Positions 1 to 54,095 of a stretch of 54,095 nt of DNA are shown one piece after another. The notes beneath the pieces are model-generated. The model had not been told where the DNA came from, searched no databases, and saw only the letters and a program-made list of their open reading frames with translations. Within the stretch, counting starts at the first letter, position 1; each line of letters begins with the position of its first letter. This DNA comes from Prevotella sp. (GTDB lineage: Bacteria; Bacteroidota; Bacteroidia; Bacteroidales; Bacteroidaceae): the NCBI GenBank assembly GCA_017475005.1, contig JAFVGI010000002.1, positions 1 through 54,095 on the forward strand. The letters are read 5' to 3'. The translations under genes were made by a program, and so were the position numbers.

Positions 1-97
1 CATACACCTTGCTTCTTGTACTACTACAATTTCTGTTTATGTAAAATATATCAAATATCGCTCTGCTTTTGTACCCCGTATTTTGGGAAAGCGGATG

Positions 98-129
98 CAA
101 AGGTATAACTTTTTTTCCAACTGACCAAA
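98..129 (-). promoter_or_regulatory. Bacteroidota-type promoter firing leftward out of the window
   Basis: Read on the minus strand there is TACCTTTG (98-105) and a TTTG element (126-129) separated by 20 nt, matching the primary sigma consensus of Bacteroidota (TTTG, about 19-20 nt, TAnnTTTG). Transcription would start near position 94 and run off the left end, so the first 90 nt are probably the leader of a gene outside the window. The stretch 130-249 shows no gene. Confidence 0.55.
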
Positions 130-249
130 TTTTAAATGAGAAAAATGCCAAAATAAATCGATTTTTCATCCATCCGTTGACCAGTGTCAAGATGAATGTG
201 GCGATTTGAGTTTTATCTTGTCATTATTTTCCTTGAAACAACAAAAATG

Positions 250-696
250 TTATTGTTCTATGGAAAATGAGACTGTTCTGCTGCCGTTGTTCTGTGGAAC
301 AATGGTTATCATTATTGTTTCATCGGGTAGGGCAGACTCTGCCATTTCGGGCCATTCTATGAAACAGGGATTTCCGGAATAGAAATAGTCGTCGGCACCA
401 ATGTCGTATAGTTCTTCCAACTTCTTGATGCGATAAAGGTCGAAATGGTATATCGGGAATCTGTTTGCTGTGTATTCATTGACGATTGCGAAGGTGGGTG
501 ATGTGATGACATCCGTTGAGCCCAGTTCTTCGCATACGGTCTTGATAAACGTAGTCTTGCCTGCTCCCATTGGGGCATGGAAGGCGAAACATTTTACTGC
601 GTTGTCGTCAGCAAAGGTGTCGTGAAAGACTTCTATAAACTCTTGTGCTGCTTCGCGAATATGTTCTAAATCCTTGATGATTATTTCCTTGGTCAT
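250..696 (-). CDS. tsaE: tRNA threonylcarbamoyladenosine biosynthesis ATPase TsaE
   Basis: TsaE is the P-loop ATPase that works with TsaB and TsaD to transfer threonylcarbamoyl to A37 of ANN-decoding tRNAs in the cytoplasm. The 148-residue protein is the usual family length and carries a clear Walker A, APMGAGKTT, at residues 41-49, followed by SPTF and the FDLYRI segment typical of this family. Its start overlaps the end of the upstream response regulator gene by 4 nt (ATGA type), so the two are probably translationally coupled. It is the last gene of a long minus-strand cluster. Identification is firm. Confidence 0.93.
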   Translation of the reverse strand: MTKEIIIKDLEHIREAAQEFIEVFHDTFADDNAVKCFAFHAPMGAGKTTFIKTVCEELGSTDVITSPTFAIVNEYTANRFPIYHFDLYRIKKLEELYDIGADDYFYSGNPCFIEWPEMAESALPDETIMITIVPQNNGSRTVSFSIEQ

Positions 697-2240
697 TTCT
701 TTCGTCCTTTCATGCTTATTAATGGTATTATCATCTCTTCCATCGATATGCCTCCATGTTGGAAGGTGTCTTTGTAGTATCCGACATAATAGTTGTAGTT
801 GTTGGGATATGCAAAGAAGTCATTACCTGTGACAAAATGATATGTGGTAGAGATGTTAGGCGCTGGCAGATGGGCTTTCCTTGGGTCTGTGATGACAAAG
901 GTGTCTTTGGAACTGCAGTTGAGATTCTTGCCAAACTTATATCGCAGATTGGTGTTGGTATTTCTGTCGCCGATAATCTTTACGGGTTTGTTGCATCGTA
1001 TGGAACCGTGGTCGGTGGTAATGATGATGCGATAGTCTGTCTGTGCGAGTGCCTCGAGAAGTTCGCGCATTGCTCCGTGACGGAACCATGACAGCGTGAT
1101 GCTGCGGTATGCTGCTTCATTGTTTGCCAATTCGCGTACCATCTTAGACTCGGTGCGCGCGTGTGACAGAATGTCGATGAAATTGATAACGATGACATTG
1201 AGGTCGTAGTTCTTCAGGTTCTTGAACTGACTCATCAGTTTCTCTGTTCCTGTGCTGTCGATAATCTTATGGTACGAGAATGTCTCCTTACGCCTGTACC
1301 GCTGCAACTGTGTCTGGATGAGCGGTGACTCGTTGATGTTCTTTCCCTCTTCCTCATCTTCATCAACCCACAGGTCAGGGAACATCTCCGCTATCTGTGT
1401 CGGCATAAGGCCTGAGAAGATGGCATTGCGGGCATATTGTGTGGCGGTAGGAAGGATAGAGCAGTAGAGTCGTTCGTCGATATCAAACATATCTCCGATT
1501 TCCTCTGCCAGTATGCGCCACTGGTCATAGCGGAAGTTGTCAATGACGATAAGGAATACCTTTTCTCCTTTGTTCAAGGCGGGGAAGATAACATCGGGCA
1601 TAACACGGTTTGACATCAGCGGCTTGTCATCAGAATCCTCCATCCACCTGAGATAGTTCTTCTTTATGAATTTTGCAAAATCGGTGTTTGCCTCTTCTTT
1701 CTGCATGGCAAGCATCTCTGTCATATTGCTGCCTGTGCGGGCGATGTCAAGTTCCCATCTCACCAGACGCTTATATACCTCTTGCCAATCATCGAAGGTG
1801 TTGCAATTCTGTATTTGCAAGGAGATATCCTGAAAAGACTGCTGATAGTCCTGCTGCACAATCTCTGTTACGATGTCTCGTTGATGAACATGTTTCTTCA
1901 ATGTCAGCAGTATCTGCATAGGGTTGACAGGCTTTATGAGGTAGTCGGAAATGGACTTGCCTATGGCCTGATCCATGATGTCTTCCTCTTCGCTTTTTGT
2001 TACCATAACAACTGGCGTCTGAGGCTGTATCTCCTTTATGCGCTGCAAGGTCTCAAGTCCTGTAAGGCCTGGCATCATCTCGTCAAGGAGGATGAGGTCA
2101 AATGTATGTTGCTGACATTGTTCTATGGCGTCTATTCCGTTGCTGGCAACAGAGACGTCATAGCCTTTTTTTTCAAGAAAGAGAATGTGGGCGTGGAGGT
2201 GTTCAATCTCATCATCAACCCATAGAAGTTGTGCTGCCAT
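693..2240 (-). CDS. porX: PorX-like response regulator with PglZ phosphatase domain
   Basis: The protein has an N-terminal receiver domain (residues 1 to about 120, acidic pair D9/D10, predicted phospho-acceptor D53 in DLILLDEMMP, conserved Lys in LIKPVNP), a helical linker, and a C-terminal PglZ/alkaline-phosphatase-superfamily domain (about 205-515) with VIDNFRYDQW and TTDHGSI metal-site segments. This is the architecture of PorX, which with the kinase PorY controls type IX secretion in Porphyromonas. Many Bacteroidales carry it without a proven T9SS role, so the function here is inferred. It lies 18 nt downstream of gldH and overlaps tsaE by 4 nt. No kinase gene is adjacent. Confidence 0.88.
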   Translation of the reverse strand: MAAQLLWVDDEIEHLHAHILFLEKKGYDVSVASNGIDAIEQCQQHTFDLILLDEMMPGLTGLETLQRIKEIQPQTPVVMVTKSEEEDIMDQAIGKSISDYLIKPVNPMQILLTLKKHVHQRDIVTEIVQQDYQQSFQDISLQIQNCNTFDDWQEVYKRLVRWELDIARTGSNMTEMLAMQKEEANTDFAKFIKKNYLRWMEDSDDKPLMSNRVMPDVIFPALNKGEKVFLIVIDNFRYDQWRILAEEIGDMFDIDERLYCSILPTATQYARNAIFSGLMPTQIAEMFPDLWVDEDEEEGKNINESPLIQTQLQRYRRKETFSYHKIIDSTGTEKLMSQFKNLKNYDLNVIVINFIDILSHARTESKMVRELANNEAAYRSITLSWFRHGAMRELLEALAQTDYRIIITTDHGSIRCNKPVKIIGDRNTNTNLRYKFGKNLNCSSKDTFVITDPRKAHLPAPNISTTYHFVTGNDFFAYPNNYNYYVGYYKDTFQHGGISMEEMIIPLISMKGRKK

Positions 2241-2258
2241 AGGAAGGGGGTCAAGAGT

Positions 2259-2741
2259 TCAATGTTCAATGTCTTCCACCAGCACGCCGATGTCGGTTAT
2301 GCCTGGGAGCATATTATCTTGCATGTTATGTTTTATTTTGATATCGATAGTGTCACCAGTATTGACATTCATGGTACAGAAAGGTACTTGGTGGGTCATG
2401 TATGTTATGCCTTCTCCGTTCTTCCTGCCCTTACTGTCAATAATGTCGTATGCAACAGTCTTTTGTATGCGCTTGTTGCCGTTACGGAGAGATTGCTCCA
2501 TAACTATGGAGATATTCCTGTAAGGATATTTTGCGCTGGTGCGGAATTCTAATATTGTTGTCAGGTTTCCGCTGATTTCCACAGAGTCAATCTCGAAGTG
2601 CAGGGAATCATTATAGTACCACTCTTCATTATCAATGGCAACATATTCATGGAACATGGTGTTATGATTTCCGCATGAAATGAAAAGTGTTATAAGGAAG
2701 ATACATACTATATAAGGAGATGTTCTTTTGTATGGATTCAT
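2259..2741 (-). CDS. gldH: GldH-type gliding motility lipoprotein
   Basis: A 160-residue lipoprotein: a short basic N-terminus, a hydrophobic segment and a lipobox (LFISC) near residue 23, then a soluble domain with the spacing YEYVAID...WYYNDSLHFEID seen in GldH proteins. GldH is one of the Gld lipoproteins first defined by gliding mutants of Flavobacterium; in non-gliding Bacteroidales its role is unclear. Its start overlaps the end of the ricT-like gene by 4 nt and the porX-like gene follows 18 nt later, which fits the conserved Bacteroidota order. The family call rests on overall resemblance and context. Confidence 0.78.
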   Translation of the reverse strand: MNPYKRTSPYIVCIFLITLFISCGNHNTMFHEYVAIDNEEWYYNDSLHFEIDSVEISGNLTTILEFRTSAKYPYRNISIVMEQSLRNGNKRIQKTVAYDIIDSKGRKNGEGITYMTHQVPFCTMNVNTGDTIDIKIKHNMQDNMLPGITDIGVLVEDIEH

Positions 2742-3880
2742 TGCTGACCTCCTTGTGGCTTTGCATCCTGACGTGCTTTTTTCTTCTTTTTCTTCTTCTT
2801 TGCGTTGTCGAAGCGTGTTATATCATTATCGTGGAGCATATCCTTTGGTTTTTCGGGCTCTTTCGCTTTGCCGTCTTCCTGTAATGACAACGGTTTCTTG
2901 CCCTCCTTATTCATAGCGATAATAGCATTAGCGCGCTCTGCCGTGATTGTCTCCAGGTTGGCAGGGGTCTTCTTGTCTGTGGAGTATGTAACGAGTCCTG
3001 CCAGGATATCTTGCTTGAAGCAATAATAGTCGTTATCTATTGTCTGCAGGATTTCCTCACGGTTAGGAAGTTTCTTGCTTGCCTCCATATAACAATCTAT
3101 CTCGTAGTTCATGCAGCATTTGAGTTTTGCACACATTCCTGCAAGTTTCTGTGGATTTGGAGAAATGTCCTGTATGCGTGCCGCTGTTGTACCAACGCTA
3201 GAGAAATGTGTCATCCATGTGGCACAACACAACTCTCTGCCGCATGGTCCTGTACCACCGATGCGTCCGGCTTCCTGGCGTGCTCCAATCTGTTTCATCT
3301 CTATACGGACATGGAACGTTGCAGCCAGGTCTTTGATAAGTTGTCGGAAGTCAACACGTTCGTCAGCGATGTAATAGAATATGGCCTTATTACCATCTCC
3401 TTGATATTCAACATCACCAATCTTCATATCGAGCCCCAGTCCTTTGGCAATCTGGCGGCTTTCAATCATGGTGCCTTGCTCGCGACTCTTTGCCTCCTGA
3501 TATGTCTGCATATCAGACTCTTTGGCTATTCTGTAGATTTTGCGAATCTCGTCGGGTGACTTGAGGTTGGCTTTCTTTACTTGCAGAGAAACGAGTCTTC
3601 CAGTCAGGGTTACGACACCAATATCATGACCAGGATTTGCCTCTACTGCCACCCAGTCACCTTTTTTTAAGTCGAGCCCATTGACATTGTGGTAATATCC
3701 CTTGCGTGTGTTCTTGAACTGCACCTCTACCAAGTCTGTTGACTCGTTATTGCCAGGGACATCAGCGAGCCAGTCGTATGTGTTAAGTTGGTGGTCGGAA
3801 CGTCCAACGCCTTTTGCACAGAGTCCTCTGCCGCAGGGTAATGTTCCCCAAGCCCAACCTTTTTCTGTCTTCTTATCCAT
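2738..3880 (-). CDS. ricT: PSP1-domain protein, RicT/YaaT-like
   Basis: A 380-residue protein with a PSP1 C-terminal domain spanning roughly residues 45-260 and the family's cysteine clusters (CGRGLC near the N-terminus, GRELCC, CAKLKCC). In Bacillus the homologue YaaT/RicT is part of the Ric (Y) complex, an Fe-S cluster-bearing regulator of RNase Y activity; the role in Bacteroidota is not established. The last 25 residues are a lysine-rich tail with eight consecutive Lys, likely disordered and possibly nucleic-acid-binding. It lies 7 nt after holB and overlaps gldH by 4 nt. Confidence 0.85.
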   Translation of the reverse strand: MDKKTEKGWAWGTLPCGRGLCAKGVGRSDHQLNTYDWLADVPGNNESTDLVEVQFKNTRKGYYHNVNGLDLKKGDWVAVEANPGHDIGVVTLTGRLVSLQVKKANLKSPDEIRKIYRIAKESDMQTYQEAKSREQGTMIESRQIAKGLGLDMKIGDVEYQGDGNKAIFYYIADERVDFRQLIKDLAATFHVRIEMKQIGARQEAGRIGGTGPCGRELCCATWMTHFSSVGTTAARIQDISPNPQKLAGMCAKLKCCMNYEIDCYMEASKKLPNREEILQTIDNDYYCFKQDILAGLVTYSTDKKTPANLETITAERANAIIAMNKEGKKPLSLQEDGKAKEPEKPKDMLHDNDITRFDNAKKKKKKKKARQDAKPQGGQQ

Positions 3881-3887
3881 ATTTAGT

Positions 3888-4988
3888 TTATGTTGTATGT
3901 AGTAAAACGGCCACCTTCATGGTGATATCAAAGAAAACCATTTTTGCATTGGCGTTTTGACCGATATCGCGTATCGCCGTTTGATATAGTTCCTGAAAAC
4001 CTAAAACGTTTCCTTCGTTGACAAATCGTGCGAACTTTTTGAAGAATTCCTCTTCGGCGTCAGTCATATAGTTCAATTCCGGCTGCCTGAAATTATACAT
4101 GAACGCTTCGCGTGTCATGCGAAGGAAATATGTCAGCATACGTTTTTGTTCTTCGCGTCCCATAGCAGACGAGCTGTCGGCCCATCGCTTCAAATCCTTT
4201 ACATCCTTCAGATAAGCCTTGCGCATAAGGTCCACAAAAGATTTGAAGAATGCCTGGTTTTCGTTGCCGGCATTTAACTCTTCCAAGGCTGTTAACCAGT
4301 TTCCGCCACAAAGACGGGCTACTCTCTCTGCATCTTCCTGTTCCAAGCCTCGTTGTTGTATCAAGGTCTGTTGTATGTCTTCTGATGCTATTGGCTTTAC
4401 ATCAAAGCGTTGAACTCGGGACCTGATTGTTTCCAGCAGGTTCTCAGGTTCGCGACAGACAAGGATGAAGAGTGTTTGCGTGGGTGGTTCCTCGATGAGT
4501 TTCAGCATCTTGTTGGCGCATTCAATATTCATGCGTTCTGGTAGCCAGATGATGCTTATCTTCCATCCTCCCTGGTTGGACTTCATCATCAGTCGTTTGA
4601 TAAGCTCGTTAGCCTCTCCGACAGTGATGACTGCCTGCTGGCGTTCTGCCCGCATTGCCTCCATCCATTGGGCTAAAGAAAAATATGGACCTTCAGCCAA
4701 CATTTCGTTCCATTGCTCTATGAAATCGTCGCTGACAGGTTTGTATTCACTATTCCATTTTGAAAGTTTTATGGTAGGGAAAGTGAAATGCAGGTCTGGG
4801 TGTGAAATGCCCTTTACCTTGTATGTACCTTTGTTGAGAATGTATTTTGCGAGAGAAATAGCCAAAGCCATCTTTCCACAACCGTCAGGACCACACAACA
4901 TCATGGCGTGTGGCAGATGGTTCTCGTCTGCCAATCCACGAAGACGTTCTATCATCTCGTGTTGTCCAATGACTTCTGCAAAATCCAT
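3888..4988 (-). CDS. holB: DNA polymerase III delta' subunit
   Basis: This is the clamp-loader delta' subunit, an AAA+ fold protein that helps load the sliding clamp in replication. The N-terminus reads MDFAEVIGQHEM and is followed by a P-loop-like LCGPDGCGKMAL and, further on, the KLIEEPP segment shared by DnaX/HolB proteins; the C-terminal collar domain is present. I chose the ATG at 4988 over an in-frame TTG at 4997, giving 366 residues, because homologues begin with MxF..VIGQ. It starts 24 nt after asnS. Confidence is high. Confidence 0.9.
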   Translation of the reverse strand: MDFAEVIGQHEMIERLRGLADENHLPHAMMLCGPDGCGKMALAISLAKYILNKGTYKVKGISHPDLHFTFPTIKLSKWNSEYKPVSDDFIEQWNEMLAEGPYFSLAQWMEAMRAERQQAVITVGEANELIKRLMMKSNQGGWKISIIWLPERMNIECANKMLKLIEEPPTQTLFILVCREPENLLETIRSRVQRFDVKPIASEDIQQTLIQQRGLEQEDAERVARLCGGNWLTALEELNAGNENQAFFKSFVDLMRKAYLKDVKDLKRWADSSSAMGREEQKRMLTYFLRMTREAFMYNFRQPELNYMTDAEEEFFKKFARFVNEGNVLGFQELYQTAIRDIGQNANAKMVFFDITMKVAVLLHTT

Positions 4989-5012
4989 TCCCAACAAGGT
5001 GTTAAATGATAA

Positions 5013-6452
5013 TTAGAATTCAGCGTTGTTTGGAGTACGTGGGAAAGGTATGACGTCTCGAATGTTCTGCATACCAGTTACAAAGAGTATCAGTCTTTCG
5101 AAGCCTAATCCGAAACCAGCATGCGGACATGTGCCGAAGCGGCGTGTGTCAAGATACCACCACAGATGAGTTGTGTCCATCTGACGCTTGTTGATTTCTG
5201 CCATCAGTTTGTCGTAGTCTTCCTCACGGACAGAGCCACCCATTATCTCTCCAATCTGTGGGAACAGTACGTCTGTACCCTGCATTGTTGAGCCAGGAGC
5301 GACACATCCTTTATAACCTACAGAGCCGCCATCTGCTGTCTCCTTATTCTGTTTCATATAGAAAGACTTGATAGCAGTAGGGTAGTCTGTCATGATAACA
5401 GGTTTCTTGAAATGTTCCTCAACGAGGTAGCGTTCGTGCTCAGAAGCGAGGTCGTCGCCCCAATCGCAAGGGAATTCGAACTTCTTTCCGTTTGCCTTTG
5501 CTTCCTGCAGTATCTTGATACCTTCTGTATATGGCAGGCGAACAAACTCATCTTTCAGGATGCCCTCAAGACGTTCGATAAGTCCCTTGTCAATCATCTT
5601 GTTGAGGAATTCGAGATCATCCTTACAGTTGTCGAGAGCCCATTTCACGCAGTATTTTATGAAGTCCTCTTCCAAATCCATCAGTTCCTCCTGATCCATG
5701 AATGCTATTTCCGGTTCTATCATCCAGAATTCAGCAAGGTGTCGTGGAGTGTTTGAATTTTCTGCGCGGAATGTAGGTCCGAAGGTGTAGATTGCACCAA
5801 GGGCTGTGGCTCCGAGTTCTCCCTCCAATTGTCCTGATACTGTCAGAGAAGTCTGCTGACCAAAGAAATCATCATTATAGAGAATCTTGCCTTCCTCATC
5901 CTTTTTCAGGTCGTAAAGGTTCTTCGTGGTAACCTGGAACATGTTACCTGCTCCTTCACAGTCGCTGGCAGTGATGAGTGGAGTATGGAAGTAGAAATAT
6001 CCATGTTCATGGAAATATGTGTGTATTGCCATTGCCATATTGTGGCGTATGCGCATAACGGCTCCAAAGGTGTTGGTGCGTAAACGGAGATGTGCATACT
6101 GACGCATGTATTCAAAAGACTGTCCTTTCTTTTGCATAGGATAGTCAGCACCACATAAACCATAAATAACGAGGTTCTCGCAATGAATCTCAGAGGCCTG
6201 TCCCTGTGCAGGGCTTTCAACGAGTTTTCCCTCTACACATACACAAGAACCAGTAGTAACCTGCTTTAGGATTTCAGCATCAACGACACCTTCATCCACA
6301 ACAACCTGTATGTTCTTGATAGTAGAACCGTCGTTTACTGCAATAAAATCTACAGCTTTGCTTGAACGATGGGTACGAACCCATCCTTTTATACATATTT
6401 CTTTATCGTAGTCAGTGCTACGAAGTGCATCTATTACTTTTGTTCTTATCAT
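5013..6452 (-). CDS. asnS: Asparaginyl-tRNA synthetase
   Basis: Class II aminoacyl-tRNA synthetase charging tRNA-Asn. Domains in order: an OB-fold anticodon-binding domain ([14 protein letters not shown], about residues 18-110), then the class II catalytic core with motif 2 ([16 protein letters not shown]) and motif 3 ([12 protein letters not shown]) near the C-terminus. The C-terminal P-R-T-P-N-N-A-E-F is typical of AsnRS rather than AspRS. Length of 479 is close to the usual 465. It probably heads the transcription unit asnS-holB-ricT-gldH-porX-tsaE. Confidence 0.96.
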
Positions 6453-6477
6453 AACTGTTAAATATCAAAAATTTTCA

Positions 6478-6506
6478 ATTGTCAATTGTCAATTTTCAAT
6501 TTTATT
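6478..6506. repeat. AT-rich simple repeat (TCAATTG/TCAATTT units)
   Basis: Four imperfect tandem copies of a seven-base unit, GTCAATT or TTCAATT, fill the gap between the pseudouridine synthase gene and asnS. Similar runs occur at 17764-17798 and 51307-51341. They are intergenic low-complexity runs seen throughout this window. Confidence 0.7.
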
Positions 6507-7662
6507 CAAACGCTCCCATGCGTAGCATGTCAACTTCTTTCTCTGTAAGGAATCTCCAGTCACCGCGACGGAGGTTCTTCTTTGTCAATCCGCAGAATTG
6601 TACGCGATCAAGTTTTACTACGCGATATCCGAGAGACTCGAAGATGCGGCGAACGATACGGTTCTTTCCTGAGTGTATCTCGATGCCGACCTGTTTCTTG
6701 TCAGTCTGGTGTGCATACTCTACTGCATCAACCTTGATTGGTCCGTCTTCCAGTTCAAGTCCGTCAGCAATCTGCTGCATATCGTGCAGAGTTACATTCT
6801 TGTCGAGGACAACGTGATAAACCTTCTTCTTAAGGAAACGAGGATGAGTCAGCTTTGCAGCCATATCACCGTCGTTTGTGAGGAGAAGAACACCTGTTGT
6901 GTTACGATCAAGGCGTCCTACAGGATAGATACGCTCAGGACATGCATTCTTCACGAGATCCATAACAGTCTTTCTTTGTTGTGGGTCATCAGAAGTAGTA
7001 ACATAATCCTTTGGCTTATTGAGAAGCACGTAAACCTTCTTTTCCAGTGTTACAGGCTGATCGTGGAACATTACGACATCGCTGCGCATGATTTTTGTAC
7101 CCAGTTCTGTAACTATCTCACCATTAACGGTGACAACACCTGCATGTATGAAATCATCTGCTTCGCGACGGCTGCATACACCAGCATTAGCGAGGAATTT
7201 GTTCAAACGGATAGGTGCATTTGGATCGATATGGCTTTCGTTGTACTCTATTCTCTTCTTCATAGAGTATTTTGCCTGTGGGTCATAACCCTGTTTGTTC
7301 TGTGGGCGACCTTGTGGCTTTCCGTATGATGACTTTCCGTATTGTGGACGGCCATATGCTGCATGCTCACCATATTGTGGGCGCTGTCCCTGTCCATACT
7401 GTGGACGCTGTGGGCGACCATACTGAGGTCTTTCACCATACTGTGGACGCTGTGGGCGACCATACTGAGGTTTTTCACCATACTGTGGACGATCACTACG
7501 CTGTGGTCTCTCGCCATACTGTGGGCGTTGTGGTCTTCCGTACTGAGGCCTTTCACCATACTGTGGCCTTTCTCCGTAACTAGGGCGTGCTGTTGTGATG
7601 CGTACACGCTGACGAGGATGCTTAGGTTCGTTAGAATCCTGAATGTTGTCTTTTCTTTCCAT
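6502..7662 (-). CDS. rRNA pseudouridine synthase (RluB/RsuA family) with RPQYG-repeat tail
   Basis: The C-terminal two thirds is a standard RsuA/RluB pseudouridine synthase: an S4 RNA-binding domain (IRLNKFLANAGVCSRREADD, about residues 152-200) and a catalytic domain with the GRLDRNTTGVLLLTNDGD motif containing the catalytic Asp. The first 130 or so residues are instead a low-complexity tail of RPQYGE, YGRPQ and RPQYGQ units, rich in Arg, Gln, Tyr, Gly and Pro. Such tails are found on Bacteroidota RluB-like proteins and may bind RNA or form condensates, but that is inference. Which rRNA site it modifies cannot be read from sequence alone. Confidence 0.9.
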   Translation of the reverse strand: MERKDNIQDSNEPKHPRQRVRITTARPSYGERPQYGERPQYGRPQRPQYGERPQRSDRPQYGEKPQYGRPQRPQYGERPQYGRPQRPQYGQGQRPQYGEHAAYGRPQYGKSSYGKPQGRPQNKQGYDPQAKYSMKKRIEYNESHIDPNAPIRLNKFLANAGVCSRREADDFIHAGVVTVNGEIVTELGTKIMRSDVVMFHDQPVTLEKKVYVLLNKPKDYVTTSDDPQQRKTVMDLVKNACPERIYPVGRLDRNTTGVLLLTNDGDMAAKLTHPRFLKKKVYHVVLDKNVTLHDMQQIADGLELEDGPIKVDAVEYAHQTDKKQVGIEIHSGKNRIVRRIFESLGYRVVKLDRVQFCGLTKKNLRRGDWRFLTEKEVDMLRMGAFE

Positions 7663-7748
7663 AATACTTGTTTTGTTTAGTCTCTTTAAAACGTTGATTT
7701 TCTTTAATTTTTAATTTTTCAAATTCTACTTTTAATTTTTAACTAAAA

Positions 7749-9125
7749 CTACACTCCCGTGTAATTATCTGGTGTTATTGTCATAAGTTCTGCTTTCACA
7801 GCATCACTTACTTCAAGTGTTTGTATGAATTCGTGAATAGTTTCTTGATCCATGTGCTTGTTTGTTCGTGTCAGAGCTTTCAGGGCCTCGTATGGGTGAG
7901 GGTAAGCTTCACGACGCAGAATTGTCTGTATAGCTTCAGCTACGACAGCCCATGTGTTGTCGAGGTCTTTCTGCAGTGCCTCTGTATTAAGTATCAGTTT
8001 GCGTAGTCCTTTGAGGGTACTCTGGATTGCTATGACGCTATGTCCGAGAGGAACTCCGATATTTCTCAGGACAGTAGAGTCGGTAAGGTCACGCTGCAGG
8101 CGACTTACGGGCAATTTCTGCGCCAGGAATTGTAGGATGGCATTTGCGATGCCGAGGTTACCTTCTGAATTTTCGTAATCTATCGGATTAACCTTGTGTG
8201 GCATAGCGCTTGAGCCTACTTCGCCAGCTTTTATCTTTTGCTTGAAATATTCCATCGAGATATACATCCAGAAATCTCTGTCAAGATCAATGATGATGGT
8301 ATTTATGCGACGTATAGCATCAAAAACACCTCCAAGGTGGTCATAGTTGGATATCTGGGTGGTATATTGCTCGCGCTCCAAACCGAGTTTCTCTGCTACG
8401 AACTTGTTACCAAAAGCCTTCCAGTCATATTCCGGATATGCAACATGATGTGCGTTGTAGTTGCCAGTTGCACCTCCAAACTTTGCTGTAAACTTACAAG
8501 CCTTCAGGGTGTTGAGCTGTTCAGTAAGCCTATATACGAACACCATGATTTCTTTTCCTAAGCGGGTAGGAGAGGCCGGCTGGCCATGTGTCTTAGCAAG
8601 CATAGGGACATCCTTCCATTCGTCAGCATATTCCTGTAACTGTGCTATCAGTTCCTCTACTTGTGGAATGAAAACCTCATTCAGGGCATCCTTCACAGAA
8701 AGTGGAACAGAGGTGTTGTTGATATCTTGTGATGTCAAACCGAAGTGAATGAATTCGCGGCTATGCTCAAAATATCCTTCGCCGAGACCATTCTTTTCCA
8801 TTTCGTCAAGTTTTTCCTTAATGAAATACTCAACGGCTTTTACATCATGGTTGGTCACTTTCTCGATATCCTTGACACGTTGAGCATCCTCTTCTGTGAA
8901 TTCGAGGTAAATGTTGCGCAAGCGTGGGAATAACGAGTTGTCAAAATCCTTGAGTTGTGGTAGAGGTAATTCGCATAAGGTGATGAAGTACTCTATTTCT
9001 ACTCGGACCCTGTATTTGATTAATGCATACTCGGAAAAGTAGTTTGCCAGTTCAGCAGTTTTTCCACGATAACGTCCATCAATAGGTGAGATGGCGGTCA
9101 ATAAATCTAATTCTAAATTCTTCAT
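7749..9125 (-). CDS. purB: Adenylosuccinate lyase
   Basis: PurB catalyses two fumarate-releasing steps in purine synthesis, SAICAR to AICAR and adenylosuccinate to AMP. The protein has the fumarase/aspartase superfamily signature GSSAMPHKVNPID (about residues 305-317) with the mobile catalytic-loop serine, the TSQDIN segment, and KTHGQPASPT. At 458 residues it is full length. The N-terminus LTAISPIDGRYRGK is typical. It is followed by a short AT-rich spacer and the pseudouridine synthase gene on the same strand. Confidence 0.95.
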   Translation of the reverse strand: MKNLELDLLTAISPIDGRYRGKTAELANYFSEYALIKYRVRVEIEYFITLCELPLPQLKDFDNSLFPRLRNIYLEFTEEDAQRVKDIEKVTNHDVKAVEYFIKEKLDEMEKNGLGEGYFEHSREFIHFGLTSQDINNTSVPLSVKDALNEVFIPQVEELIAQLQEYADEWKDVPMLAKTHGQPASPTRLGKEIMVFVYRLTEQLNTLKACKFTAKFGGATGNYNAHHVAYPEYDWKAFGNKFVAEKLGLEREQYTTQISNYDHLGGVFDAIRRINTIIIDLDRDFWMYISMEYFKQKIKAGEVGSSAMPHKVNPIDYENSEGNLGIANAILQFLAQKLPVSRLQRDLTDSTVLRNIGVPLGHSVIAIQSTLKGLRKLILNTEALQKDLDNTWAVVAEAIQTILRREAYPHPYEALKALTRTNKHMDQETIHEFIQTLEVSDAVKAELMTITPDNYTGV

Positions 9126-9222
9126 ACAGGCGACAAAATTACAAAAAAATGTGTAGAAGACATTTTGATACTGCTTTTTTGTGTCGATATTGCGTGAAAA
9201 AATGTTAAAAGGGTTACTTTTT

Positions 9223-9253
9223 TTTGTTCATATATAAAATATATGTAACTTTG
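9223..9253 (+). promoter_or_regulatory. Promoter for the collagen-like lipoprotein gene
   Basis: TTTG at 9223-9226 and TAACTTTG at 9246-9253 are separated by 19 nt, matching the Bacteroidota primary promoter. The expected start point near 9257 leaves a leader of about 60 nt with an A-rich run just before the ATG at 9320. Confidence 0.6.
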
Positions 9254-9319
9254 TCCCTCGGTTTATAATGCCAGAAATATCTAATATATCATTCACAATA
9301 AAAAAAAACAAGAAAAACT

Positions 9320-12300
9320 ATGAAAAAAATTACTTCGATTTTTTCGTTAGGTCTGCTTTTGTCTACGAGTCTTCTCTTGGGATCTTGTGGTGAATGCGAA
9401 AGCGGTCCTGGATGCGATGGTTCAGGTGCTTCAAGTGCAACAGTTGAAGAACTAAAACAGAAGGTAGCAGAACAGGCAGATCAGCTTGCTGCACTTTCGT
9501 CAGAAGTCGCTAATGTACCTTACACAATCAGTCAGGATGCTGATGGTAGGATCTGGCTCGAGAATCCTAGTTCAGGTCAGAAGCAGCTTATTACTGCAGG
9601 TCTGAAGGGTCCAAAGGGTGATCCTGGTGCACAAGGTCCTCAGGGTCCTCAAGGTCCTCAGGGTCCTCAAGGTCCTGCCGGAACGACTCCAACAGTATCA
9701 ATTAACGATGCTGGCTATTGGGTAATCAATGGAACAGCTACTACTGTTAAAGCAAAGGGCGAAGACGGTACGACTCCAACAGTATCAATTAACGATGCTG
9801 GCTATTGGGTGATAAATGGAACAGCTACTACTGTTAAAGCAAAGGGCGAAAAAGGTGATCCTGGTGCTGACGGAAAGTCTGGCGTATATGACAATACCAA
9901 TAATGCTGTATATGTGACTTACAAGGATAATATAGGTGCAGAAAAGACCATATATATCCCTGAGGTTAGCCAAGATGATAATAATGTATATATCAAGGTT
10001 GCTGGTACAACTTACACATTGCCAAAGCAAAGTGGCAGCGGTTGTGCATGTACTTGGGCTTTGACTAATAATAATGATGGTACATATACACTTACAAATG
10101 GTAAAACCGGCACTGAAGAAAGTACGGTAACAATACCAGTGTGGGATGATGTTAAGTGGATTAAGGATGTAAAGGTAATAGAAAATCAAGATGGTACGTT
10201 TACAGTCTCAAACAAAGACGGTTCAAATTCTATTACTATACCAGCAGGATCTGATGCAGATGTTAAAGTTGAAAATGGTGTTGCTACTGTAACATCTAAA
10301 GATGGCCAGACTTCTATCAAACTGCAGGAGTTGCAGCCAGTGGTTTCAACTGAAGGCGGATATGTAAAAGTTGTAAATTATAACTTTGCTGGTAATAAGG
10401 TTGACTCAGTATATTTGCCAACTAAGGGTCAACTCGAAACATTGACACAAGAAGTTTACAATATCAGTACTAAACTGGATAGTGTTGCTCAGGCTGGCCA
10501 GGAAATGAAGGAAACTCTTGATTCATTGAGTAAAGCTGTCAGCGATTTGGAGAAGGAGTTGACTGACAAGATAAACGAACTGCTCAATAATGTCTTCAAT
10601 TCTATAGCAAAGTCAATCACTAACATTCAGGTTGAAGAGGTAATGTCAAATGCTATTGGCAGCTATAATGGCGTTCTCTCTAATCTGAAGACCACAAAAC
10701 TGATTGGTTACTATGGTACATTCCAAAATGTAGTAATGTTCCCATCAGATGCTGCTGGAGGGGAACCAATTCCTGCAGGAACTGTATATTCTGATACACT
10801 TGGTACAATCCAGTTGACAGTAAATCCAATCGGAACAGACTTCTCTGGCGTTTCTGTATCACTTGTCAACTCTCTTGGTCAAGAGAGCAGCATAAAGTTG
10901 AGTAATCTTGAGTCTTCTGATAAGTTGCTTAAGACAGGTTTGACTCGTGCTGGTGCTAACGGTCTGTATAAGACAACAGCTACCATTAATGCAGCTGGTC
11001 TTGATGATTCACGAGTTCACATTGCTGTAGACAAGTCTGCTGTCAAGGATGCTGTTACAGCTACATGGAATGATCTGAAGGCTGTATATAATGACCGAAG
11101 TTTAAGTCCTGTTCAGGGAGAAACGCTTAATAAAGTAGCGAATGCTGTATATAATGTAGTAAATGGTATTTCTACAGAGCGTCTTGCTATTAAGACTACT
11201 TATAAAGATTCTGTACAGAATGTAAGTGGTGACTGGGTAAGAACAGAAAAGTCTATCGTTTCTCCTTACGATCTTAGTGGTGTCGCTATTCAGCCATTCG
11301 GCTTCGAGGCTTTCCCACAAGATACGCTTTTCAATAAATTCCAGAAGCTTGATAACAAAGTAAAGAAGGCGATAAAGAAGCTGAATACAAGAATTGCTAA
11401 AAAGATTATTAGAACTATTAATAAGGAGGCAGACTTGAATAATATCGATAAGCAGATTAAGGATCTTCAGATTAAGATTGCGAAGGTTAAGCCAATTCCT
11501 GACTCAATGAAGGTGCTTAAGCAAGTTGTAAGTATTGATACAACTGTTACTGTGAAAGTACCTATTGATAAGACTATAACACTTGATATTAACAAGGATA
11601 TATATATTGATGTACCTGTTGAGGTTACTTATGAATTACCAGGTAATTTCGAGGTTGTTCCTGACCCTACCTCAGCAAGTGGTTACCGAATTACGTATGA
11701 CCCAAAAGCTGATACTGGCAAAGCTTCAACTGTAGTGAAGGATACTATCAATTTTGTTTATACAAAAGATGTAAGAATCCAGCAAGATATCGAAACCAAT
11801 GTCCGCTTCTGGATAGAAAAGGAATTCACTTTTGATATCTCAGACATGGTTGACCAAGTCAATAATGCTTTGGATGTAGTTACTTCTGTTGACGGTCTGT
11901 GCAATAGCGTTCAGAAGATTATTAACAATATCTATAAGTACGAGAACAAGCTTCTTGCTGGTACCTACCTTAATAGAATTTATAAGTTCCTCGATAAGGC
12001 GACTGAATATTCTGCAAAGGGTATCTATAAGTTGTTCCAGCCAGTTCTCTTGATTAACTCTGAGAAGGGCTTCGGCTTCGCAGGTATCCGTGGTGTTCCA
12101 GCAACAGTATCTGGCAAGGTTGAGGTTATACCAACAACTTACTCTAATGGTCTTGTAGCTCCTGTATATAAGAAGTACATTAGTGTCAATGGTAAACCAA
12201 TCAAGGGTTCAAATGGTAAGTATGTTCATAACGATGCTGTATTGGATATAACATCTGCACTTAATCCAGGTGAAAACATTATAGAGTATTATGCTCTTGA

Positions 12301-12349
12301 CTACCATGGAACAGAAAAATATATTGAATACGTTGTTATCAAAGAGTAA
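9320..12349 (+). CDS. Large collagen-like surface lipoprotein
   Basis: A 1009-residue predicted lipoprotein: signal peptide with lipobox LLGSC at about residues 19-24, a short coiled-coil (about 40-70), then a collagen-like stretch of Gly-X-Y triplets (residues 94 to about 123, five GPQ in a row). Two near-identical 29-residue units with the core TVSINDAGYWVING follow, a type seen N-terminally in Bacteroidota surface proteins and PL29-type lyases. A second short G-X-Y run lies near 180, another coiled-coil near 373-430, and a long C-terminal region has no catalytic motif I recognise. It is probably displayed on the cell surface. It starts a four-gene locus of secreted proteins. Confidence 0.8.
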   Translation: MKKITSIFSLGLLLSTSLLLGSCGECESGPGCDGSGASSATVEELKQKVAEQADQLAALSSEVANVPYTISQDADGRIWLENPSSGQKQLITAGLKGPKGDPGAQGPQGPQGPQGPQGPAGTTPTVSINDAGYWVINGTATTVKAKGEDGTTPTVSINDAGYWVINGTATTVKAKGEKGDPGADGKSGVYDNTNNAVYVTYKDNIGAEKTIYIPEVSQDDNNVYIKVAGTTYTLPKQSGSGCACTWALTNNNDGTYTLTNGKTGTEESTVTIPVWDDVKWIKDVKVIENQDGTFTVSNKDGSNSITIPAGSDADVKVENGVATVTSKDGQTSIKLQELQPVVSTEGGYVKVVNYNFAGNKVDSVYLPTKGQLETLTQEVYNISTKLDSVAQAGQEMKETLDSLSKAVSDLEKELTDKINELLNNVFNSIAKSITNIQVEEVMSNAIGSYNGVLSNLKTTKLIGYYGTFQNVVMFPSDAAGGEPIPAGTVYSDTLGTIQLTVNPIGTDFSGVSVSLVNSLGQESSIKLSNLESSDKLLKTGLTRAGANGLYKTTATINAAGLDDSRVHIAVDKSAVKDAVTATWNDLKAVYNDRSLSPVQGETLNKVANAVYNVVNGISTERLAIKTTYKDSVQNVSGDWVRTEKSIVSPYDLSGVAIQPFGFEAFPQDTLFNKFQKLDNKVKKAIKKLNTRIAKKIIRTINKEADLNNIDKQIKDLQIKIAKVKPIPDSMKVLKQVVSIDTTVTVKVPIDKTITLDINKDIYIDVPVEVTYELPGNFEVVPDPTSASGYRITYDPKADTGKASTVVKDTINFVYTKDVRIQQDIETNVRFWIEKEFTFDISDMVDQVNNALDVVTSVDGLCNSVQKIINNIYKYENKLLAGTYLNRIYKFLDKATEYSAKGIYKLFQPVLLINSEKGFGFAGIRGVPATVSGKVEVIPTTYSNGLVAPVYKKYISVNGKPIKGSNGKYVHNDAVLDITSALNPGENIIEYYALDYHGTEKYIEYVVIKE
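9683..9850 (+). repeat. 87-bp tandem duplication in the collagen-like lipoprotein gene
   Basis: Two adjacent copies of an 87-bp unit (starting at 9683 and 9770) are nearly identical at the DNA level and encode the TVSINDAGYWVING module plus a KAKGE linker. The near identity, including synonymous positions, points to recent duplication or ongoing copy-number change. Confidence 0.85.
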
Positions 12350-12845
12350 TTCGGCACCGAATAAATTTCTTATACATCTCTTCGCCCTGGCGTTTTGCTT
12401 GATGCTTACTGGTTGCAATGGTTGCAGCAATAGGCAGTCACAAGGCTCCAGGGCGGAGTCGCCTATAAACCCTCGTGTAGAGGAGGTTGACAAAAAGGTT
12501 GTAGAAGAGGCACGAAAGGATACAGCATTATTCAGGGCAATTTGCAACCAGATAGAAGGCACATGGTATTATGACTTGAATGAAATGCGTGGTGTATCCT
12601 TTAACGTAGGTGGCGGAATGACCAGTATCAATACTGGTGAAATAGCATTTAAAGAATGGAAAGTACTAAAGGGTAAGATATATTTCTACTATCTTGAGGA
12701 ACAGATGCTGACACATGACAGGCATCAGTATCTCGTGGAAGAAGCAGAGATAACGAATCTTACGCCTGATAATCTTACTTTTGTTTTCTTAGGAAAGACA
12801 TACAACTGTCAACGTCCTCCTAAGAAACCATTAATGACAAACTGA
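12306..12845 (+). CDS. Small predicted lipoprotein, function unknown
   Basis: About 179 residues starting at ATG 12306, inside the last codons of the collagen-like gene (44-nt overlap in another frame). A hydrophobic segment ends in a lipobox, LMLTGC, near residue 36, followed by Cys- and Ser-rich residues, then a soluble domain with IEGTWYYDLNEMRG and FNVGGGMTS. The n-region before the hydrophobic core is long, so a TTG about 24 nt further in could be the real start; either way it overlaps its neighbour. I do not recognise the family. The overlap suggests translational coupling to the upstream surface protein. Confidence 0.7.
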   Translation: MEQKNILNTLLSKSNSAPNKFLIHLFALAFCLMLTGCNGCSNRQSQGSRAESPINPRVEEVDKKVVEEARKDTALFRAICNQIEGTWYYDLNEMRGVSFNVGGGMTSINTGEIAFKEWKVLKGKIYFYYLEEQMLTHDRHQYLVEEAEITNLTPDNLTFVFLGKTYNCQRPPKKPLMTN

Positions 12846-12874
12846 AAAATAAAGAAATATCAAAATAGAGAATT

Positions 12875-15800
12875 GTGAAGAGTAAACTGGTATTATACGC
12901 ATTAACCTTTTTCTTCCTCTTTAATATATTTATATGCGCGCACGCGCAGGATATTACTCCAGGATACTATCGTGTTAAGAATGTTGGTTTAGCAACCTAT
13001 GGGGGAACAATATTAAAAAAGACAGGTGTCAAAGAGGATTGTTATGCGTATGTTGCTAATGGAACCTATCATGTGATAACTACCGCAGGCTATGGACAAA
13101 ATATTCCTTCAATGCTATTATGGGCTGGACTTGAAGATGCTATAGTATCTCCACAGACAGTCATATATATTGCAAAGACAGGAGACAATTATAATCTTGA
13201 GGCACAGGGAACAAGCGTGTCACAAATGACAAGCTACAAAATTAATGTTAATACAGTTTCTGGTACTACAGATACATATACACTTTCAACTACAATAAGT
13301 GGGGTAGGTGCATCGTTGTGGGCCTTTGTAAAAAAAACTGGAATATTTGATAAGGATGGGAATAATGCATACCCATCGAATTACATAGCAACGACAAGTC
13401 CTCAGCCAGAGAATAGTGCAATAGAGGCATACAGACAATGGAAGATTGTGCCTATATCTGCATCTTCAGACAATTATGTTGCAGTAAAAGCTTGTCTAAA
13501 AGTGAAAGATGAGGAGGATGAGACCAGGTATAAGTATTATGCGCCTTATTATGCCTCTTATCCGTTTAGGTTGGTGTCACCAGGGATGAAGGCATATTAT
13601 GTCAGCAGTATTACTGATAAGAAATATACTCTTCAGGAAATTACAAGCGAGGTTATTCCTGGTGCTACACCAGTAATAATAGAGTGTCCTTCCGATAATC
13701 CCGCAGATTGCAAGATAGAGCCTCTCCAAGGCAAATTTGGAAGCATAAGTGACAATAAACTGAAAGGTGTATATTTCTGTAATCTTGAAATGTCACCAGT
13801 TGATTATCCAGATTGTCGTACTGAATTTAAAGCTGCCTCAATGAGGGTTTGGGCTGTTAAGGACGATAAATTAGTTCTGACAAATACAACAGAAAGGGTA
13901 ATCTATAATACAATGTACAGCGGATTCTCTGGGTATTGGCTTCGTCCAAACGAGTCATATCTTGCTGATGTTCCTTCTACTGCTGCAGCAGAATTGGTTG
14001 CTGCTGGTAAGGCAACGACTATCAGCTTTGATACCGATGGTGGAACAGAGATAGGGGATATTAGTGGTGGTGAAGGTGAGCCTGTTACTGCTCCTGCTAG
14101 TCCTACAAAAACTGGTTATACATTTACTGGATGGAATCCTGCATTACCACAAGTATTCCCTGAAGAGGACTTGACTGTAACGGCCCAGTGGCAGATAAAC
14201 AAGCATACCTTGACCTACTATGTAGATAACGAGGTATATAAGACGATAGAGGAAGTAGAGTACGATACCCCAATAATTCCAGAAAAAGAGCCTGGAAAGG
14301 AAGGCTATACATTCTCTGGTTGGAGTACGATACCTTCAACGATGCCAGACAATGATGTCAACGTGACAGGTACATTCTCCATCAACCAATACACCATAAC
14401 ATTTAATTCTAATGGCGGTTCTGCTGTTAATCCGATTAAGCAGGATTATCAGAGTGTAATTGCTAAACCAAACGATCCTATCAGGGAGGGATATACTTTC
14501 CTTGGTTGGAATCCAGCGTTGCCGGATAAGATGCCATTGGGTGGTTTCTCTACTACGGCACAGTGGAAGATAAACCAATATACCATTACCTTTGATACCG
14601 ATGGCGGTTCAGAGGTTAAGCCTATTACTCAGGATTATGGTACAGCCGTTACTGCTCCTGCTAATCCTACAAAAGAAGGTTTTGTCTTTGCTGGTTGGGA
14701 TAAGAAAATTCCAGGCACTATGCCTGCCGAGAATATTACCATTAAGGCGCTTTGGGACAAGTTATATACTCTCACCTTTGATACTGATGGAGGCAGCGAT
14801 GTTGCATCAATTACTGCTGTCAGCGGTACAACAATCGTGAAGCCAGATGATCCTACTAAGACAGGTTACACCTTTAATGGATGGACTCCTTCTGTTCCTT
14901 ACGTAATGCCGGAAGGGGATATGACCGTTAAAGCTACTTGGTTGATAAATAAGCATAAGGTAACGTTCAAGAACTATAATGGTGATACGTGGCAAGAGGA
15001 GATTCTGGATTATGGAGCAGAGATAAAACTTCCTGAGACAAACCCGACCAAGGAGGGTGGTGTATTCAAGAACTGGAGTCCTACACCTGCAAAAACGGTT
15101 CCAGATGAAGATGTCGTATATACTGCTACATTTGATGACTCAGAATATACCATAACTTTCGATACTGATGGTGGATTGCCTGTTCCAAGTCCTATAACAG
15201 AATTCTATAACAGGGACATTACCGACCGTACCAAGGATATTCAAAATCCGCAAAAGGAAGGTTACACATTCCAGAAATGGGAACCTGCAATACCTTCTGT
15301 TATCACAGGTGACTTAACCATCAAGGCTATTTGGGAAGCAAACAAATATACCATCACCTTTGATACTGATGGCGGTTCAGAGGTTAATCCTATCACTCAG
15401 GAATATCTGAGCGCAATTACTAAACCAGACGATCCTATCAAGGAAGGTAACACCTTCTTGGGTTGGGATCCTGCGCTACCGGATAAGATGCCTTTGAACG
15501 GGCTTTCAGTAACGGCCCGGTGGCTGATAAACAAGCACACTCTGACCTACTATGTAGATGGTAAGGAATACAAGAAGTTTGAGAATGTAGAATATAACAC
15601 AGCTATCACTCCTGAGGCGGAGCCTAAGAAGGACGGCTATACATTCTCTGGTTGGAGTACGATACCTTCAACGATGCCAGACAATGATGTCAACGTGGCA
15701 GGTACGTTCTCTATCAACCAATACACCATAACCTTCAATTCTAATGGCGGTTCTGCTGTTAATCCGATTAAGCAGGATTATCAGAGTGTAATTGCTAAAC

Positions 15801-17326
15801 CAGACGATCCTATCAGGGAGGGATATACTTTCCTTGGTTGGGATCCTGCATTGCCGGAGAAGATGCCATTGGGTGGTTTCTCTACTACGGCCCAGTGGCA
15901 GATAAACAAGCATACCTTGACCTACCGTGTAGATAACGAGGTATATAAGACGATAGAGGAAGTAGAGTACGATACCCCAATAATTCCAGAAAAAGAGCCT
16001 GGAAAGGAAGGCTATACATTCTCTGGTTGGAGTACGATACCTTCAACGATGCCAGACAGAGATGTTACTATCTCTGGAACGTTCGCGATTAACAAGCACA
16101 CTGTCACCTTTGATACTGATGGTGGTTCGGAAGTCGCTGACATCACTCAGGATTATGGTACGAAGATAAAGGTGGATGCCCCAACAAAGAAAGATTATGA
16201 CTTCGTTGGTTGGAGTCCTGCACTTCCTGAGACAATGCCTGATGAAGATTTGCAGTTGAAGGCTCTTTGGGGTCCGAAGACTGTAGAGGTGACCTATCCT
16301 CTCAATGAGAATTGGACATGGGTGTCATTCTTTATGATTAATGAAGATATGAGTACTTTTGATAAAGTGTTATCTTCATTAAAGTGGACTTCTGCTGACG
16401 AGATAAAGGGCGCTGATGCATGGGCTATCTATTCTGCTAAGAAGAAAAAGTGGGTTGGAACAATGGATGGTTTTATGGAACTGTCAATGTATAAGATTCA
16501 CTCTTCTTATTCAGGTCAGGAATTGAAACTGAATGGTAGCTACATTAACTCAAAGGCTGACCATAAGGTTGGTGTAGAAAAGGGTTGGAACTATCTCCCT
16601 TATCTGTCTCTTAGCACTTTGCCGATAAGTGAGGCTCTGCAGGATTATGTTGCTTCGGAAGGCGATATTCTTAAGTATCAGGCACAAAGTGCTTTCTATA
16701 GCGGAGGCAAGTGGCAATCTACAGATGGTTTGAATTCTATGGAACCAGGTAAGGGCTACATGCTATATCGAAGTGCAGACGATAAGGTAGAATTCACATA
16801 TCCTATTGCTCTTGTAGAAAATTCGAACAACTCTCGTGTAATGAGGTTTGATAATAATGCTCAACGCTTCTCTTCAAACATGAATGTGTTTGCTACAGTA
16901 GAAGGTGTTATAGCTGTTCCTGGTGATTCTATCGTAGCATTTGCTGTCGATGGTGTTCGTGGTGGTGCAACGATAGATGATGAGGGTAAGGCTTGTCTTA
17001 CTATTATTGGTGACAACAATACTGATATCTATCTTGCCTTGATGCATAACAACACAGTTGTTGCATCTGCTAAGGCTCCTATCAGTTATGCAAGTGATGA
17101 TATAGTCGGCACCTATGCTAACCCTACTGCTATTGAATTTGTAGAAGGCTCGGAAGCATGGGGCGGTGACTATAATATTGTTGCTATATACACTATGGAT
17201 GGTAAGCATCTACCATCAACAGATATCAAAACACTTACAACAGGATTATACATTATAAAGTATGAAACATTATCTGATAATAATAGCAATACTGGCGGTT
17301 GTCGTGTCTTTCGTGTCGTGCGGTAG
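12875..17326 (+). CDS. Large secreted protein with twelve InlB/Listeria-Bacteroides-type repeats
   Basis: A 1483-residue protein starting at GTG 12875. Residues 1-25 form a signal peptide ending AHAQ. Residues 26 to about 380 are an N-terminal domain of unknown type. From about 382 to 1132 there are twelve repeats of 60-70 residues with the cores YTITFDTDGGSEV, GYTFxGW and MPxxDxTVxAxW, the List_Bact_rpt (Flg_new, InlB B-repeat) family. The last 350 residues include a beta-sandwich-like segment and an end resembling a T9SS sorting tail (AIYTMDGKHL...GLYIIKY), though it continues 18 residues beyond the usual stopping point. A cell-surface or adhesin role is inferred. Confidence 0.82.
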   Translation: MKSKLVLYALTFFFLFNIFICAHAQDITPGYYRVKNVGLATYGGTILKKTGVKEDCYAYVANGTYHVITTAGYGQNIPSMLLWAGLEDAIVSPQTVIYIAKTGDNYNLEAQGTSVSQMTSYKINVNTVSGTTDTYTLSTTISGVGASLWAFVKKTGIFDKDGNNAYPSNYIATTSPQPENSAIEAYRQWKIVPISASSDNYVAVKACLKVKDEEDETRYKYYAPYYASYPFRLVSPGMKAYYVSSITDKKYTLQEITSEVIPGATPVIIECPSDNPADCKIEPLQGKFGSISDNKLKGVYFCNLEMSPVDYPDCRTEFKAASMRVWAVKDDKLVLTNTTERVIYNTMYSGFSGYWLRPNESYLADVPSTAAAELVAAGKATTISFDTDGGTEIGDISGGEGEPVTAPASPTKTGYTFTGWNPALPQVFPEEDLTVTAQWQINKHTLTYYVDNEVYKTIEEVEYDTPIIPEKEPGKEGYTFSGWSTIPSTMPDNDVNVTGTFSINQYTITFNSNGGSAVNPIKQDYQSVIAKPNDPIREGYTFLGWNPALPDKMPLGGFSTTAQWKINQYTITFDTDGGSEVKPITQDYGTAVTAPANPTKEGFVFAGWDKKIPGTMPAENITIKALWDKLYTLTFDTDGGSDVASITAVSGTTIVKPDDPTKTGYTFNGWTPSVPYVMPEGDMTVKATWLINKHKVTFKNYNGDTWQEEILDYGAEIKLPETNPTKEGGVFKNWSPTPAKTVPDEDVVYTATFDDSEYTITFDTDGGLPVPSPITEFYNRDITDRTKDIQNPQKEGYTFQKWEPAIPSVITGDLTIKAIWEANKYTITFDTDGGSEVNPITQEYLSAITKPDDPIKEGNTFLGWDPALPDKMPLNGLSVTARWLINKHTLTYYVDGKEYKKFENVEYNTAITPEAEPKKDGYTFSGWSTIPSTMPDNDVNVAGTFSINQYTITFNSNGGSAVNPIKQDYQSVIAKPDDPIREGYTFLGWDPALPEKMPLGGFSTTAQWQINKHTLTYRVDNEVYKTIEEVEYDTPIIPEKEPGKEGYTFSGWSTIPSTMPDRDVTISGTFAINKHTVTFDTDGGSEVADITQDYGTKIKVDAPTKKDYDFVGWSPALPETMPDEDLQLKALWGPKTVEVTYPLNENWTWVSFFMINEDMSTFDKVLSSLKWTSADEIKGADAWAIYSAKKKKWVGTMDGFMELSMYKIHSSYSGQELKLNGSYINSKADHKVGVEKGWNYLPYLSLSTLPISEALQDYVASEGDILKYQAQSAFYSGGKWQSTDGLNSMEPGKGYMLYRSADDKVEFTYPIALVENSNNSRVMRFDNNAQRFSSNMNVFATVEGVIAVPGDSIVAFAVDGVRGGATIDDEGKACLTIIGDNNTDIYLALMHNNTVVASAKAPISYASDDIVGTYANPTAIEFVEGSEAWGGDYNIVAIYTMDGKHLPSTDIKTLTTGLYIIKYETLSDNNSNTGGCRVFRVVR
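14193..16080 (+). repeat. Near-identical DNA blocks within the repeat protein gene
   Basis: Repeats 2-3 (about 14193-14560) recur as repeats 10 and 11 (about 15711-16057) with almost no DNA differences, and a 60-bp core encoding GYTFSGWSTIPSTMPD occurs three times (near 14303, 15639 and 16009). Other repeats in the same gene are far more diverged. This pattern indicates recent unequal crossing-over or gene conversion. Confidence 0.85.
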
Positions 17327-17726
17327 TTCTGGCGATGACGAGATACCTACCTATGTAGAACCGACATATACGCAACATCAAGCTCCACAGTGGAATAATG
17401 TTGTCAATGCAGAGAAACCCAACGAGAAGTATCCGACTGATTTGACTGCATATATTCAGTTACCTGATTCTATCAAAGCATATGCTTCAAATGCAGACGA
17501 ATTAGCTGCCTTCTGTGGCGACGAATGTCGTGGTGATGGCACACTGATGGATGGTGTCTGGTGCATTAGAATTTGGGGTAAAGTTGGAGATAATATAACT
17601 CTTAAATACTATTGTGCAACGAATAAGTATATGTACCATTCAACAGAATCTATAGTGCTAAAGGATGATGAGCACTTAGGTACCTATGATGAACCTCGAA
17701 CGGTATATTTTATCGTAGATAAATGA
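17262..17726 (+). CDS. Small lipoprotein sharing a domain with the upstream repeat protein
   Basis: A 154-residue lipoprotein (lipobox VSFVSC near residue 20) whose start lies 65 nt inside the preceding gene, in a different frame. Its soluble part runs DELAAFCGDECRGDG, then IWGKVGDNITLKYY, then GTYDEPRTVYF. This parallels a C-terminal segment of the 1483-residue protein (SIVAFAVDGVRGGA, IIGDNNTDIYLAL, GTYANPTAIEF), so the two appear to share a domain. I do not recognise the family. The overlap and shared domain suggest a functional partner on the surface. Confidence 0.72.
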   Translation: MKHYLIIIAILAVVVSFVSCGSSGDDEIPTYVEPTYTQHQAPQWNNVVNAEKPNEKYPTDLTAYIQLPDSIKAYASNADELAAFCGDECRGDGTLMDGVWCIRIWGKVGDNITLKYYCATNKYMYHSTESIVLKDDEHLGTYDEPRTVYFIVDK

Positions 17727-17727
17727 T

Positions 17728-17763
17728 AAGAAAAGCGGCATCCATCAGGACGCCGCTTTTCTT
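17728..17763. terminator. Bidirectional intrinsic terminator
   Basis: A perfect 12-bp stem, AAGAAAAGCGGC (17728-17739) with its complement (17752-17763), closes a 12-nt loop and has A/T-rich flanks on both sides. It separates the plus-strand lipoprotein gene from the minus-strand outer-membrane protein gene and can serve both. Confidence 0.85.
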
Positions 17764-17799
17764 ATGGTCAATTGTCAATTCTCAATTCTCAATTCTCAC

Positions 17800-19113
17800 C
17801 TACCAAAGTCTTTGTGCTATGCGGATGCTTATTTCCGGCATTACTGGCAGGAGTTTTACTAGCTTTACGTATCTGTCAACAGAACCAGGCATGTCTTTGG
17901 CGTCTTTGACAAGGTTGACTGTGCTGTGAACGGGATTGCCGGCAGCATCTTGTCCCAGAGGTACTTTTACGTCTATTGCAGGAGTGCCTCCCCATATTGT
18001 TATGCCAGCATCAATGCCAAGAGTAGTGCGTCTGTCTTTGGTAATTGGAACAGAATATCCGACTCCGATATATGGCTTGAACTTCCACCATCCTCTACCT
18101 GATACAGATACCTGATTGTTCTCGTCAGGAGATATTCGTATCGGATCACCAGCCTTGTGCATCAGTTCGCCTTTGTGGTAACGAATGCCTCCTTTTACTA
18201 TAGGTCTGCCTTTCTCGTCAGTTTGATATCTTACCTCTCGGTAAATGGGATTTCCCTGTTTGTCTGTTCCGATTTCTTCATTGTATGGGTTGTCCAATTC
18301 TGCAGAATAGTCATAATAGATATCTTCCTTCGCTACGATATCGTGAGAGTAGTGTCCGATAGAAACATTGAAGGCATTCTCGGAATATACTGTGTTCTCT
18401 ACTTCACTTCCATGAAGGTCATCCCAATTCTTTACCTTTTTGTTGGTACTTCCCCAATCGCGGAGTTCCTTGTTGGTATTCTCAAAAGAAATACCTTCAG
18501 GTAAGCTGATACCCATTCCTTCTGCATCTATGATACTTGCTGATTTGTCAGACAAGGCCTTTTTGTAGAGAGAGTTCAGGGCTCCTATGGCTGTCATGTT
18601 TCGCATGCTGTATGGAGAAACAGCGGCTGCTATGAAGTCGGTATTGCCATAGTAGAATCCTACAGTAACATGAAAGTTCTTGTTCTTCTTTATTGGGAAG
18701 ATATCTACGAGGCATTTGAAATTGCTCATGCTGACATCGCCTTCCATTTTGACACTCAGCTCAGGCCGTGTGCCAAGGATGCCCTGCATCTCGTCAGCAA
18801 TCTTGTTGAATTTATTTCCTTGTATCTCTTTTGGCAGGTTTTCTGCTACCTCAATTCCGAAGGTAGGGTCGAAGTGGAAGTATGGCATCCAAGTGCCTCC
18901 CACACGAAGTTGTGCCCATTCGCTCATTGGGAAAGCGACATCGAAGCCCAAGCCGCTGGTTCCTATTGTTCCTGCTACATCAATGTGGTTGAACCACTTT
19001 CTGTCACTAACGCTTTGGTTGGTAAGGAATCTATGGAATTTACCCTCCGCCATCGCTGGGGTGGTGGCAAGCAGCATACATGATATGAGGGATATGATGT
19101 GTTTCTTTACCAT
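17800..19113 (-). CDS. Predicted outer-membrane protein, paralogue of its upstream neighbour
   Basis: A 437-residue protein with a signal peptide ending TPAMAEG and features of an outer-membrane beta-barrel: alternating strands, KPYIGVGYSVPITKDRRTTLGIDAGITIWGG-like turns, and a C-terminal Trp after ISIRIAQRL. Sequence blocks such as FNHIDVAGTIGTSGLGFDVAFP are shared with the gene just upstream, so the two are paralogues. The genes overlap by 7 nt and are probably cotranscribed. No functional family is recognised. This copy has a longer central extracellular-looking segment than its partner. Confidence 0.75.
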   Translation of the reverse strand: MVKKHIISLISCMLLATTPAMAEGKFHRFLTNQSVSDRKWFNHIDVAGTIGTSGLGFDVAFPMSEWAQLRVGGTWMPYFHFDPTFGIEVAENLPKEIQGNKFNKIADEMQGILGTRPELSVKMEGDVSMSNFKCLVDIFPIKKNKNFHVTVGFYYGNTDFIAAAVSPYSMRNMTAIGALNSLYKKALSDKSASIIDAEGMGISLPEGISFENTNKELRDWGSTNKKVKNWDDLHGSEVENTVYSENAFNVSIGHYSHDIVAKEDIYYDYSAELDNPYNEEIGTDKQGNPIYREVRYQTDEKGRPIVKGGIRYHKGELMHKAGDPIRISPDENNQVSVSGRGWWKFKPYIGVGYSVPITKDRRTTLGIDAGITIWGGTPAIDVKVPLGQDAAGNPVHSTVNLVKDAKDMPGSVDRYVKLVKLLPVMPEISIRIAQRLW

Positions 19114-20087
19114 ATTCGTTGTGAGATTCTTATTGAAGCCTCGGGATATACTGGATATTTGTCTGCTGAACGCAGGTAGCCAGGAGTGTTCTGTCCTGCT
19201 ACATTGCTGAGTCCCTCGAAGGCTGTTACTTTAGGCTTCCCTCCCCATATCAATATGCCGGCATCAACACCTATCGTAGTGCGTTTGTCTTTGGTGATGG
19301 GTATCTCATATCCTGCTCCAATGTAAGGCTTGAAGCTGTTTACTGTGGCTTTTACTTCTATTACGTCTCTATCATTGATTGTGGCGTTGACAACATGTGT
19401 TTCACCATTCTCGTCAATCCTTTCTCCCAGAGGAATATTTACTTCCCCCATATCAATGAGTTTCTTGTAGATTTTTTCCCTGATATCCTGCACATCCTTA
19501 GACTTCATGTCGATGCCAATAAACGACAGGTCGATATCCTCATTGTTTATAGCCTTCTGCCTTATGGTATTGTACGTTTTTATGGCAGCAATGGTGTTGC
19601 TGCTGATAGAGGTGTTGGTAGCTGTGACAAAGTCGCTTGTGCCCCAGAAAAAGCCTACTGTAACGTGAAAGTTGCGATGATTCTTGATAGGGAAGATGTC
19701 AAACAACATCTTGAAATGATTCATGCTGGACTTTCCTTCCATTTCGATATATTTCTCTGGTTTTACTCCGACAAAGGTAGAAGCGAAAGCCGAAAACTGT
19801 CCCCAGTTTGCCTCAGGATTATCCATATGAACAGCATAGGTATCAGAATAATATCCACGAGGTCTCCACACTCCACCCACACGCAGGCGACCCCAGTCCT
19901 TCAGGGGGAAAGCGAGGTCGAAGCCCAGGCCTGTAGTACCAGCAGTAAAGGCGCCGTCAATATGGTTGAAGTAGCCGTTTGACTGTATTTTGCGAGATAC
20001 ATCCGAATGACTAATTAAATCATTTTTTTCGGCATTTGCAGTCGCAAAGGACGATAGAAGTATTATGATAGAAATGATAAGTCTCAT
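19107..20087 (-). CDS. Predicted outer-membrane protein, first of a paralogous pair
   Basis: I place the start at ATG 20087 (326 residues), because the following 20 residues form a good signal peptide (IISIIILLSSFATANA) and the promoter lies just upstream; a longer reading would run back through the promoter and into the divergent GH43 gene. The mature protein carries the same blocks as the downstream gene (FNHIDGAFTAGTTGLGFDLAFP, YIGAGYEIPITKDKRTT) and ends in ISQRIW, an aromatic C-terminus typical of barrel proteins. Function unknown. Confidence 0.75.
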   Translation of the reverse strand: MRLIISIIILLSSFATANAEKNDLISHSDVSRKIQSNGYFNHIDGAFTAGTTGLGFDLAFPLKDWGRLRVGGVWRPRGYYSDTYAVHMDNPEANWGQFSAFASTFVGVKPEKYIEMEGKSSMNHFKMLFDIFPIKNHRNFHVTVGFFWGTSDFVTATNTSISSNTIAAIKTYNTIRQKAINNEDIDLSFIGIDMKSKDVQDIREKIYKKLIDMGEVNIPLGERIDENGETHVVNATINDRDVIEVKATVNSFKPYIGAGYEIPITKDKRTTIGVDAGILIWGGKPKVTAFEGLSNVAGQNTPGYLRSADKYPVYPEASIRISQRIW

Positions 20088-20105
20088 ATTTTGAAGAATT
20101 GAGTG

Positions 20106-20137
20106 CAAAGGTAATAATAAGTGAGCGAAAATACAAA
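20106..20137 (-). promoter_or_regulatory. Promoter for the outer-membrane protein pair
   Basis: On the minus strand, TACCTTTG (20106-20113) and TTTG (20134-20137) are 20 nt apart. The site lies back to back with the GH43 promoter at 20153-20183. Confidence 0.65.
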
Positions 20138-20152
20138 AAAATAAGAATTTAT

Positions 20153-20183
20153 TTTGTTCTGTGCTCATTTTTTCGTATCTTTG
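20153..20183 (+). promoter_or_regulatory. Promoter for the GH43 gene
   Basis: TTTG at 20153-20156, a 19-nt spacer and TATCTTTG at 20176-20183 match the Bacteroidota consensus. The ATG at 20231 follows after a leader of roughly 45 nt. This may also be the main promoter for the downstream rib genes, since only 19 nt separate the GH43 gene from ribD. Confidence 0.65.
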
Positions 20184-20230
20184 CGCACATATTTTTACAT
20201 CAAAACAAGATTTAGCATCTATTACAAAAT

Positions 20231-22327
20231 ATGAAGCGATTCTCTCTCTTAACACTCCTCGCTGCTTTCTCTGCCCTGATGGCTTCTGCGCAGAGCAGCT
20301 GGACAGCAGACAATGGAAATGGTACATTCACCAATCCACTCTTCTATGACGAGTTTTCTGACCCTGACATTCTGCGTGTGGGCGATGACTACTATCTGGC
20401 AGGTACCACAATGCATACTGTGCCCGGATTGGTGATACTCCATTCAAAGGATCTTGTGAACTGGGAGAATGTATCATACTGCTTCGACCGTTTCGATTTT
20501 CCTGAGGACAAGTTTGCGCTGAAGAACCATCAGGAGGTGTATGGACAGGGTATCTGGGCTCCTTGCATCCGTTATGCCAACGGACAGTTCTACGTCTTTT
20601 CAAATGTCAATGGCAAGGGGCTGCAATGCTATACAGCTAAGGACATCAAGGGCCCTTGGACACACCACAATATGAAGGGTAACATCTACGACCTTGGTGT
20701 ACTCTTCGACGATGACGGCAAGATATATGCTATCCACAAGTATGGTGAGGTTCATTGTACTGAGCTGAAGCCTGATATGAGTGGGCCTGTAGAGGGTTCT
20801 GACCGTGTTATTATTCCTGAGGGTAACGGAGTCGGTGAGGGACACCACATGTATAAGATTGATGGGATGTACTATCTTATCTCTACCGATTATCTCCCCA
20901 ATGGCCGCACACTCTGTTCACGCTCAAAGAGCATCTGGGGACCATACGAGACACGCGTTATTCAGGCCGATGAAACCTATGGCTATCATGGGGTAGGGCG
21001 TACTTCAGTACCTCGTGGCACGAAATATCGCATTGGTGAGGATGGTACGAAGTTTGGCGTTAATCCTGCCAGCCCTGATGCTACTGGTTGCGACAATGCC
21101 CATCAGGGTGGTATCGTGCAGGCTACTGACGGCTCGTGGTGGGCGCTGCTGATGCAGGATTTCCATTCTATCGGACGTACTGTCTGCCTGATGCCAATTA
21201 CTTGGGAGGATGGATGGCCAATGATAGGTCTCAAGGGCAATCTTGGACGTGCTCCACGTACTTGGTTCAAGCCTAATATTCCTGGTACTGAGAATATAAA
21301 GCCGTATGCACCATATAACCGCAATGAGGACTTCAATGGCAAGACGCTTGGCCGCATCTGGCAGTGGAATCATAATCCCGATGATAAGCTGTGGAGCCTG
21401 AAGGGTGGTAAGTTGCGCATTCAGGCACAGCCTGCCGAACAGCTGATGTGGGCTCGCAATACGCTGACACAGCGTGTTATAGGTCCGAAGTCGATAGCTA
21501 CCGTAGAACTCTATACTAAAGGCATGAAGGATGGCGATGTCTGTGGTCTTGGCAACATCAATGTGCCTTGCTCGTGGATAGGTCTCGTAAAGCAGGGTAA
21601 CACCCTCTCCTTACGTTCCTTTGAGCAGATGACCAACGACACTGTCAGCGCCCCTGTTGATATTGTCAACGGAAAACTCTGGCTTCGTTGTATCGGTGAC
21701 TACGACAATAACCAGATGCAGTATGCCTACTCTACAGATGGCGTTAACTTCAAGACACTTGGCCGCATGATGCCGCTGACCTATCAGCTCATCAGCTTCC
21801 AGGGTTCGCGTCATGCTCTCTTTGCTCTCAACGTAAAGGGTAATCAGGGTGGATATGCAGAGTTTGACAACTTTACTGTTGAAGAACCTTGTGCCGACCG
21901 TTCGCAGAACATCCCTTACGGCAAGACTATTCGCATCATCAACAAGGCAACAGGCCGCCCGGCTATTGCCCTGAAGCACGGCATGCTCCACGATACTCAT
22001 GCCGGCGACAAGAGCGAACTGACAAAGTTCAAGGTCATCGACTGCGGACAGGGTAAGGTTGCCCTCCAGTGTGCCGACGGCCGCTATATGAAGGTCTATG
22101 GCGACGGACTGCCTGGCGATGTGCGCTTTACTGACGACAAGCAGAAGGCTGACACCTTCCTCTGGCAGGATTTCCTCGACCACGATTTCATGCTTCTGTC
22201 GCTGAACAGCCACAAGTACCTGGGTAAGAGTCCTACGACAGGCAGTTCTTATTCCTGGAATTACGCAGGTCCTGATCCTGCAAGGAAGAATGGTGCAGTA
22301 TTCATGTACGAAGTTGTTTCAGAATAA
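20231..22327 (+). CDS. Family 43 glycoside hydrolase (xylosidase/arabinofuranosidase type)
   Basis: A 698-residue secreted enzyme with a signal peptide (ending MASAQ, about residue 21). Residues 35-340 form a GH43 five-bladed propeller: the catalytic-base Asp is in FYDEFSDPDILRVGDDYY, with WAPCIRY and GVGEGHHMYKI downstream. A GH43-type C-terminal beta-sandwich (about 365-555, ending EFDNFTVEEP) follows. The last 130 residues (from PYGKTIRIINKATG) look like a beta-trefoil-type carbohydrate-binding module. Family members act on arabinoxylan or arabinan side chains; the exact substrate is not readable. The gene lies 19 nt before ribD. Confidence 0.88.
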   Translation: MKRFSLLTLLAAFSALMASAQSSWTADNGNGTFTNPLFYDEFSDPDILRVGDDYYLAGTTMHTVPGLVILHSKDLVNWENVSYCFDRFDFPEDKFALKNHQEVYGQGIWAPCIRYANGQFYVFSNVNGKGLQCYTAKDIKGPWTHHNMKGNIYDLGVLFDDDGKIYAIHKYGEVHCTELKPDMSGPVEGSDRVIIPEGNGVGEGHHMYKIDGMYYLISTDYLPNGRTLCSRSKSIWGPYETRVIQADETYGYHGVGRTSVPRGTKYRIGEDGTKFGVNPASPDATGCDNAHQGGIVQATDGSWWALLMQDFHSIGRTVCLMPITWEDGWPMIGLKGNLGRAPRTWFKPNIPGTENIKPYAPYNRNEDFNGKTLGRIWQWNHNPDDKLWSLKGGKLRIQAQPAEQLMWARNTLTQRVIGPKSIATVELYTKGMKDGDVCGLGNINVPCSWIGLVKQGNTLSLRSFEQMTNDTVSAPVDIVNGKLWLRCIGDYDNNQMQYAYSTDGVNFKTLGRMMPLTYQLISFQGSRHALFALNVKGNQGGYAEFDNFTVEEPCADRSQNIPYGKTIRIINKATGRPAIALKHGMLHDTHAGDKSELTKFKVIDCGQGKVALQCADGRYMKVYGDGLPGDVRFTDDKQKADTFLWQDFLDHDFMLLSLNSHKYLGKSPTTGSSYSWNYAGPDPARKNGAVFMYEVVSE

Positions 22328-22346
22328 AAAAACTAAAGACGAATAA

Positions 22347-23465
22347 GTGATTACTGACGACGATATATTCTTGATGCATGAGGCGATGATAGTTGCCCAG
22401 CAGGGAGAAGGGGCGGTAAACCCTAATCCTCTCGTTGGAGCGCTCATCGTGAAAGACGATGATGTCATTGCCTCTGGCTATCATGTGAAATATGGTGACC
22501 TGCATGCAGAACGAATGGCATTCAAGGATGCTGACGAGAAAGGTGTAGAGTGCGCAGGAACAACGATGTATGTTACCCTCGAACCTTGCTGCCATCAGGG
22601 ACATCAGCCACCATGTACCGAGGCGATAATAGAACGCAAGATAGCGCGTGTGGTGGTGGGCCTTGCTGACCCCAATCCTCTGGTAGCAGGGAAGGGCGTC
22701 GCCCAGCTCCGTGAGGCAGGAATAGAGGTGGACTTGCTTGAGGAAGAGCCAAAGGCTGCCCAGATGGTGGAGCAGCTGAAGATGCAGAATCGTGTCTTCC
22801 TGAAATATATCACGACTGGTATGCCTTGGGTAACCCTGAAGTGGGCTATGACACTCGACGGAAAGATTGCCTCGTACACAGGCGACAGCAAATGGATTAC
22901 CGGCGAGAAAGCTCGTGAGAGAGTGCATCAGATGCGTCGCAACAATATGGCGATAATGACAGGCATTGGAACAGTCCTTGCCGACGACCCGATGCTGAAT
23001 GTGCGCCTTGATGATGTGCTGCGCCAACCGGTTCGCTTCGTCCTCGACAGAAGGGCACGAATACCTATGGAGTCACAGCTGATTCGTACTGCCGGCGAAC
23101 AACCTGTTGTGGTGGTATATGCAGAAGGTGCTGATGCCGACAAATTGGAGCAGCTGCAGGAGACAGAGGCAACACTCTGGGAATGTGACAACCTTAGGGA
23201 ACTCATGCAGCGCATCGGTGCCGAAAAGATTGACAGCATCCTCGTAGAGAGCGGAGGCACCCTGAGCGAATCGCTCCTGAGAGAAGGACTTGCTGACGAG
23301 GTGGTGGCCTTCATAGCACCAAAGATAATTGGTGGCAGGAATGCCAAGACACCTGTTGAGGGAGAGGGCATCGAACTGATGGGAAATGCAATAACACTGA
23401 AGAATAAAGTAGTAGAGTCAATAGGAGAGGATATACTCTTTTCTGGATTATGTTCACAGGAATAG
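22347..23465 (+). CDS. ribD: Bifunctional riboflavin deaminase/reductase RibD
   Basis: RibD carries out the second and third steps of riboflavin synthesis. The N-terminal cytidine-deaminase-like domain has the zinc-site motifs LHAERMAF and PCCHQGHQPPC; the C-terminal domain is the NADPH reductase (KWAMTLDGKIA, SKWITGEKARERVHQMR). The start is GTG at 22347, giving MITDDDIFLMHEAM, the standard N-terminus; the next Met would cut into the domain. At 372 residues it is full length. Its end overlaps ribE by 16 nt. Confidence 0.95.
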   Translation: MITDDDIFLMHEAMIVAQQGEGAVNPNPLVGALIVKDDDVIASGYHVKYGDLHAERMAFKDADEKGVECAGTTMYVTLEPCCHQGHQPPCTEAIIERKIARVVVGLADPNPLVAGKGVAQLREAGIEVDLLEEEPKAAQMVEQLKMQNRVFLKYITTGMPWVTLKWAMTLDGKIASYTGDSKWITGEKARERVHQMRRNNMAIMTGIGTVLADDPMLNVRLDDVLRQPVRFVLDRRARIPMESQLIRTAGEQPVVVVYAEGADADKLEQLQETEATLWECDNLRELMQRIGAEKIDSILVESGGTLSESLLREGLADEVVAFIAPKIIGGRNAKTPVEGEGIELMGNAITLKNKVVESIGEDILFSGLCSQE

Positions 23466-24112
23466 TTGAGGAGATAGGACGCATAAAGAATGTTCAGCGT
23501 GGTGCAAAGAGCATTACGTTCTGCATCGAGGCATGCAAGGTGCTTGAGGATACCAAGATTGGTGACAGCATCTGCACCAATGGTGTGTGCCTTACCGTTA
23601 CTGATGTCTCTTCTGCCGCAGAAGGGAAGGGATGGTTCAAGGCTGATGTGATGCCTGAGACAATTCGCAAGACCTCAATGGCAAAGCTGCAGGTGGGTTC
23701 TAAGGTGAACCTTGAAAGAGCCCTGACTCTGAATACCCGCCTTGGCGGACACATCGTCTCAGGACATGTGGACGGCATAGGACATGTGGTAAGGAAGGAA
23801 CATGACGACATCGCAATATGGTTGTGGATAGAGTGTGATGCAAGCCTGATGCGATATGTCATTCCAAAGGGAAGTGTGACATTACAGGGTGTCAGCCTTA
23901 CTGTTGCAAAGGTGGAGGCAACGCGCTTTGCAGTCAGCCTTATCCCTCATACCCAGGAAGAGACAACCCTGCATGCAAATGTAGTGGGAGATATCGTCAA
24001 TATAGAAACAGACATAATAGCGAAGTATGTAGAGAAGCTGATGGCGACAACTGACGAAGACCAGACAGACAAGACAGAACTCTACAGACAGTTTATGAAA
24101 CATGGAAAATAA
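23450..24112 (+). CDS. ribE: Riboflavin synthase alpha chain
   Basis: This enzyme dismutates two 6,7-dimethyl-8-ribityllumazine molecules to riboflavin. It begins [12 protein letters not shown], the family hallmark, and shows the internal duplication of two lumazine-binding beta-barrels (each with a [13 protein letters not shown] / [12 protein letters not shown] segment) and the SGHVDGIG motif. Length is 220 residues. It overlaps ribD upstream and ribBA downstream (11 nt), so the pathway genes are tightly coupled. Confidence 0.95.
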
Positions 24113-25322
24113 ATATAACACCATAGAAGAAGCTCTTGAGGCATTGAAGGCGGGCCAGTGTATCTTGGTCATCGACGACCCTGATCGTGAAAATGAGGGC
24201 GACCTCATCTGTGCTGCGCAGTTTGCTACGACAGAGAATGTGAACCTTATGGCTTCTATTGCCAAAGGCCTGATATGCATGCCGATGAGCAAGGAACTCT
24301 GTGAGCGTCTGGATTTGCCACAGATGGTGATGCACAATAGCGATAACCACCAGACAGCATTTACGGTAAGTGTTGACCATATCTCGACAACAACAGGTAT
24401 CTCTGCCGTAGAACGTGGCATTACAGCCCGCGCTATTGCCGACCCTAACAGCAAGCCGATAGACTTCCGTCGCCCAGGACATATGTTCCCTCTACAGGCA
24501 CGAGAGGGTGGGGTACTGGTGCGCACAGGACACACAGAGGCAACAGTCGATTTGTGCCGTCTGGCAGGACTGACAGAAGCTGGACTGTGCTGTGAGATAA
24601 TGCGTGAAGATGGTACCATGATGCGAACAAAGGAACTCATGGAACTGGCAAAGGAGCATAACATAGTGTGTGTTACTATCAAGAGCCTCGTGGAATATCG
24701 TCGTCGCACAGAGAAGCTCATAGAGTGTGTGACGGAGGCAGAACTGCCCACAAAATACGGCTCTTTCCGCGCTTATGGATATATCAACAAGGTTACTGGT
24801 GAACATCATGTGGCACTTGTCAAAGGCGATGTTACGACCCCCGAACCCGTCCTGTGCCGAGTACACTCCGAATGTCTCACGGGCGATGCCTTCGGTTCCC
24901 TGCGATGCGACTGCGGAGAGCAGTTGGCAGAGGCTCTGAAACGCATAGAAGAGAGAGGACGAGGAGTGTTGCTCTATCTGCGTCAGGAAGGGCGCGGAAT
25001 CGGTTTGATAAACAAGCTGAAGGCATATAAGCTGCAGGACCAGGGAATGGATACTGTTGAGGCTAATATAGCGCTTGGCTTTGCTGCCGACCTGAGGGAA
25101 TATGGCACAGGAGCAAGCATCCTTGCTGACCTCGGCATCAGCGAACTGATTCTTATGACGAACAACCCATTGAAGATTTCCGGCATTGACGGCTTCGGCC
25201 TGAAGGTGGTAGGTCGCGAACCAATCGAGATGACCTGCAATGAGAAGGACGAATTCTATATGTACACCAAATATGCAAAGATGGGACATTTGTTACACGT
25301 TAAAAAACCAACAAATAAATAA
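24102..25322 (+). CDS. ribBA: Fused DHBP synthase and GTP cyclohydrolase II
   Basis: The N-terminal half is 3,4-dihydroxy-2-butanone-4-phosphate synthase ([16 protein letters not shown] acidic loop, [14 protein letters not shown]). The C-terminal half is GTP cyclohydrolase II with the zinc site [20 protein letters not shown] and the RQEGRGIGL motif. Together they start both branches of riboflavin synthesis, from ribulose-5-phosphate and GTP. 406 residues is normal for the fusion. No FMN riboswitch is visible anywhere in this operon. Confidence 0.95.
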
Positions 25323-25329
25323 TAAAAAG

Positions 25330-25791
25330 ATGAAAAAAATTGAAGGACAGCTGGTTGCTACCGGCATGAAGATTGGCGTTGTTGCCTCTCGTTTTAATGA
25401 TTTTATCGTTGAGCACTTAGTTAGTGGTGCAGAAGACTGTTTCGTACGTCATGGTGGTAATACCGATGACATCACGTTGGTTCTCGTTCCAGGAGCATTC
25501 GAGATACCTCTTACTGCTGAGAAGATGGCAGCAAGCGGCAAGTATGATGCTGTCGTATGTCTGGGTGCCGTAATTCGTGGCGCTACACCTCATTTCGATA
25601 TGGTAGCAAATGAGAGTGCCAAGGGCATCGCTGCAGCAGCATTTAAGACAGGAGTACCAGTACTCAATGGCATCCTGACAACCGACTCTATAGAGCAGGC
25701 AGTAGAGCGTGCCGGCACAAAGGCAGGCAACAAAGGCGCTGATGCCATGATTTCTGCTATAGAAATGGTTAATTTGAATAAAAGTATTTAA
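25330..25791 (+). CDS. ribH: 6,7-dimethyl-8-ribityllumazine synthase
   Basis: Lumazine synthase condenses the products of RibBA and RibD and typically forms a 60-subunit capsid. The start is ATG 25330 (153 residues, [23 protein letters not shown]), directly after ribBA; a longer in-frame reading overlaps ribBA and is not supported. The motifs VPGAFEIPL and [13 protein letters not shown] are intact. The gene completes a full plus-strand pathway ribD-ribE-ribBA-ribH. Confidence 0.95.
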
Positions 25792-26000
25792 TTCAAAAGT
25801 ACAATGTACGAGTTAGGATGTACGATGTGTCGCTACGCGAGTACGAAGTCTAAAGTACAAAGTATGGAGTAACATCAAACTTACAACTTCAAACCTCCAC
25901 CTCGGCGCGCTCGGCATCCCGAAGGGTGACGCTTGTTCCGAAGGTATCAAGAAAGCCGATACATCGTACTTCATACTTCAAAATTCAAAATTCATAATTA
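25792..26000. repeat. Intergenic simple-repeat and palindrome-rich spacer
   Basis: The 209-bp gap holds variants of short words (AGTACAA, GTACGA, ACTTCAAA, AATTCAAA) and a GC-rich patch around GGCGCGCTCGGCATCCCGA. A diverged inverted pair, TACGATGTGTCG near 25821 and CGATACATCGTA near 25960, brackets it. No gene or promoter is convincing. This is the same class of spacer found elsewhere in the window. Confidence 0.6.
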
Positions 26001-27464
26001 ATGAAACTTGGTTTCGATAACGAAAAATATATTCGAATACAATCGGAGCATCTGAAAGAGCGCATCGCGAAATTCAAGGGAAAGCTATACCTTGAGCTTG
26101 GCGGTAAGCTGTTCGATGACCATCATGCCAGCCGTGTGCTGCCCGGCTTCCAGCCCGACAGTAAGCTGCGCATGTTCAGCAAGATTAGCGACCAGATAGA
26201 AATCGTCATCGTTATCTCTGCTGAAGATATCGTGAAGAACAAGGTGCGTGCCGATTTAGGTATTACGTATGACGAAGATGTGCTGCGCTTGCGTGACGCC
26301 TTTATGGAACGCGGCTTCATGGTGGGAAGCGTAGTGATAACACATTATAACGGCCAGCATGCTGCTGACGATTTCCGTGTACGACTGGAGCGCTTGGGCA
26401 TCAAGTCCTATGTTCACTACCTCATCGACGGCTATCCACATAATGTTGCCCTGATTGCTTCTGACGAAGGCTTCGGAAAGAATGACTATGTGAAGACCGA
26501 ACGTCCGATGGTTATTGTGACAGCCCCAGGTCCTGGCTCCGGTAAGATGGCAGTATGTCTGTCGCAGTTGTATAACGAACACAAGCGTGGCATAGAGGCA
26601 GGATATGCAAAATTTGAGACCTTCCCAGTATGGTCTCTGCCGTTGAAGCATCCTGTGAACATCGCGTACGAAGCAGCTACGGCAGACCTCAACGATGTCA
26701 ATATGATTGACCCCTTCCATCTGGAGGCATACGGAGAGACTGCCATAAACTACAACCGCGACATCGAGATATTCCCTGTCCTGAATGCCCTCTTCGAAGG
26801 CATCTATGGCGAGAGTCCTTACAAGTCGCCAACGGATATGGGCGTTAATATGGTGGGATTCTGTATCAGTGATGACGAGGTTTGTGCAGAAGCATCAAAG
26901 CAGGAGATTATACGTCGCTACTATGATGCTACCAACAAGTTTGCAAATGGCGCCAATAACGAGGCTGAGATAAAGAAAATCCGCATGCTGTTCAATCAGG
27001 CGAAGATTGACAAAAACTACCGCAAGGTAGTGGGAGCAGCCCTTCGCAGGAAGGAAGAGACAGGCCACACCAGTACTGCCATCGAACTCTCTGACGGCAC
27101 TATCATCACAGGCGGCTCAACACCACTTCTCGGTGCCTCTGCAGCCCTCCTTCTCAATACCACAAAATATCTTGCCGGTATAGATCACGATGTGAAACTC
27201 ATACCACAGGAGATGATAAAGCCTATCCAGAAGACGAAGGTGGAATTTCTGAAAGGCCGCAATCCACGTCTGCATACCGATGAGGTCCTCGTTGCCTTGA
27301 GCGTACTCAGCGAGAGTGACGAGCGATGCGAAAAAGCCCTGGCCACCCTTCCGCAGCTCGAAGGCTGTCAGGTGCATGCTACGGTTATGCTGTCCGAAGT
27401 CGATAGGAAGATATTCAAGAAGCTCGGCATGAACCTCACCTGCGAACCGGTTCAGAAGAAGTAG
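26001..27464 (+). CDS. DUF1846 domain protein
   Basis: A 487-residue protein matching the DUF1846 family throughout: the N-terminus KLGFDNEKYIRIQSEHLKER, then LELGGKLFDDHHASRVLPGF, PGPGSGKMAVCLSQLYNE with a P-loop-like GPGSGK near residue 175, and the C-terminal TSTAIELSDGTIITGGSTPLLG. No signal peptide or membrane segment is seen, so it is cytoplasmic. Known homologues occur in Bacteroidota and Firmicutes; their reaction is not established. It stands alone after the simple-repeat spacer and 5 nt before the small HExxH gene. Confidence 0.88.
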   Translation: MKLGFDNEKYIRIQSEHLKERIAKFKGKLYLELGGKLFDDHHASRVLPGFQPDSKLRMFSKISDQIEIVIVISAEDIVKNKVRADLGITYDEDVLRLRDAFMERGFMVGSVVITHYNGQHAADDFRVRLERLGIKSYVHYLIDGYPHNVALIASDEGFGKNDYVKTERPMVIVTAPGPGSGKMAVCLSQLYNEHKRGIEAGYAKFETFPVWSLPLKHPVNIAYEAATADLNDVNMIDPFHLEAYGETAINYNRDIEIFPVLNALFEGIYGESPYKSPTDMGVNMVGFCISDDEVCAEASKQEIIRRYYDATNKFANGANNEAEIKKIRMLFNQAKIDKNYRKVVGAALRRKEETGHTSTAIELSDGTIITGGSTPLLGASAALLLNTTKYLAGIDHDVKLIPQEMIKPIQKTKVEFLKGRNPRLHTDEVLVALSVLSESDERCEKALATLPQLEGCQVHATVMLSEVDRKIFKKLGMNLTCEPVQKK

Positions 27465-27469
27465 CATAG

Positions 27470-27796
27470 TTGATTGTCCTCAACACCATATTCCCTTTCG
27501 GCAAGAACTTCTATGCTATCAACCTCTGTGGTGTGGTCTTTGCCAAGCAACGTCTTTCCCCTTCCGAACGGCGTCATGAGCACATCCACACCCTCCAGCA
27601 ACGCGAGCTGCTGTTCGTAGGATTCTTTATATGGTATATTGTGGAATGGCTGGTGCGGCTGCTGCAGTATCGCGATGCAAAACGAGCATATCTCAATATC
27701 TCCTTTGAACGCGAAGCCTACGCCCATGAGGACGACAAAGACTACGAGCACCACCGCCGCCACTATGCTTCGGTTAGATATGTTTGTAACCCCTAA
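27470..27796 (+). CDS. Small conserved membrane-associated protein with HExxH motif
   Basis: A 108-residue protein starting at TTG 27470; a stop codon immediately precedes it in frame, so no earlier start is possible. It reads FPFGKNFYAINLCGVVFAK, then RRHEHIHTLQQRELL (HExxH at about 37-41), one hydrophobic helix (FVGFFIWYIVEWLV), and a Tyr/His/Arg-rich C-terminus with a second Glu in FEREAYAHE. The layout resembles small zinc-peptidase-like proteins of Bacteroidota, but no activity is known to me. The stop codon lies inside a 12-bp hairpin. It starts 5 nt after the DUF1846 gene. Confidence 0.7.
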   Translation: MIVLNTIFPFGKNFYAINLCGVVFAKQRLSPSERRHEHIHTLQQRELLFVGFFIWYIVEWLVRLLQYRDAKRAYLNISFEREAYAHEDDKDYEHHRRHYASVRYVCNP

Positions 27797-27823
27797 GGGT
27801 AACAGTTATTTCCCTTAGGGGTT
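27788..27823. terminator. 12-bp hairpin at the end of the HExxH gene
   Basis: AACCCCTAAGGG (27788-27799) pairs perfectly with 27812-27823 across a 12-nt loop. The stop codon of the HExxH gene is part of the first arm. There is no T-run directly after it on the plus strand, so it may act together with the hairpins that follow. Confidence 0.65.
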
Positions 27824-27831
27824 GCAAAATA

Positions 27832-27900
27832 TTCCCACGCTGGGAAGAAAGTATTCCCACCGTGGGAATATTTTGTTCCCACACTGGGAACATTTTTTTT
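27832..27900 (+). terminator. Three tandem TTCCCA/TGGGAA hairpins, the last with a T-run
   Basis: Three short palindromes lie in a row: 27832-27846, 27852-27870 (9-bp arms around one base) and 27874-27892 (8-bp arms, 3-nt loop), the last followed directly by eight T. The third is a textbook intrinsic terminator. All three share the arm TTCCCA, so they look like repeated units rather than chance hairpins. Confidence 0.75.
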
Positions 27901-28194
27901 GCATCCGTTTGTTTCTCCCAGGAGGCTGCACGTGCGATGCCCTCGAGGGTGCAAGTGCTGCTCCCTAGAGCCTACAATTGTAACTATATGACCCTGTTTC
28001 GTGATATTGATGTGAATTTTTTGAACGTACTCACGTTCAAGAAGTAAAGGAAAAAGTATCAAAACAAGGGCTTTTAATACGCATTTTGAGCCGTTTTTGT
28101 GCCAAAAACTGATAGATTTTGTCCTGTTTCAAGGCCTTGTAAGGAATAAGCTGAAATGTAACTCATTGAATATCTGACTTTTAGGAAATGAGGT

Positions 28195-28365
28195 GTTTCA
28201 GTTTCAGTTGTTTCAGTTATTATTCGAGGGTTCACCTTTTCTCAAATATGCATATATTATAATATATAAATAATTAATAATCAATAATATATATATATAT
28301 ATAATATAGATAAAAGAAGAGAAAATAGGGTATCATTTTTTAATTGAAACAACTGAAACTGAAAC
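28195..28365. repeat. 21-bp perfect inverted repeat flanking an AT-rich core
   Basis: The arms 28195-28215 and 28345-28365 are exact reverse complements, built from TTTCAG words (GTTTCAGTTTCAG and so on). They enclose 129 bp that is almost entirely A and T in its middle, including a run of alternating AT. This could be a miniature mobile element, a binding array, or a strong cruciform. Confidence 0.85.
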
Positions 28366-28526
28366 AAAATTCATAAAAACCTCTTCCCTACAAAGCCTTT
28401 GAGGGCAACACCACTATGTTTGGAGTTAGCCAAAAAGAAAGCCTCCAAACAAAAAATTGGGCAATTGTTTTGAAGTTTCAGATATTTTTCTTAATTTTGT
28501 CCTCGAATGCAGGAAATATGCCTCAG

Positions 28527-28759
28527 CGGAGGTGCCAGCACGACTTTATTGAAATTATAACAAGCGTTTGCTGTTATTCGGATTGCCTACGAATCTACCA
28601 CATTCGAAAAAACAAAATCCGTAAGAATAAGTTGCAAGCGTCTATGCGCATAGCATGGGCGTGACTTATCTGGATTTTGTAGGCTTGTGGTAGAGCCTGT
28701 GAGGCATGGATGATGAACGTTCATGCTTTCTTTGTGCTCTATACATGCCTACACCTCCG
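28527..28759 (+). ncRNA. Candidate structured RNA or leader upstream of the methyltransferase
   Basis: Nested pairings are visible: CGGAGGTG (28527-28534) with CACCTCCG (28752-28759); TGCCT...CTACCACA (28584-28602) with TGTGGTAG...AGGCA (28686-28706); ACAAAATCC (28612-28620) with GGATTTTGT (28672-28680); ATAAG (28627-28631) with CTTAT (28665-28669); and a TATGCGCATA palindrome at the tip. Between the arms is a second hairpin, AGGCAT (28702-28707) with ATGCCT (28745-28750), containing ATGAACGTTCAT. This is more nested complementarity than chance would give, but whether it is transcribed is unknown. Confidence 0.45.
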
Positions 28760-28769
28760 AAGATAAGCA

Positions 28770-28792
28770 ATACGCAGTAATGCATAGCGTAT
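28770..28792 (+). promoter_or_regulatory. Hairpin overlapping the methyltransferase start codon
   Basis: ATACGC (28770-28775) is complementary to GCGTAT (28787-28792), whose last two bases are the first two of the ATG at 28791. Pairing would hide the start codon in the mRNA. A functional role is inference. Confidence 0.4.
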
Positions 28793-29897
28793 GGCTAATA
28801 AAAACCTAAATGCAGCCAAGACGGCAAAGAAGGATGAATTCTACACGCAGATGACCGACATTGAACGGGAACTGCAACACTACTGGCCTCATTTCCGTGA
28901 CAAGGTGGTGTTGTGTAACTGCGACGACCCTTATGAGAGTAATTTCTTCAAATACTTCGCCCTGAGATTTAATCAGTTGGGGTTGAAGAAGCTCATCAGT
29001 ACGTGCTATAATGGTTCGCCTATTCAAGGCAATGAGCTGATGATTGACTTCGGAGATTTTACTGACGAGCCAAAGAAGATAGCATATAAAGTGGAGATTA
29101 CTGAGGTAAAGGATGTGAATGGCGATGGTGCTGTTGACCTCAGCGATGTGCAGTATCTTTTACAGAATGACAAGAATGTGCTTACCACATTAAAGACTGG
29201 AGACTTCCGTGACCCTGAATGCATAGAACTGCTGAAACAGGCCGATATCGTGGTTACCAATCCCCCTTTCTCACTATTCCGTGAATATATCGGACAGTTG
29301 ATGAAGTTTGAAAAGAAGTTCTTAATAATGGGGAGTCAAAATGGAACATCATACAAGGAAATATTCCCTCTATTAATGAACAATGAAATTTGGCTTGGAT
29401 ATAATTCTGGCCACACATGGTTTGCTGTACCAGAGCATTATACAATTCCCGATTTTTATGATTTAAATGATGTTCAGAGGCTTCGCTCTAATGGCTATGC
29501 TTATAAAGATGGGCGATTATGGAGGAATCTTGGCAATATCTGTTGGTTTACTAATCTTGACCATAAAAAACGACACGAAGAAATTGATTTGATTAATCAC
29601 TATTCTCAGGAAGAATATCCCACTTATGTAAACTATGATGCAATAGAAGTGAGTAAGTATACCGATATTCCATGCGACTATGAGGGCTATATGGGGGTTC
29701 CTATCACTTTTTTAGATAAATATAATCCTAATCAGTTTGAAATATTAGGAATAAGTACAGTTATTGGAACTAACAAACCTAAAGATTTACCTAAATCAAA
29801 GCAAGGAGGTCCAGCTTTTTATATAAAACAAAACGGTGAATACAAACGCATGTACACAAGAATACTTATCCGCAACAAACACCCACGAAAGATATGA
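28791..29897 (+). CDS. EcoRI-family adenine-specific DNA methyltransferase
   Basis: A 368-residue protein of the EcoRI methylase family (N6-adenine methylation of DNA). It opens with NAAKTAKKDEFYTQMTDIERELQ, then CDDPYESNFFKYF, and has the catalytic motif NPPF at residues 157-160. Between them residues 108-119 (DVNGDGAVDLSD) match the calcium-binding loop of dockerin/EF-hand proteins, an insertion I also recall from relatives in gut Bacteroidota. The target sequence cannot be read from the protein. It overlaps the DUF262-HNH gene by 4 nt, so the two are coupled. An orphan methyltransferase is the alternative reading, but the context argues for a system. Confidence 0.87.
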   Translation: MANKNLNAAKTAKKDEFYTQMTDIERELQHYWPHFRDKVVLCNCDDPYESNFFKYFALRFNQLGLKKLISTCYNGSPIQGNELMIDFGDFTDEPKKIAYKVEITEVKDVNGDGAVDLSDVQYLLQNDKNVLTTLKTGDFRDPECIELLKQADIVVTNPPFSLFREYIGQLMKFEKKFLIMGSQNGTSYKEIFPLLMNNEIWLGYNSGHTWFAVPEHYTIPDFYDLNDVQRLRSNGYAYKDGRLWRNLGNICWFTNLDHKKRHEEIDLINHYSQEEYPTYVNYDAIEVSKYTDIPCDYEGYMGVPITFLDKYNPNQFEILGISTVIGTNKPKDLPKSKQGGPAFYIKQNGEYKRMYTRILIRNKHPRKI

Positions 29898-31018
29898 TGA
29901 CAATAAAGCAGATAGAAATAACCGTTGGAGAGATAACCAAAGGTTATGTTAACAACGACGAACAGGGCGTTCGTGGTTATGACGGAAAGTTGGATATCCG
30001 GCCACCTTATCAGCGTGAATTTATATATAATGAGAAAGAGCAGCAGGCCGTGATAACAACGGTGTTGAACGGATATCCGCTGAATGTGATGTATTGGGTG
30101 AAGCGTTCTGACGATGCAGAATGCCCCTATGAGGTGATGGACGGACAGCAGCGCACACTTTCGCTCTGCGAATATGTGGATGGAAAGTTCTCGTATGAGT
30201 TTAAGAACTTCTTCAATCAGCCCAAGGATATTCAGGAAAAGATATTGAACTATCCGCTGACAGTATATCTATGCGAAGGAGAGCCAAGTGAGAAACTGGA
30301 ATGGTTCAAGACTATCAACATAGCAGGCAAGCCGCTCAATGAGCAGGAGATAAATAACGCCATTTTTGCAGGGCCTTTCGTGAGCGATGCAAAACGTCAT
30401 TTCTCAAAGTCTAATTGTGGAGCCTATCGATTGGGCAAAGACTTGGTAAACGGCACTCCGATACGTCAGGATTTCCTGAAGAAAGCCTTGGAATGGATGG
30501 CAGACCACGAGACTCGTGAGGGACACAGAATGAGTGCTGTGCAATATATGGCAGACCACCAACACGACCCTAATGCCAATAATCTGTGGTCATACTTCCA
30601 GAATGTACTGAACTGGGCAATTACCAACTTCGACATGAAGAAGTTCAAGAAGATAATGAAGGGTCTTGACTGGGCTTATTTCTATGACAAATACGGCTCT
30701 GAGACGCTTGATACTGCGGAGATAGCAAAGTGCATATCAGTACTTATGCGTGACAGCGAGATACAGAGACAGTCAGGCATCATACCTTATGTGCTGACAG
30801 GTGACGAGCATCATCTTGACCTGCGTGCTTTCCCTGAAGACATAAAGCTGGCAGTATGGGAGAAACAGAACCATATCTGTCCGATATGTGGCAAGGAATT
30901 TGACTTTGAATTCATGGAAGGCGACCACATAACACCTTGGCGCGAAGGAGGCCGCACTGTCATCGAGAACTGCCAAATGTTATGCAGAGAATGTAATAGA
31001 AGGAAGGGAAGTAAGTAA
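29894..31018 (+). CDS. DUF262 protein with C-terminal HNH nuclease domain
   Basis: A 374-residue protein with an N-terminal DUF262 (GmrS-type ParB-like) domain: RPPYQREF at residues 36-43 and DGQQR at 83-87, the motifs that bind and hydrolyse nucleotides in this family. The C-terminus is a zinc-stabilised HNH nuclease: Cys329/Cys332, Asp344-His345, Asn359 and Cys364/Cys367. DUF262-HNH proteins occur in type IV restriction (GmrSD) and other anti-phage systems. Here it lies between a DNA methyltransferase and an Mrr-type nuclease with almost no gaps, which points to a shared defence function. Confidence 0.88.
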   Translation: MMTIKQIEITVGEITKGYVNNDEQGVRGYDGKLDIRPPYQREFIYNEKEQQAVITTVLNGYPLNVMYWVKRSDDAECPYEVMDGQQRTLSLCEYVDGKFSYEFKNFFNQPKDIQEKILNYPLTVYLCEGEPSEKLEWFKTINIAGKPLNEQEINNAIFAGPFVSDAKRHFSKSNCGAYRLGKDLVNGTPIRQDFLKKALEWMADHETREGHRMSAVQYMADHQHDPNANNLWSYFQNVLNWAITNFDMKKFKKIMKGLDWAYFYDKYGSETLDTAEIAKCISVLMRDSEIQRQSGIIPYVLTGDEHHLDLRAFPEDIKLAVWEKQNHICPICGKEFDFEFMEGDHITPWREGGRTVIENCQMLCRECNRRKGSK

Positions 31019-31030
31019 GAAGAAGATATT

Positions 31031-31930
31031 ATGGCAAAAGAAAAATTCAGCAGAACGAAAGCATGCGCTACCAAGACACTATATGCTGTGATGAAGGAAA
31101 TGAGTCGCCGAGGCGGTAGTATGCCTGCCAAGGAACTATATCCTTTTGTGAATGAAAACGTGGAACTGACGGATTGGGAAAAAGAGCCGGCAGGAAAGAT
31201 GAAATACATTCGTTGGACCAATAGCTTCCAATTCTATTCTATCGACTATCAGAAAGCCGGCTTCATTGTAAAGAAAAATGGCAACTGGTATTTGACACCT
31301 GAGGGGGAGGCAGCTCTAAAGAAAACACCTGAAGAGGTAATGAACATAGCTAATGATGCCTATGATGAGTGGCGGCGGCTGAACCCCAAGGAAGAGAAAC
31401 CCGAAACGGAACCAGACGATGAAACTGCAGAAAAGGACAATGCAATGAATCTTGATTTCTTGGAGTCGGATGCTCGTGAAGGTATAAGGCAGTTTATCGT
31501 ATCGAAGAGCCCTTACGAGTTCCAAGATATGGTAGCAGCTCTGCTTAGAGCCATGAAATATTATACACCATTTGTTGCGCCAAAAGGTAAAGATGGAGGT
31601 ATAGATATTATTGCTTACTTAGATCCGTTGGGCGCACAGACACCTCGTATCAAGGTACAAGTAAAACACAAACCAGATACAGCCATTGGGGCTTCTGATA
31701 TTCGTGCACTTTTAGGAGTGCTTCGTGCAGGTGACATAGCCCTCTTTGTAACCAGCGGCACGTTCTCGTCAGATGCTCGCAATACAAGTACGAGTTCGCG
31801 TGAGTTCATCCGTCTGATAGATGGCGATGAGTTTATCGACATGTGGCAGGAGTACTACGACAAAATGAGTGATGATGACAAAAACATGCTACCCCTGAAA
31901 CGTATTGCTTTCTTGGGGAATAATGAATAG
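31031..31930 (+). CDS. Mrr-type restriction endonuclease
   Basis: A 299-residue protein with an N-terminal winged-helix (Mrr_N-like) domain, residues about 10-100, a charged linker (about 115-140), and a C-terminal Mrr catalytic domain. The PD-(D/E)XK core is visible as GKDGGID (catalytic Asp192) and QVK (Gln210, Lys212), with EFQDMVAALLRAMKYYT ahead of it as the usual helix. Escherichia coli Mrr cuts modified DNA; others act as partners in restriction-modification. It starts 12 nt after the DUF262-HNH gene and is followed by a terminator. Confidence 0.88.
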   Translation: MAKEKFSRTKACATKTLYAVMKEMSRRGGSMPAKELYPFVNENVELTDWEKEPAGKMKYIRWTNSFQFYSIDYQKAGFIVKKNGNWYLTPEGEAALKKTPEEVMNIANDAYDEWRRLNPKEEKPETEPDDETAEKDNAMNLDFLESDAREGIRQFIVSKSPYEFQDMVAALLRAMKYYTPFVAPKGKDGGIDIIAYLDPLGAQTPRIKVQVKHKPDTAIGASDIRALLGVLRAGDIALFVTSGTFSSDARNTSTSSREFIRLIDGDEFIDMWQEYYDKMSDDDKNMLPLKRIAFLGNNE

Positions 31931-31934
31931 AGAA

Positions 31935-31963
31935 AAATGCAGGGCTATGAAAGTCCTGCATTT
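31935..31963 (+). terminator. Terminator of the methyltransferase-DUF262-Mrr operon
   Basis: AAATGCAGG (31935-31943) pairs with CCTGCATTT (31955-31963) over an 11-nt loop, beginning 4 nt after the stop codon of the Mrr gene. It marks the end of the three-gene unit. Confidence 0.75.
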
Positions 31964-32510
31964 ATTTATGACAGGTGAAAGGTTTCTGTCAGCAAAGAAA
32001 ACACAACTACCCTAAAAAATGGACCTATGGTTAGTGAGGCATTTATATCGGTTTCGTGAGCCAAGTAAGCCTGCTTAATTGGACCACGAACTATAGGTTG
32101 CCTTAAAAGACCAGTTTTATACCCTAAAATCACAAGATTATTTTCAACCGACCATACTCTAGGCAGCTCCTAGACTCCTCCTAGCCTGCTCCTAAGCTGC
32201 TTCTAGGCTTACTCATAAGGCTGGGTAGAAGGAGCCTAGGAGCAGCCTAGAGTATGGCTGCAGCGAGGCAAAGGAGAGGAAAGTATGAAAGCTGAGTACG
32301 GATAGTTTGCACGTAGAATTCTCCTCGAATTTAGGGTGAATTCGACGGGTTTGAGGACTGAATATTATTCTAACTTATTGGAGCCACGAATATAGGAGGC
32401 TTTGAAAAGCCATATCTTTCCGCACTTTTGGGAGAGTGCATTTCTTGGTTACCTTTGACCTGGCGGTCTAAATTATTCTTGCTCGGAAATGAAAAGAAAA
32501 TTAAATTTAT
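31964..32510. other. Noncoding spacer with palindromes and diverged direct repeats
   Basis: No gene is supported in this stretch. It contains a 22-bp inverted repeat with CTCCTAG-rich interior (32152-32257) and a diverged direct repeat sharing CCACGAA(C)TATAGG (near 32085 and 32390). It ends where the MATE gene promoter begins. It may hold a small RNA or decayed mobile DNA. Confidence 0.55.
32152..32257. repeat. 22-bp inverted repeat with CTCCTAG-rich loop
   Basis: The arms 32152-32173 and 32236-32257 are reverse complements with one mismatch. The 62-bp loop contains further variants of CTCCTAG and CTTCTAGG, so the whole region can fold in several ways. Confidence 0.8.
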
Positions 32511-32512
32511 AT

Positions 32513-32543
32513 TTTGCATTTCGCTCATTTATTTGTACCTTTG
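32513..32543 (+). promoter_or_regulatory. Promoter for the MATE-ATPase fusion gene
   Basis: TTTG at 32513-32516, 19 nt, then TACCTTTG at 32536-32543. The ATG at 32663 gives a leader of about 115 nt, in which GAAGCATCGCAC and GATGCTTGCAC form an inverted pair that could fold. Confidence 0.65.
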
Positions 32544-32662
32544 CGAGCAAAACAAGAAGGGGAAGCATCGCACTGAAGTACGCTGAACGGAACGAAGAGG
32601 GAGATGCTTGCACTTGGAATTGAAAACAAACGGAAGAGAGGCATTACAAGCAAATAATTATT

Positions 32663-34438
32663 ATGGCAGAGAAGAGAAACGGTTATCTGGTGTCTAAGGC
32701 GCTGAAGACTTTTATGTTTGCGTCTATTCTGGCTGCGCTGGCTCAGCAGCTAGCGACTACTACGGATGCTATCGTGGTGAGCCATCTGATAGGGCCTGAT
32801 GCTATCTCTGCCGTGAATATGGTGAACCCTGTAATGTCGATGTGCAACTGCCTGGCTTTCCTATTTGGTATGGGGGGCTCGATAGTGGCGGCAAAGGCGA
32901 TGGGACGCCGCGATACGGTGACGGCAAACCGTGTGTTTACCGCTGCTGTGGCGGCAATGATGTGCATTGGCATCGTGGTGGCAATAGCGGGCTACTGCCT
33001 GGCTCCCGAGATAACGGGCGTTATATGTCCTGTGGAGAGCCGTATCTATCAGCTGACGCTGAGTTATCTCAGGACCATAATACTTGGTGCTGCCTTCCTG
33101 CTGGTGGGATTTACGCTGCAGAACTTCGTAAAGACGGACGGCAATCCGCGTCTAGTGACTGTTGCGGTGATGAGCAGCACGCTGCTGAACTTCGTCCTCG
33201 ACATCGTATTCATCAAGGTGTTCGACATGGGTATAGCGGGTTCGGCTTGGGCAACGGTAGCCAGCTATGTATTGTCTCTGTCGATATGCCTGATACACTT
33301 CCATAGGCCGCATCACTCGCTGCAGCTCGACCTGTCGTTCATCAAAGGCAAATGGTCTGTCTTCGGCTCTCAGGGCATCATCGTCAAGGAGGGGTTCCCG
33401 ATGTCTGTCAACAGCTTCTTGCTGGGATTGTGCATCTTCGGCTTCAACAGCATCGTAATACACACCTTGGGTGCCGACGGCATGTATGTGTGGTCGGTAT
33501 GTCTGCAGCTGTTCCTCATCACCCAGATGGTGATGGCGGGCATCGGAAGCAGCCTCTTCTCTATTGGCGGTCTGCTGGCAGGAGAGCGTGATATGCTGGG
33601 ATTGGCAATCCTCTTCCGCAGGGTGATGATATATATTTGCGGCGTATTGCTGGCATTGATGATTGTGGTGATGGTGATGCCTGAGGAGTTCGGGAAACTG
33701 TTCGGCAGCAGCGCCATAGATGTGGGCAATCAGCTTAATGTGGCGCTATGCATATTCTCGCTGATGCTGATACCTTATTCTATCGTGGCGAACCTGAGGG
33801 TGATATACCAGATTTTGGGCTACCAGATGATGAGTGTGTTTTTCAGCATAGCACAGCTTGTGGTGATGGTGCTCTTCGTGTGGGTGTTTGCCCTGTTGTG
33901 GCCGGAACATCTGTGGTGGGGCTTCCCTGCATCGGCTGTGATGCTGCTGATAATGACGCTGCTGGTATCGTGGTATAAACACAGGCAGAAGCCTGATGCC
34001 GCCCTCGTGACACTCATCCCGACCACTACGGAGGGAGAGGCGTTGAATGTCTCAGTAAGACTGACGCACGACGATGTTGACAGGGTGCTGGAGGATATTG
34101 CTGCCTTCCTGATGAAATGCAGGGTGGATCATACTACGGCCTTCAACATAAGTCTGTGCTGCGAAGAGCTGATGAACAATATAGTGAGGTATGCCGTGAA
34201 GAAGAATCCAGAACATCATTTCATCGATGTTCATATACGCTGCACGGAGTCTGTGGTCAGCGTCCTGCTGAAGGATGACGGACGTCCCTTCAACCCCACG
34301 CTGGTGGAGACGTCAGAAGGCATAGAGCACCTGGGCCTGCGGTTGGTCAACGGCACCAACCATAATATCACATATAAATATATGTATGACCAGAATATGG
34401 TGTATATGACCTTCGGTCAGTTAAGAGTTAAGAGTTAA
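32663..34438 (+). CDS. MATE-family transporter fused to an RsbW-like ATPase domain
   Basis: Residues 1 to about 440 are a MATE/MatE transporter with some twelve hydrophobic segments, predicted to export drugs or metabolites using an ion gradient. After a short linker (KHRQKPDAALVTLIPTTTEG), residues about 455-591 form a histidine-kinase-like ATPase domain of the RsbW/SpoIIAB kind: N box EELMNN at 501-506 and G1 box DDGRPF at 538-543, but no phospho-acceptor His domain. The fusion suggests that transport or signalling is coupled to a cytoplasmic ATP-binding switch. No anti-sigma partner is adjacent. It is convergent with the hemerythrin-LuxR gene. Confidence 0.87.
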   Translation: MAEKRNGYLVSKALKTFMFASILAALAQQLATTTDAIVVSHLIGPDAISAVNMVNPVMSMCNCLAFLFGMGGSIVAAKAMGRRDTVTANRVFTAAVAAMMCIGIVVAIAGYCLAPEITGVICPVESRIYQLTLSYLRTIILGAAFLLVGFTLQNFVKTDGNPRLVTVAVMSSTLLNFVLDIVFIKVFDMGIAGSAWATVASYVLSLSICLIHFHRPHHSLQLDLSFIKGKWSVFGSQGIIVKEGFPMSVNSFLLGLCIFGFNSIVIHTLGADGMYVWSVCLQLFLITQMVMAGIGSSLFSIGGLLAGERDMLGLAILFRRVMIYICGVLLALMIVVMVMPEEFGKLFGSSAIDVGNQLNVALCIFSLMLIPYSIVANLRVIYQILGYQMMSVFFSIAQLVVMVLFVWVFALLWPEHLWWGFPASAVMLLIMTLLVSWYKHRQKPDAALVTLIPTTTEGEALNVSVRLTHDDVDRVLEDIAAFLMKCRVDHTTAFNISLCCEELMNNIVRYAVKKNPEHHFIDVHIRCTESVVSVLLKDDGRPFNPTLVETSEGIEHLGLRLVNGTNHNITYKYMYDQNMVYMTFGQLRVKS

Positions 34439-34466
34439 GAATTAAGAATTAAGAGTTAAGAATTAA
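34425..34466. repeat. Tandem AAGAGTTA/AAGAATTA simple repeat
   Basis: Six or so imperfect copies of a 7-8 bp unit (GTTAAGA, ATTAAGA) span the end of the MATE fusion gene and the short gap before the convergent regulator. The last codons of the fusion (LRVKS) come from this repeat, so the C-terminus may have been altered by it. Confidence 0.75.
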
Positions 34467-34470
34467 GGTT

Positions 34471-35430
34471 TTACAGTTTCACGCTTGAGATGTCAACGAG
34501 GTCGTTGACGATGGCGTAGATGGTAAGACCTGCGGGAGAGTGAATCTGTAGCTTCTTGGCGATGTTGCGGCGATGTGTGATGACGGTATTTACCGAGAGA
34601 CACAGACGGTCGGCAATCTCCTTGTTGAGCAATCCCTGTGCAACACCGATGATGACATCTTTCTCGCGGTCGGAGAGGACCTCGCTGTTGTCCTGCCCTC
34701 CCTTGAATACCATAGCGGAGATATTCTTGGAGACGTCATCCTGCTTAGTGAGCCTTTCCAGACGCTTGATGGCTGGTGTGAAGATATGGTCTTCGACCTC
34801 AGCATGCTGGCAGAGCCACTCCTCGTTGTTGTAGATGTCATAGAGGGTTGCCGTCAGCTTGTTGTTGAGATTGGAGTCGGAAGGCATATATTTGATAATC
34901 ATAAGCTTCAGTTCCCTGAGTTTCTTGTCGGTCTGCTCGTGGTGCTTGGAGAAGGTGTCGATGTTATAGTTGTTCAGCGGATGACCGTCGAGCAGCGATT
35001 CTACATAGGGGAAGAGTGTCTTCTCCTCGTATTTCATGTGGCGGCGAATCTCCTGTGCATACTCGTCGTATAACTTCATGATGAGCCTTCCCAGAGCATC
35101 GCCTTCGCTGATGCTCTCCTGCAACTCGCTGCGTATAAAAGGCAACTGGAAGTCGAGATAATAGGTGTGGCTCGCTCTGAGGTAGTGCAAGAGGGTAGGG
35201 ACGCTGATTTGCTCATCGTCCTCAAAGCTGGAGTAGTTGTTTATGGTGAAGTTGACTACAGCCAGGAAGGTGTAGGTATCTACACCGTTCATTTCGCATG
35301 TCTCGCTGACGGTTTTATCACCAAAACCGAGGTTTATGCCGAATGAACCCAAGGCTTGCAGCACACTATAGTTATCCTTTATCAGCGTAATCATCTTATC
35401 GCTGGGTTCATACATCTTCAGTTTCTTCAT
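34471..35430 (-). CDS. Hemerythrin-domain transcriptional regulator with LuxR-type HTH
   Basis: A 319-residue cytoplasmic protein in three parts. Residues 1-80 resemble the ScdA/Ric N-terminal domain of di-iron repair proteins. Residues about 90-235 are a hemerythrin HHE domain with candidate iron ligands in LRASHTYYLD, MKYEEKTLFPYVE, FSKHHEQTD and CQHAEVEDHIF. Residues about 253-315 form a LuxR/FixJ helix-turn-helix (LSDREKDVIIGVAQGLLNKEIADRL). The likely role is sensing oxygen, nitric oxide or iron-redox state through the di-iron site and controlling transcription; targets are unknown. Confidence 0.88.
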   Translation of the reverse strand: MKKLKMYEPSDKMITLIKDNYSVLQALGSFGINLGFGDKTVSETCEMNGVDTYTFLAVVNFTINNYSSFEDDEQISVPTLLHYLRASHTYYLDFQLPFIRSELQESISEGDALGRLIMKLYDEYAQEIRRHMKYEEKTLFPYVESLLDGHPLNNYNIDTFSKHHEQTDKKLRELKLMIIKYMPSDSNLNNKLTATLYDIYNNEEWLCQHAEVEDHIFTPAIKRLERLTKQDDVSKNISAMVFKGGQDNSEVLSDREKDVIIGVAQGLLNKEIADRLCLSVNTVITHRRNIAKKLQIHSPAGLTIYAIVNDLVDISSVKL

Positions 35431-35547
35431 AATTTTTGCAGCGTATTTAAATTACGCTGCAAAAGTAAGATTTTTCCCGGAAACCTGCAAGGGTTAGGGG
35501 ATTTTTTCATCATTTTTAGGTATTATGTCAGAACTTTCAAGGGGGCT

Positions 35548-36012
35548 TTATTTCGCCTCCCCCTCGCCATAGATGTAACTCTGTGCGTGGGCAGTGTATT
35601 CAAACACCTCCTCTGGCTTGAAGAACCTGCGCACCTCGATGGCAGCATTCTCAACAGAGTCTGAGGCATGCACGATGTTCTGCTGGTTGCTCATAGAGTA
35701 GTCACCGCGAATGGTGCCAGGAGCAGCCTCACGACCATTGGTGACGCCAGCCATCTGACGAACGACCTTGACAGCCTCTACACCTGTGAGTGCCAGAGCA
35801 ATAACGGGTGATGCCTGCATAGATGCCTGCAGGGATGGGAAGAAGGGTTTGTCAACTAGGTGGGCATAGTGCTCACGAAGTATCTCATCGCTGAGCTGCA
35901 TCATCTTCATACCAGAGATACGCAGGCCGCGACGCTCGAAACGGTTAACAACTTCTCCAATCAGCTGCCTCTGTACGCAACTGGGCTTCAGTAATACTAA
36001 TGTAGTCTCCAT
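35548..36012 (-). CDS. ndk: Nucleoside-diphosphate kinase
   Basis: Ndk transfers the gamma phosphate between nucleoside tri- and diphosphates through a phospho-His intermediate. The 154-residue protein has the N-terminus TTLVLLKPSCVQR, the GTIRGDYSMSN segment, and the active-site His115 in NIVHASDS. A possible promoter (TACCTTTG on the minus strand, 36058-36065) lies just upstream. Confidence 0.95.
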   Translation of the reverse strand: METTLVLLKPSCVQRQLIGEVVNRFERRGLRISGMKMMQLSDEILREHYAHLVDKPFFPSLQASMQASPVIALALTGVEAVKVVRQMAGVTNGREAAPGTIRGDYSMSNQQNIVHASDSVENAAIEVRRFFKPEEVFEYTAHAQSYIYGEGEAK

Positions 36013-36104
36013 AGGGTTTTAGGATTAATAGATTTATAATAAAAGGATTTGCGTTGACAAAGGTACATAATTATTTTGTAAAACAATCAAAATGAGTAAT
36101 TATT

Positions 36105-36135
36105 TTTGTTCTTTCGGAAAAATATTGTACTTTTG
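36105..36135 (+). promoter_or_regulatory. Promoter for the CE15 esterase gene
   Basis: TTTG at 36105-36108, 19 nt, and TACTTTTG at 36128-36135 match the Bacteroidota consensus. The ATG is at 36161, so the leader is about 20 nt. It lies back to back with the ndk promoter. Confidence 0.6.
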
Positions 36136-36160
36136 TCGTTGAGAACTGTAATTTTGAATT

Positions 36161-37309
36161 ATGCATTATAAATTGTGCTTTATCTTTGCCCTTGCTGCCG
36201 TAACCTGTCAGGCACAACAGACGGAGGTGCCGTTGGTATATGACGTTGAGAATACGGGCAGCTGCTTCGCTCCTGCCACGATGCCCGATTATGACCAGTT
36301 GCCTGTTATCCATGAGCTGCCAGATGCTTTGGAGGGTGTCAATGACTTCTCTGACTGGGCAAGACGACGTAACTATATAGGACAGATGATACAGCATTAT
36401 GGCATCGGCACGAAGCCTGCGGCAGAGACTTGCCAGGTGAAGGCCCGCATGGAAGGTGATACGGCTTTGGTGGTTGATATAACGGTTGGTAATGAGACAC
36501 TGACTTTGCGTTCCACTATACGCTATCCGAAAGTGGAGCAGCCTCCTTATGCGCTGATGATTGGCACCAGCCATCTGTCGCTGCCTAAGCAGTTGTTCGA
36601 CAACCGTCCTATCGCCATAATGACTTTCCACGAGAAGCAGGTAAACGATTACGGACAATGGGGACCGCATCATGAAAGAGGCGAACATCCTTTTGACAGG
36701 TTGTATCCGAACCTCGTTGCCAATGGTGCCTATAGCGAATGGGCGTGGGGCCTAAGCCGCCTTATCGACGGACTGCAGCAGTTAGGTCCAGAGGTGACAA
36801 AGATTGATACACGCCGCATCGGTGTCTCCGGCTGTTCCTATGCCGGCAAGATGGCACTCTACTGCGGAGCCTTTGACGAACGCATAGCGCTGACTATAGC
36901 ACAGGAGCCTGGAGGCGGTGGCGCTGCTGCCTGGCGAAAATCGCATGAGTCGAAGGAGAATGTGGAGGATATTGACAAGACGGACTATCATTGGTTCCTT
37001 GAGAGCCAGCGCGAATACTTCAGCGGCGACAACGTATATCGCCTGCCATACGACCAGCATGAGTTGTGTGCTATGGTATGTCCGCGTGCCCTGTTGCTGT
37101 TGGGCAATCCTGATTACCCTTGGCTCTCTGATGCAGCAATGGTTCCTTCAGCAGAGGCTGCCAGCAAGGTGTGGCAACGCTTTGGCATTGCTGACCGCAT
37201 GGAATGTAGCATAGTAGGCGGGCATGGGCATTGCCAGTTACCCGAAAGCCAATGGCCCATGGTGCAGAAGTTTATTGACAAGTTCCTTATAACTAAGATT
37301 TTACAATAA
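36161..37309 (+). CDS. Family 15 carbohydrate esterase (glucuronoyl esterase)
   Basis: A 382-residue secreted alpha/beta hydrolase (signal peptide ending CQAQ). The nucleophile motif GCSYAGK (Ser226) is the CE15 form, with the family's acidic residue candidate Glu249 in QEPGGGG and a catalytic His in GGHGHC (355 or 357). CE15 enzymes cleave the ester between glucuronic acid on xylan and lignin alcohols, which suits a plant-fibre-degrading Prevotella-like organism. It is convergent with the GH29 gene; their ends overlap by 17 nt. Confidence 0.87.
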   Translation: MHYKLCFIFALAAVTCQAQQTEVPLVYDVENTGSCFAPATMPDYDQLPVIHELPDALEGVNDFSDWARRRNYIGQMIQHYGIGTKPAAETCQVKARMEGDTALVVDITVGNETLTLRSTIRYPKVEQPPYALMIGTSHLSLPKQLFDNRPIAIMTFHEKQVNDYGQWGPHHERGEHPFDRLYPNLVANGAYSEWAWGLSRLIDGLQQLGPEVTKIDTRRIGVSGCSYAGKMALYCGAFDERIALTIAQEPGGGGAAAWRKSHESKENVEDIDKTDYHWFLESQREYFSGDNVYRLPYDQHELCAMVCPRALLLLGNPDYPWLSDAAMVPSAEAASKVWQRFGIADRMECSIVGGHGHCQLPESQWPMVQKFIDKFLITKILQ

Positions 37310-39065
37310 TCTTGAACACTAACGAAGTGGCGAAATCCGGTTTGTTTGGGCAACTGATGATGAGACCGTCTGGGGTCTGACGCCATTTCAGTTTGCTGTC
37401 GCATCCTAACAGTGATACGTTCTTTACCTTCTCCTGTCCTTTCTTCAGGCTATGGATGGTTACCTGACTGTCTGCCTCTGGCACTGCCATAGTGAAGGCA
37501 TAGAGGCTGCCGTCTTTGCCTACGGTGAAGCGGATATCCTGTGGCGTGAACTTAAAATCGGCTTGTCGTTTGCCGAGACCGCCGCCGGGCAGTTTCTTCA
37601 GTTTGCCATTCTCCATCTCGCCTTCGCCGAGGGTGCGCCATGCCTTGCTGCCATAGACGGCTTCGCCATTGATTGCCATCCAACGGCCTACTTCTTCGAG
37701 CATGGTGACGCAGGCATCTTCAATGCTGCCGTCTGGACGCATGGGGATATTGAGGGCTGCATTGCCGTCGCGACAGATGGCTTCGATGATGAAGCGTATC
37801 ATAGAACCGGAATCGTATGTGAACCCTGGGGCATAGAACCAGTCGCCAACGGGGGCTTCTCGAATCCAAGGCTGCGAGGCGTTGATGGTGTCGGGGAAAT
37901 CAAACTCGGCTGTGTTCACAGCACCATTCGTCGGCTTGCGGAATTTGATGATGCTGAAGACATCCACCTTGCCGCGCTTCTTCAGTACGCGGTTGTAGTA
38001 GTCAGCCATCACTATCGGCATAGCGTTACACTTGTAACCGGTGCCAGTACCATCACCCGTAAAAGGTCCCTGTACGGTACCGTCGGTATAGATGAAGTCG
38101 GGGTCATAATGGGCTGTCACGTCCATCATGCGGAGGGCCCACTGCGTGGCATACCACTTGCAGTAATCCAAATGGCGGCTGAAGATACCAGCCTTGGGGG
38201 GTGACCAGGGAGAATGTGCCTTTTCTTCGACCGTCTCGTATTCACGCAGGTCGATGCCATAGAGCAGACGCGGGTCATATCCTTCCCACCACTTGCCTTT
38301 GCCGTCTGCCAAGGTGAGGTGTCCGTCGTAGGGCACACCCGCCTTTTCGCCGGATTTGTCAGCACCGAAAGCTGTCTGCCACCACCACCATGTATATTCG
38401 TGATGGAAGGTGACGCCATAGTGCATATTGTATTTATGACAGGCATCGACCCACTCACGCAGAATGTCGCGCTTCGGACCGATGTTCACCGAGTTCCACG
38501 GATGGTACTGTGAATTCCACAGGTCATAGTTGTCGTGATGGACACCCTGAATCATCAGAAAGCGTGCACCGGCCTTCTGGTAGAGTTTCGTCAGATACTC
38601 AGGATCGAGCTTTGTTGGATTCCAGTCGCGCAGCACCTCCTTATAACCCACCTCTGACGGATGACCGTAACGCTTCAGGTGGTTCTTATAGGCCTTGTGT
38701 TCCTCCTTATATAAATGACGCGCATACCAGTCACCACTCTCTCCAGCGGCTTGCGGACCGAAATGTACCCAGATGCCGAACTTGGCATCACGCAGCCATT
38801 GGGGAGTGCCGGGGTAGTTCTGTTCTATTGATGCCCAGTTGGCTTTGTAAGGGCCGTCGGTAATGGGGATGTCGAGCTGTACGTCAGCAAAGCTGTCGCT
38901 ATTGCCCATTTTCACTGACCCCACAGGTAGTGGTGCTGGATTCTCCGGGAACGCCGGCATTTGAGGCATCTCTCCATCCCTTAATGTCTGTGCCTGACTG
39001 CCACAAACTGTACAAGCCAACACCATAGTCATAAACCAATTCATATTTTTCATTATTTTCTTCAA
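37293..39065 (-). CDS. Family 29 alpha-L-fucosidase
   Basis: A 590-residue secreted enzyme (signal peptide ending GSQAQ). The GH29 barrel begins WLRDAKFGIWVHFGPQA, followed by WYARHLY, HHDNYDLWNSQYHPWNS and the nucleophile region YDPDFIYTDG. A C-terminal beta-sandwich follows. It removes alpha-linked fucose from host or plant glycans; the linkage is not readable. A TATCTTTG box lies upstream on the minus strand (39080-39087). The gene is divergent from an AraC-type regulator and is its most likely target. Confidence 0.88.
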   Translation of the reverse strand: MKKIMKNMNWFMTMVLACTVCGSQAQTLRDGEMPQMPAFPENPAPLPVGSVKMGNSDSFADVQLDIPITDGPYKANWASIEQNYPGTPQWLRDAKFGIWVHFGPQAAGESGDWYARHLYKEEHKAYKNHLKRYGHPSEVGYKEVLRDWNPTKLDPEYLTKLYQKAGARFLMIQGVHHDNYDLWNSQYHPWNSVNIGPKRDILREWVDACHKYNMHYGVTFHHEYTWWWWQTAFGADKSGEKAGVPYDGHLTLADGKGKWWEGYDPRLLYGIDLREYETVEEKAHSPWSPPKAGIFSRHLDYCKWYATQWALRMMDVTAHYDPDFIYTDGTVQGPFTGDGTGTGYKCNAMPIVMADYYNRVLKKRGKVDVFSIIKFRKPTNGAVNTAEFDFPDTINASQPWIREAPVGDWFYAPGFTYDSGSMIRFIIEAICRDGNAALNIPMRPDGSIEDACVTMLEEVGRWMAINGEAVYGSKAWRTLGEGEMENGKLKKLPGGGLGKRQADFKFTPQDIRFTVGKDGSLYAFTMAVPEADSQVTIHSLKKGQEKVKNVSLLGCDSKLKWRQTPDGLIISCPNKPDFATSLVFKIIVKS

Positions 39066-39130
39066 TTAAAAATCTGGTACAAAGATATAAAAATAGTGTG
39101 TATTATCATGGCATAATATTGTATTGTGAT

Positions 39131-39162
39131 AGGACAAAATCGTAAAATGATAATTTTGTCCT
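39131..39162. promoter_or_regulatory. Inverted repeat operator candidate between GH29 and AraC genes
   Basis: AGGACAAAAT (39131-39140) and ATTTTGTCCT (39153-39162) are perfect inverted 10-bp arms with a 12-nt spacer. It sits in the divergent promoter region, just upstream of the AraC gene's TACCTTTG box (39173-39180), and overlaps the place where the -33 element would be. Confidence 0.55.
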
Positions 39163-39189
39163 ATTTTTTTATTACCTTTGCACCGAGTT

Positions 39190-40059
39190 ATGATTAATAT
39201 ACCAATTGAATCTTTTAATCTCCAGATGCTAAACGTAGGTTTGGCACGCCATAATGGAGATTGGAACTGGAGCAACGTCAGTTCGCCTTTTACACGCATC
39301 TTTTACGTAAAAGAGGGTGAGGCATTGCTGCATCTGCCTGACAAGACAGTAAAGCTTCGTCCCGGATACCTTTACGTCATACCGCCTTATGTACTTCATT
39401 CGTATGAGTGTAATGGTATTTTCGTACATTATTATCTACATGTGTACGAAGGTTTCAAGAATGAGATGGATTTGATGGAATTATTTGATTTTCCCATCGA
39501 GGTGGAAGGCAGTCATGAAGACGAATCGCTGCTGTCGAGTATGTGTGAGCAATACCCTCAGGCACAATTACCGTCATATAATCCGGAGGTATATGACAAT
39601 GTGCTTCATACTACCAGCAATGCACGGCGGTATAATGATTTGTCGCTATGGCAGAAAATGGAACTTCGTGGGTCAATGCTGATGCTTTTCTCCCGTTTCT
39701 TGCGTTGTGCATCGCCACATTTGTGGACATCAGATGAGCGTATGAGACGTGTGCAGGAATATATACATTCACATATCTGTGAGGAGATAGATATTGATGA
39801 GCTGTCGGAAGTGGCTTGTATTACCAACACTTATCTGATTCGCCTTTTCAGAAAAGAATTTGGCATCTCTCCATTACAATATATAAATAAGAAAAAGGTG
39901 GAAAGGGCACAGTTGCTGCTCTGCACTACGGATATGCCTGTCAAAGAAGTGGCATACAGACTTGGTTTTAATGACCAGAGTTATTTCATACGTATGTATC
40001 GTAAGGTAACAGGGACTACACCGCAGGAATATCGTAAGCTGCACGGGCTGTCTAGGTAA
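39190..40059 (+). CDS. AraC-family transcriptional regulator
   Basis: About 289 residues starting at ATG 39190; an in-frame TTG 12 nt earlier falls in the promoter box and is rejected. The N-terminal half is a cupin-like sensing domain (FYVKEGEALLHLPDKTVKLRPGYLYVIPPY). The C-terminal 100 residues hold the two AraC helix-turn-helix motifs, ending with the signature EVAYRLGFNDQSYFIRMYRKVTGTTPQEYR. It probably responds to a sugar and controls the divergent fucosidase, by analogy with similar pairs. Confidence 0.88.
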   Translation: MINIPIESFNLQMLNVGLARHNGDWNWSNVSSPFTRIFYVKEGEALLHLPDKTVKLRPGYLYVIPPYVLHSYECNGIFVHYYLHVYEGFKNEMDLMELFDFPIEVEGSHEDESLLSSMCEQYPQAQLPSYNPEVYDNVLHTTSNARRYNDLSLWQKMELRGSMLMLFSRFLRCASPHLWTSDERMRRVQEYIHSHICEEIDIDELSEVACITNTYLIRLFRKEFGISPLQYINKKKVERAQLLLCTTDMPVKEVAYRLGFNDQSYFIRMYRKVTGTTPQEYRKLHGLSR

Positions 40060-40107
40060 TGGAAAAACCGCCTCGAAAAAAGTTTTTTCAAAAAAAAACC
40101 ACTTTTA

Positions 40108-40139
40108 TTTGGTGGTTTCAAAAAATTATTGTACCTTTG
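40108..40139 (+). promoter_or_regulatory. Promoter for tRNA-Phe
   Basis: TTTG at 40108-40111, 20 nt, then TACCTTTG at 40132-40139, about 70 nt before the tRNA. Confidence 0.65.
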
Positions 40140-40211
40140 CACCCGCAAACGAGGAAAAGGCGTTTTATCAGGGGTGGTAATTGGGTGACGTTTTTACTCG
40201 TTCTGCATTTT

Positions 40212-40284
40212 GGTGCCATAGCTCAGTTGGTAGAGCATCGGACTGAAAATCCGTGTGTCACTGGTTCGAATCCCGTTGGCACCA
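40212..40284 (+). tRNA. tRNA-Phe (GAA anticodon)
   Basis: A 73-nt cloverleaf: acceptor GGTGCCA pairs with TGGCACC, D arm GCTC...GAGC, anticodon loop CTGAAAA with anticodon GAA, T loop TTCGAAT. The CCA end is not encoded. A strong terminator follows immediately. Confidence 0.96.
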
Positions 40285-40286
40285 CA

Positions 40287-40324
40287 AAAGACCTCCAGAG
40301 TCATAACGACTTCTGGAGGTCTTT
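40287..40324 (+). terminator. Terminator after tRNA-Phe
   Basis: A 13-bp perfect stem (AAAGACCTCCAGA, 40287-40299, with 40312-40324) around a 12-nt loop runs straight into a T-run. Confidence 0.9.
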
Positions 40325-40368
40325 TTTTTTCTATAACCTTTAAACTATAACCGTTAACCGTTAAAAAG

Positions 40369-40441
40369 TCGGGGTGACCGGACTCGAACCGGCGACTCCT
40401 ACGTCCCGAACGTAGTGCGCTACCAACTGCGCTACACCCCG
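40369..40441 (-). tRNA. tRNA-Pro (CGG anticodon)
   Basis: Read on the minus strand, a 73-nt cloverleaf: acceptor CGGGGTG pairs with CACCCCG, D arm GCGC...GCGC, anticodon stem CTACG/CGTAG with loop TTCGGGA (anticodon CGG), T loop TTCGAGT. It is convergent with tRNA-Phe. Confidence 0.96.
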
Positions 40442-40443
40442 TT

Positions 40444-40478
40444 TGTGTAAAGTTTAACGTTTAACGTTTAACGTTTAA
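40444..40478. repeat. Tandem GTTTAAC simple repeat
   Basis: Copies of a 7-bp unit (GTTTAAC, each a near palindrome) lie between tRNA-Pro and lptB, followed by a CTTACCT run at 40488-40514. A diverged relative (AACCGTTAACCGTTAA) sits at 40348-40366. Confidence 0.75.
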
Positions 40479-40514
40479 AGTTTTCTCTTACCTCTTACTT
40501 CTTACCTCTTACCT

Positions 40515-41267
40515 CTATTCGAACTTCTTTTTCTGCAGGCGGAAGTTTGTGCCGAGATACTTCTCGCGTACAATATAATTATCTGCCAGTTCCTCTGGTG
40601 TGCCGTGAAAGAGTATCTTACCTTCGAAGAGGAGATATGCTCTGTCGGTAATGTTCAGCGTCTCGTGAACATTATGGTCGGTTATGAGGATACCGATATT
40701 ACGATGCTTCAGCTGCCATACTACTCGCTGTATCTCTTCTACGGCGATAGGGTCAACGCCTGCAAATGGCTCGTCGAGCATGATGAACTTTGGCTCGATG
40801 GCAAGACAGCGTGCTATCTCTGTGCGGCGGCGTTCACCACCAGAGAGACGGTCGCCAAGGTTGCGGCGAACCTTCTGGAGGGAGAATTCGCTGATGAGGT
40901 TTTCGAGCTTCTCAAGTTGCTTTTCGCGAGGGAGACCTGTCATCTCCAGAACACTAAGGATATTGTCTTCGACAGACATCTTGCGGAATACGCTGGCCTC
41001 CTGTGGCAGATATCCTACACCGTTGCGGGCATGCTCATAGACAGCCATAGAGGTAATCTCCTTGTCATCGATGAATACACGTCCAGCATTAGGGACTACC
41101 AATCCGGTAGTCATATAGAAAGAGGTTGTCTTGCCGGCACCATTAGGGCCCAACAGTCCTACGATTTCGCCTTGCCTCACATTGAAGGAGACATCGTTGA
41201 CGACAGTTCGCTTGCCGTAGATTTTTATGAGGCCTTCGGACCTAAGCGTTGACTGCTGCTCTGGCAT
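40515..41267 (-). CDS. lptB: LPS export ABC transporter ATP-binding protein LptB
   Basis: LptB is the cytoplasmic ATPase that drives lipopolysaccharide extraction with LptFG. The 250-residue protein has Walker [10 protein letters not shown], the signature [10 protein letters not shown], Walker [11 protein letters not shown] and the H-loop [24 protein letters not shown] is the usual N-terminus; the start at 41267 means a 26-nt overlap with the upstream flavoprotein gene. Partners are not in the window. Confidence 0.93.
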
Positions 41268-42177
41268 CGTTGTACTCCTTTACTAAACGCTCCATAATGG
41301 TGCTGACAGGTTCTATACTCTTGATGGCAGAGGTTATCTGACCTATCTCCATCTCACCATTCTCTATGTCTCCATCAAAGATACCCCTGCGTGTTGCTTT
41401 CTCACCAAGTATCTCGAGCAATTCAGGTACCTCAGCACCGCGATTCTCTGCTTCTTCAAGGCGCTTATAAAGTCCATTCTTCACAAGGCGTGAAGGGGAG
41501 AGTTTCTTTAGGCACAGCATAGTATCGCCTTCCTCGAGATTGGTGCATGCCTGTTTGAAGGCATCGCTGGCGCTACTTTCTTCCGAGAGAGCAAAGAGGG
41601 TGCCTATCTGCACACCTTCTGCTCCCAGCACCTGTGCTGCGAGACATGCCTGACCAGAGGCGATGCCACCAGCGGCAATGAGGGGCAGGGTAGTGGCCTT
41701 GCGCACCTGAGGGATGAGACACATTGTGGTGGTCTCTTCCTTGCCATTATGTCCGCCTGCCTCAAAGCCTTCGGCAACGACAACATCGACACCGGCTTCT
41801 TCGCACTTGCGGGCAAACTTGGAAGAGCTGACTACATGTGCCACTATCATACCAGCATCGTGGAAACGCTGAGTGTATTTCTTTGGACTGCCAGCAGAGG
41901 TGAAGATAATCTTACAGCCCTCGCTGATTATCATATCGATGAGAGAGTCGATTTGCGGATACATCAGAGGCAGATTGATGCCCCAAGGCTTTGACGTAGC
42001 AGCCTTGAGCTTCTGAATATGCTCACGCAGCAAATCGACTGTCATGGTTCCTGCGCCAATAAGGCCCAGTCCTCCGGCATTACTAACTGCGGCTGCCAAA
42101 CGCCAACCGCTACACCAAGCCATACCTCCGGCAATGACTGGATATTGTATGCCAAATATTTCGGATATTCTGTTCAT
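41242..42177 (-). CDS. FabK/nitronate monooxygenase-family flavoprotein
   Basis: A TIM-barrel FMN protein of the 2-nitropropane dioxygenase/FabK superfamily: [32 protein letters not shown] near the N-terminus, [10 protein letters not shown] and [13 protein letters not shown] further on. Family members reduce enoyl-ACP (FabK) or oxidise nitronates; sequence alone does not decide which. I chose ATG 42177 (311 residues, MNRISEIFG) because a minus-strand TACCTTTG box (42187-42194) overlaps the longer start at 42189. The 3' end overlaps lptB. Confidence 0.82.
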
Positions 42178-42342
42178 TTGTGTCTGCAAAGGTACAAAAA
42201 AAAATGCTCACAACATATTTAATGTCAAGAAATAAAGGTATTATTGCATTTTTTTAATTAAAAATGATGTCTATTTGTTAATAAATATATAATTTTGCGC
42301 CCGCAACAATTAAATATTATTAATATAAGAATAAAGAGTTGT

Positions 42343-43839
42343 ATGAAGAAAACATGGAAAATTGTAGCCATTGCGCTATTGGTAATTGCTAATGTATGCC
42401 CAGTAATGGCTGGTGGTATTATCACCAACACAAACCAGAATGTTGCTTTTTTGCGTAACCCAGCCCGTGACGGTGCCATCGACATTGATGGTGTTTACAC
42501 TAACCCTGCCGGCGTGGCTTTCCTGAAAGACGGTCTGCACTTGTCATTTAACTGGCAGGCTGCTTTCCAGACACGTACTATCGACACTACGAGTCCTTAC
42601 TTTGAGATGGGTGTTAAGAATAATGGCTCTGCTGCAAAGAGTTACGAAGGAAATGCGAGAGCTATGTTTATTCCTTCTCTGCAGGCTGCATATAATAAGG
42701 ATAAATGGTCTTTCCAATTTAACTTTGCTGTTACCGGTGGCGGTGGTAAGTGTGAATTTGACAACGGCCTGGGTTCTTTTGAGAATGCTGTAGGACAGAT
42801 TGCTTATAACTTGAAAGGCCTTGGTGTTACTAATTATGACTGCTCCGGCTATATGCAGGGTAAGCAGTATTACTTTGGTTTTACAATGGGTGCAGCATAC
42901 AAGGTGACAGACAACTTCTCTGTATATGGTGGTCTTCGTGTGCTTTATGGCATTGCAAGCTATAAGGCAAAGATTTATGATATCAGGGTAAAGACAGCAG
43001 GAAATGAGGATTTCCAGTCTTTCAACACATTCCTGACAGAGAATATTGATAACCTGAAGCTGAAGCAGTATGCTATGGAGCAGGCTGGCGCAACAGGTAC
43101 TCCTGCCTATGCAAAGGTTGTAGGTACTCTTCAGGCATTGGATAAGCTTGAGGCTTATCGCAATGGTGTAAACCTCTTGTCAAACCAAACCGGAACTGGT
43201 GTTGCTCCAATTCTTGGTGCTGACTTCAAATATGGAAAATTCAACTTTGCTGTGAAATATGAGTTCCGCACAAAGATGGCCATGAAGAATGAGTCAACTG
43301 TTGATAAGGTTTATGCTATCGATGCTGTGAACACTTATCTGGATGGATCAAAGGTAAGAGAGGATCAGCCTTCGTTGCTCGCTGTTGGTGTAGAGTATAG
43401 CCCAATTGAAAGTGTACGCATCAATGCTGGTTATCACCACTTCTATGACAAGAATGCCAAGAAGACATACTTCGTAAATTCTGTACGTTATGACAACAAG
43501 AACAGCCAGCTGAAGAAAGGTACTAACGAGTATTTAGGTGGTGTGGAGGTAGATATTACAAAGAAATGGACAGCAAGTGCCGGCTTCCAGATTACAAATT
43601 ACGGAAATACTGATGAGTTTATCAATGATATCTCTTTCGTAGTAAACTCTTGGAGCTTCGGTCTTGGTGCCAAGTATCAGGTGTCTGACAGACTGGCTGT
43701 ACAAGCTGCATTCTTCCAGACAAACTATGACAAATACACTACACAGGCAGTGATGGTAGAAGATCCAAAGGGTATGTTCCAGAATACTTTTGCAAGAACT
43801 AACAGAGTACTTGCTATAGGTGCAAACCTGGACTTCTAA
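42343..43839 (+). CDS. Outer-membrane transport protein of the OmpP1/FadL family
   Basis: A 498-residue protein with a signal peptide ending CPVMAGG, then NTNQNVAFLRNPARDGAIDIDGVYTNPAGVAFL, the N-terminal hatch-like region of FadL-type porins, and many amphipathic beta strands to the C-terminal LAIGANLDF. FadL-type porins import hydrophobic compounds such as fatty acids. The start is ATG 42343, not an earlier in-frame codon, because the signal peptide begins there (MKKTWKIVAIALLVIANV). A bidirectional terminator follows. Confidence 0.85.
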   Translation: MKKTWKIVAIALLVIANVCPVMAGGIITNTNQNVAFLRNPARDGAIDIDGVYTNPAGVAFLKDGLHLSFNWQAAFQTRTIDTTSPYFEMGVKNNGSAAKSYEGNARAMFIPSLQAAYNKDKWSFQFNFAVTGGGGKCEFDNGLGSFENAVGQIAYNLKGLGVTNYDCSGYMQGKQYYFGFTMGAAYKVTDNFSVYGGLRVLYGIASYKAKIYDIRVKTAGNEDFQSFNTFLTENIDNLKLKQYAMEQAGATGTPAYAKVVGTLQALDKLEAYRNGVNLLSNQTGTGVAPILGADFKYGKFNFAVKYEFRTKMAMKNESTVDKVYAIDAVNTYLDGSKVREDQPSLLAVGVEYSPIESVRINAGYHHFYDKNAKKTYFVNSVRYDNKNSQLKKGTNEYLGGVEVDITKKWTASAGFQITNYGNTDEFINDISFVVNSWSFGLGAKYQVSDRLAVQAAFFQTNYDKYTTQAVMVEDPKGMFQNTFARTNRVLAIGANLDF

Positions 43840-43861
43840 TTAGACCTTAGACATAAAAAAA

Positions 43862-43887
43862 AACGGCATCCTGAATGGGGTGCCGTT
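43862..43887. terminator. Bidirectional terminator between FadL-type gene and dsbD
   Basis: AACGGCA (43862-43868) pairs with TGCCGTT (43881-43887), with an A-run before and a T-run after, so it can stop transcription from both convergent genes. Confidence 0.85.
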
Positions 43888-43893
43888 ATTTTT

Positions 43894-45948
43894 TTATCTG
43901 TTTTTAAACGCTGTGAGTCCTGATTGCAAGAACTTTATATATGCTGCTATGTCTTCGTCGTAGGAACGGGGTTTCTGGAGAATGGCATGCATATAACTGC
44001 CTTCGCCTTCAGTAAACGACTGACGAGAGTCGAGAAGTACATAGAAGGGTTGGGTGTTGTGTCCGAAGTGGGAACGCTGGAAATAACTCCATTTATCACC
44101 AATGGTACGAAGGGTGCGCTGCTGTCCGTTTTCTGTTACCTTGATGTGCTGCGACAGAGAGGTTTTATCATCCACATACAGTTGAATGAGGATATACTCA
44201 TCATTGATGATTTTCTGCACCTCTGAGTCTGTCCACACAGCTGCCTCCATCTTGCGGCAGTTGACACAACCATAGCCTGTAAAGTCTATCATAACAGGTC
44301 TCCCCGCTTTCCTTGCAGCATCGATGCCCTCATAGAAATCACGATAGGGATTATGGATAGAACCCTTTGCTTCCTGATGCCAGTTCTGGGTACTCATAGG
44401 AGGCGTAAATGCTGATATAGCTTTGCAGGGAGCGCCCCATAAGCCAGGAATCATATATGCTACGAAAGCGAAAGCGACGAGGGCGGATGTTAGATGTAAG
44501 ATGTTAGATGTAAGATGTATGTTTTTTGCTTTGCGGAGATAGTAGCAGCCGAGGAGGAAGAAGATGATAATCCAAAGTATCAGGAATACCTCACGGTCAA
44601 GAATGTGCCAGCCGTATGCTAAATCAGCAACAGAAAGGAACTTTAGCGAGAAGGCTATCTCAATAGCTCCCAGTGTCACTTTTACGGAAGTCATCCAATT
44701 GCCGGACTTCGGTGCTGCCTTCAGCCAAGCGGGGAAGAGGGCGAAGAGCATAAATGGCAGAGCCAATGCTACCGCAAATCCCAACATACCGATAGCTGCT
44801 CCCCAAACATTTCCGGAGGTTCCCAATTCGACGAGAAGGAAACCAACGATAGGTGCTGTGCATGAGAAACTTACCAACACCAAGGTGAATGCCATAAGGA
44901 AGATAGAGAGTGAAGAGTGAAGAGCGAATAGTGAAGAATCAGACTTTGTCGAAATCTCCTCGCTTTTTCTGTTGACATAGTTTGTCCAACTTGCCGGCAG
45001 AACTATCTCGAAGGCTCCCAATAACGAAATGCCGAATGCCAATAACAGGATGAAGAAGAAAATATTAAAGAAGGCATTTGTAGAGAGAGCATTGAGGGCG
45101 GAAGCACCAAATAATGATGTCACCACCAATCCTAAAAGCATATATATAATAATGATGGATATGCCATAGGTAACAGCATCACGAATACCCTTGATGTTAC
45201 GTCCTGTGCCAGTCTTGCCCTGTTCGTGGTTACCGCGCTTCATAAAGAAACTTACCGTCATCGGTATGATAGGCCACACGCAAGGGGTGAGAACAGCAAT
45301 AAAACCGCCCATTAATCCCAATAGGAAGATAGTCCACAGGGAAGGGATGGACGAGTCTGAAGATTCAGAAGAATCGAAAGAATCAGATGTAGAGGACGGA
45401 GGGATAGCAATACTAGTATCACTTGTTGCAATAGTCTGAATGGTTTTACCAGTATCATTAGTTATTGCTTTTTCCTCTACCTCTTCTTCTGTAGCTTTTG
45501 CGGGGACAGACATCTCACCTTGATAGGAGAAGTCAACGCTTGTAGGGGGGAGGCAGGTCTGATCATTGCATGCTCCATATTCCAAGTATCCCTCAACAGA
45601 ATATTTGCCACCTTTGAGTTTCAGTTTTTGAGAAAAAATAACACTCTTCTCAAAATACATCACCTCAGCATCAAAGACCTCCTCAAACTTCTTTATGGGT
45701 TTTCTATCAGCAGAAAGCGTCCCCACAGGTTCTGCTCCCTTGATACTACTGATGGTAAGGGTAGTTGGGGTAGGGCCGTTCTTTTCGTTCTGCGAATAGA
45801 TATGCCATCCGTCAGACATCTTGCCGCTGAAGAAGATTGTTATTTCGTCATCGGCAGTCTGTGTAACATAATGTGAAAAGTCAACCTGCGCTATTGTCAG
45901 CAGACAGGATAGGCAAGAAAAAAGGAATATGAAGAGAAGTCGTTGCAT
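43894..45948 (-). CDS. dsbD: Thiol:disulfide interchange protein DsbD
   Basis: DsbD passes electrons across the inner membrane to periplasmic thiol partners. Domains: signal peptide, N-terminal DsbD-alpha domain (about 22-150), a transmembrane block of eight or so helices from about residue 205 (ending near 535), and a C-terminal thioredoxin-like domain with the CVNC motif in FTGYGCVNCRKMEA. 684 residues is long for the family; part of the excess comes from three low-complexity stretches (Ser/Asp run near 190-200, DSSLFALHSSLS near 340, NIHLTSNILHLTS near 480) that look like intergenic repeats read in frame. Confidence 0.9.
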   Translation of the reverse strand: MQRLLFIFLFSCLSCLLTIAQVDFSHYVTQTADDEITIFFSGKMSDGWHIYSQNEKNGPTPTTLTISSIKGAEPVGTLSADRKPIKKFEEVFDAEVMYFEKSVIFSQKLKLKGGKYSVEGYLEYGACNDQTCLPPTSVDFSYQGEMSVPAKATEEEVEEKAITNDTGKTIQTIATSDTSIAIPPSSTSDSFDSSESSDSSIPSLWTIFLLGLMGGFIAVLTPCVWPIIPMTVSFFMKRGNHEQGKTGTGRNIKGIRDAVTYGISIIIIYMLLGLVVTSLFGASALNALSTNAFFNIFFFILLLAFGISLLGAFEIVLPASWTNYVNRKSEEISTKSDSSLFALHSSLSIFLMAFTLVLVSFSCTAPIVGFLLVELGTSGNVWGAAIGMLGFAVALALPFMLFALFPAWLKAAPKSGNWMTSVKVTLGAIEIAFSLKFLSVADLAYGWHILDREVFLILWIIIFFLLGCYYLRKAKNIHLTSNILHLTSALVAFAFVAYMIPGLWGAPCKAISAFTPPMSTQNWHQEAKGSIHNPYRDFYEGIDAARKAGRPVMIDFTGYGCVNCRKMEAAVWTDSEVQKIINDEYILIQLYVDDKTSLSQHIKVTENGQQRTLRTIGDKWSYFQRSHFGHNTQPFYVLLDSRQSFTEGEGSYMHAILQKPRSYDEDIAAYIKFLQSGLTAFKNR
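44486..44522. repeat. Intergenic-type simple repeat inside the dsbD coding region
   Basis: Four copies of TTAGATG/TAAGATG words in a row, read in frame as NIHLTSNILHLTS. A second run of GAGTGAA words lies at 44906-44940 (DSSLFALHSSLS), and an imperfect GAATC/GAAGATT run at 45355-45395 (Ser/Asp-rich). All sit in loops of the membrane protein. Confidence 0.75.
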
Positions 45949-45951
45949 ATA

Positions 45952-47244
45952 CTACAGCAGTTCCGGCAGTTCGAAGAGTCGGATGCCGTTAGAGCCTTTG
46001 ATGAGGATGTGGTATCCGGAAGGAACACCTTCCTCCTGAAGGGCTTTCTTGACAGCAGTAACATCAGGGAATTTACGGAAATGGCATTGTGTATTACCGA
46101 ATTCCTTACCGACAAGCCATATCAGCAGTTCTCCCTCTTTGGCAGAATCCTCTTCACGAAGGAGAAAGTCAACAACCTTCTGATGCTCTGCTGCGCTGAC
46201 ATCTCCCAATTCACGCATATCACCGAGAATAGCCATCTTAGGGCTCACCTGCATAATAGAGAAATTCTGTAATGCCGCCATCATAGAGGTAGGATTGGCA
46301 TTATAGGTATCTACGATGAGTTTGTTGTGGGAGGTGACAGTAAGCTGGGAGCGGTTATTGCTTGGTATATAGCCAGAAAGAGCATCATTGATGTCACTCT
46401 CAGAGACACCAAAATGCAGACCAACTGTGGCTGCTGCCATCATATTCTTGATGTTATAGGCTCCAATGAGATGAGTCATTATATCTCCACCCTGCCATTT
46501 GAAATGCAGATAAGGAGCACAGTCGATAACTTCTCCCTTGACATACGGAATAAGGTCTAAGCCAGAGGAGATATTCATGAGATATTCGTTTTCGCTGTCG
46601 ATGAAGACTTTACCATTATTGGCACGGAGATAGTCGTAGAGTTCTCCCTTTGTCTTTATGACACCCTCAAAGGAACCGAAGCCTTCGAGGTGAGCCTTGC
46701 CGACATTTGTTATCAGACCGCAGTTGGGTTCGACAATATTTACCAATGTCTTTATCTCACCAGGATGATTGGCTCCCATCTCGATGACAGCAAGATTATG
46801 TTCTTTTGTCAGTTGGAGAAGTGTCTTAGGTACTCCGATGTGATTGTTGAAGTTGCCTTGGGTATAGAGCACATTATACTTCTTTCCCAATACTGTTGCC
46901 ACCAGTTCTTTCGTCGTTGTCTTACCATTAGTACCAGTAATACCGATGATAGGAGTATTGAGAGCCTTGCGATGTTCGTTAGCCAGTTGTTGCAGGGCAG
47001 TCAGAACATCAGGAACAACGATGAATCTGTCATCGGTAGCATATTGCAGTTCATCAATGACAGCATAGGAACATCCCTTTTCAAGAGCTGAGGCAGCATA
47101 GGCATTGCCATTGAATGTCTCACCCTTGAGGGCAAAGAAGATGCTTCCGGCAGGGCAGTCGCGGCTGTCGGTAGTGATACGACCCCCCTCCGCCTCCCCC
47201 AAGGAGGAGTGTAGGAATAAGTCATATAGAGATGCTTGATTCAT
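45952..47244 (-). CDS. murF: UDP-N-acetylmuramoyl-tripeptide:D-Ala-D-Ala ligase MurF
   Basis: MurF adds D-Ala-D-Ala to the cell-wall precursor. The 430-residue protein has the ATP-binding GITGTNGKTTT, EMGANHPGEI and NPTSMMAAL. Its N-terminus MNQASLYDLFLHSS is interrupted, before the conserved ITTDSRDCP, by LGEAEGGR, encoded by a GC-rich palindrome (47179-47210). It starts 3 nt before the dsbD gene ends its upstream side, so the two may be cotranscribed. Confidence 0.93.
   Translation of the reverse strand: MNQASLYDLFLHSSLGEAEGGRITTDSRDCPAGSIFFALKGETFNGNAYAASALEKGCSYAVIDELQYATDDRFIVVPDVLTALQQLANEHRKALNTPIIGITGTNGKTTTKELVATVLGKKYNVLYTQGNFNNHIGVPKTLLQLTKEHNLAVIEMGANHPGEIKTLVNIVEPNCGLITNVGKAHLEGFGSFEGVIKTKGELYDYLRANNGKVFIDSENEYLMNISSGLDLIPYVKGEVIDCAPYLHFKWQGGDIMTHLIGAYNIKNMMAAATVGLHFGVSESDINDALSGYIPSNNRSQLTVTSHNKLIVDTYNANPTSMMAALQNFSIMQVSPKMAILGDMRELGDVSAAEHQKVVDFLLREEDSAKEGELLIWLVGKEFGNTQCHFRKFPDVTAVKKALQEEGVPSGYHILIKGSNGIRLFELPELL
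47179..47210 (+). repeat. GC-rich palindromic element inside murF
   Basis: The unit begins CGACCCC and contains CCTCCCCCAAGGAGGAG. It is homologous to the copy at 52362-52394 and forms an inverted pair with 47269-47304. Confidence 0.7.
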
Positions 47245-47268
47245 AAGTAATATGTAGTTGTGATAGTT

Positions 47269-47304
47269 TAGTCTCCCCCTTGGGGAGATTTAGAGGGGGT
47301 TATG
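47269..47304 (-). repeat. GC-rich palindromic element at the proA stop
   Basis: CTCCCCCTTGGGGAG followed by GAGGGGGT. The proA stop codon (47300-47302) lies at its edge. Its orientation is opposite to the murF copy 60 nt away. Confidence 0.7.
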
Positions 47305-48541
47305 CCCTAATCTGTCCGTTACCCTTGATGAGCCACTTGAAGGTTGTCATCTCTTCGAGAGCCATAGGACCACGAGGACCGAGTTTCTGGGTAGAGATAC
47401 CGATTTCTGCACCCAATCCGAACTGTGCCCCATCGGTAAAGCTAGTAGGAGCATTCCAATAGACACATGCAGCATCAACCTGCTTCTGGAACTTCTCTGC
47501 TGTTGCACTATCATTGGTTATGATGCTCTCAGAATGACCTGAGCCATAAAGGCTGATATGCTCAATGGCCTCGTCAACATTGTTAACTGTCTTGATAGCC
47601 ATAGCATAGTCCATAAATTCTGTGCCAAAGGAAACTTCTGTAGCCTGTTCCAGAAGGTTGTTAGGATAGCTCTTGTTGAGGAATCCATAAGCACCTGGAT
47701 CAGCATATATCTTTACGTTGAATGGTACCAACAACATACCGAGGGTAGGAAGGTCTTTGAGACGGTCCTTGTGAACAATGAGACAGTCGAGGGCGTTGCA
47801 TACGCTAACTCTTCGAGTCTTGGCATTGATGATGATGCGGGAAGCCATATCAAAGTCAGAATCCTTATCCCAATAAGCATGCACAACACCAGCACCAGTC
47901 TCAATAACAGGCACCTTAGCATTATTGCGTACAAAGTCGATGAGCTTTCTTCCGCCTCGTGGTATACAGACATCAATATATCCCACTGCAGACAGCATCT
48001 CAGCAGTTGCCTCATGAGTAGCAGGCAGTAGCTGCACGCAGCCAGCATCGCAACCACTCTTTGTTATGACATCTTTGATTAGGGCAATGATAGCCTTATT
48101 TGACTCATCAGCATCATGGCCACCTTTCAGCACGCATGCATTACCACTTTTGAAGCAGAGAGAGAAGACATCAAAAGCCACATTAGGACGAGCCTCGAAT
48201 ACCATACCGATAACACCGAAAGGAACAGAAACTTTCTTCAGTTCCAAGCCGTTAGGAAGAGTCTTCTCACTAAGCACCCTGTTCAATGGAGAGGGTAGGG
48301 AGGCTACATTGCGCATATCGTTGGCAATGTCTTCAAGACGCTTTGGTGTCAGTTGCAGACGATCATATAAAGGATTCTCCTTATCCATGAGACTGAGGTC
48401 TTTTGCATTAGCCTCAAGAATAGTATTCTCATTGACTTTTATAGCATCAGCCACAGCGAGAAGTATCTCGTTGCGTTTTTCATCTGATACAAGAGCAAGA
48501 TTGCGTGATGCTTCTTTTGCTATTTGAAATTGTGGTAACAT
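47300..48541 (-). CDS. proA: Gamma-glutamyl phosphate reductase
   Basis: ProA reduces gamma-glutamyl phosphate to glutamate semialdehyde, the second step to proline. The 413-residue protein has the aldehyde-dehydrogenase fold with the family signature around VIETGAGVVHAYWD and the catalytic Cys in RRVSVCNALDCL. It is followed on the same strand by murF and preceded 24 nt upstream by proB. Its stop codon abuts a palindromic element. Confidence 0.95.
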   Translation of the reverse strand: MLPQFQIAKEASRNLALVSDEKRNEILLAVADAIKVNENTILEANAKDLSLMDKENPLYDRLQLTPKRLEDIANDMRNVASLPSPLNRVLSEKTLPNGLELKKVSVPFGVIGMVFEARPNVAFDVFSLCFKSGNACVLKGGHDADESNKAIIALIKDVITKSGCDAGCVQLLPATHEATAEMLSAVGYIDVCIPRGGRKLIDFVRNNAKVPVIETGAGVVHAYWDKDSDFDMASRIIINAKTRRVSVCNALDCLIVHKDRLKDLPTLGMLLVPFNVKIYADPGAYGFLNKSYPNNLLEQATEVSFGTEFMDYAMAIKTVNNVDEAIEHISLYGSGHSESIITNDSATAEKFQKQVDAACVYWNAPTSFTDGAQFGLGAEIGISTQKLGPRGPMALEEMTTFKWLIKGNGQIRA

Positions 48542-48565
48542 GTTGTTATGTGGTTTTGTTGTTGT

Positions 48566-49339
48566 TTACTTTGATTTTGGAATGAACTCTGTATGTACAG
48601 TCTTCTCAGGATTTGTCAGCAGGGCAGGAAGGATATTTTCCCTGTTGCCGTTGGCAATCATTACCTTAATTCCGCTGGCAGCTACTGTGCGGGCGGTGTG
48701 ATACTTTGATTCCATACCACCTCTGCCAGCGCTACTCTTGCTCGGAAGGATATACTGGTCGAGGTTATCTTCAGGTTTCACCTGTCTGATAATCTTGCTG
48801 TCAGGATTTGCTGGATTGCCAGTATAGATGCCATCAATGTTACTGAGAAGGATGAGAGTTTCTGCTCCCATCATCTGTGCTATCAGTCCGGACAGTTCAT
48901 CATTATCGGTGAACATCAGCTCCGTAAGACAAACTGTATCGTTCTCGTTCACGATAGGTATGACACCATTATCAAGCATCAGAGCCATACAGTTGCGTTG
49001 GTTCTTATATTGCTCTCCTGCTACGAAATTCTCCTTCATTGTCAGTACCTGTCCAATGTGAATATTATATTCGCGGAAGAGGTCGTAATAAAGGTTTATG
49101 AGTTTCACTTGTCCCATAGCAGAGAACAACTGACGCTGTTCTGCAGAATCCAGTTCATGGTCCACCTTCAGTTCTTGTCGTCCGCAGGCAACAGCACCAG
49201 AGCTGACGAGAATCACCTCATATTGCTGCTGTTTGAGCCATGCTATCTGGTCAACAAGAGCTGAGAGCCTTGTGATATTTAGTTTGCCTTTTTCGGTAGT
49301 GAGCACATTAGAGCCCACTTTTACTACGATACGAGACAT
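48566..49339 (-). CDS. proB: Glutamate 5-kinase
   Basis: ProB phosphorylates glutamate, the first and usually feedback-inhibited step of proline synthesis. The 257-residue form has the amino-acid-kinase domain only (VVKVGSNVLTTEKGK, VLVSSGAVACGR, NENDTV, GRGGMESKYHTA) and lacks the C-terminal PUA domain found in E. coli ProB. It lies 7 nt after proC and 24 nt before proA. Confidence 0.95.
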   Translation of the reverse strand: MSRIVVKVGSNVLTTEKGKLNITRLSALVDQIAWLKQQQYEVILVSSGAVACGRQELKVDHELDSAEQRQLFSAMGQVKLINLYYDLFREYNIHIGQVLTMKENFVAGEQYKNQRNCMALMLDNGVIPIVNENDTVCLTELMFTDNDELSGLIAQMMGAETLILLSNIDGIYTGNPANPDSKIIRQVKPEDNLDQYILPSKSSAGRGGMESKYHTARTVAASGIKVMIANGNRENILPALLTNPEKTVHTEFIPKSK

Positions 49340-49346
49340 TTTGTTA

Positions 49347-50141
49347 TTATTTTAATCCAGCTTTCAGGCTGCGAATGACAGCAGAATTGAAGCCGCTATG
49401 ATCTAATTCGTTTAGTCCCTTGATAGTTACTCCACCAGGTGTGGTAACTTTATCGATAGCCTCTTCAGGATGCCAGCCTGTTTCCTTCAATAAAGACACA
49501 GCGCCCTGCATTGTCTGTAGTGCTATCTGCTTTGCTTGATTAGGGTAGAATCCCATTTCGCATCCGCCTTCCATTTGAGCACGGATGTAACGCATCACAT
49601 AAGCAATGCCGCAAGATGCCATCATCATACCAGGACCAACGAGGTTCTCTGCAACAACGAGGGTGTCGCCGCATAGAGAATAAAGAGCATCTACCTTTGC
49701 GAGAGCTTCTTCTGAGGTGTTCTTGCCTTTGGCGATAAATGACATGCTGGCTCCAAATTCGGCAGCGATATTTGGAATGACATAGCAGATATCACCCGTT
49801 CCAAGTTTTTCTTCTACCTTGTCTGTGGTAAAGTTGGCAGCATCAGAAACAATAATCTGTTCCTGCATATTGAGAGCAGGAATAATCTCGTCAAGCACTG
49901 TTGGCATTAACCAAGGCTTCACAACCAATACAACAATTTTAGCATCCTTTACGGCTGCTACGTTATCTGTTGTAGTAGTGATGGATGGATACTTGCTTTT
50001 GAAAGACTCCAGAAGGGCCTCGTTTTTATCAGCAATAGTGAGGGTGACTTCCTTAGACTTTGCCCATCCATGTATGAGGGCTCCTCCCATGTTTCCGCAT
50101 CCTATAACGGCAACACGCATATTATGTATATCTGCTTTCAT
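49347..50141 (-). CDS. proC: Pyrroline-5-carboxylate reductase
   Basis: ProC finishes proline synthesis. The 264-residue protein has an N-terminal Rossmann fold (VAVIGCGNMGGALIHGW) and the C-terminal P5CR signature (KVTTPGGVTIKGLNELD). With proA and proB it makes a complete proline set, next to arginine genes. Confidence 0.95.
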   Translation of the reverse strand: MKADIHNMRVAVIGCGNMGGALIHGWAKSKEVTLTIADKNEALLESFKSKYPSITTTTDNVAAVKDAKIVVLVVKPWLMPTVLDEIIPALNMQEQIIVSDAANFTTDKVEEKLGTGDICYVIPNIAAEFGASMSFIAKGKNTSEEALAKVDALYSLCGDTLVVAENLVGPGMMMASCGIAYVMRYIRAQMEGGCEMGFYPNQAKQIALQTMQGAVSLLKETGWHPEEAIDKVTTPGGVTIKGLNELDHSGFNSAVIRSLKAGLK

Positions 50142-50164
50142 TTGTTGACAATATTTTATTACAA

Positions 50165-51304
50165 TTATATTACTTTCTTCAGGCGTGAGATGAATGTATC
50201 CACATCGGATTTTGTCAGGCAGAGAGGTGGTAACAGACGCAACAGATTAGTGCCGGCACAACCTGTGAAACAATGCTGTTCGTAAACCAAAGGCTTACGT
50301 ACTTCTGCATGGGGCTTATCAAATTCTACACCAATCATGAGGCCACGACCTCTGACATCTGTAATATGTGAACCTTCAGGAGAAGCCTGCAGCTGTTTCA
50401 GTTGAGCCATGAGATATTCACCCACTTCGTGTGTGTTCTCAACAAGTTTCTCTTCTTCCATAACATCAAGTACTGCCAAAGCCGCTGTACATGCGAGGTG
50501 ATTACCACCAAAGGTGGTTCCAAGCATACCATAAACAGGTTTGAATTCAGGAGAGATAAGCACGCCACTCATTGGGAATCCGTTTCCGATTCCTTTTGCA
50601 ACAGTAATCATGTCTGGGCGTATTCCAAGCCATTGGTGCGCAAAGAATTTTCCGCTTCTTCCGTAGCCACATTGTATCTCGTCGCAAATAAGGACTGCTC
50701 CATTTGCCTTACAAGCTTTTTCCAGTCCCTGAGCAAATTCGGCAGTAGCCATCTGTATGCCGCCAACACCCTGTATGCATTCCAGGATAACAGCACAAAC
50801 ATCACCCTTTGCCAGTTCTGCCTCCCAAGCAGGAAGGTCGTTCATAGGCAGGAATGTAACATGTCCGTTGTCATTGATAGGTGCTACAATTTTTGGGTTG
50901 TTTGTTACCTCGACAGCGAGGGAAGTACGTCCATGGAAAGCTTTCTGAACTGACAGAACACGCTTGCGTCCATTGGTGAAAGAAGCGAGTTTCAGGGCAT
51001 TCTCATTTGCCTCAGCACCAGAATTGATAAGGAACAGCTGATAATCATCATATCCGCTAATTTTACCAAGACGTTCTGCCAACTGCACCTGTAACTTGTT
51101 CTGAACAGAGTTGGAATAGAATCCCAGAGTATTGAGTTGTTTGGTCATCATCTCTACATAATGAGGATGGCAATGACCTATGCTGATAACGGCATGCCCA
51201 CCATAGAGGTCCAGATATTCCTGACCTTTGTCGTCCCATACCTTACAGCCTTGTCCCTTGACAATATTTACATCGAAAAGGGGATATACATCGAATAGTT
51301 TCAT
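50165..51304 (-). CDS. argD: Acetylornithine aminotransferase
   Basis: A class III PLP aminotransferase of 379 residues: YLDLYGGHAVISIGHCHP near the N-terminus, LINSGAEANENALKLA, the cofactor-site Asp in CDEIQCGYGRSGKFFAH and the Schiff-base Lys in TVAKGIGNGFPM. It transfers an amino group to N-acetylglutamate semialdehyde, or the succinylated form that some Bacteroidota use in this pathway. It lies 37 nt after argC. Confidence 0.92.
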   Translation of the reverse strand: MKLFDVYPLFDVNIVKGQGCKVWDDKGQEYLDLYGGHAVISIGHCHPHYVEMMTKQLNTLGFYSNSVQNKLQVQLAERLGKISGYDDYQLFLINSGAEANENALKLASFTNGRKRVLSVQKAFHGRTSLAVEVTNNPKIVAPINDNGHVTFLPMNDLPAWEAELAKGDVCAVILECIQGVGGIQMATAEFAQGLEKACKANGAVLICDEIQCGYGRSGKFFAHQWLGIRPDMITVAKGIGNGFPMSGVLISPEFKPVYGMLGTTFGGNHLACTAALAVLDVMEEEKLVENTHEVGEYLMAQLKQLQASPEGSHITDVRGRGLMIGVEFDKPHAEVRKPLVYEQHCFTGCAGTNLLRLLPPLCLTKSDVDTFISRLKKVI

Positions 51305-51306
51305 TT

Positions 51307-51341
51307 TTGATTTTTCAATTTTTCAATTATCAATTTTCAAT
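51307..51341. repeat. TCAATTT simple repeat
   Basis: Four imperfect copies of TTTTCAA/TATCAA words fill the gap between argC and argD, like the runs at 6478 and 17764. Confidence 0.7.
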
Positions 51342-52418
51342 TTAGAATGCACTCGCTTTGAGTTTCAGGCCTGCTGTCTCATCGAGTCCGAACATAATGT
51401 TCATATTTTGCACAGCTTGTCCCACTGCTCCCTTGAGGAGGTTGTCGATGATTGATGTTACAACGACTTTGCGTCCAAAGACATCAATATGTACGAGAGC
51501 CTTGCTGGTGTTTACAATCTGCTTCAGGTCAAGAGCCTTGTCGCAGTAGTGTGTCATCGCAGCATCGGCATAGAAATCCTTGTAGAGTTTTATCAGCTCC
51601 TCCTTGTCGCACGGCTTGTCGAGAGTCACCACCTCTGTGCAGAATATTCCTCGTGGGAAATCGCCCCTGTAAGGGATGAAGTCCACCGTTATTCCTTCGG
51701 CATCAAAACCCTCATCAAGTGTATCGACCACATGTGGAGCGCCTTCTGGCTTCAGCTCGTTCAGCGTCTGGCAAATCTCGTGAAGGTGCTGATGTGAGAA
51801 CAACTTATAGAATGAGAAGTTATTGTCGCGCCAAGAGAAATGCGTCGTTGCTGCAGGTTTCTGTCCTGCTCCAGTAGAACCAGTTACGGCATTTACTGCG
51901 ATGTCGTTAGTTAGCAGACCTGCCTTCGCTAATGGAAGCAATCCCAACTGTATGCAGGTAGCGAAACATCCTGGATTAGCTAAATGTTGGCATTTCGCTA
52001 TTGCCTCGCGATGTGTCTCAGGGAGACCATATACATAGTCGTGAGTAGGTGCCGCGATGCGGAAGTCCTGTGCCAAATCGATAATCTTCACATTGGCAGG
52101 AATTGTGTGTTCCTTCAGGAAGGCCTCAGACTTTCCGTGACCAAAGCAGAAGAATACTACATCGACATCATCAAAAGGCATCTCTGATGTGAACTCCAAA
52201 TCTGTTTCGCCAATAAGTCCTTCGTGAATGTCACAGACCTTGTTGCCTGCGTTCGACTCGCTGTTGGCAAATACAATTTGTACGTCAGGATGGTTTATCA
52301 GCAGCCTTATAAGCTCGCCACCAGTATAGCCGGCAGCACCAAGAATTCCAACTTTAAGCAACGACCCCTTCCTGGCCTCCCCAAAGGGGAGGGAACTGTT
52401 TTCGTTTTGTTTATTCAT
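51342..52418 (-). CDS. argC: N-acetyl-gamma-glutamyl-phosphate reductase
   Basis: ArgC makes the semialdehyde used by ArgD. The NAD(P)-binding start LLKVGILGAAGYTGGELIRLL and the catalytic Cys in LANPGCFATC are intact. As drawn, the protein (358 residues) begins with 19 extra residues (SSLPFGEARKGS and neighbours) encoded by a palindromic element; the normal family start would be the in-frame TTG at 52359-52361, giving MLKVGIL. Which start is used is open. The gene begins 2 nt after the DUF559 gene ends. Confidence 0.93.
   Translation of the reverse strand: MNKQNENSSLPFGEARKGSLLKVGILGAAGYTGGELIRLLINHPDVQIVFANSESNAGNKVCDIHEGLIGETDLEFTSEMPFDDVDVVFFCFGHGKSEAFLKEHTIPANVKIIDLAQDFRIAAPTHDYVYGLPETHREAIAKCQHLANPGCFATCIQLGLLPLAKAGLLTNDIAVNAVTGSTGAGQKPAATTHFSWRDNNFSFYKLFSHQHLHEICQTLNELKPEGAPHVVDTLDEGFDAEGITVDFIPYRGDFPRGIFCTEVVTLDKPCDKEELIKLYKDFYADAAMTHYCDKALDLKQIVNTSKALVHIDVFGRKVVVTSIIDNLLKGAVGQAVQNMNIMFGLDETAGLKLKASAF
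52362..52394 (+). repeat. Left palindromic arm of the DUF559 cassette
   Basis: Begins CGACCCC and contains CCTCCCCAAAGGGGAGG. It is in inverted orientation to 52820-52856, and its left edge abuts the family-type start codon of argC. Confidence 0.75.
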
Positions 52419-52420
52419 TA

Positions 52421-52801
52421 TTATTCAAATAGTTGTTTCTTTATATAATTCAAAACGTCTTCGATACTTGTATTAATCTCTTCGTTTGTAAATCTAATGA
52501 CGCTAAATCCTATGGCCTCTAGTTTTTCAGTACGATGTTCATCCTTTTGTATTTGTTCATATTCCGAATGATACCCGCCATCTACTTCAATTATAAGTTT
52601 TTTCTCTAAACAGACAAAGTCTACGATATAGTCACCTATGATGTATTGTCTGTTGAATTTAACCCCTAATTGGTTGTTTCGTATATATTGCCAAATAAGA
52701 TTCTCCGCATCAGTTGGGAATTGCTTGTTCTTTTTTGCAAATTCCTTTAACAACTTATACCAGTCAGGGGATGCAAAGTTATATTTGTACTTAAAGCCCA
52801 T
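52421..52801 (-). CDS. DUF559 (Vsr-like) predicted endonuclease
   Basis: A 126-residue protein of the DUF559 family, related to very-short-patch-repair endonucleases with a PD-(D/E)XK-like fold. The core is visible: NRQYIIGDYIVDFVC (Asp61), then LIIEVDGGYH (Glu72, Asp74, His78). No partner methyltransferase is adjacent. It sits alone between argG and argC on their strand, with inverted GC-rich palindromes on both sides, so it looks like an inserted cassette rather than part of arginine synthesis. Function of this family in Bacteroidota is not established. Confidence 0.85.
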   Translation of the reverse strand: MGFKYKYNFASPDWYKLLKEFAKKNKQFPTDAENLIWQYIRNNQLGVKFNRQYIIGDYIVDFVCLEKKLIIEVDGGYHSEYEQIQKDEHRTEKLEAIGFSVIRFTNEEINTSIEDVLNYIKKQLFE

Positions 52802-52819
52802 TCGGATTTCTTTTTTCCT

Positions 52820-52856
52820 TCTTTCTCCCTCCCTTGGGAGGGGCGGGGTGGGGTCG
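52820..52856 (-). repeat. Right palindromic arm of the DUF559 cassette
   Basis: Contains CTCCCTCCCTTGGGAGGG and ends GGGGTCG, the complement of the CGACCCC that begins the left arm. It stops 8 nt from the argG stop codon. Confidence 0.75.
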
Positions 52857-52864
52857 TGTGTCTC

Positions 52865-54058
52865 TTATTTCCTTTCCCCTGGATGTGCCAGATAGTAAGC
52901 ACGTAATGCTGTTGAAGAGACCTTTATGAAGCCTTTGGCGTCTTCGGAAGACCAAGCCTTAGCTGTCTCACCATATTCGCCCAGTTTGTTCTTAACGAGG
53001 TCGTTAGGAGAATCAACACCAACTGTCTGGAAACAGAGAGGACGCAGTTCAAGAGTTACCTCGCCAGTCACGTTGCGCTGAGAAGATGTAAGCATTGCCT
53101 CGATGTCTGGCATAACAGGCTCAAGATACTGGCTCTCGTGGAGGAACATTCCGTACCAGTTGCTTACCTGGTCTTTCCAGTATTGCTGCCATTTAGACAG
53201 AGTATATTTCTCAAGGAATCTGTGTGCTCCGATGATAAGCATTGGGGCAGCAGCCTCAAAACCTACACGACCCTTGATGCCGATGATAGTATCACCAACG
53301 TGGCAATCACGACCTATGCCGTAAGCAGCACCTATTTCTTCAACAGCCTGAATGGCCTTGATCTTATCGTCATATTTCACGCCGTTCACGCTGCACAGCT
53401 CACCCTTCTCGAAGCCCAACTTCAGAGTCTCAGGGCCTTCTTTGGTAGGGTGCTTAAGGTAAGCACTCTCAGGCAGGCCCTGCTTTGAGTCAAGAATCTC
53501 GCCTCCGCAGATTGAGGTGCCCCAGATACCTACATTATATGAATACTTCAGTTTTGTGAAATCAGCATAGAATCCGTGAGCGTTGAGGTAGTCAATCTCC
53601 TCCTGGCGTGAGAGGTTGCCGTCACGAGTGAGAGTGATGATTTCCACACCTGGAGCCATAACGAGGAATGTCATATCGAAACGAATCTGGTCATTTCCTG
53701 CGCCAGTGGAGCCGTGAGCAATAGCGTCTGCTCCAATCTCGTTTGCGTAGCGAGCTATGGCGATTGCCTGAAATATGCGCTCTGAGCTAACAGAAATTGG
53801 ATAGCAATTATTACGCAATACATTGCCATAAACCATATATTTCAGAGACTTCTCGTAATATTCCTGTGTCACATCGAGAGTGACATATTTTTTTGCGCCC
53901 AACTTGTAAGCGTTTTCCTCATTTGTCTTCAGCTGCTCTGCTGAAAAACCACCTGTATTGGCACATGCTGCATAAACTTCATATCCATCCTGTGCCAATT
54001 TCATTACTGTGTAAGAGGTATCAAGACCTCCACTGACAGCTACTACTACTTTTTTCAT
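52865..54058 (-). CDS. argG: Argininosuccinate synthase
   Basis: ArgG joins citrulline and aspartate using ATP. The 397-residue protein starts VVVAVSGGLDTSY, the PP-loop ATP pyrophosphatase motif, and carries HGSTGAGNDQIRFD and the SVSSERIFQA segment. It is the first gene of the visible argG-(DUF559)-argC-argD-proC-proB-proA series on the minus strand. The 37 nt beyond it hold only part of its upstream region. Confidence 0.95.
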   Translation of the reverse strand: MKKVVVAVSGGLDTSYTVMKLAQDGYEVYAACANTGGFSAEQLKTNEENAYKLGAKKYVTLDVTQEYYEKSLKYMVYGNVLRNNCYPISVSSERIFQAIAIARYANEIGADAIAHGSTGAGNDQIRFDMTFLVMAPGVEIITLTRDGNLSRQEEIDYLNAHGFYADFTKLKYSYNVGIWGTSICGGEILDSKQGLPESAYLKHPTKEGPETLKLGFEKGELCSVNGVKYDDKIKAIQAVEEIGAAYGIGRDCHVGDTIIGIKGRVGFEAAAPMLIIGAHRFLEKYTLSKWQQYWKDQVSNWYGMFLHESQYLEPVMPDIEAMLTSSQRNVTGEVTLELRPLCFQTVGVDSPNDLVKNKLGEYGETAKAWSSEDAKGFIKVSSTALRAYYLAHPGERK

Positions 54059-54095
54059 AAGTCTTATATATGTTTTTAATTTTGAACTCTTAAAC

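Follow-up and report, generated by a model that had tools for sequence, protein, structure and literature searches.

DUF559 nuclease genes between inverted tail-and-hairpin repeats: a candidate class of mobile element in Bacteroidota

The 495-bp segment that separates argG from argC in a Prevotella-like genome is probably a copy of a minimal mobile element that is widespread in Bacteroidota, the nuclease of which would recognise the element's own ends, with copying carried out by host repair or replication. Comparison of the segment with related loci shows, at the level of sequence, a single predicted DUF559 gene between inverted repeats that consist of a tail and a hairpin, the two ends of a copy being alike and the whole a few hundred base pairs long; the same comparison shows ORF-less putative copies with the same ends in a carrier genome, many palindromes in carriers, sites that are empty in relatives, and no target duplication. 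On these grounds the mobility of the element is well supported; that DUF559 drives it, and by which route, we infer.

The copy between argG and argC

The window (the whole stretch of 54,095 nucleotides that was analysed) is contig C9 of genome G000, a Prevotella-like genome, as judged by its named relatives, of 2.36 Mb that is 81% complete. The features of the window that matter here are:

52362..52856, minus strand: whole element, tail-hairpin-DUF559-hairpin-tail, 495 bp, in the argG/argC interval (from the sequence and inverted repeat I1)
52421..52801, minus strand: gene for the DUF559 (Vsr-like PD-(D/E)XK) nuclease, 126 amino acids (from the ORF, Pfam and conserved residues)
52823..52856, minus strand: argG-side terminal repeat, tail CGACCCCACCCCG and hairpin at 52827-52842 (from the sequence)
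52362..52395, plus strand: argC-side terminal repeat, inverted, tail CGACCCCTTCC and hairpin at 52376-52392 (from the sequence)
52416..52418, minus strand: element-internal ATG that opens the argC frame (MNKQNENSSLPFGEARKGSLLKVGILG...; from the ORF at 51342-52418)
51342..52418, minus strand: argC, its N-terminus lengthened by element-encoded residues, conserved argC sequence beginning at about 52358 (from the ORF, a profile match and comparison)
52865..54058, minus strand: argG, the upstream neighbour, with its stop 8 nt from the element (from the ORF and a profile match)
47180..47301, no strand assigned: related pair of inverted palindromes that lacks DUF559, between proA and murF (from the sequence)

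The preliminary description of this DNA had reported outer ends of CGACCCC (from 52362) and GGGGTCG (to 52856) in opposite orientations, which match the sequence exactly, and a 495-bp segment spanning from 8 nt past the argG stop to the codon before the normal argC start, which is likewise seen: the argC side of the element stops one codon (TTG) ahead of the conserved argC sequence. The argC frame starts at an ATG within the element (52418) and runs through the right palindrome into argC. The two hairpins, CCTCCCC-AAA-GGGGAGG (52376-52392) and CCCTCCC-TT-GGGAGGG (52827-52842), lie in opposite orientation in arms (52361-52395 and 52823-52857) that are 71% complementary. The sole gene of the element encodes a 126-aa product that matches Pfam DUF559 (E 1.1e-34, 119 bits against a cut-off of 20.6) and also matches REase_MTES_1575 below the cut-off of that family.

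The end pair of the window copy is not significant by itself, its left/right score being 17 versus 19 at the 99% point of shifted-window controls, and right ends of 45 of the 88 other loci fit the left end of the window copy equally well or better. Nor are the window hairpins unusually stable when folded as DNA (z -0.4 to -1.1; 33 to 81 of 200 shuffles fold as well or better). Unlike ends are found in two other copies as well (L036 and L130), and the window copy lies outside the set of 137 elements from which the anatomy described below was drawn. The observation made in the window is confirmed, but its significance comes from the family, the single copy being no better than chance.

One further DUF559 gene is present in the window's genome, between rseP and gmk; it is flanked by the same inverted palindromes and forms an in-frame fusion with gmk. 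The genes around the palindrome pair at 47180-47301 are named by recognition and are presumably proA and murF; codons 1-12 of murF sit between these two palindromes, one of which is read in frame within murF (FLHSSLGEAEGGRITTDSR). Elsewhere in the window, positions 14008-16183 contain tandem repeats with spacings such as 375 bp.

Terminal repeats and ORF-less copies across the family

A DUF559 match is present in 71 of the 120 genomes of the genus. A tally of inverted repeats around these genes, suggested when the window was first described, came out in favour of the association: in a comparison of each left flank with the reverse-complemented right flank, 73 of the 89 testable genus loci scored above the 99% control. 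These loci derive from 91 of the better-scoring among about 127 matches listed at E 2e-25 or better, from which the high-ranking G049:C231 and G051:C84 are excluded, and L034 and L088 were dropped at the test. The median score of a locus's own pair of flanks was 31, versus 12 in shifted windows (n = 346) and 15 for cross-locus pairs, and in this unselected set the own partner was beaten by at most two of the 88 others in 59 of the 89 loci and by none in 28. Among named public genomes (Prevotella, Segatella, Hoylesella, Flavobacterium, Tamlana and others), 63 of 79 DUF559 loci lay above the 99% control; since they overlap with the genus loci (L025 and L151, for example, have identical ends), the two counts are not all independent. 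A phylum-wide sample contained a DUF559 match in 109 of 198 genomes, and only 9 of the 26 loci tested there passed the terminal inverted repeat (TIR) test; L156, L215, L230 and L232 were dropped from the named-genome and phylum-wide tests. DUF559 relatives on viral contigs, which served as a control, passed in 4 of 77 cases after three of 80 viral loci had been dropped, the closest of these relatives (L314) being among the four.

An interpretation of the gene as phage cargo was rejected, only four phage records matching it, at 31-33% identity, and so few of the viral-contig relatives passing the TIR test. Forty plasmid records match DUF559, all at less than 60% identity.

The anatomy of the ends was drawn from the 137 of 200 loci that have a flank score of at least 22 and a hairpin at both ends. 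From the outside in, these elements mostly begin with a C-rich tail of about 14 nt (GCCTCACCCCC, GACCCACCCCC and similar), followed by a hairpin, for example CCCCTCCC-loop-GGGAGGGG, often with AG or AGT after it. The identity of ends is 0.85 within a pair and 0.63 across pairs, and the own partner ranks among the first five in 116 of the 137, both figures being biased because the set was chosen for alike ends. Protein similarity correlates with TIR similarity (Mantel r 0.30-0.32, p 0.003). In the DFYC protein subfamily the unit is flipped, with the tail inward, in 11 of 17 elements, versus 3 of the 120 remaining elements; flipped DFYC units were noted at L008, L019, L022, L039, L040, L061, L069 and L085.

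Copies that lack the gene occur in G016, a genome of one contig, where the 25-nt end of the genome's own DUF559 element occurs at 13 places with one mismatch allowed, two of these being the ends of the element; the same 25 nt occur once in the other 119 genomes. TIR-TIR copies without DUF559 are of two kinds in this genome, five of the first (about 125 bp; two carry an additional insert) and two of the second, and one further repeat pair has an unrelated middle and also lacks DUF559. The five copies of the first kind are alike from tail to tail and unlike directly outside, three of them having a common additional repeat about 20-50 nt downstream; the pair of the second kind (L399 and L406) may be a local duplication, because its members are about 2 kb apart and similar outside too. 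With these reservations about their flanks, the copies resemble MITEs in that they are ORF-less and bear the TIRs of a DUF559 element of the same genome. Nineteen palindrome regions of G016 that were read include single, inverted-pair and tandem units; at L246 four units stand in tandem with a 66-bp period. Separately, three ORF-less copies of G016 (L397, L401 and L406) are interrupted at one common position of the right hairpin by about 45 nt (AACCAACGGTCGCTGTTCGTTGAG... or similar), a pattern that a second small element with the hairpin as its target would leave.

Insertion sites, reading frames and descent

Elements of this kind lie before many different genes and commonly leave them readable. 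The downstream genes of the 200 loci fall into 88 families by BLAST linkage, singletons included, the commonest being argC (22) and gmk (15). Of 111 same-strand cases in the 137-element set, 89 have an upstream gene that ends between -40 and +60 nt from the left outer end, and in 90 of 115 the downstream frame stays open through the right repeat; the strands of neighbours were called from the longest open frames, wrongly so for L094, L171, L180 and L181, which are same-strand fusions. The element often brings the start codon of the next gene, because, of the 64 separate downstream ORFs that open in the element, 49 have an in-frame ATG ahead of the hairpin, versus 13 of 128 in the other two frames. 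A single open host frame extends to either side of the element at 31 loci, a count that is partly by construction, the reference hosts having been picked for open frames. In-frame copies in RecG lie directly before TATPIPRT in four named-strain records (Flavobacterium, Tamlana, Wocania and Aequorivita), and NCBIfam confirms RecG, LeuRS and gmk as hosts at one locus each; further in-frame hosts, named by recognition, are presumably ValRS, an ABC-F-like protein and MetH. In either way, by supplying a start codon or by sitting in frame, the element leaves its host gene readable.

Comparison of the argG-argC junction in relatives, proposed in the preliminary description as a search for empty sites, did find them. 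Among the 30 best-scoring argC loci, five (the window included) carry a DUF559 element, which replaces the argC ATG; the two genes overlap without a spacer in eight, and are separated by short or plain spacers in six, by another small gene in six, by a palindrome only in two and by an uncharacterised spacer of 463 nt in one, argG adjacent to argC not being found at the remaining two of the 30. The small gene at six of these junctions is, by recognition, one that we take to be PspC-like. G098 (L253 and L096), the closest relative of the window's genome, carries this gene in place of DUF559, and the transition from an empty to a filled site is therefore not directly visible in the lineage of the window's genome; because five other relatives also carry it, the junction can be regarded as a recurrent insertion spot. 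The DUF559 element at the argC site of G051:C84 (L119), one of the five filled junctions, has an internal TGA and is apparently decaying.

Two other sites also offer contrasts between filled and empty. The rseP-gmk junction is filled in G000 and empty in its two closest relatives (gmk 92% and 90% identical), and leuS is filled at L284 and empty at L289, the sequences alongside being 93-95% identical; short palindrome-like or repeat inserts occupy the loop of the L284 element in the LeuRS of L285, L286, L287, L310 and L311. All of these contrasts are between species, the genomes being one per species, and no movement within a species was seen in such a sample. No target-site duplication was detected in 111 elements, where the mean direct-repeat length was 1.23 versus 1.19 in the cross-locus control.

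The DUF559 protein is likely a working nuclease of homing-endonuclease kin, because its active-site residues are kept, its dN/dS is low, and it is kin to 3hrl and 3r3p. Among 200 domains, E33, D61 and E72 are conserved in all 200, D74 in 198 and H78 in 199, and we take these residues to have catalytic roles. The median dN/dS is 0.11 over 24 pairs that are not all independent, with one pair at 0.92. The nearest solved structures by sequence are 3hrl ('Endonuclease-Like Protein', 3e-28) and 3r3p ('Mobile intron protein', 1.1e-7); the latter, which is presumably I-Bth0305I, places the protein among homologs of homing endonucleases. PADLOC gave weak matches only, the best being 'HEase' at 8e-7.

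On a tree of the 200 domains (FastTree, 116 columns, 72 of 194 inner branches open), families of sites are clustered, with 19 changes for ten groups, where the least possible is 9 and the shuffled mean 65; at seven of the ten sites, two or more changes are required by the well-supported branches. Much of the site pattern is descent, because the DUF559 copies cluster by site, and the clustering can be read as elements staying at a site while arrivals or losses recur. The tree agrees better with a homing-like element that jumps occasionally than with full elements that transpose often, with ORF-less units spreading more.

These observations bear on a possible, though unlikely, alternative, that of a site-specific homing endonuclease gene that cuts the empty allele and is copied by recombination, its palindromes aiding expression or repair and its new sites being rare. 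The kinship with a mobile-intron protein (3r3p) and the 'HEase' match in PADLOC would suit such a gene, as would the filling of the same sites across many species in clusters on the tree, the choice of conserved genes as hosts (RecG, LeuRS and gmk as confirmed, ValRS presumably) and the absence of target duplication. However, a range of 88 downstream-gene families in 200 loci is hard to reconcile with it; the dispersed copies of the element's own ends, and the palindrome counts that track DUF559 (see below), need more than allele homing; and no intron or intein part, with its splicing function, was seen, the host frames being continuous at 31 loci and no intein model being among the matches shown for three host proteins.

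Palindrome numbers, known systems and the proposed route

Palindromes of the form CCTCCC-N2-8-GGGAGG occur 4612 times in the 120 genomes, versus 105 occurrences of a reversed-pattern control. A link between palindromes elsewhere and DUF559 genes, which had been put forward from the window alone, holds across these genomes. The median number of palindromes is 39.5 in the 62 genomes with a strong DUF559 match and 2 in the other 58 (nine genomes with weak or partial matches being scored as non-carriers), and palindrome count follows DUF559 copy number with a Spearman coefficient of 0.81. When each carrier was paired with the non-carrier, not already used, that is closest to it in gmk identity, the carrier had more palindromes in 50 of 51 pairs; most of these pairs are not close, and 10 of the 120 genomes are absent from the gmk set. 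Close pairs agree: at a gmk DNA identity of at least 75%, 18 are for and 1 against (n = 19), and at 80% or more, 5 are for and none against. A phylogenetic pair test on well-supported branches yielded 7 pairs, on average 5.0-5.6 for and none against (median p 0.03-0.06). At least 10 palindromes are present in 10 of the 58 genomes without a strong match, which points to loss of the gene or to another source. The presence of DUF559 is patchy: a gmk tree of 110 genomes shows 36 changes.

Y1/RAYT, the sole transposase compared, was rejected as the main mover of the palindromes, its rho being only 0.19. The palindrome median is still 31.5 in the 20 genomes that have DUF559 and lack Y1, and no Y1_Tnp match was found in the window's genome.

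It is improbable that DUF559 is a bystander, a host repair or defence gene beside REP or MITE palindromes that another transposase has moved. A DUF559/Vsr-like protein has been proposed for mismatch repair in Caulobacter (in the available part of PMC12907096), and the palindromes of some genomes without DUF559 would be expected of such a bystander. Against this, the inverted ends match each other and the protein lineage, carriers are richer in palindromes in nearly every pair, Y1 barely correlates with the palindromes and is dispensable, as far as this one transposase goes, the gene is patchily distributed, and copies are found within core genes. Very improbable is a domesticated regulatory insert, in which hairpins in the mRNA tune downstream translation and DUF559, as a coupled partner, is retained: the position at operon junctions and the coupling of translation would suit it, but the host genes are very different, copies lie in frame within genes, sites are empty in relatives, ORF-less copies are dispersed, and the window hairpins lack unusual stability when folded as DNA.

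For a mobile element with its own nuclease, the following route can be proposed. The nuclease would recognise its own tail-hairpin ends and would nick or cut DNA, and host repair or replication would copy the element, or a bare end pair acted upon in trans, into the break, in a manner that may be homing-like or REP-like and would not be DDE transposition. Insertions would survive mainly where a gene stays translated, at co-directional operon junctions and in protein loops, and seated copies would persist by descent, possibly also by homing.

The preliminary description had likened the segment to REP sequences and their TnpA-REP, as a mobile unit of palindromes and nuclease that follows the same logic with an unrelated enzyme, and comparison of the family (counts, dispersed 25-nt ends and empty sites) supports this view. 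As in a REPtron with its RAYT (TnpA-REP), one gene lies between inverted hairpin units with a short tail, the palindromic units that flank DUF559 are also dispersed in the genome as single, paired and tandem units, and target duplication was not found in the DUF559 elements. The enzyme of a REPtron, in contrast, is an HUH tyrosine (Y1) transposase and that of the present element a PD-(D/E)XK nuclease; the REPtron unit has a GTAG tag at the foot of the hairpin, in the available part of PMC3733652, where the DUF559 elements have C-rich tails (GCC/GAC...CCCCC, judged by eye); and the ends of the latter are often within coding frames. TIRtrons with their TIRYT, as far as the same source extends, likewise consist of one gene between longer TIRs, and some of these TIRs make up a repeat family, but again the enzyme is a tyrosine transposase (PMC3733652).

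Vsr-like homing endonucleases (PDB 3r3p) share with the element a homologous nuclease domain, the occupation of conserved genes and the lack of target duplication, and differ in that no intron or intein was seen with the DUF559 element, which has its own TIRs and MITE-like copies and through which the host frame is read. Vsr and VsrA of Caulobacter likewise belong to DUF559 and the PD-(D/E)XK superfamily, but the accessible text of PMC12907096 describes a putative mismatch-repair nuclease. Palindromic elements of Rickettsia are similarly repeated in frame in many unrelated genes, but are about 150 bp long, with no associated enzyme mentioned in the available portion of PMC10969869. BrickBuilt MITEs of Porphyromonas are non-autonomous TIR elements of the same phylum; their TIRs resemble the known IS elements ISPg1 and ISPg9, according to the available part of PMC4596501, whereas the TIRs described here match DUF559 elements. 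Terminal inverted repeats are shared with DDE insertion sequences, from which the element differs in having no DDE transposase and, in 111 elements, no target-site duplication.

A search of open PubMed Central titles and beginnings of abstracts, preprints excluded, found no description of DUF559 elements with terminal repeats. With the reservation that this covers the open PubMed Central literature only, the elements may be regarded as a categorically new class, because the features that define REPtrons are lacking (neither HUH nor GTAG), the enzyme and duplication of DDE elements are absent, and an intein or intron part was not seen. On balance, they appear to be a new phylum-wide class in which a stand-alone Vsr-like PD-(D/E)XK nuclease would mobilise its own tail-hairpin TIRs and bare TIR-TIR derivatives without target duplication, and which would survive in frame by replacing a start codon or as a domain in RecG, LeuRS and, presumably, ValRS.

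If this is true, a nuclease fold familiar from repair, restriction and homing would take its place beside HUH and DDE enzymes as a mobiliser of palindromic repeats, and a source could be named for the GC-rich palindromes that are abundant in many Prevotella-like genomes. It would account for odd extensions at the N-termini of conserved enzymes and for nuclease domains inserted in them; the question also arises of whether some host proteins now use the nuclease domain, and the little-described DUF559 family would gain a testable role.
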